Below, one piece after another: positions 1 to 64,000 of a DNA stretch of 64,000 nucleotides. Source of the DNA: Oscillospiraceae bacterium (GTDB lineage: Bacteria; Bacillota; Clostridia; Oscillospirales; WRJC01); contig WRHM01000006.1 of the NCBI GenBank assembly GCA_009783265.1, positions 62,001-126,000 on the forward strand, in the 5' to 3' direction. The position numbers and the translations under genes were made by a program. Positions within the stretch are counted from its first letter, which is position 1. The number at the start of each line of letters is the position of its first letter. Under the pieces are notes generated by a model, which saw only the letters and a list, made by a program, of their open reading frames with translations, was not told the origin of the DNA and did not search any database.

Positions 1-7
1 AAATAAA

Positions 8-1102
8 ATGATACAACGGCGAAAAACAAAAGAAATAAAAGTCGGCAATATAAAAATCGGCGGGGATAATAAAATATCTGTGCAGTCTATGATAAAAGCA
101 AATCCCGATGATTTTGACAAATTAAAAAATCAAATTGCGGCTTTGAAATATGCGGGCTGCGATATTGTAAGAATGGCGATAGTTAATTTGGAAAACGTAA
201 AAATAATTTCTAAATTAAAAGAACTTGCCGCAACAGATAAAAATTATGATATTCCGTTAGTCGCAGATATTCATTTTAATTATAAATTAGCTATAGAATC
301 GGCTTATGCCGGAATCGACAAAATCAGAATAAATCCCGGAAATATCGGCGGAGACGACAGGGTAAAATCAGTCGCCGATATATGCAGGACAAAAAAAATC
401 CCGATAAGAATCGGGGTAAACGGCGGTTCTCTTGAATCTCAGATATTGGCAAAATACGGAGGCCCAACAGCCGCGGCTATCGCGGAAAGCGCGGTATATA
501 ATATAAAACTTCTTGAAAAATATGACTTTAACGATATAATTATTTCTGTAAAATCATCGGACGTCGATAAAATGATAGAGTCTAATTTAATTTTAGCAGA
601 AATGTGCTGTTATCCGTTACATATCGGAGTCACGGAAGCAGGGACAAGCCATATAGGGCTTATAAAAAACTCTATCGGAATCGGAAGTCTGTTACAGAGA
701 GGATTAGGGGATACGATAAGAGTATCTCTGACAGGCGATCCGGTCATGGAAGTTTACGAGGGGATTTCTATTTTAAAATCCCTCGGTTTATATTATAAAT
801 CAATAGAGATTATATCGTGTCCCACATGCAGAAGATGCATGACTGATAATATATCAATCGCAAACGAAGTCGAGAAGCGGCTTATCCCGGTTGAGAAAAA
901 AATCAAAGATAATATAAAAATAAAAATCGCGATTATGGGCTGCGCGGTAAACGGCCCGGGAGAGGCAAAAGAAGCGGATATAGGCATTTCGGGAGGAAAC
1001 GGCGAATTTTTATTTTTCAAATACGGAGAGCCGGTAAAAAAAATACCAGAAGAAAAAGCCGTTGATATATTAATTGAAGAAGTTGAAAAAATGATAATAT
1101 AA
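8..1102 (+). CDS. ispG: 4-hydroxy-3-methylbut-2-enyl diphosphate synthase (IspG/GcpE)
   Basis: Cytosolic Fe-S enzyme of the MEP isoprenoid pathway that converts MEcPP to HMBPP. The 364-residue length fits the short bacterial form without the plant-type insert. An N-terminal TIM barrel (about 1-255) is followed by the Fe-S domain. Cys271 and Cys274 lie in a CPTCRRC motif, Cys312 lies in GCAVNGPGE, and Glu319 follows Cys312 by seven residues; this is the family's three-Cys/one-Glu cluster ligand pattern. The ATG follows directly on the window edge, so its ribosome site is not visible. polC starts 23 nt downstream on the same strand, and ispG-polC adjacency is common in Clostridia, where rseP and dxr usually lie upstream. 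Confidence 0.97.
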   Translation: MIQRRKTKEIKVGNIKIGGDNKISVQSMIKANPDDFDKLKNQIAALKYAGCDIVRMAIVNLENVKIISKLKELAATDKNYDIPLVADIHFNYKLAIESAYAGIDKIRINPGNIGGDDRVKSVADICRTKKIPIRIGVNGGSLESQILAKYGGPTAAAIAESAVYNIKLLEKYDFNDIIISVKSSDVDKMIESNLILAEMCCYPLHIGVTEAGTSHIGLIKNSIGIGSLLQRGLGDTIRVSLTGDPVMEVYEGISILKSLGLYYKSIEIISCPTCRRCMTDNISIANEVEKRLIPVEKKIKDNIKIKIAIMGCAVNGPGEAKEADIGISGGNGEFLFFKYGEPVKKIPEEKAVDILIEEVEKMII

Positions 1103-1125
1103 ATAATAAAACGGAGGATTGCAAA

Positions 1126-4100
1126 TTGTCTGGAATTGCGAAAAACAATATTGAAATAAAAGAAAAGAAAATCTTTTTTGATATATTTAACAAATATTCT
1201 CCGTCGGAAATGGAAAAAAATATATTAAATAACGCGTCTGACATAAAAATTTTGGCAAACAGGGACGAAAGGGAAATAGACGTTTATTTAAGTTTTGAAA
1301 ATCTTGTCGAAAAAGATTTTTTACATAACATAGAAAAAAAATTATGCGAAGTATATAATTTAAACCAGATGTCTTTTAAGCCGAAATATAAAAAAGAATT
1401 GTTTTGCGAAGAATATTTTAATCAGATAATAATCGAAGCAAAAAGAATAACGGCAAACGCTTGGTTTCTGAAAGACAGCGAAATAAAAACAAATATTGAC
1501 GATATAAATATAAATAAAATTAAAATATATTTGGCCCACGGAGGCAAAAATTATTTAGAAGAAACGTCTAAATTTATTAATTTATTAAAAAAAATAATCG
1601 CTGATGAATTTGATTTTACCGCCGAAATAGAACTCGGCGGAATTGTCGCGCTGTATAAAAACGACAGTCAGGACAAAAAAAATATAAAAGAAGTTTTGGG
1701 AAAAATAGAAGAAGATTTAACAGATGAGTTAAAAGAAAAAAAGGCGACAAAAAAAATAATCAGAGAAATAAAAAAGCGCGAGATTCAAAATGAAAAAAAT
1801 ATTAAAATATATAACAAGACAAATAAACTGATAGATCTTGATCTGAAAACCGAAAACGAAAATGAAACCGGCGCTGTTGTTTACGACGAAGAAAATAAAA
1901 TTTTAAAAACAGGATATTTAACAACAAATTTTGAAATAAAATCTCCTGTTTTTTCAAAAATTGCGGAAAACGCGGAATCAGAAGAAGTTATTACGCCGGA
2001 TGATATTATTCCCATCAGTAAAATCGACGGGGATTTTATTTATAATTCTGAAAAAGGGAGCGTCAGCAATTTTGTTATAATATGCGGAAAAATATTTTCT
2101 ATTGACAGCAAAGAAATCCGCAGGTTTAATAAAACAAGTTTAAATATAAAAATTACGGATTACTGTTCGTCTATATCTGTTAAATTTATAGATAAAGACG
2201 AGATTGTATCTGAGCTGTTAAAAAAAATAGACAAAGACGACTGCGTTATAATTTCAGGCGAAACTGCGTTCAGCGACTTTGACGACGAAATAGTAATAAA
2301 TCTTGAATCTATGATAAAAACAAAAGAAATCATAAATATTGACACAGCCGAAAAAAAGAGGGTAGAGCTTCATTTGCATACTACTATGTCAAATATGGAC
2401 GCGACTATAAAACCGGACGAGATTATAAAACACGCGTATAAAACAGGCCATACCGCAGTCGTTATAACAGACCACGGAAATGTTCAGGGATTCCCCGAAG
2501 CGATGATCGAAAAAGAAAAGCTAAAACTCAAAGAAGGCGAAAAATTTAAAGTTATATACGGAATCGAAGGATATTTATTAGACGATACAGATAATTCTGT
2601 ATTCGGAAAAATAAACGCCAGATTCGGGAAAGATACGTTTGTTATATTTGATATAGAAACAACCGGGCTTTCGCCGTCTAACTGCGGTATAACAGAAATT
2701 GGGGCAGTTAAAATAAAAGAAGGGGAGATTACAGAAGAATTTAATACTTTTGTCAATCCCGGAATGCCGATCCCGGCAAGAATTACGGAACTCACAGGAA
2801 TATCTGACGAAACGGTAAAAGACGCTCCAAAAATAAAAGAGGCGTTAAAGAAATTTTTTGATTTTATCGGAAATGATATGCTTGTCGCGCATAACGCGAC
2901 TTTTGACATAGGGTTTATAAAAAAATATGCGGCTGTATGCAGATATAAATTTACGAACCCGTATATTGATACTCTCGCAATGTCGAGAAATATAAACAGA
3001 AATTTAAAAAACCACAGGCTTGAAACTCTGGTGGATTTTTATAAAATCGAGGATTTCGTGCATCACAGGGCATGCGACGACGCGCGCGCGCTTGCGATAA
3101 TTTTCATGAACATGACAGAGCAGTTAAAATCTTTCGGCGTTTTAACAGTATTTGAAATGAACGAAATGGCGAATCCATTGACAAAACAAACTTATCATAT
3201 AATTATTCTCGTAAAAAATAAAACAGGACTTAAAAATTTATATAAAATTGTTTCTGAAAGCTATCTGGATTATTTTTATAAAAGGGCGAGAATCCCAAAA
3301 TCTGTTCTTGAGCATTACAGGGAAGGTTTAATAATAGGGTCAGCTTGTGAAGCCGGCGAATTATTCACGGCAGCCGTAGAAGGCAAAAATGACGAAGAAT
3401 TAAAGAAAATCGCGGATTTTTACGATTATCTTGAAGTACAGCCCATAGGCAATAATATGTTTCTCGTAAACGACGGCACTGTTCCAAACGAAGAAACTCT
3501 AAAAAAATATAATATAAAAATTATAGAACTCGGAGAAAAATTAAATAAACCCGTAGCCGCTACGGGAGACGTTCACTTCTTGCGCAAATACGATGAAATA
3601 TCGCGCAAGATTTTACTCACGGGCATGAAGTTTTCAGACGCTGACAGGCATATTCCGTTGTATTACAGAACTACTAATGAAATGCTCGATGAATTTGATT
3701 ATATTTCAAAAGAAAAAGCTTATGAGATCGTAGTCGAAAATACAAATAAAATCGCGGATATGATAGAAGAGACGCGGCCTATACCGTTAGGTTATTATAC
3801 GCCTAAAATGGACGGCGCAGAAGAACGCCTGCGGGAAATCTGTTATAAAAAAGTTTATGAAATATATAAAAACCCTGTTCCGGAAATAGTTGCGACAAGG
3901 CTCGACAGAGAGTTATCGGCAATTATAAAAAACGGGTTCGCGGTTTTATATGTCATGGCGGTCGATTTGGTTTTAAAAAGCGAAGAACAGGGGTATCTTG
4001 TAGGCTCCAGAGGATCGGTCGGCTCTTCGTTTGTGGCGACTTTGACGGGAATAACCGAAGTTAATCCGTTGCCTCCGCATTATTATTGCAAAAATAAAAA

Positions 4101-5679
4101 CTGCGCATATTCTGAGTTTATAATTGACGGGTCATACGGCTCAGGTTATGATTTACCTGAAAAAAACTGTCCGGATTGCGGCGAAAAATTAGCGCAGGAA
4201 GGACAGGATATACCGTTTGAGACTTTTTTGGGGTTTAACGGCGAAAAAGCGCCTGATATAGATTTGAATTTTTCAGGAGATATTCAGTCGCTTATTCATA
4301 AATATACAGAAATTTTATACGGTCAGGAAAATGTTTTCAGAGCGGGAACAATCGGGACGCTCGGCGACAAAACAGCTTTCGGTTTTGTGAAAAATTATCT
4401 CGACGAGAAAAATATAAATTTAAACAAAGCCCATACGGACTGGCTCGTTTCGCAATGCGTCGGAATAAAAAGAACGACGGGTCAGCATCCCGGCGGAATC
4501 GTCGTAATGCCGAGGGAGTATGATATATATGATTTTACTCCAGTTCAGCATCCTGCCGACGATATAAAATCCGGGGTCGTCACTACGCATTTCGCTTTTG
4601 AGTTTATGCATGATACTATCTCAAAGCTTGATTTGCTTGGGCATGACGTTCCCACAAAATATAAAATTTTAAAAGACATGACCGGAATCGATGTAAGAGA
4701 TTTGCCGATGAATGATAAAAACGTTATGGAACTGTTTCTCTCGACAAAATCAATCGGGGTAAACCCCAAAGATATATATAACGACTTGGGAACTTTCGGG
4801 ATACCCGAAGTGGGGACAAAATTCGTAAGGCAAATGATAATTGAAACAAAACCCAAAACTTTTGCGGATTTACTGCAAATTTCGGGAATTTCCCACGGGA
4901 GGGGCATTTGGCTCGGCAACGCACAGGAACTTATAAAAAATAATATTTGCACGCTCTCGGAAGTTATAGGCATACGCGATAATATTATGCTTTATCTGAT
5001 GCACAAAGGCTTAGATTCAAGCACTGCGTTTGCCATAACAGAAAGCGTGCGCAAAGGCAAAGGATTAAAACCGGACTGGGAAAAAATAATGCTTGAGCAT
5101 AGTGTCCCCGATTGGTATATAAGCTCATGCAAAAAAATCGAATATATGTTTCCCAAAGCTCACGCTTCGGCGTATATGATAGCGGCAATGCGCCTCGGCT
5201 GGTTTAAAATTTACAGGCCGCTGGAATTTTACGCTTCTTATTTTTCAGTACAGCCCGAAGGTCTTGACGCAGAGCTTGTTTTATCGGGAATAGATTCAAT
5301 CAGGCGTTATATCGAAGAAATAGACAAAAAAGGCATAGAAGCCACACAAAAAGAAAACGATGTGATGACTGCTATGCTTTTAGTTCTTGAAATGTACGCC
5401 CGAAATTTAAGATTTTTACCGGTCGATATATATAAATCCGCAGCTTTTGAATATAAAATAGAAGACGGAAAAATCCGTCTGCCGTTTTCGTCGTTAAACG
5501 GATTAGGCGCGATTGCGGCTGAAAATATAGCCGCAGTCAGGGATAATCTAAACGGTAAAATATTTACTGTAGAAGATATACAGAAAAAAGCTAAATTAAC
5601 AAAAACAGTTATTAGCGTTCTCAAACGCAATAAAGTCTTTAGCGATATACTCGAAACCGATCAGATTTCGTTATTTTAA
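1126..5679 (+). CDS. polC: DNA polymerase III alpha subunit, Gram-positive type (PolC)
   Basis: Replicative DNA polymerase with built-in 3'-5' proofreading. The 1517 residues run: N-terminal domain (about 1-220), OB fold (about 300-400), PHP domain starting at HLHTTMSNMD (His416, His418), DEDD exonuclease inserted in the PHP domain (DIETTGLS with Asp509; ends near the HRACDDARA motif), then the polymerase core. A Cys-rich zinc site (CKNKNC, later CPDCG) lies near 988-1025. The catalytic PDIDLNF motif has Asp1044 and Asp1046, and HPGGIVVMP follows. The exonuclease-in-PHP order and the zinc site separate it from DnaE. The start is TTG at 1126, chosen because GGAGG at 1113-1117 sits 8 nt upstream and no ATG is better placed. 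It is probably co-transcribed with ispG. Confidence 0.97.
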   Translation: MSGIAKNNIEIKEKKIFFDIFNKYSPSEMEKNILNNASDIKILANRDEREIDVYLSFENLVEKDFLHNIEKKLCEVYNLNQMSFKPKYKKELFCEEYFNQIIIEAKRITANAWFLKDSEIKTNIDDININKIKIYLAHGGKNYLEETSKFINLLKKIIADEFDFTAEIELGGIVALYKNDSQDKKNIKEVLGKIEEDLTDELKEKKATKKIIREIKKREIQNEKNIKIYNKTNKLIDLDLKTENENETGAVVYDEENKILKTGYLTTNFEIKSPVFSKIAENAESEEVITPDDIIPISKIDGDFIYNSEKGSVSNFVIICGKIFSIDSKEIRRFNKTSLNIKITDYCSSISVKFIDKDEIVSELLKKIDKDDCVIISGETAFSDFDDEIVINLESMIKTKEIINIDTAEKKRVELHLHTTMSNMDATIKPDEIIKHAYKTGHTAVVITDHGNVQGFPEAMIEKEKLKLKEGEKFKVIYGIEGYLLDDTDNSVFGKINARFGKDTFVIFDIETTGLSPSNCGITEIGAVKIKEGEITEEFNTFVNPGMPIPARITELTGISDETVKDAPKIKEALKKFFDFIGNDMLVAHNATFDIGFIKKYAAVCRYKFTNPYIDTLAMSRNINRNLKNHRLETLVDFYKIEDFVHHRACDDARALAIIFMNMTEQLKSFGVLTVFEMNEMANPLTKQTYHIIILVKNKTGLKNLYKIVSESYLDYFYKRARIPKSVLEHYREGLIIGSACEAGELFTAAVEGKNDEELKKIADFYDYLEVQPIGNNMFLVNDGTVPNEETLKKYNIKIIELGEKLNKPVAATGDVHFLRKYDEISRKILLTGMKFSDADRHIPLYYRTTNEMLDEFDYISKEKAYEIVVENTNKIADMIEETRPIPLGYYTPKMDGAEERLREICYKKVYEIYKNPVPEIVATRLDRELSAIIKNGFAVLYVMAVDLVLKSEEQGYLVGSRGSVGSSFVATLTGITEVNPLPPHYYCKNKNCAYSEFIIDGSYGSGYDLPEKNCPDCGEKLAQEGQDIPFETFLGFNGEKAPDIDLNFSGDIQSLIHKYTEILYGQENVFRAGTIGTLGDKTAFGFVKNYLDEKNINLNKAHTDWLVSQCVGIKRTTGQHPGGIVVMPREYDIYDFTPVQHPADDIKSGVVTTHFAFEFMHDTISKLDLLGHDVPTKYKILKDMTGIDVRDLPMNDKNVMELFLSTKSIGVNPKDIYNDLGTFGIPEVGTKFVRQMIIETKPKTFADLLQISGISHGRGIWLGNAQELIKNNICTLSEVIGIRDNIMLYLMHKGLDSSTAFAITESVRKGKGLKPDWEKIMLEHSVPDWYISSCKKIEYMFPKAHASAYMIAAMRLGWFKIYRPLEFYASYFSVQPEGLDAELVLSGIDSIRRYIEEIDKKGIEATQKENDVMTAMLLVLEMYARNLRFLPVDIYKSAAFEYKIEDGKIRLPFSSLNGLGAIAAENIAAVRDNLNGKIFTVEDIQKKAKLTKTVISVLKRNKVFSDILETDQISLF

Positions 5680-5684
5680 TATAT

Positions 5685-6401
5685 TTAACGCATTTCATGC
5701 AATCCGTAAGCTTCGTTTACGTCCATTACAAATAATATGCCGTTTCCGGGCTCGTCGATTTTCAAATCGGTTTTTATCGATTCAACGATATTGTCCTTTA
5801 ATTCAGTTTTTGTTATTATAAAAACTTCTTCTTTTTCAGGCTCGATTTCTATTGAAAATACTTTCTGGACTTCATGTATACCTGCGCCTCTCCCGTTGAT
5901 AATCGTGCCGCCTCTCGCTCCGGCTTTATTTGCGGCGTCGATTACATATTCCGCTTGACCTTTATCAACTACTACGTAAATAATTTTATACATTCTATCT
6001 TTCACCTCATTGATTCCAAGTTTTTTTTCGGATTTTTCAATTATATCAGTTATAAAATTAATATCATTCATATTAATTTTATTGATTTCATCAATTATAT
6101 TCTTTTTTCCGGTAAATTCGGACACGGAAAGTGAAAACGCGATACCATGCTGAGGTTTGTGAAATTCCATTTCTTCACTTATGCCTTTTATCGCTTCGGC
6201 GGCTAATTCTTTTTCAATTATCATGATAACGATTTCTTTTCGGATTTCGTAAATACCCAAAAAGTCTAATAATTTATTATTTACAGTTCCTCTGCCTATA
6301 AACATGACTGCGCCTTTTATCCCGTGCTTTTTTGCAACTTTTGAAACTTTGGACGCAACGCCGAAGTTTACAACGCAACATATTAATTCAAATCCGGCCA
6401 T
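5685..6401 (-). CDS. Tandem PII-like signalling protein (two PII domains)
   Basis: The 238 residues hold two PII-type ferredoxin-like domains in a row: about 1-115, and about 130-238 starting at MYKIIYVVVDKGQ. The second copy shows the family pattern GARGGTIINGRG, then EPEKEEVFIITK, then a PGNGILFVMDV segment; the first copy has GAVMFIGRGT and HGIAFSLSV at matching places. PII proteins bind nucleotides and effectors and regulate transporters or enzymes. The gene lies 10 nt downstream of a DUF1538 membrane protein in the same operon, which suggests it gates or senses for that protein; this is inference. A covalent PII dimer would have to pair differently from the usual trimer. It is convergent with polC, with only 5 nt between stop codons. 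Confidence 0.8.
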   Translation of the reverse strand: MAGFELICCVVNFGVASKVSKVAKKHGIKGAVMFIGRGTVNNKLLDFLGIYEIRKEIVIMIIEKELAAEAIKGISEEMEFHKPQHGIAFSLSVSEFTGKKNIIDEINKINMNDINFITDIIEKSEKKLGINEVKDRMYKIIYVVVDKGQAEYVIDAANKAGARGGTIINGRGAGIHEVQKVFSIEIEPEKEEVFIITKTELKDNIVESIKTDLKIDEPGNGILFVMDVNEAYGLHEMR

Positions 6402-6411
6402 ATCGTGTTTT

Positions 6412-7890
6412 TCATACCTCGCTCTTTCTTGATTTTATTTTATAAATTAAACCTAAAACCTGTAACGCTATGAGGGGAGTCATTGCGACCATAGCAATAA
6501 CGCCGAAAGAATCAGTTAGTATATTAGAATGTTCTATAGCATCGGACGCGCCCTGCGCGAAAGCCAATATAAACGTAGCCGTCATTGGCCCGGACGCCAC
6601 GCCTCCTGAATCAAACGCAATGCCGATAAAAATTTTCGGAACAAAAAATGTCAGCAACAGTGAAATAAAAAATCCGGGAAGGATATAATGCCATAACTTG
6701 ATTCCGGGAACTACTATTCTGAGCATTGATAATCCTACAGCAAATGCCACTCCTATAGATAAAGTGGCTAAAACGGTTTTTCTTTTGATATATCCGCTCG
6801 TTACGCTCTCGATTTGCTGTGTTAAAACATATACGGCGGGTTCTGTAAGTATAACTAACATTCCAAGTAAAAACCCTGTTCCTACAAGAATCGCTTTGTT
6901 TTCATACATCGCGAGGCTATTCCCGATAAGATTGCCTACATTCATAAATCCCGCGTTTACGCCTACCAAAAAAATAATCAGCCCGATATATGTGTATATA
7001 AACCCTAAAACCATTTTGAAAAAAGCCCGCGGGTGAACTTTAAAGATTATTTTTTGAAATAATACGAGTATTAACACCATAGGCAGCAAGGCTACAAACG
7101 AATCTACTGCTATTTTGGGTATTTCTGTAATAAAAGATTCTAATAACGAACCTGTTCCGGCACCAGGAAGCGGTAATTCGCCTGCTATATTATCAGTTTT
7201 TATAAAAAAATTTAAAATCAATACGCCGAGGATAGCTCCCGTTGACATTATTCCAACCAATCCGAAACTATCTTCTTCCGAAGACTTGCTGTTTTTTTTC
7301 ATGGCTGATACACCGACGGACAAAGCTAATACAAGAGGAACCGTGAGAGCTCCGGTCGTTGCCCCTGAAGCGTCAAATCCTATTGCCATCATATCCGAAG
7401 ATGAAAAAACCGCAAGCACGGCTATTATACCATAAATTATAATAAATATTATATTTAAAGAAAAATTTTTAACAATTCTCGTTATTCCCAAAGCCAGCAT
7501 AACTCCCGTTCCGATTGAAACGGCAATAAGTATGACTATAGTAGAAATATAACCTCCCATGACCGAAGATACCTGAGCTGCAAGAACCTGTAAATCAGGT
7601 TCGGCAATATTTACGAAAAATCCAAGGAGAAACCCGATTATAATAACAAACCACAATGTGTTTGACTTGAGAAATGCCGTTCCCATGTGATTGCCGAACG
7701 GCAAGATGCCGATTTCGATACCAAACAATAATATAGACAACCCTAAAATTATGGCTATTGCCCCGATAATAAATTGAATTAAAAATGCTCCCGGTAAATG
7801 CACTAAAGTAAAATTAAGAATAAGAACAATAATTACTATCGGTGAAACGGCAGACAAAACTTCTTTTAATTTGCTCAATAAAACATTCAA
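6412..7890 (-). CDS. DUF1538-family multi-pass membrane protein
   Basis: The 492 residues contain roughly 12-14 hydrophobic segments. The protein is an internal direct duplication: GFLLGFFVNIAEPDLQVL in the first half matches GFLLGMLVILTEPAVYVL in the second, and FDASGATTGALTVP matches FDSGGVASGPMTAT. These paired glycine-rich motifs and an acidic residue within a membrane segment suggest a transporter or channel. I recognise the family as DUF1538, whose substrate is not established to my knowledge. The tandem PII gene follows 10 nt downstream, and a PII partner fits a gated transport protein. A purine-rich ribosome site (AAAGGGGA) lies about 13 nt upstream of the ATG. Confidence 0.75.
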   Translation of the reverse strand: MNVLLSKLKEVLSAVSPIVIIVLILNFTLVHLPGAFLIQFIIGAIAIILGLSILLFGIEIGILPFGNHMGTAFLKSNTLWFVIIIGFLLGFFVNIAEPDLQVLAAQVSSVMGGYISTIVILIAVSIGTGVMLALGITRIVKNFSLNIIFIIIYGIIAVLAVFSSSDMMAIGFDASGATTGALTVPLVLALSVGVSAMKKNSKSSEEDSFGLVGIMSTGAILGVLILNFFIKTDNIAGELPLPGAGTGSLLESFITEIPKIAVDSFVALLPMVLILVLFQKIIFKVHPRAFFKMVLGFIYTYIGLIIFLVGVNAGFMNVGNLIGNSLAMYENKAILVGTGFLLGMLVILTEPAVYVLTQQIESVTSGYIKRKTVLATLSIGVAFAVGLSMLRIVVPGIKLWHYILPGFFISLLLTFFVPKIFIGIAFDSGGVASGPMTATFILAFAQGASDAIEHSNILTDSFGVIAMVAMTPLIALQVLGLIYKIKSRKSEV

Positions 7891-7945
7891 ATATCTAAAT
7901 CCCCTTTCTTGATCTTAATTATTTTGCTATTTTGTTATTTTATTA

Positions 7946-8710
7946 TCAAAGCATTACAGTTCCGCCGCATACAGGAATACATACGCCCGAAACAAAAGAC
8001 GAAAGCTCTGACGCTAAAAATAAAACGGCATTTGCGATTTCCTGATCGGTTCCTCTGCGGTTAAGCGGCACGTTTTTTGAATATTTCGGCGCGATTTCTG
8101 TTTGATTTATCCTGTCTCTGTCACTGATTGTCCAGCCCGGCGCGACTTGATTTACGGTTATATTATATTTTCCGACTTCTTTTGCGAGAGTTTTATATAA
8201 CCCGTCCATACCTCTTTTTGCCGAAGCATAAGCTGAAGAATTTGCGTTGCACAAATACGAACACTCTGTATTTATGCCAATAAAACGCCCGCCGTTTTTT
8301 TCTTTCGCCATCATTGCCGGGATAAACGCTTTCGCCATAAGCACGTTATGCTTTACGCAGGAATCAAACTGCGACTGGAAATCTTTTAAATCCTGTTCCA
8401 AAACCGATACCCAGTTATACTGTATAACCGCATTGTTTACGACAATATCGGGATCGCCGAGGTCTTTTTTTATTTTATCCCGCATTAAATATACAGAATT
8501 TTCGTCGGTTATGTCGGCTTGGACTGCAATCGCCCTAACAGAATATAAATCTATAATTTGTTTAACTAATTCTTCAGCTTTTTCTTTGCTTTTAAAATAA
8601 TGCACGGCGATGTCGGCGCCGCATGAAGCGAGAGTTTTTATTATTACTCTGCCGAGTTGCCCCGTTGCTCCCGTAACGATTGCAATTTTCTTTTTTAAAC
8701 TTATTTCCAT
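7946..8710 (-). CDS. Short-chain dehydrogenase/reductase (SDR), FabG-like
   Basis: The 254 residues match the classical SDR length. The N-terminal TGATGQLGR motif (about 14-22) is the NAD(P)-binding glycine loop, NNAVIQ near residue 91 replaces the usual NNAG, and YASAKRG near 160-166 carries the catalytic Tyr-x3-Lys. The C-terminal segment SELSSFVSGVCIPVCGG is typical of FabG-type enzymes. The substrate cannot be assigned; sugar or polyol oxidation is possible given the carbohydrate genes nearby. It lies 55 nt upstream of the DUF1538 gene on the same strand and may be co-transcribed with it. Confidence 0.85.
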   Translation of the reverse strand: MEISLKKKIAIVTGATGQLGRVIIKTLASCGADIAVHYFKSKEKAEELVKQIIDLYSVRAIAVQADITDENSVYLMRDKIKKDLGDPDIVVNNAVIQYNWVSVLEQDLKDFQSQFDSCVKHNVLMAKAFIPAMMAKEKNGGRFIGINTECSYLCNANSSAYASAKRGMDGLYKTLAKEVGKYNITVNQVAPGWTISDRDRINQTEIAPKYSKNVPLNRRGTDQEIANAVLFLASELSSFVSGVCIPVCGGTVML

Positions 8711-8918
8711 AAAAATTTATTTCCTTTAATGTTATTTAATTTTATATTATATATTTCTGATTATATTAAAACGTAAATTTGTGAGGATGCCGTTTGAAAA
8801 TTAAAATAACGTATATTAGTTAGCAAGTTTATTACGCCGGAATTATATCGTTTGAATAAAAAATCCAACAAAACTTTCGCACAGAACTCTCTCTATATAA
8901 GAAGAGGTATGTTTTTAG

Positions 8919-8984
8919 AGAGGGGAAAGCGTTCCCCTCTTTAAATTTCTTTTTTGGTACTTTTTGCGAAATTACAAAAAGTAC
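8919..8984. other. Two strong hairpins in a 429-nt intergenic gap
   Basis: The gap 8711-9139 holds no gene. It contains a perfect 9-bp stem (8919-8927 with 8932-8940, loop AGCG) and, 16 nt on, a perfect 10-bp stem (8957-8966 with 8975-8984). They sit between the divergent SDR and araB genes, so they are not obvious terminators for either. They look like a dispersed intergenic repeat or the remains of a transcription unit. The flanks are very AT-rich. Confidence 0.5.
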
Positions 8985-9069
8985 ATAATATTTATATATT
9001 TATTATTATATATTATAAACTATAAATTTTATTGTTTTATGAATTATAAAAAAATTAATATAAAATATC

Positions 9070-9098
9070 TTGCTATAATTTTTTGTATATGCTATAAT
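9070..9098 (+). promoter_or_regulatory. Probable sigma-A promoter of araB
   Basis: TTGCTA at 9070-9075 and TATAAT at 9093-9098 are separated by 17 nt. The araB ATG is at 9140. No obvious AraR operator palindrome was recognised. Confidence 0.6.
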
Positions 9099-9139
9099 TT
9101 TAATAATTTATAATATGGAAACGAGGTTGAGTTTATTAT

Positions 9140-10786
9140 ATGTCGAAATATTCAATAGGCGTAGATTTCGGAACACTTTCAGCGCGCGCACTTATTGTAG
9201 ATATTGCAACCGGAAAAGAAATCGCAACAGCGGCAAATAATTATAAACACGCAGTCATAGATGAAACAATGGTATATTCAAGTAAAAAACTTCCGCCTGA
9301 TTTTGCTTTGCAACATCCGCAGGATTATATTGATTCGCTTGAATCAGTCGTGAAAAAAGTTTTGGATGAATCAAAAATTGAGCCGTCTGATATAATCGGC
9401 CTTGGCATAGATTTTACGGCATGTACTGTTTTACCCGTTTATAAAGACGGCTCGCCGTTATGCTTTTCTGAAAAACACAAAGAAAATCCGCATGCTTATA
9501 TTAAACTCTGGAAACATCACGCCGCGCAGAAATATGCCACTCTTATAAACGAAACCGCCGAAAAAATGGGTGAAACATGGCTTAAAAGATACGGCGGGAA
9601 AATATCGAGCGAATGGCTTTTCGCGAAAATATTGCAGGTTCTTGAGGAAGCGCCGGAAATATATAACGAAGCAGATTATTTTATCGAAGCGGCAGACTGG
9701 GTGATTTGGCAGCTTACCGGAGTTCAGACGCGCAATTCATGTACTGCCGGATATAAAGCGATGTGGCATAAACGCGACGGTTACCCGACAAAAGAATTTT
9801 TTAAATCGCTTAATCCTAAATTTGAAAACGTTGTCGAAGATAAATTAAACTGCCCGGTAATATCTCTCGGAACAAAAGCCGGGGAGATAACAAAAAAGGC
9901 GGCGGATTTATTAGGATTAAAAGAAAAAACGGCAGTTGCGGTCGGCAATGTTGACGCTCATGTAACATTCCCGGCTGTAGGATTATCTCAGGAAGGCGAC
10001 ATGCTCGCAATTATGGGTACTTCAAGCTGTCACATGCTTTTAGGTAAAACAGAAATGATTGTGCCGGGCATGTGCGGAGTTGTCGAGGACGGCATACTGC
10101 CGGGCTTTTTCGGATACGAAGCCGGCCAGTCATGCGTTGGCGATCATTTTGCTTGGTTCGTAGATAATTTTGTCGGAGATATTGGCGAAAATAAAAATAA
10201 ATTTGAGTATATTGCAGAGAAATCAAGCAAATTAAAACCGGGAGAATCAGGGCTTATCGCGCTTGATTGGTGGAACGGCAACAGGTCTGTTTTAGTCGAT
10301 ATAGATTTAACGGGATTGTTTATCGGCATGACGCTTTTAACTAAACCTGAAGAAATGTTCAGGGCGTTGGTTGAAGCGACGGCTTATGGCACAAGAATGA
10401 TAGTCGAGACATTTAAAGAAAATAATATAGACGTAAAAAGATTTTTTGCCGCCGGAGGAATCGCGGAAAAAGACCCGTTTACGATGCAGATTTATTCTGA
10501 TGTTATAAATATGCCTATAAAAATAGCGGGTTCGGCGCAGGCTCCGGCATTAGGTTCGGCGATATTCGGAGCGGTCGCTGCAGGCAGTAAAAACGGCGGA
10601 TATGACACGATAGACGAAGCGTCGCAAGTAATGAGTTCGTTGTCTGACAGGATTTATACGCCAAATCCCGAAAACGTAAAAATTTACGATAAGCTCTACG
10701 CCGAATATAAGATTTTACACGATTATTTCGGCAGAGCTTGCAATGATGTTATGAAAAGATTGAAAGAGATCAAGGCAAATGTGTGA
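9140..10786 (+). CDS. araB: Ribulokinase (AraB, FGGY kinase family)
   Basis: Cytosolic kinase phosphorylating L-ribulose in arabinose catabolism. The 548-residue length and the N-terminal [15 protein letters not shown] phosphate loop fit Ara[15 protein letters not shown], the [16 protein letters not shown] segment and the [18 protein letters not shown] and [11 protein letters not shown] motifs are AraB-specific within the FGGY family. The C-terminal nucleotide-binding part carries [19 protein letters not shown]. It is followed, with an 8-nt overlap, by a GNAT gene and then by a fucose/arabinose-type isomerase, so a pentose pathway is likely. No AraD epimerase lies in the window. Confidence 0.95.
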
Positions 10787-11822
10787 TATAAAATTAGAAA
10801 CAAAGCGTTTGATTCTTCGGTTGTATGAAGAAAAAGATTTGCCTGAATATCACAGACTGATGTCAGATAAAGAAAATATGTATTATATGAACGGTTTAGT
10901 TACAAATACTCTCGAAGAATCAAGGGAAAGTTTAAGAGAAACCATCGAGCTAAATAAAACGAAATTAAAACGTTTTTGTGTTGCATTAAAAGAAACCGAT
11001 AAATTAATCGGAGGATTAGGCTATAATATAAAAACCGAAACTCCTGTCGGGAAAATCAATCACATAGGTTGGTTTATCATGCCTGAATATCAAAACAAAG
11101 GCTATATCACAGAGGCGGCGAAAAAACTTCTGGAATTTGCGTTTTTGCGTGATAACTGTATAAGAATCGAAACAGGCTGTTATAAAGATAATATCCCGTC
11201 GCAGAAAGTCATGATAAAAGTCGGATTCAGAAAAGAAACTGAAAAAATAAAATCGCAATGGCACGACGGACAAATGAAAGACCAATTAGGATTTGCGATA
11301 AATAAAGACGAATATATGCTGATATTCGACGATGACAATTATCAGGATTTCTGGATCAGAGAACTTTTACCGGAATATAAATTTTCGGGGAAATCTGAAT
11401 TTTTACTTGAAAACGAATGTCCCGAAGCTTCGGCTGTCTCTATTTCATGCAAAGGGCAAAGCCGCGGATTTACAGGAGAAAACGAGCAATGGTTTAAAGA
11501 ATGGCTGAAAGGCAACGAAAGCGGACAAAAAGACGTGAATGCGACAGATTGCGCCGTGATTGTGCATAAAATCAATGATAAAACAGTCGGTATATCCTGC
11601 ACTTGTATTTACGGTCATACTTATGAAAAAGGCTCGGCAGTTTGGGTGAGAATGCTTGCGGTAATGCCGGAATACCAAAATCAGGGAATAGGCCGTAATT
11701 TATTATCGCAGACGTTGCAATACGGAGTTGAACATGGGGCAAAACGGGCTTTTTTACACGTTGATTTAGAAAATAAAAACGCAGTAAAATTATACGAAAG
11801 CGTAGGATTTATCAGGGATTAA
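10779..11822 (+). CDS. Tandem GNAT-family N-acetyltransferase (two domains)
   Basis: The 347 residues carry two acetyltransferase domains. Residues about 1-165 are RimJ/RimL-like ([20 protein letters not shown] start; [27 protein letters not shown] acetyl-CoA loop; [13 protein letters not shown] end). Residues about 175-347 form a second GNAT domain with [18 protein letters not shown] and [11 protein letters not shown]. The two halves differ in sequence, so this is a fusion of distinct GNATs rather than a recent duplication. The start overlaps the end of araB by 8 nt, implying coupled translation, although a link to arabinose metabolism is not evident. The substrate is unknown. Confidence 0.85.
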
Positions 11823-11851
11823 AATAAAAATATAACATAAAAATTTTTTGC

Positions 11852-12030
11852 AAAAGCCCTCTTTTTCAAAGAGTATAGCACGCGAGAATCTGACTTGTCT
11901 CTGTAAGAATATCTTTAGTCCGCGTGACGTGTGATTACGTAAGTCTCCCCGAACCAACATCAGATTTATTATTTTAATAATCCCCCGTCGTCGCTACGCG
12001 ACGCCACCCCCTTTGAAAAAGAGGACTTTT
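11852..12030. repeat. MITE-like element with 20-bp terminal inverted repeats
   Basis: The 20 bases at 11852-11871 are the reverse complement of 12011-12030 with a single mismatch. The 179-bp element has no coding capacity and includes an internal hairpin (CGTCG...CGACG near 11986-12003) and a C-rich stretch. It fills the 286-nt gap between the GNAT and isomerase genes. This is the structure expected of a non-autonomous miniature inverted-repeat element; no transposase for it lies in the window and no clear target duplication was seen. Confidence 0.6.
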
Positions 12031-12108
12031 CGGGAATGTGTGTTAATTCGTTATTAATATAAACAAATAAACAAAAAATCAAAAATAATATTTAAAGGAG
12101 AAAAAATC

Positions 12109-13605
12109 ATGTCATTAAAAATTACAAATAATATCCCCGTTGTAAAACTCGGAATCGTTGCCGTCAGCCGAGATTGTTTCCCTGCGACTTTAAGCGAAAA
12201 AAGACGCGAAGCGGTTGTAAAATGCCTGACTGAAAAAGAAGCGAATATCTATAACTGCAAAACTATAGTTGAAAATGAAAATGACGTTTTAAACGCGCTT
12301 GTTGATATAAGAGCAAACGGAGTAAGCGCGCTTGTTATATTTCTTGGGAATTTCGGACCTGAAGGGCCTGAAACTATGCTCGCCCAAAAGTTTAAGAATC
12401 CTGTTATGTTCGTCGCGGCGGCTGAAGAATCAAAAAACGATTTGATTAACGGCAGGGGAGACGCTTATTGCGGCATGTTAAGCATGTCATATAATCTCGC
12501 GCTGCGCAATCTTAATGTTTATATCCCGGAATATCCAGTCGGAACGTCTTGCGAAGTTGCGGATATGATAAAAGATTTTGAAATTGTTTCAAGAGCTTAT
12601 CTCGGAATAAAAAGCTTGAAAATCATGACGTTCGGACCCAGACCGCAGGATTTTCTCGCGTGCAACGCGCCTATCGCGCCGTTATTTAATCTTGGCGTTG
12701 AAGTTCAGGAAAACAGCGAACTTGATTTATTTGAATCATTTACTAAACACAAAGACGACAAGAGAATTCCGGAAATTACAAAAGAAATCGAAGAAGACTT
12801 AAAAGACAGCGCGTGCAATTTCCCGAAAGTCGTCCCCAGCCTTGCTCAGTATGAATTGACTTTAAAAGATTGGTTCGAGAAAAATCTCGGAGCGTCAAGT
12901 TACGGGGCGTTCGCGAATAAATGCTGGCCCGCTTTCCAGACTATGTTTAATTTCGTGCCGTGTTATGTAAACTCAAGATTTGCGTCAAAAGGCATACCCA
13001 TATCATGTGAAACAGATATTTACGGCGCATTGACAGAATATATACTTACATGTGTGACAGAAGAACCTGTGACTTTGCTTGATATAAACAATACCGTTCC
13101 GAAAGATTTATTTGACTCAAATAAAAATCTTGTCAAAGATTATACATATAACGATTTATTCATGGGATTTCATTGCGGAAATACTCCGGTGTGCCGTTTG
13201 AAAAAAAGCACTCTCGCGCATCAGTTAATTATGAAACGCCTGCTTGAGCCGGACGGCGAGCCTTATATGTCAAGAGGCACGCTTGAGGGCGATATTGCGG
13301 CTTCTGATATAACATTCTTTAGGTTGCAGAGCTCAAAAGACGGCGAGTTGCGTTCATATATCGCAGAAGGCGAAACTCTCGACATACCGTCGATGTCATT
13401 TGGCGGGATTGGCGTAGTTGCGATAAAAGAAATGTCAAGGTTTTATAGGCATGTATTAATCCAGAAACAATTCCCGCACCATGGCGGCGTAGGATTCAAA
13501 AAATGCGGCAAATATTTATTTGAACTCTTAAAACTTCTCGGCATAAGCGATATAAGTTATAATCAGCCTAAAGGCGTGCTATATAAAACAGAAAATCCGT
13601 TTTAA
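12109..13605 (+). CDS. L-fucose/L-arabinose isomerase-family protein
   Basis: The 498 residues match the fold and length of the fucose/arabinose isomerase family, which interconverts aldoses and ketoses with Mn2+ bound by Glu, Asp and His residues. The N-terminal part (KLGIVAVSRDCFP..., then NGVSALVIFLGNFGPEGPE) corresponds to the cofactor-loop domain, CETDIYGALTEYIL (about residues 303-316) holds candidate metal-binding acids, and FMGFHCGNTP and QFPHHGGVGF supply histidines. It is not a close AraA or FucI match, so the substrate is open. Being two genes from araB, with araA itself absent, it may serve as the arabinose isomerase. A good ribosome site (AAAGGAG) precedes the ATG. Confidence 0.7.
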   Translation: MSLKITNNIPVVKLGIVAVSRDCFPATLSEKRREAVVKCLTEKEANIYNCKTIVENENDVLNALVDIRANGVSALVIFLGNFGPEGPETMLAQKFKNPVMFVAAAEESKNDLINGRGDAYCGMLSMSYNLALRNLNVYIPEYPVGTSCEVADMIKDFEIVSRAYLGIKSLKIMTFGPRPQDFLACNAPIAPLFNLGVEVQENSELDLFESFTKHKDDKRIPEITKEIEEDLKDSACNFPKVVPSLAQYELTLKDWFEKNLGASSYGAFANKCWPAFQTMFNFVPCYVNSRFASKGIPISCETDIYGALTEYILTCVTEEPVTLLDINNTVPKDLFDSNKNLVKDYTYNDLFMGFHCGNTPVCRLKKSTLAHQLIMKRLLEPDGEPYMSRGTLEGDIAASDITFFRLQSSKDGELRSYIAEGETLDIPSMSFGGIGVVAIKEMSRFYRHVLIQKQFPHHGGVGFKKCGKYLFELLKLLGISDISYNQPKGVLYKTENPF

Positions 13606-13630
13606 TTTTGATATAACAAATAATAATTAC

Positions 13631-13654
13631 AGGGGCGACCCTTCAGGTCGCCCT
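13631..13654. repeat. REP-like hairpin unit
   Basis: The arms at 13633-13640 and 13646-13653 form an 8-bp perfect stem (GGGCGACC/GGTCGCCC) with a 5-nt loop, directly 3' of the isomerase gene. It could also serve as a terminator, but there is no T-run. It shares the aGGGGCGACC outline with the units at 32.6 kb and 53.5 kb. Confidence 0.55.
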
Positions 13655-13693
13655 CTGCATAAATTCAAATAATTTTTCAGGAGTTAAAACGTC

Positions 13694-14134
13694 ATGAACA
13701 AAAAAACAAAAATCATAATTATTATAATTGCCGCTTTGATAGTTTTGGGGGTAGCAGGTTTTTTTATTTATAAAAATATAAAAGACAAAAACAGGGAGCC
13801 TGACATGCCTAATGTAACTTTGTTTAAATGTCATATAGGTAAAACTATAACTGATTCAGATTTAACCGAAATAAAAGAAGTTATAAATAACGCGGTCGGA
13901 AATAAAGTTTTAGAAATAGAAAAAGGTTCTATTCCGTATAAAGAATATCTGACGGACGAAAACGAAGAAGTTCTTGATGTTGAAATCGGGGACAGTATAA
14001 CTATAACTTTTTCTGTTTTGACCGACGACGAAAAAGTAATTGTTTTTAACGCGCTTGCGGAAAAATACGGGATAACCCCTGATTATCTGGTAGAAGGCTT
14101 GGGAAAAGATATATACAGGCCCGATTATAAATAA
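13694..14134 (+). CDS. Small membrane-anchored protein of unknown function
   Basis: The 146 residues start with a positively charged tail (MNKKTK) and one hydrophobic helix (about 6-27), consistent with an uncleaved signal anchor; the remaining ~115 residues would then lie outside the membrane. The soluble part (KCHIGKTITDSDLTEIK..., then DSITITFSVLTDDEKVIVFNALAEKYG) predicts a small alpha/beta fold; I do not recognise the family. CAGGAGTT lies about 8 nt before the ATG. It sits between the isomerase and a TIM-barrel isomerase on the same strand. Confidence 0.7.
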   Translation: MNKKTKIIIIIIAALIVLGVAGFFIYKNIKDKNREPDMPNVTLFKCHIGKTITDSDLTEIKEVINNAVGNKVLEIEKGSIPYKEYLTDENEEVLDVEIGDSITITFSVLTDDEKVIVFNALAEKYGITPDYLVEGLGKDIYRPDYK

Positions 14135-14154
14135 TAATATAAACAGGAAAATAT

Positions 14155-14994
14155 ATGGATAAAATTAAAAATAAAGTTTTATGTTCTACGGGAACTATAA
14201 TTGGCAGGCTTAATAATTTTGATTATAATCTGATTCCGGAATATAAAAATAAAATAAAATGCAATGGCTTTGAATTTATAATAGAGCCGTTCTGGAACAG
14301 CGAAGAAGAAATAAATAAAATTATATCAAGCCTGCTGCCGTTTAATATAAATTTTATAACCCTGCATCTTGATAAACATATCGGCGATATGATAAGCAAA
14401 AATGAATCCGGAGATGTTGACGGAGCTTTGCGTATTTTTGAATTAAATTGCAGAGCCGCATCTGAGCTTGGCGCGAAAATGCTCGTATTGCATCTATGGG
14501 GAGGACATGATTCCGACAAAAATATCGGCGTAAATATAAAAGTTTACGCGGATTTACTGGATATTGCGGGAAAATATAATTTGATTTTAACAGTTGAAAA
14601 CGTAGTATGCAATACATATAACGCATTGACGCACATGAAAAAATTATATGAAACTTACGGTAATAATATGAAATTTACGGTTGATATACGGCATGCCGAA
14701 TTTCATAAAATGTTAAAAGAAACCTGCGAGGCTGATTTTCTCTGGGAAAATAATCTTGTGCCGCATTTTCACATAGCTGATTACAAAGGCGAATACATGG
14801 ACTGGTCAAAACTTCGTCCTGTTTTACCTCCCGGAGACGGCGACGTTGATTTTGATTATCTTTCGGGTTTCTTGAAAAAAATAAATTATGCCGGCTCATT
14901 TACTCTTGAAGCGGCGGGAGCCATGACTGAAACCGGAATAAATTTCGAGAAGTTAAATAAAAATCTTGATTTTATTTATAATAGATTGTGTTAG
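14155..14994 (+). CDS. Sugar phosphate isomerase/epimerase-like TIM-barrel protein
   Basis: The 279 residues fit the xylose-isomerase-like/AP-endonuclease-2 superfamily. Typical barrel strand ends are visible: FITLHLDKHIGD, GAKMLVLHLWGG, LILTVENVVCN, MKFTVDIRHAEFH, LVPHFHIADYKGEYMDW and GSFTLEAAGAM. These offer the His, Glu and Asp ligands for a divalent metal. The HLPPGDGDVDF-type turn (here LPPGDGDVDFDYL) is common in these epimerases. The substrate is not determinable. It lies 23 nt before aroB and may share its transcript. Confidence 0.8.
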   Translation: MDKIKNKVLCSTGTIIGRLNNFDYNLIPEYKNKIKCNGFEFIIEPFWNSEEEINKIISSLLPFNINFITLHLDKHIGDMISKNESGDVDGALRIFELNCRAASELGAKMLVLHLWGGHDSDKNIGVNIKVYADLLDIAGKYNLILTVENVVCNTYNALTHMKKLYETYGNNMKFTVDIRHAEFHKMLKETCEADFLWENNLVPHFHIADYKGEYMDWSKLRPVLPPGDGDVDFDYLSGFLKKINYAGSFTLEAAGAMTETGINFEKLNKNLDFIYNRLC

Positions 14995-15016
14995 ATATAA
15001 TAAAAAATAGAAAAAT

Positions 15017-16081
15017 ATGGAAAAAATAAATTTAAAACATTCAAACGGCTCGTATGATATATATGTCGGCGAAAATATAATAGAAAACGCCGGAGAATAT
15101 ATTGAAAACCTCGGCCTCGCGAATAAAAAAATAAAATTCTGCATAGTCAGCGACGATATTGTTTTCCCGTTATACGGCGGTATTGTCAAAGAAAATATAG
15201 AACAAAAAGGTTTTATCGTAAAATCTTTTATATTCAAACACGGTGAAAATCAAAAAAAATTAGCTACTATCAGCGATATATATGATTTTTTATACGAAAA
15301 TAAATTTGACAGAAATGATTGTTTAATCGCGCTCGGCGGCGGAATTGTCGGGGATATAACCGGATTTGCCGCCGCGACTTATCTTCGGGGGATAAAATTT
15401 ATTCAAATTCCCACGACTTTATTAGCTCAGATCGATTCGTCGGTCGGAGGAAAAACCGGGGTTAATTTATCTCACGGGAAAAATCTTGCCGGGGCATTTT
15501 ATCAGCCGCAAATGGTTTTATGCGACGTGAATATATTACGCACTCTGCCGGATAATATATACGCCGACGGAATGGCTGAAGTGATAAAGCATGGCTGCAT
15601 AAAAAGCTGCGAACTTTTTGATTCGCTCATCAACAAAAATATAAGCGTGATTGATATGGTTTATCAGAACATAAAAATAAAATCCGAAGTAGTAATGTCT
15701 GATGAATTTGAAACGGGAGAACGCGCAGTTTTGAATTTCGGGCATACTATTGGTCACGCGATAGAAAAATATTATGATTTTTCAAAATTTTCGCACGGGC
15801 AAAGCGTCGCTCTCGGCATGGTTTACGCCGTGAAAATTTCACAGGTTTTAAATATATGCAAATATGATGTAGTTGAGAAAATAATAAAAATCTTGAATAT
15901 ATATAATTTACCTGTAGATACAGGTGAAAAACCCGACAATAAAATTTTAACTGATATTTGCTGCGGCGATAAAAAATCCGAGAATGATTTTATTAAATTT
16001 GTTTTACTTGAAGATATAGGAAAATATAAATTTGTTAAAATAAATAAAAACGAACTGGGGGATTTATTATGCAGGATTTAA
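15017..16081 (+). CDS. aroB: 3-dehydroquinate synthase
   Basis: Second step of the shikimate pathway (DAHP to 3-dehydroquinate), NAD- and zinc-dependent, cytosolic. The 354-residue length is standard. The family core GGGIVGDITGFAAATYLRG, the following IPTTLLAQIDSSVGGKTGVN, the GMAEVIKHGC segment and the metal-binding NFGHTIGHAIEKYYDFSKF-SHG motif with its histidines are all present. The gene overlaps aroA by 13 nt, so the two are translationally coupled; aroC follows two genes later. The start is weakly supported because no strong ribosome site is seen upstream, only A-rich sequence. Confidence 0.96.
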   Translation: MEKINLKHSNGSYDIYVGENIIENAGEYIENLGLANKKIKFCIVSDDIVFPLYGGIVKENIEQKGFIVKSFIFKHGENQKKLATISDIYDFLYENKFDRNDCLIALGGGIVGDITGFAAATYLRGIKFIQIPTTLLAQIDSSVGGKTGVNLSHGKNLAGAFYQPQMVLCDVNILRTLPDNIYADGMAEVIKHGCIKSCELFDSLINKNISVIDMVYQNIKIKSEVVMSDEFETGERAVLNFGHTIGHAIEKYYDFSKFSHGQSVALGMVYAVKISQVLNICKYDVVEKIIKILNIYNLPVDTGEKPDNKILTDICCGDKKSENDFIKFVLLEDIGKYKFVKINKNELGDLLCRI

Positions 16082-17280
16082 AAAATATTAAAATAAATCC
16101 CGGATATAAAACAGGAACTGTTTCGGTTCCGTCGTCAAAAAGCATAGCGCACAGAGCGTTGATCTGCGCGGCTCTTGCGAAAGAACAAAGCAATATTTAT
16201 GGAATAGATTACTCTGATGATATAAACGCTACGATTGAAGCGTTAAAAATAATCAAAAAAAATAAACAGCCAATAATTAACTGCAAAGAATCAGGCTCAA
16301 CGCTTAGATTTTTAATTCCCGTTGCCGCAGCTCTGGAAATAACCGCAACTTTTACAGGAGAGGGCAAACTCCCCGAACGCCCGGTTGATTTATATCAGGA
16401 TTTATTCAAAGACAAAGGCGTTTTTATGGAATTTACTAATAATAAATTACCTGTGAAAATAAGCGGCAAACTCTCAGCGGGAAAATTTTATATTCTGGGA
16501 AATATATCGTCGCAGTTTATAACGGGATTAATATTAGCGTTGCCAATTCTTGACGAGGATTCGGAGATAATTTTAATATCGCCGCTTGAATCAAAACCGT
16601 ATGTTGATATGACTGTTGATGTTTTAAAAAGATTTGATATAAAAATTGATAAAACGCCGGACGGATATTATATCAAAGGCAATCAAAATTATCAAAGCGC
16701 GGATTATACTGTCGAGGGAGATTTTTCTCAGGCGGCGTTTTTTGCGTGTGCCGGCGCAATAAACGGCGATATAACGATAAAAAATCTGAATCCAAATTCT
16801 TTGCAGGGGGACTATAAAATCATAGATATTTTAAACGAGTTCGGAGCAAAAGTTTTTTTTGACGGCGAAGATTTAAAGGCAGTCAAATGCGAAAATTTAA
16901 GAGGCATAAAAATCGACGCGTCACAAATACCGGATTTAGTTCCGGTTTTATCAGTGGTGGGAGCATACGCGAAAGGCGAAACGGTCATATATAACGCCGG
17001 ACGGTTGCGCTTAAAAGAGAGCGACAGGATAAGAGCGACATGCGAAATGCTTAAATCAATCGGCGCAAATATCAAAGAAACAGACGACGGCATGATAATA
17101 AACGGCACAGGCGGAAAAAAACTTCCGGGAGGATTAGTAAAATCTTTTAACGACCACAGGATAGCAATGTCTGCGGCGGTCGCGGGAATTTGGACGGAGA
17201 ACGGCGTTGTAATCGACGATATGGGGTGTATAAACAAATCATATCCGATGTTTTTGCGGGATTTTAAAGGGTTAAAATAA
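16069..17280 (+). CDS. aroA: 3-phosphoshikimate 1-carboxyvinyltransferase (EPSP synthase)
   Basis: Sixth step of the shikimate pathway, joining PEP to shikimate 3-phosphate. The 403 residues contain VPSSKSIAHRALICAALA (Lys and Arg for substrate binding), the GSTLRFLIPVAAAL loop, LPERPVDLYQDL, SSQFITGLILALP, RLRLKESDRIRATCEML and SFNDHRIAMSAAVAG, all family signatures. The ATG at 16069 overlaps the aroB end by 13 nt, with GGGGG at 16058-16062 as a plausible ribosome site. In glyphosate class terms the N-terminal loop appears ordinary for Gram-positive enzymes, but the class cannot be fixed by eye. Confidence 0.96.
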   Translation: MQDLKNIKINPGYKTGTVSVPSSKSIAHRALICAALAKEQSNIYGIDYSDDINATIEALKIIKKNKQPIINCKESGSTLRFLIPVAAALEITATFTGEGKLPERPVDLYQDLFKDKGVFMEFTNNKLPVKISGKLSAGKFYILGNISSQFITGLILALPILDEDSEIILISPLESKPYVDMTVDVLKRFDIKIDKTPDGYYIKGNQNYQSADYTVEGDFSQAAFFACAGAINGDITIKNLNPNSLQGDYKIIDILNEFGAKVFFDGEDLKAVKCENLRGIKIDASQIPDLVPVLSVVGAYAKGETVIYNAGRLRLKESDRIRATCEMLKSIGANIKETDDGMIINGTGGKKLPGGLVKSFNDHRIAMSAAVAGIWTENGVVIDDMGCINKSYPMFLRDFKGLK

Positions 17281-17313
17281 AAAAATTATATAAAATTAAC
17301 AGGGGTGAAATTT

Positions 17314-18003
17314 ATGAAAAATGTAACAACTATTAAATGTGCTAATTGCGGAGCGGATTTAAACGCGGAAATAAACAGGGAATATATTTTTTGTACATAC
17401 TGCGGTGGTAAAAACAGAATTGAATCAGAAGAAATGAAAACTAATATTAAAATTGGAAATATAAGTATATCAGCTAAAACCGAAGTTGATAATCTTATAT
17501 CTTCTGCCGAATACGCAATAAATATTAAGCAATTTGATAAAGCTAACGAAATGCTTATAGCTTCTATAATGAGCGGCTGCGAGGATTACCGTGTATATAT
17601 TTGTAAAGCTATGATTGATTTGCATACGGACGACGGTAAATCTCTTTTCACATCATTAGAAAAATTAAAATCAATCGAAATGAAGCAAAATAATAATGAA
17701 GTAACTCAGGCAATATGTACACTTATGTCATACAGAGGGATAAATGGCGTTACAGCACTTCACAATTCCACTTTTCATGAAAGATTTGACATGGTGGTAT
17801 TTTGTGTGGAGCATGGCGGAGACGTAAATTTAATTGCAGGAATGAACCGTGTTTCTCCGATTAGTATAATGTTCGTTCCGATAGCAAAAACTTTATCTAA
17901 AATTGACGGTACGCCGTTTATAAGAAATAAAGAAATCGTAAAACAAATTCGCCAATATTTAATGCAACATGGCGCAAAAGATAAATGGCGTATGGGATAT
18001 TAA
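17314..18003 (+). CDS. Zinc-ribbon protein with helical repeats, unknown function
   Basis: The start was set at ATG 17314, because AGGGGTG at 17301-17307 is then well spaced; an in-frame GTG at 17305 would overlap that site. The 229 residues begin with a four-Cys zinc ribbon (CANCG near residue 9, CTYCGGKN near 27-33). A helical segment follows with a TPR/ankyrin look: INIKQFDKANEMLIASIMSG, then GVTALHNSTFHERFDMVVFCVEHGGDVN, which resembles an ankyrin unit. There are no membrane segments. It is inserted between aroA and aroC in the same orientation and is probably co-transcribed with them, but nothing links it to aromatic synthesis. Confidence 0.75.
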   Translation: MKNVTTIKCANCGADLNAEINREYIFCTYCGGKNRIESEEMKTNIKIGNISISAKTEVDNLISSAEYAINIKQFDKANEMLIASIMSGCEDYRVYICKAMIDLHTDDGKSLFTSLEKLKSIEMKQNNNEVTQAICTLMSYRGINGVTALHNSTFHERFDMVVFCVEHGGDVNLIAGMNRVSPISIMFVPIAKTLSKIDGTPFIRNKEIVKQIRQYLMQHGAKDKWRMGY

Positions 18004-18031
18004 TTATAAAATAAAAAGAGAGTAAAAAATA

Positions 18032-19063
18032 ATGGGTTCAATTTGGGGAAACAAGCTAAAAATTTCTATCTTCGGAGAATCCCACGGGGATGGCGTCGGC
18101 GTTGTAATCGACGGATTTTCTGCCGGATTTGAAGTTGACTTCGATTATATAAATAAATTCTTAAAACGCCGCGCTCCGGGAAATAATCTCTCAACTTCAC
18201 GGATCGAAAGCGATACGCCTGAGATTTTATCCGGCATAAAAAATAATTTCACGACAGGCGCGCCAATCTGCGCATTTATAAAAAATAATAATGCGCATTC
18301 GTCAGATTATCAGGATAAATCAATAAATCCACGGCCAAGCCATGCCGATTATAACGCTTATGTAAAATATCACGGATACTCAGACCAACGGGGAGGCGGG
18401 CATTTTTCGGGACGTTTGACCGCGCCGCTTGTATTTGCCGGAGCGTTATGCTCAGACTGGCTCAATAAAAATTATAATATAAAAATCAACGCCCGGCTCA
18501 AACAAGTCGGGGATATAAAAATCACAAATGTAGGGGACGGCGTCCTCGACGTCCCGCCGATACCAACGCAAATCGAAGAATTTATTTTAAAATTAAAAGA
18601 AACCGGAGACTCTGTCGGAGCGATAATCGAATGTATCGCGGATAACGTTCCGCAGGGGCTTGGAGAGCATATATTTTCATCGGTCGAAGCAAATATTTCG
18701 TCGTGTATTTTCGGCATACCCGGAATAAAAGGCATCGAGTTCGGCAAAGGTTTTGAGTTTGCGTCAATGCGCGGCTCAGAGGCAAACGACGAATATTATT
18801 ATGATAATAACGGCGAAGTCAAAACAAAAACAAACAATAACGGAGGTATAATCGGCGGAATTACTACAGGAATGCCGGTTATATTTTCGGTTGTATTTAA
18901 ACCAACGCCGTCGATTTTTTTAGAACAAGACACAATAAATCTTGAGACAAAAACAAATGATAAAATAAAAATAAAAGGCAGGCATGACCCCTGTATCGGC
19001 ATACGCGCCGTACCAATAGTCGAAGCGGCTGCGGCGGTTGCGCTGACGGATTTGATTTTATAA
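18032..19063 (+). CDS. aroC: Chorismate synthase
   Basis: Last step of the shikimate pathway, FMNH2-dependent. The 343 residues contain the three family signatures: GESHGDGVGVVIDG near the N-terminus, SDQRGGGHFSGRLTAPLVFAG (start of signature 2) in the middle and RHDPCIGIRAVPIVEAAAA at the C-terminus. MGSIWGNKLKISIFGESHG is a standard opening. The protein is slightly shorter than the ~360-residue average but no motif is missing. It ends the aroB-aroA-(zinc ribbon)-aroC cluster. Confidence 0.96.
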   Translation: MGSIWGNKLKISIFGESHGDGVGVVIDGFSAGFEVDFDYINKFLKRRAPGNNLSTSRIESDTPEILSGIKNNFTTGAPICAFIKNNNAHSSDYQDKSINPRPSHADYNAYVKYHGYSDQRGGGHFSGRLTAPLVFAGALCSDWLNKNYNIKINARLKQVGDIKITNVGDGVLDVPPIPTQIEEFILKLKETGDSVGAIIECIADNVPQGLGEHIFSSVEANISSCIFGIPGIKGIEFGKGFEFASMRGSEANDEYYYDNNGEVKTKTNNNGGIIGGITTGMPVIFSVVFKPTPSIFLEQDTINLETKTNDKIKIKGRHDPCIGIRAVPIVEAAAAVALTDLIL

Positions 19064-19077
19064 AAATTTACAGTATT

Positions 19078-19248
19078 TTAGTCAAATTTGATTTCTCCGT
19101 TTTCTTTCTCGTATTCTTCTATACATTTTTGAACAGCGTATTCTATTTGAGCGTTTAGAGAACGTTTTTTAGTTTTAGCTATAAACGTAATCTTTTTTAA
19201 CGCTTTTTCTTCAAGTCGAAGGCCTGTTTGAATTTTATCTGTAGCCAT
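19078..19248 (-). CDS. Arc-type ribbon-helix-helix protein, copy 1
   Basis: The start was placed at ATG 19248 (MATDKIQ...), six codons inside the longest frame, because AAAGGGAT lies just upstream of it. The 56 residues match the ribbon-helix-helix fold: strand IQTGLRLEEKAL, helix KKITFIAKTKKRS, turn, helix LNAQIEYAVQKCIEEYEKENG. Such small proteins are dimeric DNA-binding repressors. It is paralogous to the divergent gene at 19378 (shared pattern KK-I--IAK---RSLNAQ-E). No toxin gene adjoins it. It is probably autoregulated through the shared intergenic region. Confidence 0.8.
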   Translation of the reverse strand: MATDKIQTGLRLEEKALKKITFIAKTKKRSLNAQIEYAVQKCIEEYEKENGEIKFD

Positions 19249-19271
19249 AATAAATATCCCTTTCAAAAAAT

Positions 19272-19343
19272 ACTAACATTATACTAACATTTTATCAAAA
19301 AACATCTTGACAATCTACTCACAAAATGATATGATAGTGTTAG
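19272..19343. promoter_or_regulatory. Divergent promoter region with repeated CTAACA sites
   Basis: On the plus strand TTGACA at 19307-19312 and TATGAT at 19330-19335 have a 17-nt spacer, an excellent sigma-A promoter for the plus-strand paralogue. Two copies of ACTAACATT at 19272-19280 and 19283-19291 are 11 bp apart, one helical turn. The inverse half-site TGTTAG lies at 19338-19343, just downstream of the -10 box. This arrangement is what an Arc-type repressor would recognise, which is inference. Confidence 0.65.
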
Positions 19344-19377
19344 CAACAGATTATTGAAAATGAAAGAGGATTTATTT

Positions 19378-19545
19378 ATGAATAAAAATAAAATTAAAAC
19401 AAATATGAAAATTGATGAAAATGTATTAAAAAAGATAGCTGTTATAGCTAAATTTAACAATCGTTCTTTAAATGCTCAACTTGAGCATTTAATAAAAAAA
19501 CGCATAAATGAATATGAAAAGCAAAACGGAGCGATTAATATTTAA
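19378..19545 (+). CDS. Arc-type ribbon-helix-helix protein, copy 2
   Basis: The start was placed at ATG 19378 (MNKNKIKTN...), eight codons inside the longest frame, with GAGGAT 8 nt upstream. The 55 residues mirror the divergent copy: strand KIKTNMKIDENVL, helix KKIAVIAKFNNRS, helix LNAQLEHLIKKRINEYEKQNG. It is probably a dimeric DNA-binding repressor; homo- or heterodimers with copy 1 are possible. Its promoter and the repeated CTAACA sites lie in the 129-nt gap between the two genes. Confidence 0.8.
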   Translation: MNKNKIKTNMKIDENVLKKIAVIAKFNNRSLNAQLEHLIKKRINEYEKQNGAINI

Positions 19546-19552
19546 CAAAAAG

Positions 19553-20674
19553 TTACAATACCCGCCGTATCTTCCCCACAGCCAGCAGCAAAAACGGAAA
19601 TACATACCCCAATATAACCGACGAATAAGACAAAATATTCGTGTAAAAATACTCAGCCTCAAAATTATTTTCGCCGATTAAATACGTAAGTATCAATATA
19701 ATAAACGCAACCGGAAACATAAAAAATTTAGTGTTATTTTCGCTGATCACAAATAAATTTTTAAAAATTTTCGACAGGATAAAAAAATAATATGCAATCA
19801 TAATAAAATCCGTGAACGCCCATAATATTATAAAAAAAGTCTCAAAACTCTGGATAAGCCCCGAAGATTTTATGCTTTTGAATATCATAAAATAAGGCAT
19901 AGATAAATTTTTTGCGGTTTCAGCATTGAAAATCCCGATAACAGCAAATAAACTCAAAAAATTAAACAACGCGATAATCAACATAAATTTTGTCGCCGTG
20001 CGTTTGAATATGCCGGCTGTATTATCTGTTTCAAGCTTACCGGAATATCTGATATTATCGCCTAAAAAAAGCGAAAAAGTCAGCAGGGACCATAAGCTTA
20101 TTAACGGAATTGAAGATTTTAAAATATCGGTTGTGTCGTAATAAGTCACGGGATATATATTTTTCGGATTTATATTAAATAATGCCATGAAAAACGCCAG
20201 TATAAAAATAAAACAAATAATCAAAAACGAAAATTCAGAGAATCTTGCGAAAGATTCTATATTTCTGCGGACTGCGAATAACGCAGATAGCAATAATATA
20301 ATTATAAAAAATAAAGGCGAGACATTGGGAAAAATCGACGAAACAAATTTTTCCCCGAAATTCCTGAGAAAAAAAGATATAAAAAATAAAACATGAACTA
20401 AAAACAAAAACAAAATTATTTTCCCGGTTATTTTCCCGAAAACTGTTTCTGTTATCTGCGCCAAAGATTTATCTCTGTGTTTTTCTGTAAGTTTATCTAA
20501 AATAAATATAAGAACTAATATAGGCAGTACAGCAAAAAAAGGTGAAATCCAGCTTGATTTCGATAAAAATTTATTTGATTCAGGGGTTGTTATTCTCATA
20601 ATTCCCGAAACCGCCGAGAAAAAAAACAATATCATAACTTGGCGTATGCTTATTTTTCTTTCCATAAAATACAT
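19553..20674 (-). CDS. Spore germinant receptor subunit B (GerAB/GerKB family permease)
   Basis: Inner-membrane subunit of a Ger receptor, which triggers spore germination on binding small nutrients. The 373 residues contain about ten hydrophobic segments in the APC-transporter-like layout of the endospore germination permease family, starting with RKISIRQVMILFFFSAVSG. It is the last gene of the operon A-C-small-B on the minus strand. The ATG at 20674 has GAGG 11-12 nt upstream; ATG 20665 (MERKIS) is an alternative. The ligand cannot be predicted, although known B subunits bind amino acids. Confidence 0.88.
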   Translation of the reverse strand: MYFMERKISIRQVMILFFFSAVSGIMRITTPESNKFLSKSSWISPFFAVLPILVLIFILDKLTEKHRDKSLAQITETVFGKITGKIILFLFLVHVLFFISFFLRNFGEKFVSSIFPNVSPLFFIIILLLSALFAVRRNIESFARFSEFSFLIICFIFILAFFMALFNINPKNIYPVTYYDTTDILKSSIPLISLWSLLTFSLFLGDNIRYSGKLETDNTAGIFKRTATKFMLIIALFNFLSLFAVIGIFNAETAKNLSMPYFMIFKSIKSSGLIQSFETFFIILWAFTDFIMIAYYFFILSKIFKNLFVISENNTKFFMFPVAFIILILTYLIGENNFEAEYFYTNILSYSSVILGYVFPFLLLAVGKIRRVL

Positions 20675-20683
20675 ATAACTAAT

Positions 20684-20830
20684 CTAACCTCTTAAATACC
20701 AAATTCCCAAAATTAAAGCGCAGAAAAAAATAACCCAGAACAATATTTTTTCGTGAATTTTCGATTTCCCAAGCATTTCAAAAAAATCAAATATGCTGTA
20801 AACGCATAATCCCGTAATATAAAAAATCAT
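20684..20830 (-). CDS. 48-residue two-helix membrane peptide inside the germinant receptor operon
   Basis: A small gene between the C and B subunit genes. Its ATG (20828-20830) follows the stop codon of the C-subunit gene by one base, so translation is coupled, and AAAGGGAGAAG within the end of that gene serves as ribosome site. The peptide has two hydrophobic stretches, IFYITGLCVYSIF and ILFWVIFFCALILGIWYL, around a short charged loop EMLGKSKIHEK. Some Ger operons encode a small two-helix D subunit; this peptide may be the equivalent, though shorter, and that is inference. It ends 9 nt before the B-subunit start. Confidence 0.75.
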   Translation of the reverse strand: MIFYITGLCVYSIFDFFEMLGKSKIHEKILFWVIFFCALILGIWYLRG

Positions 20831-20831
20831 T

Positions 20832-22004
20832 TTATTTTCTTCTCCCTTTGACCGAAACGTTTATTTCATAATCAATATCTTTGAATATTTCCTGCCATTC
20901 GTCTTTGATATCATGCCATTTATACGGATGCGAAACGCTTAAATTTTCGCCGATATTTAAAAAATCAATATCTGTGCTTTTAGAGATTTCTATTATTTGT
21001 TCTATCTCGGATTTTATTTTTTCACTCTGAAGTTTATTTAGCTTATCCATATTTTTTTCGATAATTTTTTTATCTCTTATTGTCGTTTCATCGAGATTGG
21101 TGTCGATATTTACATTAAATATAACTTTTTCAGGGATATTATATTCATCAAATTTAAAAGAAATTTTGTTTTTTGAATTTGACACGGAAAAAACAAATAA
21201 ATCATTATTTTCGTCAATTATTTCAATGTCCGTCATTTTTAGATTTTTCGTTAAAATAACATAAGACCGTACAAGAGAATACGGGAGATATTCGGCTAAT
21301 TCCCCGTTTTTTAAAATTCCAAGCCCATAAAATTCAAAAGTATATTTCTTCTCTTCTTTTTTATTATCATCAGAACTTATATTTTTTACCGGGCTTTCTT
21401 TAATTGCAAGAACAGGCATAACTCCTGTTTTATCAGTTGAATAAAATACCTGCATAATATCTTTTAAATTCTTCTTTGTCATTGAACTTATCTGATTTTT
21501 ATTATTCACGAGCCCGTCAAGTCTTGCGTCTGCGTCTATTTCCGAAGTTAAAATCTTTTTTATAAAATCTTCGCTTGACATATCTTTTATTATAAATAAA
21601 TTTACGTCGAGTCTGATTTTTGAACTTTTCGAAAAATAATCAATAAAATAATTTAGATTTTTTTTCGCGGTATTCTCACCTATCAAAATATATTCGAGAT
21701 GTGAGACGCTTAAACTTTTATTTGTCAAACTCTGTATTTTATCAACGGTTTTGTTCATTGTGCTTGATTTCACATTAAATAGATTTTTATTTGAATTTGA
21801 TTTATCGTTTTCAGCTTCGGATTCTTCGCTGCTTATATAACTTATACTGAACTCGCCGGCGTCTAAATCTATATCTATCCCGCTGGAAACTATAAAATCA
21901 AATGTTTTAAGTTCTTCAGGTGCCGGGATTTTATTTTTGTTTATATATGCCAGGGAAAATAAAAAAGCCCCGATTAATATATATTTTATTATTTTTATTT
22001 TCAT
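20832..22004 (-). CDS. Spore germinant receptor subunit C (GerAC family)
   Basis: The 390 residues match GerAC proteins: an N-terminal membrane segment (about 5-20), the VSSGIDIDLDAGEF start of the first domain, a central SLTNKSLSVSHLEYILIGENTAKKNL region, and a C-terminal domain ending in YKWHDIKDEWQEIFKDIDYEINVSVKGRR, the family's usual end. Normal GerAC proteins are lipoproteins with a lipobox Cys. Here the first 40 residues contain no Cys at all, so the protein would be held by an uncleaved N-terminal helix. It lies 18 nt downstream of the A-subunit gene. Confidence 0.87.
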   Translation of the reverse strand: MKIKIIKYILIGAFLFSLAYINKNKIPAPEELKTFDFIVSSGIDIDLDAGEFSISYISSEESEAENDKSNSNKNLFNVKSSTMNKTVDKIQSLTNKSLSVSHLEYILIGENTAKKNLNYFIDYFSKSSKIRLDVNLFIIKDMSSEDFIKKILTSEIDADARLDGLVNNKNQISSMTKKNLKDIMQVFYSTDKTGVMPVLAIKESPVKNISSDDNKKEEKKYTFEFYGLGILKNGELAEYLPYSLVRSYVILTKNLKMTDIEIIDENNDLFVFSVSNSKNKISFKFDEYNIPEKVIFNVNIDTNLDETTIRDKKIIEKNMDKLNKLQSEKIKSEIEQIIEISKSTDIDFLNIGENLSVSHPYKWHDIKDEWQEIFKDIDYEINVSVKGRRK

Positions 22005-22022
22005 AAAATTAATCCAATCCCG

Positions 22023-23486
22023 CTATTTTTTTGGCTTTCTGAAAAAAGTATCGGTCAATAATTTTTTCCCGTCGTTTGAGACAAACGGCGCAAAATACGG
22101 CACTTCGAAAGATTCTATCGAGCACAGATAATATATAAATCCGACCGCGGCGAACGCAATCCCAAGAAATCCGCCGAAAATCGCGAATGCGATAAATATA
22201 TACCTGCATATTCTCACAGCGTTGAAAAATTCCTGATTTGGAATCATAAACCCGGTAATTCCGGTTATAGCCGCCGTAATAACGACGAGAGGCGATAAAA
22301 TTTTCGCCGATACGGCCGCATCACCGATTATCAACCCGCCGATTATAGGCACTGCCTGCCCGATTGTTTTAGGCATTCTTATCCCCGCTTCCATTAAAAC
22401 TTCAAAAGACAGAGTTAAAAATAATATCTCCTGAATCGACGACAAGGCCACCTGCTGTTTGCTTTTTATTATTGCCAGCGCAAGCGAATTATTTAACAAT
22501 TCCTGATGATAACATACTACTGAAATATATATTGCGGGAAGGGTGAGCGCGATAATTGCGCATATATATCTGATAATTCTGAGAAAAGTCGCGACGGCGT
22601 AATTATTCGAATAATCGTCTGGGGCTTGAAAATACATGTTTAATACGGCAGGCAGTATAATTGCCGTCGGAAACCCGTCGATTATTATGCCGATTTTACC
22701 CTCCATTATATTAGAGCAAAATTTATCCGGCCGTTCTGTGATCGATACGAGTGGAAAAATAGATTTTGAATATTTTTTATCTATTAACCGTTCTTCAAAA
22801 TCGCCAATGCTTATTATATTTTCACATTCTATTTTTTTTATTTTATCTTTTACAGCGTTTAAAATATTTTTATCGGCTATGCTGCCCATGTAAATAACCG
22901 ACGCTGGGATTGAGCTTGTATTCCCGACTGATATACTTTCGATTTTTAGGTCTATACTCCGGATACATCTTCTTACAAGCGCAGTATTCGCCCTTAAAAC
23001 TTCGATGAACGAACTTTTGGGCCCTTTTATCACCGCTTCGTTTGACGGCTCTGACATTGACCGGACCTGAAATCCTTTTAAATCAAACAAAGCCGCTTTC
23101 TTTTCCTGATTTGATATAATAGCGACAGAACCGGTCAATATATCGTTTATAACATCTTCGATATTAGTTTTAACGGCAGAATTTATATGATAAACTTCGC
23201 TGTTGGCGATAATCTGCATAAATTCAGTTTCATTCTGCGAATTTTTTATTCTATCGCTTAACATCAGCGGCTTTAATACAGTATTGTCGAATAAATCTAT
23301 ATTTACAAGCCCGTCTATAAAAACAACAGGCATGACTATCCCGTTATTTATCAGTATTTCTTTATATACAAAATCGGAATTTTCTCCAATATATTTTTTT
23401 ATATTTTCAAAATTTATTTCGTCGGATCCGTCTATTTTATTGTTGAGATTATTTATGATTTTCCCGTAACGCCATAAATCAAACAT
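22023..23486 (-). CDS. Spore germinant receptor subunit A (GerAA family)
   Basis: First gene of the receptor operon. The 487 residues have a soluble N-terminal half (about 1-270) and a C-terminal half with about five membrane segments. Family signatures seen are SEVYHINSAVKTNIEDVINDILTG-type strand regions, RSMSEPSNEAVIKGPKSSFIEVLRANTALVRRCIRS and GIIIDGFPTAIILPAVLNMYFQAPDDY, then LPAIYISVVCYHQELL and EAGIRMPKTIGQAVPIIGGLIIGDAAV. All are standard GerA features and complete. GerA proteins sit in the spore inner membrane, which supports a sporulating host. Confidence 0.93.
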   Translation of the reverse strand: MFDLWRYGKIINNLNNKIDGSDEINFENIKKYIGENSDFVYKEILINNGIVMPVVFIDGLVNIDLFDNTVLKPLMLSDRIKNSQNETEFMQIIANSEVYHINSAVKTNIEDVINDILTGSVAIISNQEKKAALFDLKGFQVRSMSEPSNEAVIKGPKSSFIEVLRANTALVRRCIRSIDLKIESISVGNTSSIPASVIYMGSIADKNILNAVKDKIKKIECENIISIGDFEERLIDKKYSKSIFPLVSITERPDKFCSNIMEGKIGIIIDGFPTAIILPAVLNMYFQAPDDYSNNYAVATFLRIIRYICAIIALTLPAIYISVVCYHQELLNNSLALAIIKSKQQVALSSIQEILFLTLSFEVLMEAGIRMPKTIGQAVPIIGGLIIGDAAVSAKILSPLVVITAAITGITGFMIPNQEFFNAVRICRYIFIAFAIFGGFLGIAFAAVGFIYYLCSIESFEVPYFAPFVSNDGKKLLTDTFFRKPKK

Positions 23487-23562
23487 AAATTAATTAGCCG
23501 CCTTAATTTAACTAAATTTAACTTTATTTGATATTATCCGCAATTATTATAAAATTATACAA

Positions 23563-23595
23563 AAATAAGCCTATGCTGTTTGCATAGGCTTATTT
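23563..23595 (-). terminator. Hairpin terminator between sugar isomerase and ger operon
   Basis: A perfect 14-bp stem (23563-23576 with 23582-23595) with a 5-nt loop lies 18 nt past the stop of the minus-strand gene at 23614. On the minus strand it is followed by TTTTGTATAATTTT. It separates this gene from the ger operon downstream. Confidence 0.75.
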
Positions 23596-23613
23596 ATAAA
23601 TATTTTATTTGTT

Positions 23614-24369
23614 TTATTCAACAAGTCCGCTTTCTTTCAACGTAAGATACGACAATAAAACAGTATCGTCCGCGTTTAAATTGCGCAATACATCCTGTTC
23701 TACTGTGATATATTCTATATCTAATTTAGCCGCTTCGGCGAGTATTTCCTGTATTTTAACTTTTCCGGTACCAAGAGAAGTGAAAGAATTTCTGTCGTTA
23801 AAATCATAAAAATCTTTAAAATGCATTAATTTTATCCTGTCTTTGACACGTTTTATAAGCTCAACGGCATTTTCGCCGCCGAAACTCACCCAGCCAATAT
23901 CAAGATTTAAACAAACGTTTTCAGGCGATGTATTTGCCATCAATATATCAAAATATTTTACCCCGTTGAAACTTTTCTCGAATTCGTGATTATGGTTATG
24001 ATAACAGAAAGTCAAATCTTCTCCGCGAAGTTTTTCTCCGGCTTTCTCAAATATTCCGGCAATTTCAATCGCTTCTTCATAATTTTGCGGATCGCTCCAG
24101 AAACAAATAACATTTTTTACTTTAATAGCTGTTGCTTTTGCTATAATATCGTCAAGATTGTTTTTTAGCCCGTCAATATCAGTCGAAACAGACAAAACCG
24201 AAAAATCATATTCAGAAAGTTTTTTGAGATTTTCCTGCACGTCGCCTTTTAATAAAAACCCGCCGTGCTCCAATGCTTTATATCCCCATTTGGATAATTT
24301 TTCGATTGTTGCCCATGGATCGTTTTCAGATTTCATGTTATAAAACCCGATAAGTGCCGCTTTTAACAT
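23614..24369 (-). CDS. Sugar phosphate isomerase/epimerase (TIM barrel)
   Basis: The 251 residues belong to the xylose-isomerase-like superfamily. Barrel signatures include GFYNMKSENDPWATIEKLSKWGYKALEHG, LTFCYHNHNHEFEK, NVCLNLDIGWVSFGGE, RIKLMHFKDF and IEYITVEQD, giving the Glu, His, Asp, His and Glu ligands of a divalent metal site. The HNHNHEF motif is typical of epimerases acting on sugars or inosose. The exact substrate is unknown. A GAGG ribosome site precedes the ATG. It differs clearly from the other isomerase at 14155. Confidence 0.85.
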   Translation of the reverse strand: MLKAALIGFYNMKSENDPWATIEKLSKWGYKALEHGGFLLKGDVQENLKKLSEYDFSVLSVSTDIDGLKNNLDDIIAKATAIKVKNVICFWSDPQNYEEAIEIAGIFEKAGEKLRGEDLTFCYHNHNHEFEKSFNGVKYFDILMANTSPENVCLNLDIGWVSFGGENAVELIKRVKDRIKLMHFKDFYDFNDRNSFTSLGTGKVKIQEILAEAAKLDIEYITVEQDVLRNLNADDTVLLSYLTLKESGLVE

Positions 24370-24441
24370 AATTTTTACCTCCGAGATATATTAAATTTAT
24401 TTTTATAAATAATCTGTGACTGTAGAAAATGGTTATTATAT

Positions 24442-25002
24442 TCAGGACTGCATTTGTTCCCAAAGAGTTTTGAACGCCGTAAATTTTTCAGGATAACTCA
24501 GCATTTCTATAATTGTATCAGCACATTCCTCTAACGTGTTTTCATAAGTATTTACCGTAATATCATACGTACCATGCCCATGTATACTTTCAAGTTGCCA
24601 TTTCGCAAAACCTTGCCATCTATCTCCGCGTAATTTTTCACGTCGTTCAAGTTCATTCAAAGGGCAATCTACCCGAACGAAAATTACAGGATAATTATAA
24701 AGCAAATTTATACATTCTGATAATCTTTCAGAACCTTTGTTATTATCAAGTATAACATGGTCAACTATAGTATTAATGCCTAAATCACTGTAAAGTTTAA
24801 TTGTATGGTGCATCGCCGAAACACTTGTTTCAAGATAACTGCTGAATAATATTTCATCTTCTTTATGCGGCGCCATACTATCAAACATATCGCAACTGAT
24901 ATGATAAAATGGTTTCACGAGCTTATTCTGCAATGCTTTTGATAATGAAGTTTTGCCTGAGCTTGTTGTGCCGTTTAAAAAAATAATTTTCCCTTTTTCC
25001 AT
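24442..25002 (-). CDS. CPT-like P-loop phosphotransferase
   Basis: The 186 residues start with a Walker A loop, IFLNGTTSSGKTSLS (about 6-20), followed by HISCDMFDSM and NTIVDHVILDN, the layout of the chloramphenicol 3-O-phosphotransferase family (PF07931-type). LNELERREKLRGDRWQGFAKWQLESIHGHGTYDI supplies the Arg-rich lid and the family's conserved tail. Members phosphorylate small hydroxylated compounds, and some give drug resistance; the substrate here is unknown. It lies 20 nt downstream of the toxin-antitoxin-like pair. Confidence 0.8.
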   Translation of the reverse strand: MEKGKIIFLNGTTSSGKTSLSKALQNKLVKPFYHISCDMFDSMAPHKEDEILFSSYLETSVSAMHHTIKLYSDLGINTIVDHVILDNNKGSERLSECINLLYNYPVIFVRVDCPLNELERREKLRGDRWQGFAKWQLESIHGHGTYDITVNTYENTLEECADTIIEMLSYPEKFTAFKTLWEQMQS

Positions 25003-25022
25003 AAATTTGCCTCACAAAATCT

Positions 25023-25244
25023 TCACGTACTCTTTGGCGAAACACTATATTTTTTCTCACAGCATTCTTCATAAAACTGCCTGTCTTCAGGGGAGAGCTT
25101 TTTTAATTTATTTTCTAAAATATCCAATTCTTCTTTTGTCGCAGTTTTTTTGTTTATCAAAGCAGGTTTAGCTCTATTGCCTAAACGCGCTGCAATCCTG
25201 TTAGGAACTTTTTTCATATTGTCGAAATCATAATTATCTTTCAT
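25023..25244 (-). CDS. Short charged protein downstream of BrnT, candidate antitoxin
   Basis: The 73 residues are highly charged, with VPNRIAARLGNRAKP near the N-terminus and a helical region TKEELDILENKLKKLSPEDRQFYEECCEKKY. The ATG follows the toxin stop codon directly (TAG ATG, no gap), so the two are translationally coupled as expected for a toxin-antitoxin operon. It lacks the clear ribbon-helix-helix C-terminus of standard BrnA, so it may be a different antitoxin type. An internal start (MKKVPNR) is possible. Confidence 0.65.
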   Translation of the reverse strand: MKDNYDFDNMKKVPNRIAARLGNRAKPALINKKTATKEELDILENKLKKLSPEDRQFYEECCEKKYSVSPKST

Positions 25245-25559
25245 CTATAACCCTCCTTTATAAGAGTTTTGCTCATGTTTTGTGGCTTTCCTCGCGGAAA
25301 AAATTCTCACTATATCGCCGTCTTTTCTTTCACAATAACAGACAATTAACATTCTGCTTTCTTCGCTGAAACCCAATGCTACAAATCGTTCCTCTTCGAC
25401 GGAATTTTCATCATCTTCGACAATATCTGTGTCGGTTCTTATAAGCACAGTAGCCGCCTCTTCAAATGTTATGCCGTGCTTTTCAACATTTATCTCGTAT
25501 TTTAAAATATTCCACTCGAATACTTGCCCTTCAAGCTCGTATATAACAGTATTGCTCAT
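25245..25559 (-). CDS. brnT: BrnT-family toxin
   Basis: The 104 residues match the BrnT ribonuclease toxin family: FEWNILKYEINVEKHGITFEEAATVL near the N-terminus, EERFVALGFSEESRMLIVCYCER in the middle and DIVRIFSARKATKHEQNSY at the C-terminus. These are the family's hallmark segments, including the final Ser-Ala-Arg-Lys-Ala motif. BrnT toxins cleave RNA and are neutralised by a partner, usually BrnA, encoded just downstream. Here a different short protein takes that place. In Gram-positive bacteria such pairs are often mobile. Confidence 0.85.
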   Translation of the reverse strand: MSNTVIYELEGQVFEWNILKYEINVEKHGITFEEAATVLIRTDTDIVEDDENSVEEERFVALGFSEESRMLIVCYCERKDGDIVRIFSARKATKHEQNSYKGGL

Positions 25560-25665
25560 TTATGAATCACCGCCTCATCTTTCTTTACGTATCTGATATA
25601 AATTCTCTACAGTTACATTATATCATATTTTATAATTAAACTGCAATACATAAATAAAAAATATA

Positions 25666-25694
25666 TTGACATTTCTTTAACAATGCTATATAAT
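25666..25694 (+). promoter_or_regulatory. Consensus sigma-A promoter of ilvE
   Basis: TTGACA at 25666-25671 and TATAAT at 25689-25694 are separated by exactly 17 nt. The ilvE ATG lies at 25733 with GGAGG just upstream, leaving a leader of only about 30 nt, too short for a T-box or attenuator. Confidence 0.85.
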
Positions 25695-25732
25695 TATTAA
25701 AAATATTAAATATAAAAAACGGAGGAAATATC

Positions 25733-26815
25733 ATGTCTGAGAAATTTACTGCAAAAGATATAAAAATAGAAAAAACCGCGCAGCCTAAAATTAAACCGCC
25801 GCCAAGCGATATGATTTTCGGCAAAAACTTTTCTGACCACATGTTTGTTATGGAATATAATCAGGATAAAGGCTGGAACAATCCTAAAATTGTCCCGTAT
25901 GGCAATATATCGCTTTCTCCTGCCGCCATGGTATTTCATTACGGTCAGGAGCTTTTCGAGGGGTTAAAAGCGTACAGGACAGATTCGGGGAAAGTTCAGT
26001 TATTCAGGCCTGAAAAAAACGTCGCCCGTATGAACTGGACTTGCGACCGGTTATGTATTCCCGAAGTTGACCCTGAATTCGCGCTTGAGGCAATCAAAGA
26101 AATCGTCAGGTTTGATTCTGACTGGGTTCCGTCAGAACCGGAATATTCGCTTTATATAAGACCGGTTATATTCGCGACCGATCCTTTTATCGGGGTTAAA
26201 CCTTCGTCTACTTATTTGTTTATAATAATATTATCGCCTGTCGGGGCGTATTATCCGGAGGGAATAAATCCGGTTAAAATATATGTCGAAAACGAATATG
26301 TCAGAGCAGTTAAAGGCGGCTTGGGATTTGCCAAAGCCGGAGCAAATTACGCCGCGTCGCTCAAAGCTCAGGGCAAAGCAAAAAATATCGGCTATGCTCA
26401 GGTCATGTGGCTTGACGGAATAGAGAGAAAATATATAGACGAAGTCGGGACTATGAACGTATTTTTCATGATAGACAATAAAATCATAACTCCAAGCCTT
26501 GACGGGAGCATACTTCCGGGAGTTACAAGGGATTCTTGCATACACTTGCTCAAAGACTGGGGATACACTGTCGAAGAACGCAAGCTCGCTCTCTCAGAGA
26601 TAATCGAAGCCAACAAAAACGGCAAGCTCAACGAAGCGTTCGGCACAGGGACTGCGGCTGTTATCTCGCCGATAGGGATTTTAAACAACAACGGCGATAT
26701 AATCGCGATAAACAATCAAAAAATCGGGCCTGTCGCGCAAAAACTCTATGATACTTTGACCGGTATTCAATGGGGGAAAATCGAGGATAAATACGGCTGG
26801 ACTGTTGAACTGTAA
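25733..26815 (+). CDS. ilvE: Branched-chain amino acid aminotransferase
   Basis: PLP-dependent class IV aminotransferase converting 2-keto acids to Leu, Ile and Val (and back). The 360 residues match the long BCAT form. Signature segments include FHYGQELFEGLKAYR, LYIRPVIFATDP, GGLGFAKAGANYAASLKAQ, GIERKYIDEVGTMNVFFM, LPGVTRDSCIHL and the C-terminal FGTGTAAVISPIG. The lysine in the AKAGANYAASLKAQ region is the likely Schiff-base residue. The gene stands alone with its own promoter and terminator. Confidence 0.95.
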   Translation: MSEKFTAKDIKIEKTAQPKIKPPPSDMIFGKNFSDHMFVMEYNQDKGWNNPKIVPYGNISLSPAAMVFHYGQELFEGLKAYRTDSGKVQLFRPEKNVARMNWTCDRLCIPEVDPEFALEAIKEIVRFDSDWVPSEPEYSLYIRPVIFATDPFIGVKPSSTYLFIIILSPVGAYYPEGINPVKIYVENEYVRAVKGGLGFAKAGANYAASLKAQGKAKNIGYAQVMWLDGIERKYIDEVGTMNVFFMIDNKIITPSLDGSILPGVTRDSCIHLLKDWGYTVEERKLALSEIIEANKNGKLNEAFGTGTAAVISPIGILNNNGDIIAINNQKIGPVAQKLYDTLTGIQWGKIEDKYGWTVEL

Positions 26816-26847
26816 TAATTTGCTTTTTTTGTTTTAAAATTTATATA

Positions 26848-26889
26848 AATAACATCAGGTAATAGTTTTAAATATTGCCTGATGTTATT
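26848..26889 (+). terminator. Hairpin terminator after ilvE
   Basis: A 16-nt arm at 26848-26863 pairs with 26874-26889, with one T.G wobble, around a 10-nt loop, and AT-rich sequence follows. It lies about 30 nt past the ilvE stop. Confidence 0.65.
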
Positions 26890-27041
26890 ATTTAAAAATA
26901 AAATAAATATTTTATAAATATTATGTAAGATTTTAATTGTCTGATGTGTATATATATTAGACGCGTCAAAAAAGGCAAAATAATAAAACAGATTTTTTAT
27001 TATTTTATAGAAAGGAGCGGATTTATATAGATTATATAAAT

Positions 27042-27590
27042 GTGAAAGAGATGGAAAATATGGATAATGATATTTCCGGAATCAACACTGATAATAATTT
27101 TTTCGAAAAATATACTCCACAGATACGCTCTATTGTCGCAAGAATTTTAAATAACGCAGGACAAACCCGCGATATTGACGACTGTGTGAGTACCGTATTT
27201 TTAGAGCTTATGGGAAAATTACAGCAATATAACGAAACTCGCGGAAGTCTGGCAGCGTTCATAACTGTAATTTCGCGCTCGGTAGCTTTGAATTATTGCA
27301 GAGATAACAGGCGACAAATCTATGAGCTGATAGGCGACGATAAAATTGATTTTTTGAGTAATCCTTTGAGATTTGAAAGCGAAGTTGAATTTGATATGCT
27401 TGTAGAGAGTTTATTTGAAAAATTAAATAAACAGGAACGCGCTTTATTTACTATGCGGTTTATATTATTTTACCCGCCTGAAGAAATCGCGAAAAAATTA
27501 AAAATCACAAGAAACGCCGCTGACGTGCGTTTAAACAGAATGAAAAGTAAAATAAAGAAAATTTTGACAAAAGGAGGAATAACTTTATGA
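27042..27590 (+). CDS. ECF-type RNA polymerase sigma factor
   Basis: The 182 residues have a sigma region 2 (FFEKYTPQIRSIVARILNNAGQTRDIDDCVSTVFLELM, then RGSLAAFITVISRSVALNYCRDNRR) and a region 4 (LFEKLNKQERALFTMRFILFYPPEEIAKKLKITRNAADVRLNRMKSKIKKIL). The start is uncertain: GTG 27042 is the most upstream, ATG 27051 and ATG 27060 are alternatives, and the best Shine-Dalgarno (AAGGAGCGG, 27012-27020) is too far from all of them. The stop overlaps the next gene by 4 nt (ATGA), the usual coupling of ECF sigma and anti-sigma genes. Confidence 0.88.
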   Translation: MKEMENMDNDISGINTDNNFFEKYTPQIRSIVARILNNAGQTRDIDDCVSTVFLELMGKLQQYNETRGSLAAFITVISRSVALNYCRDNRRQIYELIGDDKIDFLSNPLRFESEVEFDMLVESLFEKLNKQERALFTMRFILFYPPEEIAKKLKITRNAADVRLNRMKSKIKKILTKGGITL

Positions 27591-28765
27591 ACGAAAAATA
27601 TCTTTTGGATACGATAAAACAAGAAACTCTTGTAAAATTAATTGACGAAACATTGACTATCGAAAAAACCGCAAAAAACAAAACTGTAAAAACAAATTTA
27701 TTTAAAATAATCTCAGTGGCGGCTGCGCTTGTGCTCTTTATCGGATTTTTAAATATAGTGCCGTTTTTGATGAAATTCGAGGCTGATAATATCGAGCTTG
27801 CCGATCATGCTAATGAAATCACAAACAGTGAAAATGTATATACGCCTGCCGTAGACCAAAGAAATTTGTTTTTGCCGGACGCCATAGAAAAATCTTTTTT
27901 TGAAAATAAAATCATAGCGGCTGTTACGGATAAATCAGATTTAGATAAAATACTCGCTTATTACAGGCTCACGGATTCGGATTCGATTTACAGGCTTGCC
28001 CCTACCACAACTAAAAGAGAAAAAGATAAAATATTAAATTATTTATACGAATATACTGACTTAACCCGCAGCGATATGATGCAGATGTGCATAGATAATA
28101 ACCTGCCGTTGCCGAAAAATGTTGACCCCGCTTACTCTCATGTCAGATTTGGAGACGATTATAATACTTTACTCCTCGAAATCGAATGGCATACTTACGA
28201 CACATATATGAAAGAAGTAGCAGAACCATTCAAACAGCGTTTTATCGAGTTTAGAGAATCAGAAGATTATATAAATTTATCCGAAGAAGATAAAAATGAA
28301 CGTGAAAATAACTGGGAACATATCATAAATTTTTACGAAGAAAATGCAGAACTTATAAAAGATAATATAAGTTATTCTACAAGAAAAATAAACGGTAAAA
28401 TTTGCGAAGAAATCAATTATAGCTTTGGCTTTGGAAATGAAGATTACCCGGTAAATAATATATCTCAATATCTTGATTCTGACGGATATTATATTTATGA
28501 AATCTTTCCTCTTTGGGTTGGTGGTATAGAATATTTAGACGAAAACGGCGAATTGCAGACAAAACAGTTTTATTCCGGCAGAGACGCGTGTGGCAATGGG
28601 TTGCCGTGCTATACGCAGGAAGAATATGATTCTTTATTGATAGATAAAAAAATCCCGTTTTGCGACGATTTGTTGGCAAGAGGTTTGATAAATCAGGAAG
28701 CATACGATTATTACACAATAAAAACAAACTGGTTAGATTATTATATTGAATTGTTTTTTAAATAA
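27587..28765 (+). CDS. Single-pass membrane protein, probable anti-sigma partner
   Basis: The 392 residues have a short cytoplasmic N-terminus (about 1-44, with KTVKTNLFK before the membrane), one membrane helix (about 45-63, IISVAAALVLFIGFLNIVP) and a ~325-residue extracellular part rich in acidic residues and tyrosine. It overlaps the sigma gene by 4 nt. Size, topology and coupling fit an anti-sigma factor with an external sensor domain; the external part is not recognised. No zinc-finger anti-sigma motif is seen in the N-terminus, so the assignment rests on context. Confidence 0.7.
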   Translation: MNEKYLLDTIKQETLVKLIDETLTIEKTAKNKTVKTNLFKIISVAAALVLFIGFLNIVPFLMKFEADNIELADHANEITNSENVYTPAVDQRNLFLPDAIEKSFFENKIIAAVTDKSDLDKILAYYRLTDSDSIYRLAPTTTKREKDKILNYLYEYTDLTRSDMMQMCIDNNLPLPKNVDPAYSHVRFGDDYNTLLLEIEWHTYDTYMKEVAEPFKQRFIEFRESEDYINLSEEDKNERENNWEHIINFYEENAELIKDNISYSTRKINGKICEEINYSFGFGNEDYPVNNISQYLDSDGYYIYEIFPLWVGGIEYLDENGELQTKQFYSGRDACGNGLPCYTQEEYDSLLIDKKIPFCDDLLARGLINQEAYDYYTIKTNWLDYYIELFFK

Positions 28766-28782
28766 ACATTAATCTACACAAA

Positions 28783-28812
28783 AAAAACGCCGGATTAAAT
28801 TCCGGCGTTTTT
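28783..28812. terminator. Bidirectional terminator between convergent genes
   Basis: A perfect 12-bp stem (28783-28794 with 28801-28812) has a GC-rich core (CGCCGG), an A-run on the left and a T-run on the right. It serves both the plus-strand gene ending at 28765 and the minus-strand gene ending at 28832. Confidence 0.9.
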
Positions 28813-28831
28813 GCTGTATAAACATAAAATC

Positions 28832-29920
28832 TTATTCTGCTTCTTCGATTTCATAATCAGTCGTACCGAGGTTATATTTAACTAAGCAATCAATTTGATC
28901 GTATGGGTTTTTTCCGTGCAGTCTCTGGAACAAATGCCCTTCTGTTCCCATTCTGTGACCTTTTGGAATCCCTGCCTCTATAAGATTATCAAATTTTATC
29001 GCGTCAATCGAAGCTTTATCAACAGCGACTATATCGTCGCTTGCCATTATGCCTATATCCGGAACAAGCGACGGCGTGGTCAGTCCCCAGCAGTCGCATA
29101 AAGCCGTTATCGAAGTTAAAACGTTTATGTGATAATAATTATTTTTATCAAAAGTATCGAGCACTTCTTTAGTGCAAATTGCCATTCCTTCTTCAAAATC
29201 AGCCTGATTTTCTCCGTTCAGGCTTATAGCTCCTGTGGGGCAGACCTGCACGCAATGCTGGCAGAAAGTGCAGTGATGATAAAATACTTTATATTCTTCT
29301 CCCTCGAATTTATTTGCGTGGTGATTGCATGATTGCAGGCATTGTTCGCAATATGTGCATTTTTCTTTATTCCATTCGATTCCGCCCTCAAGAGAGTGCA
29401 GTTCGCCTCTGGTCCTGTCAGTCACGCAGCCCATAGCGATATTTTTTACAGCTCCGCCGAACGCGCACGCGCCGTGGCCTTTTACGTGAGAAAAATTAAT
29501 TAAAAAATCCGCGTCGTTTATAAGCCCCGAAACGTCTATATGCTTTAATTTTTTAAAATCTACTTCGCGGGTATAAAAATATTTCCCGAAAAATCCCGCG
29601 CCCTCTAAAATTTCACAGCCGAGAGTCGATGAAGTATAGCCGCGTTCTTCCGGGTGACGGCCGTTGATATAGTGGTCTGTAATAAAACATTTCGCCCCGG
29701 ATTTTTTGACGTAATCTACTAATATCCTGACGAAAACCGGGGGGATTGTGGAAAAAGTCATATTTGAACCCACATGCATTTTTATCGCGACGCTTTTGCC
29801 ATTGATTCTATCGGCGAGGTCTGAACTCTCAAGCAGGCGTTTGAATTTAGCCGGGAGCGTTTCGTTCACGTCCCAGTGCGAAAAAGCCATAGACGAAAAT
29901 TTCACTTTTGATTTTGGCAT
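28832..29920 (-). CDS. DUF362 protein with a two-cluster ferredoxin insert
   Basis: The 362 residues hold the DUF362 domain (MHVGSNMTFSTIPPVFVRILVDYVKKSGAKCFITDHYINGR; HVKGHGACAFGGAVKNIAMGC) interrupted by a dicluster [4Fe-4S] ferredoxin unit near 190-240: CTYCEQCLQSC...HHCTFCQHCVQVCPTGAI. One loop reads CLQSCNHHA instead of the usual CxxxCP. Proteins of this family occur in anaerobes and are thought to act in electron transfer, but their substrates are unknown. The gene has its own ribosome site (GGAGG) and no operon partners. Confidence 0.88.
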   Translation of the reverse strand: MPKSKVKFSSMAFSHWDVNETLPAKFKRLLESSDLADRINGKSVAIKMHVGSNMTFSTIPPVFVRILVDYVKKSGAKCFITDHYINGRHPEERGYTSSTLGCEILEGAGFFGKYFYTREVDFKKLKHIDVSGLINDADFLINFSHVKGHGACAFGGAVKNIAMGCVTDRTRGELHSLEGGIEWNKEKCTYCEQCLQSCNHHANKFEGEEYKVFYHHCTFCQHCVQVCPTGAISLNGENQADFEEGMAICTKEVLDTFDKNNYYHINVLTSITALCDCWGLTTPSLVPDIGIMASDDIVAVDKASIDAIKFDNLIEAGIPKGHRMGTEGHLFQRLHGKNPYDQIDCLVKYNLGTTDYEIEEAE

Positions 29921-30091
29921 TATAATAATCCTCCTGAATTAAAAACATAAAAATAATTTTTTTATATTATAAATCAAATAAATAATAATAACAAGTAAAT
30001 TATAGTAAATTTTTTATTTACTTTTTGATTTTTTATGATATAATATAAGAAAAATCAAATTAAAAATAAAAAAAGAAATGGGTAAAAAAAT

Positions 30092-32569
30092 ATGAGCGAT
30101 ATAAATATAAATAATAAGAAAAAAATATATATGATTGGCAATGCGCATCTTGATCCTGTTTGGCTCTGGAGATACATGGAAGGGTTCGCGGAAATCAAGG
30201 CGACTTTCAGGAGCGCGCTGGATAGGATAAATCAATTTGATGATTTTATTTTCACAAGCGCGTGCGCCGCTTATTACGAATGGGTTGAAGAAAACGAGCC
30301 GGAAATGTTTGAGGAAATACAGGAAGCGGTAAAAAACAACAAATGGAATATTGCGGGCGGAATGTGGATTCAGCCGGACTGTAATATCCCGAACGGCGAA
30401 AGTTTCGCCCGGCATTTACTCATAAGCCAGCGTTATTTTAAAGAAAAGTTCGGCAAAATCGCAAAAACCGGATATAACGTGGATTCTTTCGGGCATAATG
30501 CCTCTCTGCCGCAGATATTAAATAAAAGCGGCATAGATTCTTATGTTTACATGAGGCCCGACGATTCTGAAAAGAAATATCGGGGCTATGCGAATTTATT
30601 CAGGTGGCAGTCGCCTGACGGGAGCGAAGTTTTGACTTACAGGATACTCGGCGCGTATTGCATGGGGCTGGGCGGCGGCGATTTTGAATTATATGAAAAT
30701 AAAGCGAAAAACGACAACGAAGACAAAATGTTATTTTACGGCGTGGGGAATCACGGCGGCGGGCCGACTGTCAGAATGATTGAAGAAATTGAGAAACGCA
30801 AAAAAGAAAATAAAGATTTTGAATATATTTACGCGGGCCCGGAAGAATATTTTGAAAATATCAAAAAACAAAATTATAATATACCCGTTCTCAAAGGCGA
30901 TTTGCAGCATCACGCAAGCGGCTGTTACAGCGCGAACTCTATGATTAAAGCGTTGAACAGAGAAGCTGAAAACAGGCTTTTGACCGCTGAAAAATATAAT
31001 ATTCTCGCAAAAGAATTGTTAGGGTATAAATACGATAACAATAAATTAAATTACGCGTGGAAAAATATTTTATTTAATCAGTTTCATGATATAATGGGCG
31101 GCTGTTCGATTAAAGAAGCGTATGACGACGCAAGGGAAACGTTCGGCGAGTCTCTCGCAATCGGCTCAAAAACAATAAACGCCGCGATTCAAAAAATTTC
31201 TTGGAACATAGACACGGCTAAAACAGTAAAATATTTATCCAAAGATATGGACTGGGGATTATGGGAACAGGCTAATCTCGGTACGCCGATTGTTATTTTT
31301 AATCCGTTGTCATGGAATATAAAAGTCCCCGTGACTATAAATAACAACAGAATATCAAGAGTAGAAGGCGCAGACGGTAATCCGACGCCGGTTCAGGTCG
31401 TCAGGGCTTCGCAGACAAACGGTTGGGACGGTTCGTTTAATTCGCTGTTCTGCGCCGAAGTTCCGGCTATGGGTTACGCTGTTTATTGGGCGTATTTCAA
31501 CGGGGAAAAAATACAAAAAGATAATAATATGTCTATCGGATATTATCATCTGGCAAATAATTATGTCGATGTATGGTTTGATGAAAATACAGGGAATATA
31601 AAAAGCTTTTTCGGCGTGCATGAAGACGATATTGATATTATAAAAGATTACGCGGCTAAAACTGTCGTTGTAAACGACGAAAAACAGGACACATGGAGCC
31701 ACGGCGTTTTTACGTTCGATAAAGAAGTCGGCGAGTTCGGCAGCCCGACGTTTGAAATAATAGAACGTGGTGACGTTAAAATCACCCTGAGAGTTACGCA
31801 AAAATATAATACGAGCGAAATCCGGCAGGATTACACTCTTTATTCGCATTCTAAAAATCTTGAAGTAGACGTCAGGGTTATAAACAACGAGAAATTGAAA
31901 ATATTTAAGTTATGCTTTAAATTAAACACAGATAAAAAGACAAAAGCAATTTATGAAATCCCGTATGGATATATTGAAAAAGAATCAAACGGAGAAGAAG
32001 AACCGGCCCAGAATTTCGCATGCGTCGAGGACGGCGATATAGGGCTTGCTGTCATAAATAAAGGCAAATACTCTTATTCTGTCAAGGATAACGAGATAAG
32101 ATTTATCGCGGCGCGTTCGTGCGTTTACGCAGATCATTACGGAGTTCACAGCGGAATGCGGGACGGACGATACGAATATCAGGATCAGGGAGTTATGTAT
32201 TTTAAATACGTTTTAAAAGGCTATTCCGGAAGTTTCAAAGAAAACGCGGCTGATATAGTCAAAGCCGGATTAGAGTTAAACACGCCGTCTTATTCTATCG
32301 CCGAGACTTATCATCAGGGCAATCTGCCGCAGAAATTTACAGGGGTTGAAATTAAAAATGAAAATATAATTTTAACAGCCGCGAAAAACGCGGAGGATAA
32401 CGACGGAGTTGTTTTGAGATTTTTAGAAACATCTGGAAAAGACACGCAGTCTGAAATAGACGTGAAATTTTTGAATATAAATATAAAACTTGATTTTAAA
32501 GCGTTTGAAATAAAAACCGTAAAAATAAAAGATGGGATTTGTAAAGAAGTCGATTTGTTGGAATTATAA
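30092..32569 (+). CDS. Alpha-mannosidase, glycoside hydrolase family 38
   Basis: Removes alpha-linked mannose from glycans using a zinc-dependent retaining mechanism. The 825 residues begin with NAHLDPVWLWRYMEG (His19 and Asp21, predicted zinc ligands). NVDSFGHNASLPQIL places the nucleophile at Asp131, VGNHGGGPT follows, and LFNQFHDIMGGCSIKEAYDDA closes the catalytic part with the third and fourth ligand region. The C-terminal half is the beta-rich domain. There is no signal peptide, so it probably works in the cytoplasm on imported oligosaccharides. A sulfatase gene follows 61 nt downstream. A TATAAT box lies at 30039-30044. Confidence 0.94.
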   Translation: MSDININNKKKIYMIGNAHLDPVWLWRYMEGFAEIKATFRSALDRINQFDDFIFTSACAAYYEWVEENEPEMFEEIQEAVKNNKWNIAGGMWIQPDCNIPNGESFARHLLISQRYFKEKFGKIAKTGYNVDSFGHNASLPQILNKSGIDSYVYMRPDDSEKKYRGYANLFRWQSPDGSEVLTYRILGAYCMGLGGGDFELYENKAKNDNEDKMLFYGVGNHGGGPTVRMIEEIEKRKKENKDFEYIYAGPEEYFENIKKQNYNIPVLKGDLQHHASGCYSANSMIKALNREAENRLLTAEKYNILAKELLGYKYDNNKLNYAWKNILFNQFHDIMGGCSIKEAYDDARETFGESLAIGSKTINAAIQKISWNIDTAKTVKYLSKDMDWGLWEQANLGTPIVIFNPLSWNIKVPVTINNNRISRVEGADGNPTPVQVVRASQTNGWDGSFNSLFCAEVPAMGYAVYWAYFNGEKIQKDNNMSIGYYHLANNYVDVWFDENTGNIKSFFGVHEDDIDIIKDYAAKTVVVNDEKQDTWSHGVFTFDKEVGEFGSPTFEIIERGDVKITLRVTQKYNTSEIRQDYTLYSHSKNLEVDVRVINNEKLKIFKLCFKLNTDKKTKAIYEIPYGYIEKESNGEEEPAQNFACVEDGDIGLAVINKGKYSYSVKDNEIRFIAARSCVYADHYGVHSGMRDGRYEYQDQGVMYFKYVLKGYSGSFKENAADIVKAGLELNTPSYSIAETYHQGNLPQKFTGVEIKNENIILTAAKNAEDNDGVVLRFLETSGKDTQSEIDVKFLNINIKLDFKAFEIKTVKIKDGICKEVDLLEL

Positions 32570-32575
32570 AATCGC

Positions 32576-32596
32576 AGGGGCGACCCTTGCGGTCAC
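32576..32596. repeat. Degenerate REP-like unit
   Basis: AGGGGCGACCCTTGCGGTCAC resembles the unit at 13631-13654 in its left arm, but only a GACC/GGTC stem remains. It lies between the mannosidase and the sulfatase genes. Confidence 0.4.
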
Positions 32597-32630
32597 TTTG
32601 ATTAATTTATAAAAGGAGATAAATTTTAAA

Positions 32631-34013
32631 ATGAAACGTCCGAATATTATATTTTATTTTTCAGACCAGCAACGGCATGACACAATCGGAGCATATAATA
32701 AATACGCTAAAGAATTTAATATAACCCCAAATCTTGATAAAATGGCTGAAACAGGCGTGAAATTCGAATATGCTTTTACTCCCCAGCCTGTGTGCGGCCC
32801 TGCGAGGGCGTGTATTCAAACGGGAAGATTCGCCACTCAAAACGGCTGTTTCACGAATGGCAGAGCGTTAAGAGAAAACGATATGACAATCGCGAAATAT
32901 CTTAATAATTCAGGATATGACACGGCTTATGCAGGCAAATGGCATTTAGCTTCGAATAACGCGCTAAAAAAAGACGACGAAAATTATTTTGATTACGGCA
33001 CTGTAGCCATACCGGAAAATCTTCGCGGCGGATATAAATACTGGCGTACGGCAGACGTTTTAGAGTTTACTTCTCACGGATACGGCGGTTATATTTACGA
33101 CGAAAACATGAATAAAATCGAATTTAAAGATTACAGGTGCGACTGTATCACAGATTTTGCGCTGGAATATATAGCAAATAAAAATAATAATACCCGTGAT
33201 GAAAATAAGCCGTTTTTTATGTTTGTATCGCATATAGAACCACATCAGCAAAACGACAGGGATAAATTCGAGGGGCCAAACGGCTCAGTCGAAAAGTTTA
33301 AAAATTTTAATATCCCTGAAGATTTAAAAGAAGCTAAAAATACAGAGCCGGATTTCAACGAACATTTTGCGAATTATCTCGGCTGCTGCAACAGCCTTGA
33401 TTATAATCTCGGCAGGATTATCGCAGAACTTAAAAAACATAATATTTTTGAAAATACTGTTATAATATATACAAGCGATCACTCATGCCATTTCAGAACG
33501 AGAAATTCAGAATATAAACGCTCATGTCACGAAAACAGCATAAGAATACCGATGATAATATCCGGCGGGGAGTTTAACGGCGGCGTTGAAATTCAAAATC
33601 TTGTAAGCCTTATGGATTTGCCGTCGACTATATTGGATATTGCGGGAATTGCTGTTCCTGATGATTTTATGGGAAAATCGCTTGTCAGTTTATTAAACCA
33701 AAACCAAGATTGCGAATGGGAAGAAGAAATATTCACGCAGATAAGCGAGGATAAACTTGCGCGCTGCATAAGAACGCAAAACTGGAAATATTCGATTGCG
33801 TCAGACGAAAATCCGTGGACAACTGCGGCGGCTGATAAATATTACGAAGATTTTTTATATGATTTACAAAACGACCCGTTTGAACAAAATAATTTGATAA
33901 ATGAAAGTGAATTTAAAGAAAAGAAAAAAGAAATGTCGCGGATTTTAATCAAGTACATGAACAGGGCAGGGGAGAAAACCCCTGTGATTGTGAGTAAGGA
34001 TAAAATTATTTAG
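32631..34013 (+). CDS. Sulfatase, Cys-type (alkaline-phosphatase superfamily)
   Basis: Hydrolyses sulfate esters, probably on glycans. The 460 residues start with RPNIIFYFSDQQRHDTIGAY (metal-binding Asp) and carry the maturation motif CGPAR at 55-59, so Cys55 must be oxidised to formylglycine. NLDKMAETGVKFEYAFTPQPVCGPARA is otherwise standard. AGKWHL, ENTVIIYTSDHSCHF and the C-terminal NDPFEQNNLI are present. A Cys-type sulfatase in an anaerobe needs an anaerobic radical-SAM maturase (AnSME), which is not in this window. No signal peptide is evident. It likely works with the upstream mannosidase. Confidence 0.92.
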   Translation: MKRPNIIFYFSDQQRHDTIGAYNKYAKEFNITPNLDKMAETGVKFEYAFTPQPVCGPARACIQTGRFATQNGCFTNGRALRENDMTIAKYLNNSGYDTAYAGKWHLASNNALKKDDENYFDYGTVAIPENLRGGYKYWRTADVLEFTSHGYGGYIYDENMNKIEFKDYRCDCITDFALEYIANKNNNTRDENKPFFMFVSHIEPHQQNDRDKFEGPNGSVEKFKNFNIPEDLKEAKNTEPDFNEHFANYLGCCNSLDYNLGRIIAELKKHNIFENTVIIYTSDHSCHFRTRNSEYKRSCHENSIRIPMIISGGEFNGGVEIQNLVSLMDLPSTILDIAGIAVPDDFMGKSLVSLLNQNQDCEWEEEIFTQISEDKLARCIRTQNWKYSIASDENPWTTAAADKYYEDFLYDLQNDPFEQNNLINESEFKEKKKEMSRILIKYMNRAGEKTPVIVSKDKII

Positions 34014-34035
34014 ATTGTAGAAAATTTATATTTTT

Positions 34036-34080
34036 AGGAGGTGAACCCAATGCCAAATACAAAATAACTTATATTGGGTT
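34036..34080 (+). other. Perfect Shine-Dalgarno with five-codon mini-ORF inside a hairpin
   Basis: AGGAGGTGA (34036-34044) precedes an ATG at 34050 that opens only MPNTK then TAA at 34065-34067. The flanks AACCCAAT (34044-34051) and ATTGGGTT (34073-34080) form an 8-bp stem that would bury this start. This may be a leader peptide, a gene remnant, or chance. It lies in the 134-nt gap before the P-loop kinase gene. Confidence 0.35.
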
Positions 34081-34147
34081 GGAATAATAAATATCCTTCG
34101 CCAATATGTAACGAAAATTATTATATATTAATGAAGGAAAATAAATA

Positions 34148-34714
34148 ATGAAACTTGTTATAATTATAGGACCTCCTGCGGTAGGAAAAATGACCGTCGG
34201 GCAGAAACTTGCCGAAATCACCGGCTTAAAATTGTTTCATAATCACATGACGTTTGAACTTGTCAGCAATTTTTTCAACGTGTTTGAATCGGAAGAGGGA
34301 GAAAGGCTTAACCATCTTTTCAGGCAGGAAATATTCGAAGCAGTTGCGAAAAGCGATTTGCCGGGATTGATTTTCACTTGCGTGCTTCATTTCGGCGAGG
34401 ATAATAATTATGATTACGTAACTTCGATCGTTGAATCATTTGAATCGCATAACGCGAAAACTTGCATTGTTGAGTTATACGCGGATTTTGACGTTCGCAT
34501 TGAGCGAAACAAAACCGAAAATCGTTTATTACACAAACCCTCATGGAGAGATATACAAACATCAGAGGAAATTATACGGCGGCTTGATGCGGAAAATCGT
34601 TTCAATTCGATTGCGGACGACATTCTTCCGTTTAAGAATTATTTGAAAATCGACAATACAAATTTGCAGCCGGAAGATGTGGCTCTCCAAATCAAAGAAG
34701 TATTCGCATTATAA
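34148..34714 (+). CDS. Small P-loop nucleotide kinase-like protein
   Basis: The 188 residues start with a Walker A loop GPPAVGKMTVGQKL (about 8-21), in which Met replaces the usual Ser/Thr after GK but Thr follows next (GKMT). HNHMTFELVSNFF and DLPGLIFTCVLHF follow. The Arg-rich lid region (RIERNKTENRLLHKPSWRDI) fits the shikimate-kinase/AAA-33 type of small kinases. The substrate is unknown and no pathway partner lies beside it. Confidence 0.78.
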   Translation: MKLVIIIGPPAVGKMTVGQKLAEITGLKLFHNHMTFELVSNFFNVFESEEGERLNHLFRQEIFEAVAKSDLPGLIFTCVLHFGEDNNYDYVTSIVESFESHNAKTCIVELYADFDVRIERNKTENRLLHKPSWRDIQTSEEIIRRLDAENRFNSIADDILPFKNYLKIDNTNLQPEDVALQIKEVFAL

Positions 34715-34775
34715 GCATACTATACGTAATTTAAGTTTATTTAAAATATTTTAAAAATAATAGGAGCCAAATAAA

Positions 34776-35774
34776 ATGCTGAATATACTTGAAAAATTAA
34801 CACACATCGTCTCTGTTTCAGGAGACGAAGAAGAAATATCAAAAGTCATAAGCGAATTAATAAAAGATTACGCCGACGAAATAAAAACCGACGCTCTGGG
34901 TAATTTAATTGTTTTAAAAAAGAGCAAAAAAGATAACGCGAAAAAAGTCATGATTGCCGCGCACATGGATGAGATAGGTTTTATCGTTACGTTTATTGAA
35001 GATTCGGGATTTATAAAATTAAGTCCAGTTGGTGGGATTGATTGGGCGGCGGCAGCTTTCGGCGAGGTTTTATTCAAAAACGGGATAAAAGGCGTTATCG
35101 TGCCCGAAGAAAAAATAAAGCCCAATGATTATAAAAAAGATAAATTTTATATAGATATAGGCGCAAAAGACAAAACCGACGCCGAAACTAAAATTAAAAT
35201 CGGCGACACATGCACAGTCGCGCCGAAAATCGTGAAATTGCTAAATAACAGGATCGCCGCGGCAAAACTCGACAATAAAATAGCGTGTGTTGTTTTAATT
35301 CGGGTTATTTATGAATTAAAAGATTATACGCCGGAAAATGATTTGTATTTTGTGTTTACGGCGCAGGAAGAAGTGGGATTGAGAGGCGCGAAAACTGCGG
35401 CGCAGTTTATAATGCCTGATTATTCTGTCGCCGTTGACGTGACTGATACCGGAGATACTCCGGATTGTACGCCTATGGCTTCTAAACTTGGCGGCGGGGC
35501 GGCAATAAAACTTATGGACAGGTCTGTGATATGCCATAAAGATATTATAAATTTGCTTATGAAAACAGCGAAAGAAAATAATATAAAATATCAGTCTGAA
35601 ATTATGGTTATGGGCGGCACTGACACAGCGGTAATGCAGTCTGCCGGCGCGGGGAGTATAGCCGGTGCAATCTCGATTCCCACGAGATATATTCACACCG
35701 GGGTCGAGATGTGCGATATGGGCGATGTGAAAGATTGCGTTGACTTGCTTGCCGCAGTTTTGAAAAAAATTTAA
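34776..35774 (+). CDS. M42-family metallopeptidase (glutamyl/endo-aminopeptidase type)
   Basis: Cytosolic dizinc aminopeptidase forming large self-compartmentalised complexes. The 332 residues carry AAHMDEIGFIVTFIEDSGFIKLSPVGGID, AAKLDNKIACVVLIRVI, LYFVFTAQEEVGLRGAKTAA, VAVDVTDTGDTPDC and the C-terminal IPTRYIHTGVEMCDMGDVKDCVDLL. The His, Asp, Glu-Glu, Asp and His metal ligands of the family are all visible. GAGCC lies before the ATG. It appears to be a single-gene unit. Confidence 0.93.
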   Translation: MLNILEKLTHIVSVSGDEEEISKVISELIKDYADEIKTDALGNLIVLKKSKKDNAKKVMIAAHMDEIGFIVTFIEDSGFIKLSPVGGIDWAAAAFGEVLFKNGIKGVIVPEEKIKPNDYKKDKFYIDIGAKDKTDAETKIKIGDTCTVAPKIVKLLNNRIAAAKLDNKIACVVLIRVIYELKDYTPENDLYFVFTAQEEVGLRGAKTAAQFIMPDYSVAVDVTDTGDTPDCTPMASKLGGGAAIKLMDRSVICHKDIINLLMKTAKENNIKYQSEIMVMGGTDTAVMQSAGAGSIAGAISIPTRYIHTGVEMCDMGDVKDCVDLLAAVLKKI

Positions 35775-35890
35775 CAGTATATTTAAAATATAAAAAATAT
35801 TATTAATGAATTATGGTTGATTTTGCAGACAAAAAAAGATAAAATAGAGTTTATGAAATAAATTTAATTTTCAGGTGTATAAAATATATT

Positions 35891-36667
35891 ATGAAATGGT
35901 CAGAAGAATATAGAGTCCACTATTATTACACAGATTATAATAATATCTTAAAGCCGGGATATATCGCGAGATATATGCAGGAAACTGCGTGGAACGCGTT
36001 GAAAAACTGGGGGCCTGCCCCGGAATATTTTTATAAAAATAATCTCGCGTTTATACTCTCGAAAATAAGTTTTAAATATTACGAAGAAATTTACGAAGAC
36101 GATATAATCAAAGTCGAAACATGGCCGCTTACGCCTAAAATATTGATATTTCCGAGAAATTACAGGATATATAAAAATAATAAAATAGCGGTTGAAGCTG
36201 TTTCGGCTTGGGTTCTGATGGATACAAAAACAAAAACCGTACTTCGCCCGGATTCTTTTGTTAATATTTTTACAAATTACGACGACGAAGAATTTAATTT
36301 TAATGTTCAGAGACGGTTTAAAATGCCTGATGATATGAGCGATTTATCAAGATATAAAGTCGCGTATTCAGATATAGACACAAATTTTCACATGAACAAT
36401 GCGGTATATATTGATGCGGTATGCAATAATTTATACGCGGATTCGGATATAATTTCGGCTGAATTTAAATTAAAAAAGAAAATGATTTCACTTGATTTGA
36501 ATTATAACGGCGAAGCGCGTTTTGCCCAGATTATCGAAATAAATAAAGGCATGGTTTTATGCAAAGACGATGAAACCGGTATAAATACGGAAGAATATTA
36601 TATGCGCGCAAAAATAAAAGAAACAGAACAGAATTGTTTTGAGGCAAAAGTGGTTTTGGAAAAATAA
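35891..36667 (+). CDS. Acyl-ACP thioesterase
   Basis: Releases fatty acids from acyl carrier protein. The 258 residues form two hotdog domains of the FatA/FatB-type bacterial family: residues about 1-125 (EEYRVHYYYTDYNNILKPGYIARYMQETAWNAL; FILSKISFKYYEEIYEDDIIKVETWP; AVSAWVLMDTKT) and about 145-258 (KVAYSDIDTNFHMNNAVYIDAV). The second domain's DTNFHMNNAVY segment holds the catalytic Asp/Asn/His. It is monocistronic between M42 peptidase and an LCP-type gene. Confidence 0.85.
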   Translation: MKWSEEYRVHYYYTDYNNILKPGYIARYMQETAWNALKNWGPAPEYFYKNNLAFILSKISFKYYEEIYEDDIIKVETWPLTPKILIFPRNYRIYKNNKIAVEAVSAWVLMDTKTKTVLRPDSFVNIFTNYDDEEFNFNVQRRFKMPDDMSDLSRYKVAYSDIDTNFHMNNAVYIDAVCNNLYADSDIISAEFKLKKKMISLDLNYNGEARFAQIIEINKGMVLCKDDETGINTEEYYMRAKIKETEQNCFEAKVVLEK

Positions 36668-36711
36668 GTATAATAAATTATTTATGATTTTAATTTACAG
36701 AGGATAATAAA

Positions 36712-37929
36712 ATGTTATCAAGTTTAAGGAATTTTTTTATCGCATTGTTTATTTCTTTACTGGGTTTCGGAATAAGCGCGTATTTTCTTACGGGATTTAT
36801 TGATAATACGATGAATGGATTTTTTAATCCCACGCCCACAGCCGATGAAAGAAATAAAGAAGAGGAAGATCCGGAAAATACAAATGAAAACGGCGAAGAG
36901 GAAGACGACACTGATGAGGATTTAAGCGAATTTACTGTGCTTATTATAGGCATCGACGACGGAAAATCACAGTTTGAGGATAAAGACGAAGATGAAAAAA
37001 AAGAAGCCGATACGATTTTTCTTGTGAATATAAACGCAAAAGTTAAAACTATTATGATTTCATGGCTGCCGGCTAATATGAAAACTGAAGTAGCGGGATA
37101 TGCTCTTCGTCTGGGGGCGGTATATACATACGGCGAATACAGCGGCCGGGGCGGGCAGGGTATGGAACTGATGAAAAAAGCCGTATGGTCATATACCGGG
37201 TTAAAACCCGATTATTGCATAGTCTTGGATTATGACAGTTTAGAGGTATTGTTTGATACGCTCGGGGAAGTCGAATATAGCATACCTGAAAATATGTATT
37301 ATAAACCTACGCCTTATGACATAACAACAACTGACCCGCCAACAGAAGAAAATGATGAGGCAGAAAATGCAAATGTTTATATCCCTGAAAATATCGAAGA
37401 TACGACAAACCGAGATATAATAGATTTAAAAAAGGGAAAACAAATGATAGACGGGGCGGCGGCGGTTCAGTTATTAAGATATAACAGTTATATATCTAAC
37501 GAAGATAACATGAACAGAACGTCAATTCAGATAGATTTTATAAAAGAAGTTATAAGGCAGCAAATGACTTTTGAAAATTTAGAGAGAGCGGAAGAAATAT
37601 ATACTGAGATAAAAGAGATTTTATTCCCCGCCGCAGAAGATATTAAAACAGGGGAAGATAAAAAAGATATAAAAACAGATTTTAAAACAGATTTTACAGA
37701 AGAAGATTTTAAAAAATACACAAAAACTTTATTTTCTTTATCGGAATTTAATATTAAAGAATTAAAATATCCCAGCAATACCGCCGAAAAAACTGAAAAC
37801 GGAATATTGTTTTTTTACCCGGATATTAAAGCTGCGGTGAATAGATATAAAGATTACAGAAAAGTCGAAATAACGCAAATAACAGAAACAGATGAGACAG
37901 CCGGAATAACAGAAAATACTACGGAATAA
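36712..37929 (+). CDS. LytR-CpsA-Psr (LCP) family protein with altered motifs
   Basis: The 405 residues have an N-terminal membrane helix (about 8-28), an acidic linker, and an LCP-like domain from about residue 73 (FTVLIIGIDDGK). LCP enzymes attach glycopolymers to peptidoglycan outside the membrane. ADTIFLVNINAKVKTIMISW, the region of GLKPDYCIVLDYDSLEVLFDTLGEVEY and MIDGAAAVQLLRY, NRTSIQIDFIKEVIR match the family order. However the SIPRDT motif reads SWLPANMKT here, losing the conserved Arg, and GGV reads GEV. The C-terminal ~110 residues are Lys/Asp/Glu-rich. It may be a structural rather than catalytic member. Confidence 0.75.
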   Translation: MLSSLRNFFIALFISLLGFGISAYFLTGFIDNTMNGFFNPTPTADERNKEEEDPENTNENGEEEDDTDEDLSEFTVLIIGIDDGKSQFEDKDEDEKKEADTIFLVNINAKVKTIMISWLPANMKTEVAGYALRLGAVYTYGEYSGRGGQGMELMKKAVWSYTGLKPDYCIVLDYDSLEVLFDTLGEVEYSIPENMYYKPTPYDITTTDPPTEENDEAENANVYIPENIEDTTNRDIIDLKKGKQMIDGAAAVQLLRYNSYISNEDNMNRTSIQIDFIKEVIRQQMTFENLERAEEIYTEIKEILFPAAEDIKTGEDKKDIKTDFKTDFTEEDFKKYTKTLFSLSEFNIKELKYPSNTAEKTENGILFFYPDIKAAVNRYKDYRKVEITQITETDETAGITENTTE

Positions 37930-37950
37930 TAATATAAAATAAATAACTGG

Positions 37951-37971
37951 GAGCGGCAGAATTTGCCGCTC
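37951..37971 (+). terminator. Hairpin after the LCP-like gene
   Basis: An 8-bp perfect GC-rich stem (37951-37958 with 37964-37971, loop GAATT) is followed by TTGATTATT, which is only a weak T-run. It lies between the LCP gene and the tRNA-Leu promoter. Confidence 0.55.
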
Positions 37972-37978
37972 TTGATTA

Positions 37979-38007
37979 TTGACAAAATTATAAAATTATG
38001 ATAAAAT
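37979..38007 (+). promoter_or_regulatory. Promoter of tRNA-Leu
   Basis: TTGACA at 37979-37984 and TAAAAT at 38002-38007 have a 17-nt spacer. The tRNA starts 9 nt after the -10 box. Confidence 0.75.
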
Positions 38008-38015
38008 AAATATAC

Positions 38016-38100
<85 letters not shown>

Positions 38101-38156
38101 TAAATATAATATGGCGAAACAAAAAGCAGATAAATCATAACGCGGGGAAACGCATA

Positions 38157-39731
38157 ATGGATGATAATAACGACGGCAAAAACAAAAAAAATAAAGAAGA
38201 ATGGAATAAAAAATATACTCTGATAGCGATATATTCTTTTATTGTTATTCTTGCAAGCTTCGCCGCTATTTTAATTATACTGGGCGTGCGGGATTTTTTT
38301 GTCGAGCAGCAATATCTGAAATTTTTTAAGATTTTGACGCCGATTATATACGGATTTGTGTTTGCTTATTTACTTAATCCGCTGCTGATGTTTTTTCAGA
38401 ATAAAGTTTATTATAAGCTAAAGAAAAAAATAAAAAACACACTGGCTATTATATCGGCGTATTTTACTATGACGGTAATTATAACATTGATTTTGCTTAT
38501 GATTATCCCTCAGGTTATTCTGAGCGTACAACAGTTGACAGGCAGGGCAACAGACTGGTTAAGCCCGTATGGAAACAGCGAAACCAGTAAAAATGATCAA
38601 ACTGATGAAAATAATGAAAATGATCAAAATATAGAAGAAGCTGATGATTATAATAAAACCGAAATTCCCGAAGCTGATAATCAAACTGACGAAAATGATA
38701 GTGAATATGCTGAAACAGATAACGCAAATTCAAAAATAGCTGTTTATTTAACTGATTTAGGCGCGTCCATTCAGGATTATATAGACGGTATGGGGCTTAA
38801 AATAGACGTGGAAGAAACTTTTAACAACATGACGGACGATATATTAAATTTATTTTCTTCATATATAATATCCGTTATAAACGGGATATTCTCTGTCCTT
38901 TACGGAATATTTTCCGGCGTTTTGAATTTTATTCTCGGAATTTTGCTTTCGGTTTATCTTCTTATCGGCAAAGACAAATTTATCGCTCAGGTAAAAAAAA
39001 TATTTTTTGCGTTCTTGCCTGCGAGATTTTCATATAAAGTCGTCGGTGTTATGAGAAAAACGCACGAGATTTTCGGCGGCTTTATAATCGGAAAAATACT
39101 GGAATCTGCGATAGTCGGGGTTATATGTTTTATAGTCATGGTAATTTTCCGGATAAATTACGCTGTGCTTATTTCAGTTATTGTTGCGGTGACTAACGTG
39201 ATACCGTTTTTCGGGGCAATCATAGGAGGCGTGATAGGCGCGATTTTCCTGTCAATAAACGATATAAGGCAGGCTCTTTTATTTGCCGTGATTATATTAA
39301 TACTGCAGCAAATTGACGCGAATTTTATCGGGCCGAAAATTTTGGGGTCAAAAGTAGGGCTCCCCGCATTTTGGGTAATTGTTTCGATAATTATAACAGG
39401 CGGAATTTTCGGAGTCCCCGGAGTTTTTTTTGGAGTCCCGATATTTGCCGTAGCGTATGTCTTGATAAAAGAATATATAGAAAATAAACTTGAGCATAAA
39501 GGATTTCCGGCAGAAACAGAAAATTATATAAGAAGCCCGGGAAGCATTTCTATGGAATCAATTAATTATAAAAAAAATAATGCTAAAAAACCGGAAAACG
39601 AAGGAAAATCTGATTTTTTCGGCAAAGCGTTGCATAAAACGGCAAAAAATATAATGGGTATATTTCATTCAAGTAAAAATACGAAAAATCCCGAAAATAA
39701 AAAAAACGATAGTGATCCGGAAAATAAATAA
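38157..39731 (+). CDS. AI-2E family transporter (YtvI/PerM-like permease)
   Basis: The start is ATG 38157, with CGGGGA about 8 nt upstream; the open frame extends back into tRNA-Leu, producing a spurious MAELADALDL peptide that is the translated tRNA. The 524 residues contain six to eight membrane helices. An acidic Asp/Asn/Glu-rich insert (about 140-195) and the C-terminal permease core with GGFIIGKILESAIVGVICF, VTNVIPFFGAIIGGVIGAIF and DANFIGPKILGSKVGLPAFWVI fit the PF01594 family. The charged C-terminal tail is cytoplasmic. The substrate is unknown; members move AI-2 or Na+. Confidence 0.88.
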   Translation: MDDNNDGKNKKNKEEWNKKYTLIAIYSFIVILASFAAILIILGVRDFFVEQQYLKFFKILTPIIYGFVFAYLLNPLLMFFQNKVYYKLKKKIKNTLAIISAYFTMTVIITLILLMIIPQVILSVQQLTGRATDWLSPYGNSETSKNDQTDENNENDQNIEEADDYNKTEIPEADNQTDENDSEYAETDNANSKIAVYLTDLGASIQDYIDGMGLKIDVEETFNNMTDDILNLFSSYIISVINGIFSVLYGIFSGVLNFILGILLSVYLLIGKDKFIAQVKKIFFAFLPARFSYKVVGVMRKTHEIFGGFIIGKILESAIVGVICFIVMVIFRINYAVLISVIVAVTNVIPFFGAIIGGVIGAIFLSINDIRQALLFAVIILILQQIDANFIGPKILGSKVGLPAFWVIVSIIITGGIFGVPGVFFGVPIFAVAYVLIKEYIENKLEHKGFPAETENYIRSPGSISMESINYKKNNAKKPENEGKSDFFGKALHKTAKNIMGIFHSSKNTKNPENKKNDSDPENK

Positions 39732-39768
39732 AACTATGGGCGAATTATATTATATTCGCCCATAGTTT
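39731..39768. terminator. Bidirectional terminator between convergent genes
   Basis: A perfect 15-bp stem (39731-39745 with 39754-39768, 8-nt loop) has an A-run left and TTTTATTTGTTTTT right. It serves the plus-strand permease and the minus-strand HD protein. Confidence 0.88.
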
Positions 39769-39784
39769 TATTTGTTTTTATAAT

Positions 39785-40345
39785 CTAATAAAATCTATTC
39801 ATGCGTGTATTGCTTTTCCCTGAAAAATTTTTCGAAAAAACACTTGAGAAAAATTCTTTTGCCGCGCAGTATTTATCTACGAGAGTTACGATATAGCCTT
39901 CTTTATATTTGGGAGGCCTGATTGTTATAAGCCACATGTGGCGTTTTATTATATCACGTTCTTTTTCGTTTAAATCGCATATTTCCAGAGCGTTTTTCAG
40001 AGCTTCTTTCGGATGCTGGCGGAGCATTTTCACGTTTTCTTTAAATCCGCTCGCTTTTTCATAAAAATATAAATCGTGCAAAAGACCGGCTTTTGCGACT
40101 GAAATATAATCGAGCCTTAATAATTTCGCGATATAAAAACTATAATACGAGACATTTATAGAATGTTGTAATCTCGTGCATTTATAATGCTGTTTGAAAT
40201 TATCTAAATTTTTTAATTTTTCGTGAGTCAGAAGCCCCGACATCGTATTTTTATATTCGGTGCGGGATTTTTGATTATATAATTTGATTTTTTTGACTAT
40301 ATTTTTTTTCTGTTTTGATTTTTTTAATTTTTCGGGTTTATTCAA
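39785..40345 (-). CDS. HD-domain phosphohydrolase-like protein
   Basis: The 186 residues have a basic N-terminus (KKSKQKKNIVKKIK) and an HD domain: QHSINVSYYSFYIAKLL, AGLLHDLYFYE (the HD pair), KRHMW and LVDKYCAAKEFF, giving the His...HisAsp...His...Asp metal site. The family hydrolyses phosphate esters, including nucleotides. No operon partner or second domain helps to narrow the substrate. It is preceded by a weak ribosome site (AAGGAG at 40349-40354, read on the minus strand). Confidence 0.8.
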   Translation of the reverse strand: MNKPEKLKKSKQKKNIVKKIKLYNQKSRTEYKNTMSGLLTHEKLKNLDNFKQHYKCTRLQHSINVSYYSFYIAKLLRLDYISVAKAGLLHDLYFYEKASGFKENVKMLRQHPKEALKNALEICDLNEKERDIIKRHMWLITIRPPKYKEGYIVTLVDKYCAAKEFFSSVFSKNFSGKSNTRMNRFY

Positions 40346-40449
40346 TTTTATAAATGCTCCTTAATTTGCTGAAAATACGCCGCAAAATAATTATATAATA
40401 AAAACGTCATGAATATCGCAACAATAAATAAATATTTTGTAAAGAATAA

Positions 40450-40478
40450 TTGATTTGTTTAGTAAAATACGGTATAAT
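40450..40478 (+). promoter_or_regulatory. Promoter of the AEC permease gene
   Basis: TTGATT at 40450-40455 and TATAAT at 40473-40478 with a 17-nt spacer lie 37 nt before the ATG. Confidence 0.7.
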
Positions 40479-40514
40479 AAAATATATAAAATTATAGAAA
40501 GAGTATAAATCTGA

Positions 40515-41501
40515 ATGGACGGAAGCGTATTTCTGGTAAGCGAAAAAGTAATAACTCTGTTTATTGTATTATTTATTGGCGTTATCGCGAGAAAATTTAA
40601 TATTATCGACTGGGATGCAACAAAAAAATTATCGGCTTTTTTATTAAATGTTACTCAGCCTTTGATGATTATAACGTCTTTTCAAATGGATTTTGATTCG
40701 GAAAAGCTAAAAAACGGATTGATGATAATAGCTTTGTCTGTATCAATTCATATATTTTCAGCCGCCGCCGCTTTTTTATTATACAAGCCTGTGAAAGACG
40801 GCGGAAAAAGAAAAGTCTATGAAATGGGGACGATATTTTGCAACTGCGCTTTTTTGGGTTATCCTGTGCTTAAAGTTATATTCGGCGATGAAACCGGCGT
40901 TTTTTACGGCGCGTTCTACACAATGTTTTTTAATATATTTATATGGACTTACGGTGTAGTTTTGATAACAAGACAAGAAAATAAAGACAATAAAAACATC
41001 GAAGATAAAAATAAAACAAAAAATAAACTGCCGGTATCAAAAATATTTTTAAATTCCGGAATGATCGCGTCCGTTATCGGGATAATAATTTTTATATCCG
41101 GGATAAAACTGCCCGGCGTATTATATGACTCTTCAAAATTAGTCGGGGATATGACTTTCCCGTTGTCTATGATAATTATCGGCTCGCTTATATCAAATAT
41201 AAACTTAAAAGATATGTTTTTGTCTGTCAGAAATTATTATTATATATTTATAAAACTTATATTTATTCCCGGATTAACCGGATTTATATGCTATATATTA
41301 AAACTGCCGGCTGTTATTATATATATGGGGACAATTATGACGGCATTGCCGAGCGCGGCAAATGTAGCGATATTTGCCGAAACATACGAAGCCGACTCAA
41401 AAGCCGGGGCGATAAACGTAGGGCTCTCGACTTTGATTTCTATCGGGACGATACCGCTTGCGATTTATTTTTTGGATAATATTTTAAAAGTTAAAATATA
41501 G
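40515..41501 (+). CDS. AEC-family (auxin-efflux-carrier-like) permease
   Basis: The 328 residues have about ten membrane helices in two halves, with a hydrophilic loop (about residues 155-180, rich in Lys and Asn). The first helix region VLFIGVIARKFNIID, TQPLMIITSFQMDF and the closing ALPSAANVAIFAETYEADSKAGAINVGLSTLISIGTIPLAIYFL are characteristic of the family, which exports or imports small organic acids. The substrate is unknown. GAAAGAG precedes the ATG. Confidence 0.9.
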   Translation: MDGSVFLVSEKVITLFIVLFIGVIARKFNIIDWDATKKLSAFLLNVTQPLMIITSFQMDFDSEKLKNGLMIIALSVSIHIFSAAAAFLLYKPVKDGGKRKVYEMGTIFCNCAFLGYPVLKVIFGDETGVFYGAFYTMFFNIFIWTYGVVLITRQENKDNKNIEDKNKTKNKLPVSKIFLNSGMIASVIGIIIFISGIKLPGVLYDSSKLVGDMTFPLSMIIIGSLISNINLKDMFLSVRNYYYIFIKLIFIPGLTGFICYILKLPAVIIYMGTIMTALPSAANVAIFAETYEADSKAGAINVGLSTLISIGTIPLAIYFLDNILKVKI

Positions 41502-41510
41502 ATTAATAGA

Positions 41511-41810
41511 TTAAGTTATATAATCCCCGGCAATACGGCCTTCTCTTATTTTGGCTATATATGCCGCGATTTTTTTATGATCCGGGTGGTTTTTATATAT
41601 TTCCAGATTTTCAGGCGAATCAAATTCGCTGTATAATACAGCGTCGTAAATTTCGTTCGGGATTATATTTTCTCCGACTTCCAGATATTTTATTTGAGGG
41701 ATTATATTAACAAGATTCTCAAGTTCTGATTTGATAAATCTTATATTTTCTGCTTTTGATTTTCCCTCTGCGAAATCTTTAAGTTTCCACATTACTATAT
41801 GTTTTACCAT
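41511..41810 (-). CDS. Dabb-family (stress-responsive alpha/beta barrel) protein
   Basis: The 99 residues match the small dimeric alpha+beta barrel (Dabb) family: MVKHIVMWKLKDFAEG at the start, LEVGENIIPNEIYDAVLYSEFDSPENLEIYKNHPDHKKIAAYI in the middle. It is a single-domain cytosolic protein whose biochemical role is unclear in bacteria. It is convergent with the AEC permease, 9 nt between the stops, with its own gene only. Confidence 0.9.
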   Translation of the reverse strand: MVKHIVMWKLKDFAEGKSKAENIRFIKSELENLVNIIPQIKYLEVGENIIPNEIYDAVLYSEFDSPENLEIYKNHPDHKKIAAYIAKIREGRIAGDYIT

Positions 41811-41949
41811 AATTATTATTTTTATTATTTTCCTCCAAAATATTATTTTAATATAATTTTATAATCAAACATATTTTTATACGCCGCGCATATTATTAAA
41901 TAAAGATTAAAACTAACAGAATTTAAATTTGCGAGGTGTATAAAAATAT

Positions 41950-42489
41950 ATGTCCAATACTATATTTTCAAAAAATTTGAGAAAACTCAGAGAAGAAATG
42001 AAAATATCACAAAAATCGGCGGCGGCAAGCTTAGGAATATCGCAGGCGTTATTGTCGCATTACGAAAAAGGCATAAGGGAATGCGGCCTTAATTTTTTAA
42101 CCCGCGCCGCAAAATTCTATAAAGTTTCAACGGATTATATGCTTGGAATTTCAGATAATATCGACGATAATATATATAATAATAATCCGGTTTGTTTTAA
42201 AAATAAAATCAAAGATTGCGAACTGAAAAAAGACGGGAAAGAATACAATATATCTTCGGCATTATATAAAAATCTTTTAGTAAACGCAATATCTCATATA
42301 TTTGACAATATGAGAGAAACTGATTATAAAGAAATTTCGGTTTTATCCGGAAAATACATATCTCTTTCGGTGTATTGCTTATATATTATGCTCCGTGATG
42401 TTTTAAAAGAAAAAAATCCGTTTGAAGATTATAATTTTGAAAACCCGTATCTGAATATTATAATCAACGGCGTCGATATAAAGATATAG
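41950..42489 (+). CDS. XRE-family HTH transcriptional regulator
   Basis: The 179 residues have an N-terminal Cro/C1-type HTH (about 7-62: NLRKLREEMKISQKSAAASLGISQALLSHYEKGIRECGLNFLTRAAKFYKVSTDYMLG). The C-terminal ~110 residues are helical with no recognisable domain; NAISHIFDNM and YISLSVYCLYIML suggest a dimerisation bundle. It overlaps the end of cbiO, on the other strand, by 26 nt. GAGGTG lies about 10 nt before the ATG. Its target is unknown; proximity to the ECF operon is only suggestive. Confidence 0.87.
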   Translation: MSNTIFSKNLRKLREEMKISQKSAAASLGISQALLSHYEKGIRECGLNFLTRAAKFYKVSTDYMLGISDNIDDNIYNNNPVCFKNKIKDCELKKDGKEYNISSALYKNLLVNAISHIFDNMRETDYKEISVLSGKYISLSVYCLYIMLRDVLKEKNPFEDYNFENPYLNIIINGVDIKI

Positions 42490-43201
42490 GCAATTCCAAT
42501 CCGCATTCTTCTAATATTTTTTCGTCATGTAAAATTTTACTTGATGGCATATCGGAATAAATACAACCTTCTTTTAATAAAATCGTCCTGCTGCATAAAT
42601 CAAGAGCCATATCCAAATCGTGCGTCGCGATTATCATAGTCTGTGAAAGCCCCGATAAAATTTCGATTAATCTGCGGCGCGCTTTAGGATCGAGAAAAGA
42701 CGACGGCTCGTCCATAAGAATAATTTTCGGATTCATGACAAGAATCCCAGCAAGCGCAACCAAACGTTTTTCGCCTCCCGAAAGTTTATGCGTCAACCGG
42801 TTTTTCAAATGCGAAACGCTTAAATTTTTCAGGATTTCATCGATTGATTTTTCGATTAATTCTTCTTTTTCACTATAATTTCGCGGACCGAACGCTATGT
42901 CTTCATAAACCGTAGGCATAAAAAGCTGGTCGTCGGGATTTTGAAAAACCATGCCGGTTTTTTTACGTAAACTATTCAGGGTTTTTTTATTTAATTCTAT
43001 GCCGTCGATAATTATTTCCCCGGATATAGGCGTAATTATTCCTGTAAGAGCAAGCAGAAAGGTTGATTTTCCCGCTCCGTTTGCTCCTATAACAGCGACT
43101 TTTTCCCCGCTGTTTACAATAAAACTAATATTATCCAAAGCGCAGGTTTTATCAGACGCTTCGTATTTTACCGTGAGGTTTTTAACTTCTATTTCTATCA
43201 T
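42464..43201 (-). CDS. cbiO: ATPase of a nickel/cobalt ECF transporter (CbiO-like)
   Basis: The start is placed at ATG 43201 (MIEIEVKNLTVKYEAS), with AAAGGA 7 nt upstream; the frame extends further but the extension is not family-like. The 245 residues have Walker A (GANGAGKSTFLLALTG), a Q-loop (GMVFQNPDDQLF), the ABC signature (KLSGGEKRLVALAGILV), Walker B (IILMDEPSSFLD) and H-loop (IIATHDLDMAL). This is the CbiO/EcfA type. It is separated from cbiQ by a 437-nt gap. Confidence 0.9.
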   Translation of the reverse strand: MIEIEVKNLTVKYEASDKTCALDNISFIVNSGEKVAVIGANGAGKSTFLLALTGIITPISGEIIIDGIELNKKTLNSLRKKTGMVFQNPDDQLFMPTVYEDIAFGPRNYSEKEELIEKSIDEILKNLSVSHLKNRLTHKLSGGEKRLVALAGILVMNPKIILMDEPSSFLDPKARRRLIEILSGLSQTMIIATHDLDMALDLCSRTILLKEGCIYSDMPSSKILHDEKILEECGLELPISLYRRR

Positions 43202-43249
43202 GAAAGATCCTTTTAAATTTATATATTTCAAAAATAATGAAAAATTATA

Positions 43250-43278
43250 TTGACAAAATAAAATATATGCGGTATAAT
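43250..43278 (+). promoter_or_regulatory. Consensus promoter with no annotated gene downstream
   Basis: TTGACA at 43250-43255 and TATAAT at 43273-43278 are exactly 17 nt apart on the plus strand, inside the gap between cbiQ and cbiO, whose genes run the other way. No plus-strand gene follows until well past the cbi operon. Confidence 0.75.
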
Positions 43279-43284
43279 ATAATT

Positions 43285-43450
43285 GTAGAAAAAACAAAAG
43301 GCACGCCGCAAAACGGCTACGCCCAAAAGATTAATGCAGTAATCGCATCACTTGGTCGTGGGGGCGATTACTGCACTTTTATGGATAAAAGGTGTATCAA
43401 AAAGAAAAAAATGACTGTCCACCGAAAAATTATGTAAATAATTTTTCTCC
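43285..43450 (+). ncRNA. Candidate small RNA from the orphan promoter
   Basis: The predicted transcript would begin near 43285. It contains a short GCCG/CGGC hairpin (near 43305-43317) and a strong 12-bp perfect stem (43335-43346 with 43364-43375). An AT-only hairpin (AAAAATTAT/ATAATTTTT, about 43426-43447) could end it. A 66-codon frame crosses the region but begins upstream of the -10 box and has no ribosome site, so an RNA product is preferred. No known RNA family was recognised. Confidence 0.4.
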
Positions 43451-43464
43451 ATTTACGCATTGTT

Positions 43465-43565
43465 ACCTACCCCCTTTCCGCCCTCAAACTGAGGGAGTCA
43501 GGAAATGCTCGGGATAGGCGTAACCGCTCCACTTTATGCCTCTTATTTACCACTTGCGTGGCACG
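43465..43565. repeat. C-rich stretch, possible decayed repeat element
   Basis: The rest of the 437-nt gap holds a non-coding, locally GC-rich stretch (CCCCCTTTCCGCCCTC, then a 6-bp CCCTCA/TGAGGG hairpin and a CTTGCGTGGCACG tail) between AT-rich flanks. The composition contrasts with surrounding sequence and suggests a worn repeat. No inverted ends were found. Confidence 0.3.
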
Positions 43566-43638
43566 TATAATAATATAATAAAAATATGTCGGAATTTTAT
43601 GTAAATTATTACATTTTGGCATATTTTATTTTTATGTG

Positions 43639-44403
43639 TTATATAATTCCCCCAATAAACAAACTTAAATTAAAAACTCTCAAAAATATTGCCAACCCTG
43701 CGACTACAACAATATAAACAATATCAGAAATACGCATGCCCGAATATTTTCCGTAATATGTCCCGTCAAAACCCCTGCATTTCATCGAGTTATACACCCG
43801 TTCGGCTCTGTCAAAACTCTTTAAAACAAGCTGTCCCAAAAAAAATCCAATATCTTTTAATTTTATTCCATTTTGTTTATGGGAACGTAAAATATAAGCC
43901 GTATGCATAATAAACGCTTCGGTCATCAAAACCGACAAATACCTGTATGTCATGACAATCAACAGACATAATATTTTTGGAATACGCAATATATTTAACT
44001 GGTGTGTTATTTCGGTAAACGGAGTCGTCGCGATTAAAATCAACGCGGCAAATACCGTCAAAAAAGTTTTTAGCATAACCGCGACAAAAGAAATCATGCC
44101 GTCTGTAAATGGCATAAATATAATATTGCTTATCCCTGCCATGAGAGAAAACGGCAGAGCTATAACTGTTCTTTTTAATAAAAATTTATACGGGATATTC
44201 GCCAGAGAAATTAAAATAACGGGATAAAATATAAACGGCACAAGCCCGGTTATATTTTTATATGAAAAAGATATGACGACAACAATATAAACAATAGCTG
44301 AAATAAGTTTTGCCATAGGGTGAATTTTATGTATAATCGATTTTTGCATGGCTAACTGTTCAAGATTGCTGATATTAACAGACGCGTGATATAGACTTGC
44401 CAT
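43639..44403 (-). CDS. cbiQ: Transmembrane coupling subunit of the nickel/cobalt ECF transporter (CbiQ)
   Basis: The 254 residues have about five membrane helices plus the family's cytoplasmic coupling motifs: HKIHPMAKLISAIVYIVVVIS at the start and LGQLVLKSFDRAERVYNSMKCRGFDG, containing the Ala-Arg-Gly-type coupling helix with SMKCRG. It transmits ATP hydrolysis by CbiO to the metal-binding subunit. Its ATG lies 3 nt after the stop of the CbiMN gene, so the two are coupled. CbiO follows after an unusually large gap. Confidence 0.92.
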   Translation of the reverse strand: MASLYHASVNISNLEQLAMQKSIIHKIHPMAKLISAIVYIVVVISFSYKNITGLVPFIFYPVILISLANIPYKFLLKRTVIALPFSLMAGISNIIFMPFTDGMISFVAVMLKTFLTVFAALILIATTPFTEITHQLNILRIPKILCLLIVMTYRYLSVLMTEAFIMHTAYILRSHKQNGIKLKDIGFFLGQLVLKSFDRAERVYNSMKCRGFDGTYYGKYSGMRISDIVYIVVVAGLAIFLRVFNLSLFIGGII

Positions 44404-44406
44404 TTT

Positions 44407-45375
44407 TTACGATTCTCCCGTTTGCTTTCTTTGCTTTTTGGCTATGTGTATAATAAATCCGATACTTCCGGCAAGCGCGACCGTTATTATACTGCCGATG
44501 ATTCCGCCAATCGGCGAATATTCCAATACAATATTTTCGGCGGTATCGTCGTTAGATATTTCGATACCTGAAATTTCTTCGGTTTTTTCAATAGACCATT
44601 CTAATCCGTCGGGTAATTGAGAAGCGAAAATAGAAATTACGCCGCCTATAATCAAAGTCAATATAATAAAAATTATCAATAATTTGTAGGGACGAACTGT
44701 GTTCGTCCGCGATATATTATTATCCAAAATCTCAGGGCGGACGCTGTGTATAAAACATAAAACGGCAGCAGTGACAATCCCCTCAATAATTCCGATTATT
44801 AAATGAATCGGTTGCATTAACGCCGCAAAAGTAGCGAACGGAAGATTTGCCACGCCTGATATGGCTGTTTGCAGAACAACCATAAAAGCGCCTGCCTGAA
44901 GCCCGGTTATTGCTGAAAATACAGCGGCGACAAATATAGTTTTTTTATTTAATCCCCATTTTTTTATTATCGGCTTGTATATAATTTGATACGCGAATAA
45001 ACATGCGCAAACTCCCATGTTAAACAAATTACAGCCGTACGCGAGAAGCCCTCCGTCCGCGAAAAACAGGCATTGTATCAACAGAACCGAGGCAAGAGTT
45101 AATAAAGCCGGGAAAGGGCCTAAAATTGCGGCAAGCAATATACCCCCGCCTATATGTCCGCTTGAACCTGTGCCGGGGATAGTGAAATTAATCATTTGAG
45201 CGGCAAAAATAAACGCTCCCAGAACAGCCATGACCGGGATTTTTTTTTCATCGAACTTATCGGGATTTTCAGAGGTGTTTTTAATTTTCGCAACAGATAA
45301 CCCGATTGCTCCCACGCTCACGGCAGTCATGGCTCCGCCGACGGCAGGAGAGAGTAAAGCGTCAACCATGTGCAT
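44407..45375 (-). CDS. Fused substrate-capture subunit of a nickel/cobalt ECF transporter (CbiM-CbiN type)
   Basis: The start is set at ATG 45375, giving MHMVDALLSP with His2, the N-terminal metal ligand of CbiM/NikM; GGAGG lies 10 nt upstream. The frame continues 11 codons upstream without family likeness. The 322 residues hold the CbiM helices (GTGSSGHIGGGILLAAILGPFPALLTLASVLLIQCLFFADGGLLAYGCNLFNMG) followed by a CbiN-like tail with PDGLEWSIEKTEE. Between them lies an inserted repeat-derived stretch (see the REP entry at 44687). Nickel and cobalt cannot be told apart by sequence. Confidence 0.9.
   Translation of the reverse strand: MHMVDALLSPAVGGAMTAVSVGAIGLSVAKIKNTSENPDKFDEKKIPVMAVLGAFIFAAQMINFTIPGTGSSGHIGGGILLAAILGPFPALLTLASVLLIQCLFFADGGLLAYGCNLFNMGVCACLFAYQIIYKPIIKKWGLNKKTIFVAAVFSAITGLQAGAFMVVLQTAISGVANLPFATFAALMQPIHLIIGIIEGIVTAAVLCFIHSVRPEILDNNISRTNTVRPYKLLIIFIILTLIIGGVISIFASQLPDGLEWSIEKTEEISGIEISNDDTAENIVLEYSPIGGIIGSIITVALAGSIGFIIHIAKKQRKQTGES
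44687..44709. repeat. REP-like unit inside the CbiMN coding sequence
   Basis: TAGGGACGAACTGTGTTCGT followed by CCG forms a perfect 8-bp stem (44690-44697 with 44701-44708). It differs by one base in the arm from the units at 45485-45548. On the coding strand it translates in frame as about seven residues around RTNTVRP, between the CbiM part and the last CbiN helix. Confidence 0.7.
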
Positions 45376-45484
45376 AAAATTTATTCCTCCAAAAAAAGAT
45401 AAAAGCATATAAAAATCCGGCTTGCTTCACGCAAACAAAAATAACGGCTTTCATAGCTTTTATATAATTTTTTTATATTTGTGC

Positions 45485-45548
45485 AGGGACGACCTGTGTT
45501 CGTCCGTGGACATTATGCGATTTTAACGGACGAACACAGGTCGTCCCT
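45485..45548. repeat. REPIN-like inverted pair of REP units
   Basis: 45485-45507 (AGGGACGACCTGTGTTCGTC plus CGT) is exactly reverse-complementary to 45526-45548, with an 18-nt spacer, forming one ~64-bp palindrome. Each half is itself a hairpin. The layout is that of REPINs. It lies in the 240-nt gap between the CbiMN gene and the ABC-F gene and may also end transcription. Confidence 0.75.
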
Positions 45549-45615
45549 ACTTCACCTTCATGATGAAACCTTACATAAATATTATAACTTAATTAAATTA
45601 AATTGTCAATGCTTT

Positions 45616-47283
45616 TCACGAAAATAAATCTTCAAGATTAATAACAGTTGTCGCCCATGAAACATCGGCGTTGATATCATGAGTTGTCATCAGTACAGTT
45701 CCGTCAAATTCATCAAGGGCATGCATCAAAACTTCTTTTGAATATACATCAAGATGATTTGTAGGCTCATCAAGAATAATTAAATTCACGGGATTCATCA
45801 TAGCGAGGCACAATCTTAATTTCGTCATTTCGCCGCCGGATAAAGTTTTTACCTGATTAAAAAAGTGCATTTCGTTCAATCCGCACGACAACATCATAGC
45901 CTGCAATTCTTTCTGCGGTTTTTCGGGATAATATTCTTTCGCGAACTCTATAACCGTAATTTCGCGCTTTTTTCCTTTTTTTATATTTAAAGCTTTTCTT
46001 TCGGCTTTGTCAAAATGCGAAAAATTATTTTCATAATCTTCTTCCTGTTTCAAAAACACAGTTTCGATATTATCTCCAAATTCGATATTCCCTGATATTA
46101 CCGGCAAATCCCCGTAGATTGATTTTAAAAGCGTAGTCTTGCCTATACCATTGAATCCCTTGAATACGATTTTTTCGCCTTTCTGAATATTAAGAGAAAC
46201 AGGAGGCAATACCGGTGAATTATTATACCCGACTTCGATATTGTCAAGCGTGACGATTTGTTTTGACGAACCACGCATAAACTTAAAAGCAAACTGCGGC
46301 TTTATTATTTCATCGGGTTTTTCGATTCTTTTCAGATTTTCAAGCATCTTTTTCAGCCATGTCGCTTTTGTCTTCCCCGCTCCGGTTGTATTATAATATA
46401 AATGCGCCTCGACATATTCTTCCGAGCGTTGGATATATTTACTCTGAGCGATATGCTGCTGCAACTGAACGGCTTCAAGCCGTTCTTTTTCTTTTAAATA
46501 AAAATCATAATTCCCGTTATAGACTTTAAACACGCGGTTTGCGATTTCTATTATTTTATTGCTGATTTTATTCAAAAATATTTTATCGTGCGATATAACG
46601 ATAAACGCGCATTTTAATCGTTTTAAATAATCCCCAAGCCACGCGATATATTTTATATCCAAAAAATTCGTCGGTTCGTCCAAGACTAATATATCATTGT
46701 CGGTCAAAAGCATTTTAGCAAGAATCAATTTTGTTTTCATGCCGCCGGATAACTGCGTGACAATTTTATTCCTGTCGTTTTCTGTAAAACCCAAGCCGGT
46801 TAAAACGCCGTCGATTTTCTTTTCTATCTGATAAAATTCTTTAACTTCGAGAAAATCCAGTATTTTCTGCGCTTTATTCACAGATTTTATTTGTTCTTCT
46901 TCCGGCAATTCTGAAATATTCGCGTATATCTCTGTCACTTGTTTGTCTAATTTATAAAGTTCGTCGAATACAGAATCAAGATATTCGTAAACTGTGCAAT
47001 TTTTATTAATATCGGCGTACTGGTCAAGATAGCCGATTTTTAAATTGTTTGGTTTTTCAATTTTGCATGAATCCGGCACAAATTCCCCTGTCAATATTTT
47101 CAAAAATGTAGTTTTACCGCAGCCGTTAGGTCCGACAAGCCCAATATGCTCGCCTGACTGCACAGTAAGTTCTGCTTCGTTGAATATACTTTTGTTAATC
47201 CCTTTTACGTCCTCATAACCTGTCTCAAAAATTTTTCTGCTGCCAAAAGAATGTGAAAGTTCTTTTATATTAAATAATCTCAT
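45616..47283 (-). CDS. ABC-F family ATP-binding protein
   Basis: The start is set at ATG 47283 (MRLFNIKELSHSFGSR); AGGAGG lies rather far (about 15 nt) upstream. The 555 residues contain two ABC domains and no membrane segments: Walker A GPNGCGKTTFLKIL with signature QLSGGMKTKLILAKMLL and Walker B ILVLDEPTNFLD; then GFNGIGKTTLLKSI with TLSGGEMTKLRLCLAMM and LIILDEPTNHLD. The interdomain linker carries ERLEAVQLQQ. ABC-F proteins act on the ribosome, some as antibiotic protection proteins; the class cannot be settled here. A 48-residue peptide gene with a strong promoter lies just upstream on the same strand. Confidence 0.9.
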   Translation of the reverse strand: MRLFNIKELSHSFGSRKIFETGYEDVKGINKSIFNEAELTVQSGEHIGLVGPNGCGKTTFLKILTGEFVPDSCKIEKPNNLKIGYLDQYADINKNCTVYEYLDSVFDELYKLDKQVTEIYANISELPEEEQIKSVNKAQKILDFLEVKEFYQIEKKIDGVLTGLGFTENDRNKIVTQLSGGMKTKLILAKMLLTDNDILVLDEPTNFLDIKYIAWLGDYLKRLKCAFIVISHDKIFLNKISNKIIEIANRVFKVYNGNYDFYLKEKERLEAVQLQQHIAQSKYIQRSEEYVEAHLYYNTTGAGKTKATWLKKMLENLKRIEKPDEIIKPQFAFKFMRGSSKQIVTLDNIEVGYNNSPVLPPVSLNIQKGEKIVFKGFNGIGKTTLLKSIYGDLPVISGNIEFGDNIETVFLKQEEDYENNFSHFDKAERKALNIKKGKKREITVIEFAKEYYPEKPQKELQAMMLSCGLNEMHFFNQVKTLSGGEMTKLRLCLAMMNPVNLIILDEPTNHLDVYSKEVLMHALDEFDGTVLMTTHDINADVSWATTVINLEDLFS

Positions 47284-47361
47284 AATATTATTGTTAATCC
47301 TCCTAAAAATAAAAAATAACGGACAAGCCAAATTATAGCTCTATCCGTATCGATTATTTGT

Positions 47362-47406
47362 ATGGGCGCGCATTGCGCGTCCGCGGAATGCCCATTGGTT
47401 ATTCCC
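47362..47406. repeat. REPIN-like pair between the peptide gene and the ABC-F gene
   Basis: The left unit TATGGGCGCGCATTGCGCGTCC (47361-47382) folds into an 8-bp stem with one G.T pair. The right unit, read on the other strand (TAGGGAATAACCAATGGGCATTCC), folds into an interrupted stem. The two face each other around a TCCGCGGA centre. On the minus strand it lies in the peptide gene's 3' untranslated region, upstream of ABC-F. Confidence 0.6.
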
Positions 47407-47412
47407 TACAAA

Positions 47413-47559
47413 TCATCGCATATTACCGGAGACGCAGCTATAACGGCATAAATTGATAGACTTCACCCTTGTTATAACTGCTGATTTAAACGCCGGGACT
47501 CTTACGAAATTTAAAACATATTTAATTTTCATATCGAGCGTATCTGTAATTTTTGCCAT
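47413..47559 (-). CDS. 48-residue basic peptide with strong promoter and ribosome site
   Basis: The ATG at 47559 has GGAGGTGA 6-9 nt upstream and a consensus promoter 44-72 nt upstream, so the small frame is very likely translated. The peptide starts MAKITDTLDMKIKYVLNF, continues with FKSAVITRVKSINLCRYSC and ends GNMR; it is basic with two Cys. No signal peptide or known family was recognised. It lies 130 nt upstream of the ABC-F start on the same strand and could be a regulatory leader peptide or an independent short protein. It is small enough to be missed by standard gene calling. Confidence 0.6.
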   Translation of the reverse strand: MAKITDTLDMKIKYVLNFVRVPAFKSAVITRVKSINLCRYSCVSGNMR

Positions 47560-47602
47560 TATATTCACCTCCGGTTTCTTTTTATTTCTCTGAGACAAAA
47601 TT

Positions 47603-47631
47603 ATCATAACATAAAAATTACTTTTTGTCAA
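47603..47631 (-). promoter_or_regulatory. Consensus promoter of the 48-residue peptide gene
   Basis: On the minus strand TTGACA (47631-47626) and TATGAT (47608-47603) are exactly 17 nt apart. The peptide ATG follows about 44 nt after the -10 box. Confidence 0.8.
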
Positions 47632-47691
47632 TATATAAATTTCGTGCTTTGGCGATTCTTATATTATTTTAAATAAAATTTTGATTTTTTG

Positions 47692-47720
47692 TTGACTTTT
47701 GCTTTTTTATATTATATAAT
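47692..47720 (+). promoter_or_regulatory. Promoter of the surface-protein gene
   Basis: TTGACT at 47692-47697 and TATAAT at 47715-47720 have a 17-nt spacer; the ATG is at 47784 with GGAGG at 47769-47773. Confidence 0.7.
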
Positions 47721-47783
47721 TAAATAAAATCATATAATTTATGGTTTATAAAATAAATAAATTTTTTGGAGGTATTTTTTGTT

Positions 47784-48719
47784 ATGAAAAAATTCATCGC
47801 AATATTACTCGCATTTATATTAACCGCAATACCGGTTACTGCGTTTGCGCATTCTGACAACACAAATGCAGGAAGTATACCTAAAACCGCAACCGCTCCG
47901 GTTATCGACGGCGTAAAAGACGATATATATGATCAGGGCCTGTTTGTGCCGGTAAGAAATCCGCACAACGCAACTCCGGACGGCGGACTTGGCGGAGGCG
48001 CGGATGCATGGTTTCTCTGGGACGATGACGATTTGTATATATTTATGAAAATCGATTTAGTAAGTTTCTATAGCCCCGATGATTATGAAGACTTACAGAC
48101 AGACGAGCCGTGGGCGTTAACTACCTGCGAAATTCTCATGGATTGGTCTAACGGCAGCGACGATGCCGAACAGGTATGTCAGGTAAGAATGAACGACAGG
48201 GGATTCCCGAATGTAACATTGGCAAGGTCTGATCCCCATAAAAACGGGGAAGAATGCAGACCGTATATCGACTGGGGTTTCACAAAAACCGATAATTCTT
48301 ATTGCGCCGAATTCAAAATAAAAATGGGCGAATTCAGAAAAGCTGTTGAAGCTTTAGACGTTAATTTCGGCAGTGATTTTACGGCTGGCAAACAAATAGG
48401 ATTATATATTTTCTCTCAGGAAAATAACGAAAGCGGCGACGCGGCTCTCTTTGTATCCGTACCGACCGATATGTCCGGAAACTGGGTGCCGGGAAATTAT
48501 GATTACGTAGTTCTCGGCGACAACGTAGTAGGCGCAGTCGCTGAACCGGAACCGGAAGTTCCGGCAGACGAACCTGCTCCGGTAAATGAACCGGTTGCAG
48601 CTCCTCCTCCCGTTACCGCTGCTCCGACAGGCGACGCAGGTATAATAATTCTTTTGGCAGTTATGATTACAGCCGCCGCAGGCATTGTTATATTCAAAAG
48701 AAAAAAAGCGGTCAGATAA
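47784..48719 (+). CDS. Secreted/surface protein with a CBM9-like beta-sandwich domain and C-terminal membrane anchor
   Basis: The start is ATG 47784, 10 nt after GGAGG; earlier in-frame ATG 47766 overlaps the ribosome site. The 311 residues have a signal peptide (KKFIAILLAFILTAIPVTAFA, about 1-23), a carbohydrate-binding-like domain (about 30-235: ATAPVIDGVKDDIYDQG, LWDDDDLYIFMKID, TTCEILMDWSNG, AEFKIKMGEF), a Pro/Ala/Glu-rich stalk (EPEPEVPADEPAPVNEP) and a C-terminal helix with a KRKKAVR tail. An LPxTG sorting motif is absent; TGDAGIIILL precedes the helix. A role in polysaccharide binding is inferred. Confidence 0.75.
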   Translation: MKKFIAILLAFILTAIPVTAFAHSDNTNAGSIPKTATAPVIDGVKDDIYDQGLFVPVRNPHNATPDGGLGGGADAWFLWDDDDLYIFMKIDLVSFYSPDDYEDLQTDEPWALTTCEILMDWSNGSDDAEQVCQVRMNDRGFPNVTLARSDPHKNGEECRPYIDWGFTKTDNSYCAEFKIKMGEFRKAVEALDVNFGSDFTAGKQIGLYIFSQENNESGDAALFVSVPTDMSGNWVPGNYDYVVLGDNVVGAVAEPEPEVPADEPAPVNEPVAAPPPVTAAPTGDAGIIILLAVMITAAAGIVIFKRKKAVR

Positions 48720-48750
48720 TAATAAAAAGCGATAAATAAAATATTAAAAT

Positions 48751-48790
48751 GAAAAACGAAACTGTGATTTTTTATCCGGTTTCGTTTTTC
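48751..48790 (+). terminator. Stem-loop just upstream of pyrB
   Basis: A perfect 12-bp stem (48751-48762 with 48779-48790, 16-nt AT-rich loop) ends 13 nt before the pyrB ATG and contains a T-run (GTTTCGTTTTTC). It probably ends the surface-protein transcript, but its position would also allow regulation of pyrB by read-through. Confidence 0.6.
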
Positions 48791-48803
48791 AGAGAGGAAA
48801 ATT

Positions 48804-49865
48804 ATGTTTAACGATCTAATAGATTTTAACGATTTAACTCTTTTGGAATGGGAAAATCTTTTTGAGCTTGGACTTGATATTTACGACAATCCGTCAAAAT
48901 ACAAAAATTACTGTAAAAATAAAATTTTAGCGGCGTTATTTTATGAACCCAGCACCAGAACGAATTTTTCTTTTCAGGCCGCTATGATAAGGCTCGGAGG
49001 AAACACGATAGGCTTTTCCGGAACATCGGCTACTTCTGTATCAAAAGGCGAAAATTTAAAAGATACTATAAAAATTGTCTCGAATTACGCCGATATAATT
49101 GTCATACGCCACCCAAACGAAGGAGCGGCTTACGCGGCGTCGCTTTATTCAAAACTCCCCGTAATAAACGCTGGAGACGGGGGGCATCTTCACCCAACCC
49201 AAACGATGACTGATTTATTTACTATTGGCAAACTTAAAGATAAAAAAATGACCGGGCTTGACATAGGGATCTGCGGTGATTTGCTCTACGGGCGCACCGT
49301 TCATTCGCTTCTCAAGGCTTTTTCTTTATATTCAGATAATACTTTTTATTTTATATCTACCCCGGAATTAAGAGTCCCTGAATATTTTATATATGAACTA
49401 AGAAAAAACAATAAAATAATTATATATAAAACAATAGAAGAATGCATAGACAAGCTTGATATAATATACATGACAAGAATCCAGCGCGAAAGATTTAAAA
49501 CAGAAGAAGAATATAAAAAACAAACCGGTATATATATTCTCGATAAAGAAAAATTAAAAAAATCTAAAAAAGATTTGATAATACTTCACCCCCTGCCAAA
49601 AAACAACGAAATCGGTTCAGACATCGAAGACGATCCAAGAGCGCAGTATTTCGCGCAGGCCGGATTTGGGATGTATATAAGAATGGCGCTTTTAATCAAA
49701 CTTCTGGAAAAACCCAAAACGCAGATAAATATACAGGAGATTAAAACAACCGGGAAAAAATGCGCAAATGAAAAATGCGTTACAAATACAGAAAAAAACC
49801 TGCCGGATATTATAAAAAAAATCGACGGAAAATCATGCTGCGCCTATTGCGAAACAGAAATATAA
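48804..49865 (+). CDS. pyrB: Aspartate carbamoyltransferase with a C-terminal PyrI-type zinc domain
   Basis: Second step of pyrimidine synthesis. The 353 residues open with the catalytic chain (about 1-305): FYEPSTRTNFSFQAAM (carbamoyl-phosphate loop), GHLHPTQTMTDLFTI, MTRIQRERF and LHPLPKNNEIGSDI. The last ~40 residues hold C320-x4-C325 (CANEKC) and C346-x2-C349 (CAYC), matching the spacing of the zinc domain of the regulatory chain PyrI. The allosteric domain of PyrI is missing, so this is a PyrB fused only to the zinc part. GAGAGGAAAATT precedes the ATG. No other pyr gene lies nearby. Confidence 0.9.
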   Translation: MFNDLIDFNDLTLLEWENLFELGLDIYDNPSKYKNYCKNKILAALFYEPSTRTNFSFQAAMIRLGGNTIGFSGTSATSVSKGENLKDTIKIVSNYADIIVIRHPNEGAAYAASLYSKLPVINAGDGGHLHPTQTMTDLFTIGKLKDKKMTGLDIGICGDLLYGRTVHSLLKAFSLYSDNTFYFISTPELRVPEYFIYELRKNNKIIIYKTIEECIDKLDIIYMTRIQRERFKTEEEYKKQTGIYILDKEKLKKSKKDLIILHPLPKNNEIGSDIEDDPRAQYFAQAGFGMYIRMALLIKLLEKPKTQINIQEIKTTGKKCANEKCVTNTEKNLPDIIKKIDGKSCCAYCETEI

Positions 49866-49935
49866 ATTTAATTTATAAATCCGACAAAATAATAAAAAAT
49901 TTTTGTATTTATTACACAAATTTTATATTATGCTA

Positions 49936-49964
49936 TTGATATTTGTTTTTACTTTATGTATAAT
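49936..49964 (+). promoter_or_regulatory. Promoter of apt
   Basis: TTGATA at 49936-49941 and TATAAT at 49959-49964 with a 17-nt spacer; apt ATG at 50010. No purine riboswitch was recognised here or before the permease gene. Confidence 0.7.
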
Positions 49965-50009
49965 ATAACTAATATAATAATAGATAAATTTTATAAAGGG
50001 AGTTAATTT

Positions 50010-50522
50010 ATGGATATAAAAAGCAAAATCCGGCATATAAAAAATTTCCCGAAACCCGGGATAGATTTTCTCGATATAACGCCGTTATTGCTTGATAAAG
50101 ATACTTTTAAATATATAATAAATAAATTATCTGAAGTTTTAAAGGAAATTGATTTTGATATAATTGCCTGTTCTGAAGCGAGGGGGTTTATATTCGGCGC
50201 GCCCGTTGCGTACGCGTTAAATAAAGGATTTGTGCCTATCAGAAAAAAAGATAAGCTTCCGGGTGATAAAATAAGCGTGAAATATGATCTTGAGTACGGA
50301 TTTGATATTCTGGAGATGCACTCGGACGCTATAAAGCCGGGACAAAAAGTTGTTATTGTAGATGATATTCTCGCAACGGGGGGAACTATTGCGGCTAATG
50401 TGAAATTAATCGAAAAATTAGGCGGGGAAGTCGTTAAAATTTTATTTTTAATTGAACTGGGATTTTTGAACGGGCGGGAAAAATTGCAGGGTTATGATAT
50501 TTGCTCGCTGATAAAAGAATAG
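50010..50522 (+). CDS. apt: Adenine phosphoribosyltransferase
   Basis: Purine salvage enzyme making AMP from adenine and PRPP. The 170-residue length is standard. The PRPP-binding motif VVIVDDILATGGTIAANVKLI, the ACSEARGFIFGAPVAYALNKGFVPIRKKDKLPG segment and EYGFDILEMHSDAI match Apt. GGGAG lies about 10 nt before the ATG. It has its own promoter, and a purine permease of matching function follows 105 nt later on the same strand. Confidence 0.96.
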   Translation: MDIKSKIRHIKNFPKPGIDFLDITPLLLDKDTFKYIINKLSEVLKEIDFDIIACSEARGFIFGAPVAYALNKGFVPIRKKDKLPGDKISVKYDLEYGFDILEMHSDAIKPGQKVVIVDDILATGGTIAANVKLIEKLGGEVVKILFLIELGFLNGREKLQGYDICSLIKE

Positions 50523-50627
50523 ATTCGCCCGCTTGTCATTATGAGCGAAGCGAAAAATTTTTGTTTTGTATTTAAAATATTTTTAAAATATATTAAATAA
50601 AAAAATTATTTTAGGAGGGAAAAAATC

Positions 50628-51980
50628 TTGGATAAGTTTTTTAAACTTAAAGAAAAAGGCACTAACGTCAAAACTGAAATCATCGCCGGAATAACGACAT
50701 TTGCGACCATGGCGTATATACTGGCAGTCAACGCGAATATCCTCGGAGCCGCAGGACTTGACGAGGGCGCGGTATTTGTAGCGACGGCTCTCGCGTCTGT
50801 TATCGGGACTGTGGCTATGGCGTTACTGGCAAATCTGCCGTTTGCGATGGCTCCCGGAATGGGTCTGAACGCTTTCTTTGCTTTCAGCGTTGTCATAGGC
50901 ATGGGATTCAGCCCGCAGTTTGCGCTTGCCGCAGTTTTAACCGAAGGATTAATTTTTATTATTTTAAGCGTGACAGGAATAAGAAAAGCTATATTTAACG
51001 CTATCCCATTGACTTTAAAATATGCGGTCGGCGCGGGCATAGGGCTTTTTATTATTTTTATCGGCTTACAGAATGCCGGTATAGTTATCGGAAGCCCGGC
51101 GACTTTAGTGGAAATGGGCAGCATAAAATCAGCCGCTCCAGCTCTTGCGCTTATAGGCGTAGTGATAACGCTTGTATTAATGCTCAGAAAAGTAAAAGGA
51201 GCGTTGCTTATAGGCATTTTCGCGACATGGCTTCTCGGCATAATCGCTCAGCTTGCGGGATGGTATGTCATAGATCCGGCTATAGGCGCTTATGACTTGA
51301 TTCCGGCTAAAATAGTGGATTTGCCTCCGTCTTTGATGCCTACGCTCGGCAAATGCTTTGAAGGATTCAAAGAAATTTTTACTTCGGCTGACGGAATATT
51401 CTCGTTTTTAGCTGTTATGCTAACTTTTTTGTTCGTCGATATTTTTGACACGGTCGGAACTCTTGCCGGGGTTGCGAGCAAAGCGAAAATGCTTAACGAA
51501 CAAGGTGAACTTGATAAATCCAGTCAGGCGCTTTTGGCTGACGCGATCGGCACTACTGTCGGAGCGGTTCTGGGTACTTCGACTACTACTACATATATCG
51601 AATCTGCGGCAGGCGTTCAGGAAGGCGGAAGGACTGGGCTTACAGCTATTGTAACGGCGTTTTTCTTCTTAATAAGTTTGTTATTTGCTCCTATATTTTT
51701 AACTATTCCCGGATTTGCAACGGCAACGGCTTTAGTTGTTGTCGGAATACTGATGATAGAACCTATCGGCAAATTGAAGTTTGAAGACCTTGAAGATCTT
51801 ATCCCTCTTGGTATCACGATTATCTCAATGCCGGTGTTCTATTCAATATCAACAGGACTTTCGCTCGGTTTTATTTCTTATGTAGTAGTAAAAATTGCCG
51901 TTGGAAAATTCAAAGAAATAAATTGGCTCATGTGGATATTGACCGCGATTTTCCTTGCTCAGTTAATTTTAAATAGCTGA
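50628..51980 (+). CDS. NCS2-family purine permease (PbuG/AdeP-like)
   Basis: Proton-driven importer of adenine, guanine or hypoxanthine. The start is TTG 50628, with AGGAGGG at 50613-50619, 8 nt upstream. The 450 residues have about 13-14 membrane helices. ITTFATMAYILAVNANIL, NLPFAMAPGMGLNAFFAFSVV, FVDIFDTVGTLAGVASKA and the loop with GTSTTTTYIESAAGVQEGGRTGLTAIVTA are the family signatures. Together with apt this gives a purine salvage unit. A terminator follows the gene at 52004-52025. Confidence 0.95.
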   Translation: MDKFFKLKEKGTNVKTEIIAGITTFATMAYILAVNANILGAAGLDEGAVFVATALASVIGTVAMALLANLPFAMAPGMGLNAFFAFSVVIGMGFSPQFALAAVLTEGLIFIILSVTGIRKAIFNAIPLTLKYAVGAGIGLFIIFIGLQNAGIVIGSPATLVEMGSIKSAAPALALIGVVITLVLMLRKVKGALLIGIFATWLLGIIAQLAGWYVIDPAIGAYDLIPAKIVDLPPSLMPTLGKCFEGFKEIFTSADGIFSFLAVMLTFLFVDIFDTVGTLAGVASKAKMLNEQGELDKSSQALLADAIGTTVGAVLGTSTTTTYIESAAGVQEGGRTGLTAIVTAFFFLISLLFAPIFLTIPGFATATALVVVGILMIEPIGKLKFEDLEDLIPLGITIISMPVFYSISTGLSLGFISYVVVKIAVGKFKEINWLMWILTAIFLAQLILNS

Positions 51981-52003
51981 TTTATATAAAATAATTTTTG
52001 CAG

Positions 52004-52025
52004 GGGTAAACTTTAATGTTTACCC
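52004..52025 (+). terminator. Terminator after the purine permease gene
   Basis: An 8-bp perfect stem (GGGTAAAC 52004-52011 with GTTTACCC 52018-52025, loop TTTAAT) is followed by a T-rich run TTTAACTTTTTT. Confidence 0.75.
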
Positions 52026-52146
52026 TTTAACTTTTTTATGATATAATGTCTCTTTAATATTATGTAGGCCTACATAAATCAATAAAGCAATAAATCAAAA
52101 ATAAAAGCGAGGGTGAACCGTAATTTTTGAACAGGATAATTTTAAA

Positions 52147-53448
52147 TTGGAATATGAAAGAATTGTCTTGACATATAATAAAAAATTATTTTTATACATA
52201 ATAAAAATGCTGTGCAACAATAAAGACCACGCCGAAGAAATAACTCAGGAGACTTTATTGACGGGATATAAATATTTCGGAAGCCTCAACGACAGGCAAA
52301 AAGTTTTTCCATGGTTAAAAACAATAGCGAAAAGAATTTATCTGCGCAGGTTTTACAGAAATAAAAATTATGATTCTGTTATTTCTCTTGATTCTCCCGT
52401 TTTTAGTAATTTTAACGAATTTGATTTAAGTATCGCAGACACGATTATCGACGATAGCGCAGATATTGCCGGAGATTACGAACAAAGCGAATTATGCGGT
52501 TATATCCTGAGCGAAATTGAAAATCTCTCGCAAAAGCAAAGAAATTCTGTTATACTTCGTCATTTTTACGGCTATTCTGTAAAAGAAACTGCTGATTTGC
52601 TAAAAATGACAGATAACAGCGTTAAAGTTTCTTCGCATATCGGACTTGAAAAAGTAAAAGAACGGTTAAAAAATTATTTTATTAAAGGAGATTATATCAT
52701 GAATTGCAAAGAAGTATACGCGTATTTGTTTCAATACGCAAAAAATAAGATTTCAGGACATGAAAAAGAAGAAGTCGAAAAGCATATAAATATATGCAAA
52801 GATTGCCGGGATATAACTCAGTCTCTGGCAGAACTGACAAAATATATTTCCCCGGCTCAGGAAAAAGAACACAGGAATTATGTCGTGCATTTTCAGTTGC
52901 CTGAATTTTCGCTCGAATATGTCACTGTAAACATGGAAGTTGAAAATTATCAGGAAATAAACGCAAAAATCGAAGAATGGGAAGGAGAGATACCGTTTGA
53001 CAGTATATATCTCAGGTATCCGGGATTTAATTTTGCTTTTACACAGGCAGATTTCACAAGGGAAATGTTAGCCGAATTCGGAGATAACGGGTTCAGGCTG
53101 CCTTTTGAAGAAATTGAACGCGACGATAATTTTGTAAAATACCGTTATACAAAAATGAACAAGATAAACAATCCCCATGAACTGGCGATTGTTTATAAAT
53201 CAAACGAAAAAAAATTAAAGCCGTCGGTTGAACATCCGGATTTAATATACGGATACGGCCAAAATTGGGCGAGAAGAGAATGCGGCGGGAAAATCGGGGT
53301 ATATCTTGCAATCCCGTCAAACGCAAAAAATCTGAGAATCAAACAGGGCGATAGTGTTGCCGATTGCGGAGCGTATAAATTTATATGCGCTGACAGGCAT
53401 GTGCTATATAACGAGCATGTAACTGTAAATTGTTCATATATTAAATAA
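52147..53448 (+). CDS. ECF sigma factor fused to a zinc-finger anti-sigma domain
   Basis: The 433-residue frame holds a complete ECF sigma factor (1-184: region 2 LFLYIIKMLCNNKDHAEEITQETLLTGYKYF; region 4 LSQKQRNSVILRHFYGYSVKETADLLKMTDNSVKVSSHIGLEKVKERL). At residue 185 an ATG (52699) opens an anti-sigma-like zinc finger (MNCKEVYAYLFQYAKNKISGHEKEEVEKHINICKDCRDI, the H-x3-C-x2-C motif), followed by ~210 residues ending in a beta-rich domain. An intact ribosome site AAAGGAG (52684-52690) precedes that internal ATG, so a second shorter product is likely. The start is TTG 52147 or ATT 52123. Confidence 0.85.
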   Translation: MEYERIVLTYNKKLFLYIIKMLCNNKDHAEEITQETLLTGYKYFGSLNDRQKVFPWLKTIAKRIYLRRFYRNKNYDSVISLDSPVFSNFNEFDLSIADTIIDDSADIAGDYEQSELCGYILSEIENLSQKQRNSVILRHFYGYSVKETADLLKMTDNSVKVSSHIGLEKVKERLKNYFIKGDYIMNCKEVYAYLFQYAKNKISGHEKEEVEKHINICKDCRDITQSLAELTKYISPAQEKEHRNYVVHFQLPEFSLEYVTVNMEVENYQEINAKIEEWEGEIPFDSIYLRYPGFNFAFTQADFTREMLAEFGDNGFRLPFEEIERDDNFVKYRYTKMNKINNPHELAIVYKSNEKKLKPSVEHPDLIYGYGQNWARRECGGKIGVYLAIPSNAKNLRIKQGDSVADCGAYKFICADRHVLYNEHVTVNCSYIK

Positions 53449-53483
53449 ATAATAATACGAGACAAGGATTTAGTGAATTTGTA

Positions 53484-53503
53484 GGGGCGGGTTATCCCGC
53501 CCT
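53484..53503. repeat. REP-like hairpin unit
   Basis: A 7-bp perfect stem (53485-53491 with 53496-53502, GGGCGGG/CCCGCCC, loop TTAT) preceded by GTAG. It lies about 35 nt after the sigma fusion gene and may double as its terminator. It belongs to the same GTAGGGGCG-type hairpin family. Confidence 0.6.
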
Positions 53504-53658
53504 TGAACCCGTTTAATAATTATCTTAATTATTAGATAAAATATTATATATTTTCTAAAAATTAATAAAGCGTTCGGGTTAAATATGACGTACTGTTGTC
53601 AGATTAAAAATGGTATAATTTATATATGTAAAAATTATATTTTGGGAGGTATATAGAA

Positions 53659-54024
53659 ATGTACAGATCGATGATGCAGGTTTACGTCAAAGAAAGCAAT
53701 AAAGCGCTGGAATTTTATCAGAAAGCATTTGACGCTAAACTATTGTGTAAGTATATCAGCGAAAAAGACGGAACGGTTGAACACTCCGAACTTGATATTT
53801 ACGGACAGATTTTTGCGGTGAGCGAGCAAAACGATAATGAAATAATTACGGGAAATACTATGCAGTTCTGTTTGCATTTTGGGGAAGGGAAAGAATCTGA
53901 GGTTCAAAAGGCGTTTGACGTTCTGAAAGAGGGAGCTAAAATTATTTGCAGTCATTGCGATTATAGTCCTTTAATGTGGGATTTGATAGATAAATATGGA
54001 GTGAGATGGTGTATTTTTGTATAG
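53659..54024 (+). CDS. VOC-family (PhnB-like) protein
   Basis: The 121 residues resemble the vicinal-oxygen-chelate proteins of the PhnB type: MYRSMMQVYVKESNKALEFYQKAFDAKL, HSELDIYGQIFAVSE and a C-terminal DLIDKYGVRWCIFV. These form dimers with a metal site, and PhnB members lack most of the catalytic ligands of glyoxalase I. GGGAGGT precedes the ATG. An extended -10 box TGGTATAAT (53611-53619) lies upstream. Function unknown; members include resistance and stress proteins. Confidence 0.85.
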   Translation: MYRSMMQVYVKESNKALEFYQKAFDAKLLCKYISEKDGTVEHSELDIYGQIFAVSEQNDNEIITGNTMQFCLHFGEGKESEVQKAFDVLKEGAKIICSHCDYSPLMWDLIDKYGVRWCIFV

Positions 54025-54049
54025 AGATAAAGAGAGGTGAATAAATTAT

Positions 54050-54652
54050 ATGAATCCGTATGAACTTATGATAAATACTAATAATTATCTTATTAAAGGC
54101 GGCGAATTGACAGAATCGCAGAAAAATAATATCGTGAATCAATTTCTTAACGCGAGAAGCGACGAACGCACAAAACAAAATTTTCATAAATCTATGGGCG
54201 GAGCGATGTACCCTCAATATTTTATTCCTCCGTATAATAACGGCAAAAAATTCCAGACAGTTATACCGATGTCGCCCAAAACACATATTTTATCCGCGAA
54301 CGCTTACGAGCTCGAAATACTTAGACTTCTCGCATTGTTCGCGCCAGATAATTCCGAAGTAAAAGATATGATAGAGAAAACTCTTGCGCGTCTTAAAAAG
54401 ACATGCTTTGGTTATCAGAGCTGTCATATCGGCGAATGTTTTCATTCGGGATTGATCGTTTTAAGATTTCTTGCCGCAGTCAGACCGGACGATACTGCAT
54501 GGATTAAAAAATTAATCGCGTTATATAAAAATCATGCCGGCGATACGAAGAGACATTCGGGAGTTCAAAAATATTATATGTTATGTTTATCGGAATTGCC
54601 CGAAGAATTCGCCGACCCCGAAGAAAATAGGCAAATAAGATTTGCCGTGTAA
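54050..54652 (+). CDS. Hypothetical protein, 200 residues
   Basis: I do not recognise the family. The protein has no signal peptide or membrane helix and looks largely helical. KTHILSANAYELEILRLLALFAPDNSEVKDMIEKTLARLKKTCFGYQSCHIGECFHSGL suggests HEAT-like or alpha-solenoid packing, with a cluster of Cys and His in CFGYQSCHIGECFHSG that could hold a metal. GAGAGGTGAATA precedes the ATG. It is co-oriented with the VOC gene (25-nt gap) and the GyrI-like gene (32-nt gap) and is likely in one operon with them. Confidence 0.8.
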   Translation: MNPYELMINTNNYLIKGGELTESQKNNIVNQFLNARSDERTKQNFHKSMGGAMYPQYFIPPYNNGKKFQTVIPMSPKTHILSANAYELEILRLLALFAPDNSEVKDMIEKTLARLKKTCFGYQSCHIGECFHSGLIVLRFLAAVRPDDTAWIKKLIALYKNHAGDTKRHSGVQKYYMLCLSELPEEFADPEENRQIRFAV

Positions 54653-54684
54653 AAAAATTATATATAAATAAGGAGATATAAAAA

Positions 54685-55125
54685 ATGGAAAACGTTCGTG
54701 TTTATGAAATGCCGCCATGTAAAATGGTCGCGTCGCAAAGCGGTATGTTCGGCGACGGGAAACTTGAAGTGTTTTCAGAATGGTTCGGCTCTTTGCCGAT
54801 AACGATGTTCCCGAAAGATTATTTATGGTATGATAAAGATAAGGGAGGCTTTGCATGGTATTATATGTATGACGAGAGCATGACCGTGCCGAATGATTTT
54901 AATATAATAGATTTCCCCGGAGGATTATATTTGGTCGCGACAGATATAGACGGACAGGATAATACGGAAGCGATGAATGCAATTAAAAATTTTATCAAAG
55001 AAAAAGGCTGTTTTGAAATAGATAAATCCAGAAAAGAATTAGGAAATATAATAACCTCGCCGTCAGCGTATAAAGTTATGGGATATAATCAAATGGATTA
55101 TTATGTACCGGTAAAAATAAAATAA
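54685..55125 (+). CDS. GyrI-like effector-binding domain protein
   Basis: The 146 residues match stand-alone GyrI/SOUL-like small-molecule-binding proteins: VYEMPPCKMVASQSGMFGDGKLEVFSEWFGSL, GFAWYYMYDESM and GGLYLVATDIDGQDNTEAMNAIKNFIKEKGCFEI. In other bacteria this fold inhibits DNA gyrase or binds drugs. Its position directly before a UvrA-like protein gene, with a 24-nt gap, suggests a stress or drug-response operon, which is inference. GGAGATA precedes the ATG. Confidence 0.75.
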   Translation: MENVRVYEMPPCKMVASQSGMFGDGKLEVFSEWFGSLPITMFPKDYLWYDKDKGGFAWYYMYDESMTVPNDFNIIDFPGGLYLVATDIDGQDNTEAMNAIKNFIKEKGCFEIDKSRKELGNIITSPSAYKVMGYNQMDYYVPVKIK

Positions 55126-55149
55126 ATAAGGAGATAGATAAATTAATTT

Positions 55150-58026
55150 ATGGAAGTAAGAACCGAAATAGAAATCATCGGAGCAAAACAGAATAACTTG
55201 AAAAATATCTCAGTAAATATTCCAAGGGATAAATTAACAGTAATAACCGGAGTTTCAGGCTCCGGTAAGTCATCTCTTGCCTTTGATATTGTCTACGGCG
55301 AAGCGCAGAGGAGATTTCTCGAATCTATATCAAATTTTGCGAAGAGCAGGATAAATCAGGTCAAGAAAGCGAAAGTCGATTATGTCAGGGGATTATCCCC
55401 GGTTATCGCGATCGAGCAAAAAAAAGGCAATTCAAATCCCAGATCGACTGTCGGCACAGTCACGGACATCAATGATTATTTAAGGTTGTTATACGCGACG
55501 GCCGGGATAGGAAAATGCCCGGTTTGCTCGCACCCGTTAAGGCAAATATCAGCCGCGCAGATAGCTGAGCGCACGTCTACATGTCTTGAACCCGGCACGG
55601 TAATCGAGCTTCGCGCGCCGATTTTTAAAATTTACGGCGAGGACTGGACTTTTCTTCTCGATAAAATCAGGGGAAAAGGGTATAAATATCTTGTCGTCGA
55701 CGGCGAGCCTTTTAATCTGGCGGATAAAAAAACGCTTGATGAAGACAAAAATTATAATATCGAAGTTATACTCGACACTTTTACTATAAGCCCGAATATA
55801 TATAATCAAATCGCGAAATCTATCGAGGCCGCGATGATTTCTCTGGACGAGGATATATCTATAAAAGTCGAAGTGACAAAAGGGAAAATCCCGAAAGATT
55901 TTTATAAAAATTTTGAGTGCTGCCCGGAACATCATTTTATTTTATGCGAGCTTCAGGCGTTTCATTTTTCGTTTAATGTTATGTCAAACGCTTGTCATAC
56001 ATGCTTGGGAATCGGCAAATCTCATGTTGTCGAGCCGAGATTTTTGATTGTTGCGCCGGAAAGAAGCATCATGAGGGGCGGGTTAAAAAACATGATTTTT
56101 AATCCCAACGGCAAAGACAGTTACAGGTCGGCTATTATATACAGCGTAGCGAAACATTACGGGTTCAGTCTTGATACCCCGATAAACGAATTGCCAAAAG
56201 AAGCGATGGACGCTATATTTTACGGCAGCAAAGGCGAGGAAATAGAATGGCTCCAGCCTCCGTTTTCAAAAAGGCGCAACTGGATAGTCGGCAGAAAATG
56301 GGCTTATGGCGGCATAGTCAATGATATAATGCACTGGTACAGAAATTTTGTGAGAAACTCTGCAAAAGAACAAAGCTATGAACCCGGTTTTATAAACGAA
56401 GTAATGATAGAAAAAATATGCCCCGAATGCAACGGATCAAGACTTAGAAAACAAAGGCTGAATATTACGATAGACGGGAAAAACATAGACGATCTTTCGA
56501 GAATGCAGCTGCCTGATTTGCTTGAATTTTTAAGCGGTTTGACGTTTGACATAACTGTCGAGGAAGTCGCCAAAAGCATTATCAACGAATTATGTTCGAG
56601 ATTATCTCTTTTAATCGAGATAGGGCTGCATTATTTGTCTCTTGGTAGACGCAGCGATACTATATCGGGCGGCGAAATGCAGAGGATAAAAATGTCAACA
56701 CAGATTTCAAGCGAATTGATGGGAATGTTATATATAATGGACGAGCCGAGTATAGGGCTTCACGCGAGAGATTCTATCAGGGTTATCCAGACAATGAAAA
56801 AACTGCGCGACCTGGGCAACACGGTTATAGTGGTCGAACATGATATAGAGACTATGAAAAACGCGGATTATATGATCGAGATAGGCCCCGGCCCGGGGAT
56901 TCACGGCGGCAATATAATCGCATACGGGACATGCGACGATATAACAAAATGCGAAGAATCCGAAACAGGGCAGTATTTGTCGGGCAAAAAGTCGATAATG
57001 GCTCCCAAAAAGAGAAGACCGGGAAACGATAATTATCTGTCTGTGTACGGGGCAAAAGAAAATAATTTAAAAAATGTTGACGTGGAGATCCCATTGGGGA
57101 CGTTTATATGCGTGACAGGCGTTTCAGGCTCAGGAAAAAGCACGCTGATAAACGAAGTATTATTCAAACAGCTTGAAATAATAAAAAAAGGCGCGAGGAT
57201 AGTCGCGGGGGAACATGATCATATACTGGGGATAGAGAATGTAACGAATGTAATAAATATCGACCAGTCGCCGATAGGGCGGGGGAGTAAATCAAACCCC
57301 GCGACATATATCGGGATTTACGACAGGATAAGGGAAATTTACGCGTCAACCGAAGAGGCGATAAAAAGAGGCTATAGGGCTTTGGATTTTTCTCTAAAAC
57401 ACGCAGGGGGAATAAGGTGCGAGCATTGTGCGGGCGACGGGATACTTATAACTAACCTGCAATTCATGGCTGATATAGAGACCGCGTGTCCCGTATGCAA
57501 AGGCGAGAGATTTTCAAAAGAAGGGCTTGAGATTACATATAAAGGCAAAAGCATAGCCGACGTTTTGAACATGACAACTGAAGAAGCGCTTGAATTTTTC
57601 AGCGATGTAAATTATTTAAGGCATAAACTCGGCATAATGAACGAATTAGGTCTGGGATATATAACTCTGGGGCAAAGTTCAAATACTTTATCGGGCGGCG
57701 AAGCGCAGAGGGTGAAACTGGCTTATGAACTCGCCAAAATCAAAAGGGGAATGCATAATTTATATATTTTGGACGAACCAACGACGGGATTGCATTTGTA
57801 TGATATTCAAAAATTATTATATTGCTTAAATAAATTAGTAGATAACGGGCATACGGTTATAGTTATAGAACATCATTTAGACGTGATAAAATCAGCGGAT
57901 TATGTCATAGATTTAGGGCCTGAGGGGGGAAACTACGGCGGATATGTCGTAGCCGCCGGAACTCCTGAAGATATAACAAAATGCGAAAAATCTTACACGG
58001 GGAAATATTTGAAAGAGGTATTGTAG
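55150..58026 (+). CDS. UvrA-like excinuclease subunit A, divergent
   Basis: The 958 residues have two ABC ATPase halves with zinc sites: Walker A GVSGSGKSSLAFDI (about 35) and GVSGSGKSTLINEV (about 658); signatures ISGGEMQRIKMST (about 506) and LSGGEAQRVKLAY (about 847). First zinc-finger CPVCSH lies near 121-126, a second region ECCPEHHFILC, CPECNG, and the C-terminal finger CEHCAGDG with CPVCKGERF. Divergent linker segments (EWLQPPFSKRRNWIVG) and the stress-gene context suggest a UvrA2-like paralogue rather than the main repair UvrA. UvrB is not nearby. Confidence 0.87.
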   Translation: MEVRTEIEIIGAKQNNLKNISVNIPRDKLTVITGVSGSGKSSLAFDIVYGEAQRRFLESISNFAKSRINQVKKAKVDYVRGLSPVIAIEQKKGNSNPRSTVGTVTDINDYLRLLYATAGIGKCPVCSHPLRQISAAQIAERTSTCLEPGTVIELRAPIFKIYGEDWTFLLDKIRGKGYKYLVVDGEPFNLADKKTLDEDKNYNIEVILDTFTISPNIYNQIAKSIEAAMISLDEDISIKVEVTKGKIPKDFYKNFECCPEHHFILCELQAFHFSFNVMSNACHTCLGIGKSHVVEPRFLIVAPERSIMRGGLKNMIFNPNGKDSYRSAIIYSVAKHYGFSLDTPINELPKEAMDAIFYGSKGEEIEWLQPPFSKRRNWIVGRKWAYGGIVNDIMHWYRNFVRNSAKEQSYEPGFINEVMIEKICPECNGSRLRKQRLNITIDGKNIDDLSRMQLPDLLEFLSGLTFDITVEEVAKSIINELCSRLSLLIEIGLHYLSLGRRSDTISGGEMQRIKMSTQISSELMGMLYIMDEPSIGLHARDSIRVIQTMKKLRDLGNTVIVVEHDIETMKNADYMIEIGPGPGIHGGNIIAYGTCDDITKCEESETGQYLSGKKSIMAPKKRRPGNDNYLSVYGAKENNLKNVDVEIPLGTFICVTGVSGSGKSTLINEVLFKQLEIIKKGARIVAGEHDHILGIENVTNVINIDQSPIGRGSKSNPATYIGIYDRIREIYASTEEAIKRGYRALDFSLKHAGGIRCEHCAGDGILITNLQFMADIETACPVCKGERFSKEGLEITYKGKSIADVLNMTTEEALEFFSDVNYLRHKLGIMNELGLGYITLGQSSNTLSGGEAQRVKLAYELAKIKRGMHNLYILDEPTTGLHLYDIQKLLYCLNKLVDNGHTVIVIEHHLDVIKSADYVIDLGPEGGNYGGYVVAAGTPEDITKCEKSYTGKYLKEVL

Positions 58027-58050
58027 GAAAATAGAAGGAGGCTGATTAAC

Positions 58051-58764
58051 TTGAATAATTTTATAAAAGTGGATGGCGGCATATTTTTTCGCAAGGGCGA
58101 TTATCAGGTAAAAAAAGGGATTAGTTTTGAAAAAATTAAAGTAAAAGTAAATGATTTTTATATTGACGATTTTGTTATTACGCAAGGCGACTGGAATCAG
58201 GTTATGGATTATAATCCATCGCGTTTTAAAAATGACGAGTTGCCGGTTGAAACTGTCGGGTGGAATGAATCAGTTTTGTTTTGTAACAGGAAAAGTGAAA
58301 AAGATGGGTTGAAGCCTTGCTATACTATTTCGGGAGAGCATGTGGAATGTGATTTTACCGCGAACGGCTACCGTTTACCGACAGAAGCAGAATGGGAATT
58401 TGCAGCAATAGGCGGGATAAAAAGCAAAGGATACCGTTATGCTGGCAGCGATATTCTTGACGAAGTGGCATGGTACAGTAAAAACGCCGAAAAAACAACG
58501 CACCCAAGAGGGCAAAAGTTAGCGAATGAGTTAGGATTATATGATATGTGCGGCAATGTTTTTGAGTGGTGCTGGGACTGGTTCGATAAATTTGACTGTG
58601 ATTATATGGATAATCCAACCGGTCCGGTTAAAGGAAAAATGAAAGTTTCCAGAGGAAATAATTGGGTAAACGGAGAAAGCGTCAGCGAATTAAACAGACG
58701 CGCCCATCGCGACCCGTATGGTACTTCAGACCATCAGGGATTCAGGATAGCGCGAACAAAATAA
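58051..58764 (+). CDS. SUMF1/formylglycine-generating-enzyme-fold protein without catalytic Cys
   Basis: The start is TTG 58051, with AGGAGG 9-14 nt upstream. The 237 residues follow the SUMF1 fold: DFYIDDFVITQGDWNQVMDYNPS, ETVGWNESVLFCNRKSEKDGL, FTANGYRLPTEAEWEFAA, ELGLYDMCGNVFEWCWDWF and SRGNNWVNGESVSELNRRAHRDPYGTSDHQGFRIAR. The active-site Cys pair of true formylglycine generating enzymes, expected in the segment after SRG, is absent. Therefore it is probably not the activator of the sulfatase at 32631 and has another, unknown role. Confidence 0.8.
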   Translation: MNNFIKVDGGIFFRKGDYQVKKGISFEKIKVKVNDFYIDDFVITQGDWNQVMDYNPSRFKNDELPVETVGWNESVLFCNRKSEKDGLKPCYTISGEHVECDFTANGYRLPTEAEWEFAAIGGIKSKGYRYAGSDILDEVAWYSKNAEKTTHPRGQKLANELGLYDMCGNVFEWCWDWFDKFDCDYMDNPTGPVKGKMKVSRGNNWVNGESVSELNRRAHRDPYGTSDHQGFRIARTK

Positions 58765-58781
58765 ATAAGGAGAAAAAATAT

Positions 58782-59690
58782 ATGTCAGATATAAAACAAC
58801 AAATCGAATCGAACAAATACGGCATAAAAATAGCTGTTATCCCTGTAGAATTACTCAAAGATATAAAATCAGATATTGTAAAATTACGGGAAAGCGAAGA
58901 ACTGAACGGGTTTCAGCAATGGATTATGAACGACGCGTATGTTCTCGAATTGCCCGACCCTGAACCGGATTTTACGGCAAAATCTATTGTAATCGCAATT
59001 TCTCCTCGCAATATGGTTCGGGGTATTTTTAATTATAAAAACAAAAAAGCAGAGCATATATTTGATATGTCTCAGGACGGCGTAAATGATTTTATCCACG
59101 GCGTATTTAATTCAAACGGATATAAATTGCAATCTATTGACTGGTTTCCGCAAAAAAGGCTTGCGGTCAGGAGCGGGCTTGCGGAATACGGCAGAAATAA
59201 TATAGTATATGCCGACGGAATGGGAAGTTTTTTAGCGTTGGATACATATAAATCCGATATGCCATGCGATGAAAAATACACATGGCGCGAAGTAAAAAAT
59301 ATGGACTTATGTGACGGCTGTAATTTATGTATAGAAAACTGCCCGACAAAAGCGATTTTACCCGATAGATTTTTAATCGACAACGTAAAATGCCTGACTG
59401 CTGTAAATGAAAACGGAACTGAGCCGTTTCCCGATTGGATTCCCAAAACCGCCCATCACAGAATAGTCGGCTGTTTCAGATGTCAGGATATATGCCCGAA
59501 AAATCAGGAAATCTTAAATAATATAACCGAAACGTTAGAATTTTCAGAAGAAGAAACAAATTTATTATTGTCCGGGACGCCAATAGAAAACCTGCCGCAA
59601 ATGCTTAAAGATAAAGCGTATAAATATAATATAAGCGGGCATTACGAAAGCACGCCGAGAAATTTGTCTGCAATGCTTGAAAATATTTGA
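58782..59690 (+). CDS. Double-cluster [4Fe-4S] protein related to QueG
   Basis: The start is ATG 58782, with AAGGAG 9-14 nt upstream; the frame extends back into the SUMF1-fold gene, which is an artefact. The 302 residues have an N-terminal domain (about 1-165) and a C-terminal ferredoxin segment: CDGCNLCIENCPTKAI and, later, GCFRCQDICPKNQEI, giving two [4Fe-4S] clusters. This is the architecture of epoxyqueuosine reductase relatives; the cobalamin-binding part is not clearly conserved, so it may reduce a different substrate. It follows the SUMF1-fold gene by 17 nt. Confidence 0.82.
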   Translation: MSDIKQQIESNKYGIKIAVIPVELLKDIKSDIVKLRESEELNGFQQWIMNDAYVLELPDPEPDFTAKSIVIAISPRNMVRGIFNYKNKKAEHIFDMSQDGVNDFIHGVFNSNGYKLQSIDWFPQKRLAVRSGLAEYGRNNIVYADGMGSFLALDTYKSDMPCDEKYTWREVKNMDLCDGCNLCIENCPTKAILPDRFLIDNVKCLTAVNENGTEPFPDWIPKTAHHRIVGCFRCQDICPKNQEILNNITETLEFSEEETNLLLSGTPIENLPQMLKDKAYKYNISGHYESTPRNLSAMLENI

Positions 59691-59701
59691 ATAATTTTGT
59701 G

Positions 59702-59727
59702 TAGGACACGGATTTATCCGTGTCCTA
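59702..59727. repeat. REP-like hairpin unit
   Basis: An 11-bp perfect stem (59702-59712 with 59717-59727, TAGGACACGGA/TCCGTGTCCTA, loop TTTA), starting 12 nt after the QueG-like gene. The GTAGG opening is shared with other units in the window. Confidence 0.6.
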
Positions 59728-59761
59728 TGCTTGATATATAATAATGCCACAAAAATTAAAC

Positions 59762-59790
59762 TTGACAATTATAAAAATCCGGTGTATAAT
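59762..59790 (+). promoter_or_regulatory. Consensus promoter of tRNA-Gln
   Basis: TTGACA at 59762-59767 and TATAAT at 59785-59790 with a 17-nt spacer; the tRNA begins 25 nt after the -10 box. Confidence 0.85.
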
Positions 59791-59814
59791 ACATAATAAT
59801 ATTTAGAATTTTAT

Positions 59815-59890
59815 TGGGATGTCGCCAAGTCGGTAAGGCACAGGACTTTGACTCCTGCATGCGCTGGTTCGAGTCCAGCCATCCCAGCCA
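59815..59890 (+). tRNA. tRNA-Gln (anticodon TTG)
   Basis: The 76-nt gene includes an encoded CCA. The acceptor TGGGATG (59815-59821) pairs with CATCCCA (59880-59886), with G discriminator at 59887. The anticodon stem CAGGA/TCCTG encloses CTTTGAC with TTG at 59848-59850. The T-loop GTTCGAGTC is standard. Its 3' end is the likely integration point of the mobile-element remnant that follows. Confidence 0.96.
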
Positions 59891-59892
59891 TG

Positions 59893-59926
59893 AAAACTCC
59901 CATTCTATCATAGATTCGGGAGTTTT
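59893..59926 (+). terminator. Terminator of tRNA-Gln
   Basis: A perfect 9-bp stem (AAAACTCCC 59893-59901 with GGGAGTTTT 59918-59926) with a 16-nt loop follows the tRNA directly. It is followed by GCATTTCTTGAC rather than a long T-run. Beyond it, TTTGCTAATAAA-like words repeat at about 59957-59980. Confidence 0.6.
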
Positions 59927-60003
59927 GCATTTCTTGACAATACCCCAAAAACACCGCTTGCTAATAAATTTGCTAATAAACTTATTTTTTGCTTGAATAA
60001 ATC

Positions 60004-60111
60004 TTATGCTTTTCTGACGGCGTTTTGTATGCCGTCGAGCATATTTATTTTACGCGATGCTTCTATGCGCGCGTATATATTCATCGTCGTGTCTATATCG
60101 CCGTGACTCAG
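60004..60111 (-). pseudogene. C-terminal remnant of a tyrosine-type integrase
   Basis: On the minus strand this encodes LSHGDIDTTMNIYARIEASR and continues to VRKA, stop at 60004-60006. The LSHGDIDTTMNIYA segment matches the GHSDIDTTMxIYAH box of phage/ICE integrases, including the catalytic tyrosine. Only ~35 residues remain, and an in-frame TGA lies just upstream. It points toward the 3' end of tRNA-Gln, the normal orientation of an element integrated there. It is degenerate and inactive. Confidence 0.75.
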
Positions 60112-60117
60112 GAATCA

Positions 60118-60352
60118 TTGTGTTCATATTCGCTTGAATAGACGACGCTTCCATAGTTTCACGACTCATATAAATCGGCTTAACAGTAAGCCGTACAGTT
60201 TCATTCTGCGGCAATCGTTTACGAAGCAATGCCCGTAGTGTCACCAGAAACGAGCTGTCGGGTGCACCTAAAGAGTTTATGTTTGAAAATAATCTGTCAG
60301 CCGCTTCCGATGTTAATGTTGTTGAAAATGACAGGATACTTTTATTGAACAT
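60118..60352 (-). pseudogene. Truncated element-borne gene (MFNKS...)
   Basis: The minus-strand frame opens at ATG 60352 with MFNKSILSFSTTLTSEAADR and runs ~78 codons to SSIQANMN before entering a frame that overlaps the integrase tail, so its natural C-terminus has been replaced. The start has a good ribosome site (GGAGGGA on the minus strand) and lies 72 nt downstream of the ubiquitin-like gene, suggesting they were one operon. I cannot assign a function. Confidence 0.6.
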
Positions 60353-60423
60353 GGCTCAATCCCTCCTTCCCGATAATATTACAGGGCAGCGTATATATTT
60401 ACGCCGCCCCGTTAAGCCGCCGT

Positions 60424-60654
60424 TCATTTCGCGTTATCCGCCTTAATTACGTTTAAAAGATAGCATTTTTCGGTAATTCCAAAATCCGCGAAAGTCCTCT
60501 CTAAATCGCCGGGTTCAAGGGTTGAACCGTCGAGGTTCATCATCCCGATGGTATAATCTATTCCCGCATTTTCCAACGCTTCGCGCAGCGTCGTGTTTTC
60601 GTCCAAAATCTCGCTGGACCGCTTGACATTATTTCCGATTGTTACTTTTATCAT
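60424..60654 (-). CDS. Small ubiquitin-like (beta-grasp) protein, ThiS/PRTRC-C-like
   Basis: The 76 residues have the outline of a beta-grasp protein: MIKVTIGNNVKRSSEIL, DENTTLREALENAGIDYTIGMMNLDGSTLEPGDLERTFADFG and a final strand YLLNVIKADN. Similar small proteins are found on Clostridial conjugative elements and resemble the ubiquitin-like member of PRTRC-type plasmid gene sets. The C-terminus is ADNAK, without the Gly-Gly tail needed for conjugation or thiocarboxylation. GGGAGG lies 10 nt before the ATG. It lies within the mobile remnant and may be the only intact gene of it. Confidence 0.6.
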   Translation of the reverse strand: MIKVTIGNNVKRSSEILDENTTLREALENAGIDYTIGMMNLDGSTLEPGDLERTFADFGITEKCYLLNVIKADNAK

Positions 60655-60746
60655 TGACTTTTTCCTCCCGTTATGGTAAAATTATTTTGTTAAAACAGTT
60701 GAGGAGACCGCACGCACGCGGTTCCCTCAGTTGGTTGATTATCAGC

Positions 60747-60845
60747 CTATATGCTGACGATGATTTTTTCGGCGATTGCGTCGCGGTCGGCTTTGATTTC
60801 GTCCAACGCAGCGGCGATGCCTTTTTCGATTTTTCCGAGATTAAC
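60747..60845 (-). pseudogene. C-terminal end of a truncated element gene
   Basis: On the minus strand the last ~32 codons of a gene are visible (LGKIEKGIAAALDEIKADRD, continuing to a TAG at 60747-60749), a helical tail. Upstream it runs straight into the oppositely oriented thioredoxin-reductase fragment near 60845, so it is cut by the rearrangement. It lies 92 nt upstream of the ubiquitin-like gene in the same direction. Confidence 0.55.
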
Positions 60846-61082
60846 CAATCGGGGATATTTGTCGCAATAGGCGTTGCAGGGAGCAGCGAACTGGCACGAA
60901 AAATGGGAGTTGAAATCAACGGAAATACGATCGTCGTTGACAGTCGAATGGCAACCAACATACCCGGACTTTATGCCGTCGGGGACTGTACGGGCGGTAT
61001 GCTCCAGATTGCGAAATCGGTTTATCAGGGAGCTGTCGCAGGCACGGAAGTAATTAAGTATATCAAAAAAATTTCAAAGTAA
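60846..61082 (+). pseudogene. Truncated thioredoxin-reductase-like C-terminus
   Basis: About 78 codons read GIFVAIGVAG, then VEINGNTIVVDSRMATNIPG, LYAVGDCTGGMLQIAKSVYQ and a final EVIKYIKK. This is the C-terminal FAD-binding end of the NAD(P)/FAD-dependent oxidoreductase (TrxB-like) family. The first ~230 residues are missing and the frame upstream continues into unrelated DNA of the other strand. It lies 26 nt before the CoA-disulfide-reductase gene and was probably its operon partner before truncation. Confidence 0.75.
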
Positions 61083-61108
61083 AAACTCGAAAACTTGGAG
61101 GATTAGCC

Positions 61109-63577
61109 ATGAGTAAAATTTTAATAATCGGCGGAGTAGCGGGAGGAGCGACGGCTGCCGCCCGTCTGCGCAGACTGGACGAACACGCGGAAATCATCAT
61201 GTTTGAACGGGGAGAATATATCTCTTTCGCAAACTGCGGCTTGCCGTATTATATCGGCGGTGAAATCAAAGATAAAGAAGATTTGACGTTACAAACGCCG
61301 GGAAGTTTTCATAAGCGTTTTAATGTTGACGTAAGAATACAAAGCGAAGTGTTCTCTATTGACCGCGAGGCAAAAAAAGTTTCGGTGAAAAATTTGCAAA
61401 CAGGAGAATCTTATGAAGAAAGCTATGATAAATTAATCTTGTCGCCGGGCGCGGCTCCTTTTGTTCCGAATATTGACGGAGCGGATAACGCCAAAGTTTT
61501 TACATTACGTAACATTCCTGATACCTATAAAATAAAAGACTTTATAGATAACAACTCCCCCGAAAGTGCCGTTATAGTCGGCGGAGGATTTATTGGGATT
61601 GAAATGGCGGAGAACCTGAAAAACGCAGGACTTGACGTTACTCTCGTTGAAATGGCGGATCAGGTTATCGCGCCCATTGATTACGATATGGCTTGCGATG
61701 TACATAGACACATTGAACAAAAAGGCGTAAAATTGATACTCAAAGACGCGGTTAAAAGCATCTCAGATATAAACAACGGAAGTCTTAGCGTCAAGCTGAG
61801 CAGCAGCGAAATCATTGCGGATATGCTGATTATGGCTGTAGGAGTTAAACCTGAAAGTCAACTCGCAAAAAACGCGGGATTAGATGTGAACGAACGCGGC
61901 GGAATTATCGTAAACGAATCTATGCAAACTTCCGACCCGAATATATACGCCGTGGGAGACGCTGTGGAAACGACCGATTTTGTCACGGGGCAAGCCGCTA
62001 TGATTCCGTTAGCCGGACCAGCCAATAAGCAGGGACGGATTGCGGCTGATAATATCTGCGGTTTGAACTCAAAATATACGGGTACTCAAGGCTCGTCTAT
62101 CCTGAAAGTGTTTGACATGACCGTCGCGTCAACCGGTATAAATGAAAAAACGGCAAAGAAACTGGGGCTTATGTATGATAAATCGTTTACTTATTCGGCA
62201 AGCCACGCGAATTATTACCCCGGCGCCGTCAATATGTCGGTCAAGACTATATTTGAAAAGGAAACAGGTAAAATTCTCGGGGTGCAAATCACAGGCTTCG
62301 ACGGCGTGGACAAGCGTTGCGACGTACTTGCAACGGCAATCCGGGCGGGTATGACGGCTTATGATTTGACAAAACTTGAATTATGCTACGCGCCGCCGTA
62401 TTCGTCGGCGAAAGACCCGGTGAACATGGCTGGATATGTGATAGAAAATCTCATAACGGGCAAAGTTAAAAACTTTCATTGGCATGACGTTGACGGTTTA
62501 CCCCGCGACGGCAACGTTACTTTGCTTGATACCCGTTCCGTAATCGAATACGAGAACGGACATATAGACGGATTTATAAATATTCCGCTTGACGAACTGC
62601 GAGGGAGGCTTGCGGAACTTGACAAAAATAAAAAAATATATGTTACCTGTCAGGTGGGTTTACGCGGTTATATTGCCGCCCGCATTTTGACACAGAACGG
62701 GTTTGATGCATATAATCTAAGCGGCGGGTACAGGCTTTACAATTCTATCTTTTCCATCTTTGGAAAGAAAACGCCGCCGGATACAATCGGGGTTAAGCCT
62801 GTCAAAATAAATCCTGAAACGCAGTTAATAAAATCAGAAGAGGAAAACGCCGCGGCAAATATAAATATTGACGCTTGCGGACTGCAATGTCCCGGACCTA
62901 TCGTGAAACTGTCGTCCGCGCTAAATCAGGCGCGGGACGGCGATATTATTGAAATATCAACCACCGACCCCGCTTTTGCCAGCGATATAGAAGGTTTTTG
63001 CCGCAGAACGGGAAATGAGTTTTTAGGAATGACAGGCGATAAAGGTATTTCAACGGCAAAAATAAAAAAAGCAAAACACACAGAAAGCGTAGGCAATGTT
63101 TCCGGCGGAAACGGCAAAAACTTTATTGTCTTTTCAGGCGATCTTGACAAAGCGATTGCTTCTTTTATTATGGCGAACGCGGCGGCTGCAATGGGAAGAA
63201 AAGTCAGCATGTTCTTCACTTTCTGGGGGCTAAATATTTTACGCAAACCAAAAAAAGTGAAAGTGAAAAAAGACTTTATCTCAAAGATGTTCGGTATGAT
63301 GATGCCGAAAGGCTCAAAAAAATTAAAACTGTCAAAAATGAACATGGGCGGAATGGGAGCCAAAATGATACGCTCCGTCATGAAAAAAAAGAATATTGAC
63401 AGCCTCGAAGATTTAATCGGAATGGCACGGGAAAACGGCGTAGAACTTGTCGCCTGTTCTATGAGCATGGACGTAATGGGAATCAAAGCCGAAGAGCTTA
63501 TTGACGGCGTAACGCTTGGAGGGGCCGCCGCCATGATTGCCCATGCCGAGGAATCGGATATGTCGCTGTTTATATAA
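61109..63577 (+). CDS. Four-domain sulfane-sulfur oxidoreductase (CoA-disulfide-reductase/rhodanese/TusA/DsrE)
   Basis: The 822 residues join four units. Residues about 1-445 are an FAD/NAD(P)H CoA-disulfide reductase (GGVAGGATAAARLRR; SFANCGLPYYIGG with active Cys43; IYAVGDAVE). About 455-545 is a rhodanese (LLDTRSVIEYENGHIDG; VTCQVGLRGY with Cys514). About 586-660 is a TusA domain (CGLQCPGP, Cys590 and Cys594). About 672-822 is a DsrE-like domain (VFSGDLDKAIASFIMANAAAAMG; VACSMSM). Such proteins reduce CoA-persulfide or polysulfide and pass sulfur between domains. The start has TTGGAGGATTAGCC upstream. A rubredoxin gene follows 37 nt later. Confidence 0.9.
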   Translation: MSKILIIGGVAGGATAAARLRRLDEHAEIIMFERGEYISFANCGLPYYIGGEIKDKEDLTLQTPGSFHKRFNVDVRIQSEVFSIDREAKKVSVKNLQTGESYEESYDKLILSPGAAPFVPNIDGADNAKVFTLRNIPDTYKIKDFIDNNSPESAVIVGGGFIGIEMAENLKNAGLDVTLVEMADQVIAPIDYDMACDVHRHIEQKGVKLILKDAVKSISDINNGSLSVKLSSSEIIADMLIMAVGVKPESQLAKNAGLDVNERGGIIVNESMQTSDPNIYAVGDAVETTDFVTGQAAMIPLAGPANKQGRIAADNICGLNSKYTGTQGSSILKVFDMTVASTGINEKTAKKLGLMYDKSFTYSASHANYYPGAVNMSVKTIFEKETGKILGVQITGFDGVDKRCDVLATAIRAGMTAYDLTKLELCYAPPYSSAKDPVNMAGYVIENLITGKVKNFHWHDVDGLPRDGNVTLLDTRSVIEYENGHIDGFINIPLDELRGRLAELDKNKKIYVTCQVGLRGYIAARILTQNGFDAYNLSGGYRLYNSIFSIFGKKTPPDTIGVKPVKINPETQLIKSEEENAAANINIDACGLQCPGPIVKLSSALNQARDGDIIEISTTDPAFASDIEGFCRRTGNEFLGMTGDKGISTAKIKKAKHTESVGNVSGGNGKNFIVFSGDLDKAIASFIMANAAAAMGRKVSMFFTFWGLNILRKPKKVKVKKDFISKMFGMMMPKGSKKLKLSKMNMGGMGAKMIRSVMKKKNIDSLEDLIGMARENGVELVACSMSMDVMGIKAEELIDGVTLGGAAAMIAHAEESDMSLFI

Positions 63578-63614
63578 ATTTAATATGAAACGATATGAAA
63601 CGAAAGGAGAAAAA

Positions 63615-64000
63615 ATGCGAAAATTCAAATGTTCAATCTGCGGATATGTGTACGACGAATCCGTAGGAATTCCCGAAAAAGGCATTGCGCCCGGTACAAA
63701 GTGGGAAGATATACCCGACGATTTCACATGTCCTATGTGCGGCGCGCCTAAAAATTTATTTGAGCTTATTGATGAAGCCGCTCCGTCAGCGACGGTATCA
63801 ATTAATGACGACGCTGTTCATGCCGATAATACAGAGGACCTCAAAGAATTATCCCCCGGCGAAATCTCGGCAATATGTTCAAATCTTGCCAGAGGATGCG
63901 AAAAACAACGGCTTACAGCCGAAATGGAAGCGTTCAGGAAAATCGCGGATTATTTCAAATCTAAGGCAGTCGCCGAAAGCGGCGGGACGCTTGACGATAT
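63615..64000 (+). CDS. Rubredoxin-domain protein, cut by the window edge
   Basis: AAAGGAGA is spaced 6 nt before the ATG. The first ~50 residues are a rubredoxin: FKCSICGYVYDES (CxxCG) and DDFTCPMCGAPKNLFE (CPxCG), binding one Fe by four Cys. A linker (~30 residues, acidic) follows, then LSPGEISAICSNLARGCEKQRLTAEMEAFRKIADYFKSKAV, which resembles a ferritin-like or rubrerythrin-type helix. A rubredoxin in front of a diiron domain would be the reverse-rubrerythrin layout, acting as a peroxide reductase. The gene continues past 64000, so the last part is unseen. Confidence 0.85.
   Translation, partial: MRKFKCSICGYVYDESVGIPEKGIAPGTKWEDIPDDFTCPMCGAPKNLFELIDEAAPSATVSINDDAVHADNTEDLKELSPGEISAICSNLARGCEKQRLTAEMEAFRKIADYFKSKAVAESGGTLDD

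Follow-up and report, generated by a model that had tools for sequence, protein, structure and literature searches.

Nested start sites at the joint of fused ECF sigma factors: a sigma-anti-sigma gene of an Oscillospiraceae bacterium that may encode both the fusion and its free partner

The window analysed here, a stretch of 64,000 nucleotides of contig WRHM01000006.1 from an Oscillospiraceae bacterium, contains a gene in which an ECF sigma factor is joined in one frame to a zinc-finger anti-sigma domain, with a ribosome-binding site and an in-frame start codon kept at the joint. We propose, with a probability of roughly two in three (0.68), that this one nested gene gives rise to a sigma-anti-sigma fusion and to an excess of free anti-sigma that buffers the sigma. 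Initiation at a weak ATT codon (52123) would yield the 441-residue fusion, while ribosomes loading on the same mRNA at AAAGGAG and ATG 52699 would yield a free anti-sigma of 249 residues, in excess over the scarce fusion. The free protein might then act in trans to silence or buffer the fusion's sigma half, in addition to inhibition in cis, and sigma would be released only upon the sensing of a signal by the ZAS or C-terminal domain. This layout is shared by many further fusions of a sigma to a partner (winged-helix, TPR/DUF3108, glyoxalase-like, APH, RCC1 and FtsZ_C). Comparison of sequences strongly supports the fusion itself and the view that an in-frame start at the joint is under selection; translation of both products, the excess of the free partner and its buffering role are what we infer.

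The single open frame at 52147-53448 reported in the initial annotation is present in the window, and Pfam and the sequence agree with its description of an ECF sigma joined to a zinc-finger anti-sigma with AAAGGAG, a spacing of 8 nt and an ATG at 52699-52701 (Table 1). The gene has the ECF layout, i.e. Sigma-70 regions 2 and 4 with no region 3 domain between them; PF04542 scores 24.0 bits, equal to its cut-off of 24, PF08281 31.5 bits (cut-off 25.7) and TIGR02937 52.2 (cut-off 42.9). The sigma half is thus an ECF sigma by domain content, and its direction of a promoter is predicted. PF13490 reaches 27.6 bits (cut-off 22.2), and the zinc finger, C-x...-HINICKDC, shows the H-x3-C-x2-C pattern of class I ZAS domains. 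The assignment of the partner to this class rests on the zinc-finger domain, sigma binding and inhibition being predicted. No Pfam domain was matched after zf-HC2 in the window protein, and the C-terminal domain of about 190 residues appears soluble and beta-rich in the AlphaFold2 model, with no apparent transmembrane segment. The model of the fusion is shallow (5 sequences, pTM 0.54); Foldseek searches with two models returned mainly sigma-domain matches, the overall fit being poor, and did not identify the C-terminal domains.

Table 1. Features of the fused sigma-anti-sigma gene and its upstream region (positions in the window)
Feature	Position	Strand	Basis or remark
Candidate ECF-type promoter: TTTAACTTTTTT (52026-52037) and TGTCTCT (52047-52053)	52026..52053	+	Upstream alignment
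Perfect 18-bp palindrome TTATGTAGGCCTACATAA	52060..52077	.	Core TATGTAGGCCTACA conserved in ortholog
Full fusion ORF, 441 aa: ECF sigma, linker, zf-HC2 anti-sigma, C-terminal beta-rich domain	52123..53448	+	Probable ATT start; block conserved in ortholog L039
TTG, start in the initial annotation; probably an internal codon	52147..52149	+	TCG in ortholog; weak SD, -4.1
Sigma-70 region 2	52174..52365	+	Pfam PF04542
Sigma-70 region 4, ECF type	52501..52629	+	Pfam PF08281, E=1.4e-7
Shine-Dalgarno of nested start, AAAGGAG	52684..52690	+	SD energy -8.8; identical in ortholog
Nested ORF, predicted free anti-sigma, 249 aa	52699..53448	+	ATG 52699
zf-HC2 / ZAS anti-sigma domain	52705..52809	+	Pfam PF13490, E=3e-6, above cut-off
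Predicted zinc ligands of the zf-HC2 domain	C (52705), H (52783), C (52795), C (52804)		Read from sequence
C-terminal beta-rich domain, no Pfam match	52870..53445	+	AlphaFold2 model, strands from residue 251 on

At the joint, the window reads ATT AAA GGA GAT TAT ATC ATG AAT TGC, and the Shine-Dalgarno (SD) sequence lies in the codons AAAGGAGAT, which include GGAG. The nested protein begins M-N-C, and its ATG is placed as in the starts of free ZAS anti-sigmas, with the first cysteine 1-3 residues after the methionine; those of related bacteria begin MDGC, MREC, MQNC and MKNC. The gene is one uninterrupted frame and not a pair of separate, overlapping sigma and anti-sigma genes. At the level of sequence it has the conserved in-frame SD and start codon at a domain boundary that mark genes of the SctQ and Cas11 type.

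The comparison within the genus covered the window's genome and two other genomes, of which G002 is a MAG. An ortholog in G002 (L039, 77% identity) is the same unbroken fusion with an identical AAAGGAG-8-ATG. The window's own genome has one paralog and G002 has two, at 27-30% identity; these three are likewise fused and have kept the nested site. The peptides at the paralog joints are KGAVIM, GKANNM and KGENTM, and each in-frame ATG is preceded by an SD; AAAGGAG is also present in paralog L040. As the ortholog and the three paralogs are fused and keep the site, the fusion is neither an artefact nor a recent stop loss. A sequencing error or frameshift hiding a stop near 52680-52700 is ruled out by the ortholog, which shares frame and site, and the frames of the paralogs are also intact. 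Nor are the relatives fused without a ribosome site: they are fused with it. The origin suggested by the initial annotation, a one-off fusion through recent loss of a stop codon, had to be abandoned. No split close relative of the window gene was found, and the fused-plus-nested state occurs in the paralogs and, with another partner family, in more than 30 genera. By contrast, its suggestion that the junction start has been retained is supported by the relatives, which point to selection, and the layout permits both a fusion and a free anti-sigma; the proposed autoinhibited switch is a plausible hypothesis. The earlier interpretation was therefore right in kind, but too narrow in scope.

When the wider class is considered, a stop usually splits the best matches to the sigma plus zinc-finger portion, i.e. 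they are two genes. A split copy in genome G280 (L298/L299) was set aside as evidence, as it sits on two contigs and looks broken. Two of the paralogs, L036 and L037, have lost the zinc ligands (HINICKDC is replaced by YIKTDEEA), while the fusion and the nested start are kept.

Altogether, 36 ECF sigma genes of G002 and the window's genome lie in open frames of 326-1141 residues. According to BLASTP, their partners form eight groups, i.e. zinc-finger/beta, winged-helix-like (about 550 residues, 21 members), TPR/DUF3108, glyoxalase-like, APH, RCC1-like, FtsZ_C and one further pair, and the partner families are mutually unrelated. Where sigma region 4 ends, each of the 36 fusions has an SD and an in-frame ATG. 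When the best in-frame ATG within a 42-codon junction window was scored, the mean SD energy was -8.1 kcal/mol at the junctions, while control windows taken from the same 36 ORFs averaged -2.2 (p=2.4e-23), and an ATG was missing altogether from 158/383 control windows versus 0/36 junctions. The junction SD occurs in all three codon phases.

Beyond the genus, a sigma-winged-helix family is represented in 24 genera of the class (32 of 391 genomes), as well as in the phylum sample and in the order of one relative; 87 members from over 30 genera were analysed after removal of duplicates. These proteins are about 20% identical, with zero invariant columns in an alignment of 81 members. In 87/87 members, a start codon (86 ATG, 1 TTG) lies no more than 14 codons from where region 4 ends, compared with 26% in control zones, and the SD energy is -5 or lower in 86/87. 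L243 and L246, exceptions in the first pass, in fact carry KEGINM with SD and ATG, whereas L271 and L274, which do not have an ATG, carry TTG and GTG, respectively, in the same position, each after a strong SD (the frame of L274 is cut, and it is outside the 87). Such swaps fit a need for a start codon, and the pattern is therefore not explained by a structural need for methionine. Across the phylum, more than 100 related fusions keep the nested signal.

Taken more broadly, we lean towards the view that nested starts are built, as a general design rule, into a large class of ECF sigma-partner fusions of Clostridia-like bacteria, in which a sigma module ending in a ribosome-binding site has been joined to many unrelated partners, so that each gene would yield the fusion and the free partner, with some sigma starts being IF3-sensitive AUU, AUC or AUA codons that set the ratio of the products. 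As two paralogs have no zinc ligands and one partner is FtsZ_C-like, acting as a free anti-sigma would not be the role of every partner; with partners other than anti-sigmas, the free product must serve another role.

It might be argued that the fusion is the sole product and that the SD and methionine at the joint are relics of two genes, or by-products of a Lys/Glu-rich linker. Indeed, ECF region 4 ends in a Lys/Glu-rich stretch, such peptides tend to encode AAGGAG, and part of the junction signal has this origin: the SD energy expected from synonymous codons is -4.8 at junctions versus -2.4 elsewhere. In the Poribacteria fusions, too, an SD-like run occurs without an invariant methionine. 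However, the observed SD exceeds the synonymous expectation both in the genus (-3.36 versus +0.21 in matched windows, p=5.6e-13) and in the class (-1.92 versus -0.12, p=1.4e-4), although the family members are related and these p-values consequently overstate independence. The breadth of partners and the changes that preserve a start codon weigh more than the p-values. A relic would decay, yet the start codon persists throughout a family of such low identity, and TTG or GTG stands in place of ATG in two members. We thus regard this explanation as unlikely. The same constancy speaks against a translational pause site, at which the SD-like sequence would slow ribosomes between the domains and aid folding. 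SD-like sequences have been proposed as a cause of ribosome pauses, and the site does fall exactly between two domains, but pausing needs no start codon at initiation spacing and one is always present, TTG and GTG included, which makes a pause very improbable as the reason for the site.

Further comparisons bear on the junction signal itself. In the winged-helix family, 66 distinct hexapeptides lie upstream of the 86 ATG starts. The mRNA around the nested ATGs is weakly structured (-2.1 versus -6.4 kcal/mol, p=1.5e-27), to which the lower GC content of the junctions (0.33 versus 0.41) contributes. Among sigma-TM fusions, L025, L032 and L256 have no ATG at the joint, L257 has an ATG and no SD, and L027 has an ATG with an SD-like run too far upstream to convince; an ATG is likewise missing from the joints of the SnoaL fusions L054 and L075. 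A search with TIGR02957 (ECF41), intended to enlarge the negative control, yielded a single weak match. A Candidatus Poribacteria genome (G824, L278-L297) encodes at least 20 paralogous ECF sigmas with large C-terminal regions, and some of these fusions have an SD and ATG at the joint (e.g. KGDFIM in L279). As a caution, they were excluded as members, since their SD-like run is partly encoded by the peptide (KKEE) and the methionine is not invariant.

Two separate proteins could also arise from slippage on the A6 run at 52668-52673 into the -1 frame, where the stop TAA (52683-52685) lies just before AGGAG, and the window does read A_AAA_AAT in frame with this TAA in the -1 frame. However, both the A6 run and the TAA are absent from the ortholog (CTGAAAAATTATTTTATCAAAGGAG) and the paralogs, and such a programmed -1 frameshift was rejected as not conserved; its chances are minimal. 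Finally, the nested product may be the main regulator and the fusion a minor form with a separate job, e.g. bringing the regulator to the sigma's own promoter. In the winged-helix family, the free product would then bind DNA at an inverted repeat by the promoter and regulate its own gene. An ECF-like promoter, AACC-N14-22-CTATA, is found upstream of 47/83 winged-helix members (1% in shuffles), palindromes of at least 12 bp are enriched there (29% versus 7%), and a structure model displays winged-helix-like folds. In view of these promoters and palindromes, autoregulation by a free DNA-binding partner is possible. Such DNA binding is putative, however, and the window gene has a palindrome but no winged-helix partner; we consider such a division of labour unlikely. 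Both elements of the candidate promoter of the window gene recur upstream of its ortholog. The palindrome of the window is located between this promoter and the start and is possibly an operator; the palindromes upstream of many winged-helix fusions differ from it.

The TTG at 52147, from which the initial annotation started the frame, was set aside as probably not the sigma start on the grounds given in Table 1. In turn, ATT 52123 is preceded by an SD of -8.2 and lies within the block CCGTAATTTTTGAACAG, common to the window gene and the ortholog; the 17 nt are identical in both genomes and preceded by GAGGGTGA or GGGGGGAGAG. In the paralogs, the corresponding codon is ATC, ATA or ATG, and an unfused ECF ortholog trio, one in each of the three genomes of the genus, has ATG, ATT and ATA at matching codons. 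The conserved ATT is thus probably a better fit as the sigma start than the TTG. A strong SD before AT[TCA], with no good canonical start, was found in 7/39 sigma frames versus 4/149 in a sample of other frames (p=0.0018), which is suggestive of such starts being commoner among the ECF sigmas of the genus. Candidates of this kind, ATT, ATC or ATA behind strong SDs, are located at 52123 in the window, at L039:7209, L040:8291, L036 (minus) 5279 and L038 (minus) 4747, and in L212 and L217.

The closest parallel is the SigR-RsrA system of Streptomyces, in which the GTC start of sigR is repressed by IF3 and the ribosome-binding site of rsrA lies inside sigR, an arrangement that leads to an anti-sigma excess preventing leaky activity (PMC5472188). 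The window gene shares with it the combination of an ECF sigma with a zinc anti-sigma, a probable rare sigma start and an anti-sigma ribosome-binding site within the sigma coding sequence. However, sigR and rsrA are two overlapping genes (ATGA stop/start) with a GTC start, whereas the window gene is an in-frame fusion with a nested start and a candidate ATT (PMC5472188). It is because the window gene combines, in one frame, a probable rare start for the sigma with a strong one for the anti-sigma, the two ingredients of SigR-RsrA, that we propose a scarce fusion and an excess of free anti-sigma.

Reviews cover ECF sigmas that carry anti-sigma domains (ECF36, ECF52) or other extensions, for which the proposed modes of action are a change of conformation, an interaction between proteins or proteolysis (PMC8999054, PMC5826349). 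In ECF52 (SCO4117), as portrayed there, an ECF sigma is likewise covalently joined to a zinc-finger anti-sigma domain, but a transmembrane segment and a carbohydrate-binding tail follow, and release by proteolysis has been proposed (PMC5826349, PMC8999054). The window fusion is predicted to be soluble, and neither a transmembrane segment nor a carbohydrate-binding tail was found in it by Pfam or in the AlphaFold2 model. No nested start is described in the available sections on ECF52 and ECF36 (PMC5826349, PMC8999054). In ECF41, ECF42 and ECF56, a C-terminal extension regulates sigma in cis, as may be the case here (PMC3426412, PMC8999054); the two ECF56-like SnoaL fusions sampled differ from the window gene in the missing ATG.

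In SctQ/YscQ of type III secretion (PMC4295842) and Cas11b of archaeal Cascade (PMC11899642), an internal in-frame start is known to yield a C-terminal product that acts jointly with the full-length protein. These are not sigma/regulator systems, while in the sigma fusions, known here from their sequences, a whole architecture with several unrelated partners is involved. No report of a nested start in ECF fusions was found in the open-access literature, subscription journals being outside the scope of the search. Nested-start ECF fusions therefore represent a new combination of known elements, and apparently an undescribed architecture.

The interest of these genes rests on the pattern being systematic and directly testable. 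Genome annotation presents them as single long sigma factors, so that the second product would be missed in all such genes. Should both products be made, a single gene would encode the ratio of sigma to anti-sigma, a mode of stoichiometry control for which we found no description. Weak and strong nested sites, the ATG, TTG and GTG starts, the zinc-less paralogs and the various partners constitute natural variants for testing the roles of the covalent and the free regulator.

Several observations on the genus may be added. G002 displays an unusual expansion, with about 30 long ECF fusions in one 4.9-Mb genome. In the frame L038:3494-4747 (-), the partner of the ECF sigma is an FtsZ C-terminal domain (PF12327, 61 bits), and the joint carries GGGAGG and an in-frame ATG. 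Beside the fusion, the window contains a second, unfused sigma-like frame (26961-27587, +; 209 aa) with a weak ECF match and an ortholog in G002 (L036:8096-8671). Lastly, L205:769-2469 (+) and a minus-strand frame of L206 have closely similar sigma modules with differing partners, an APH-like kinase versus RCC1-like repeats (assigned by eye), i.e. a natural swap of partners at the joint; such near-identical modules suggest a portable cassette for synthetic switches.
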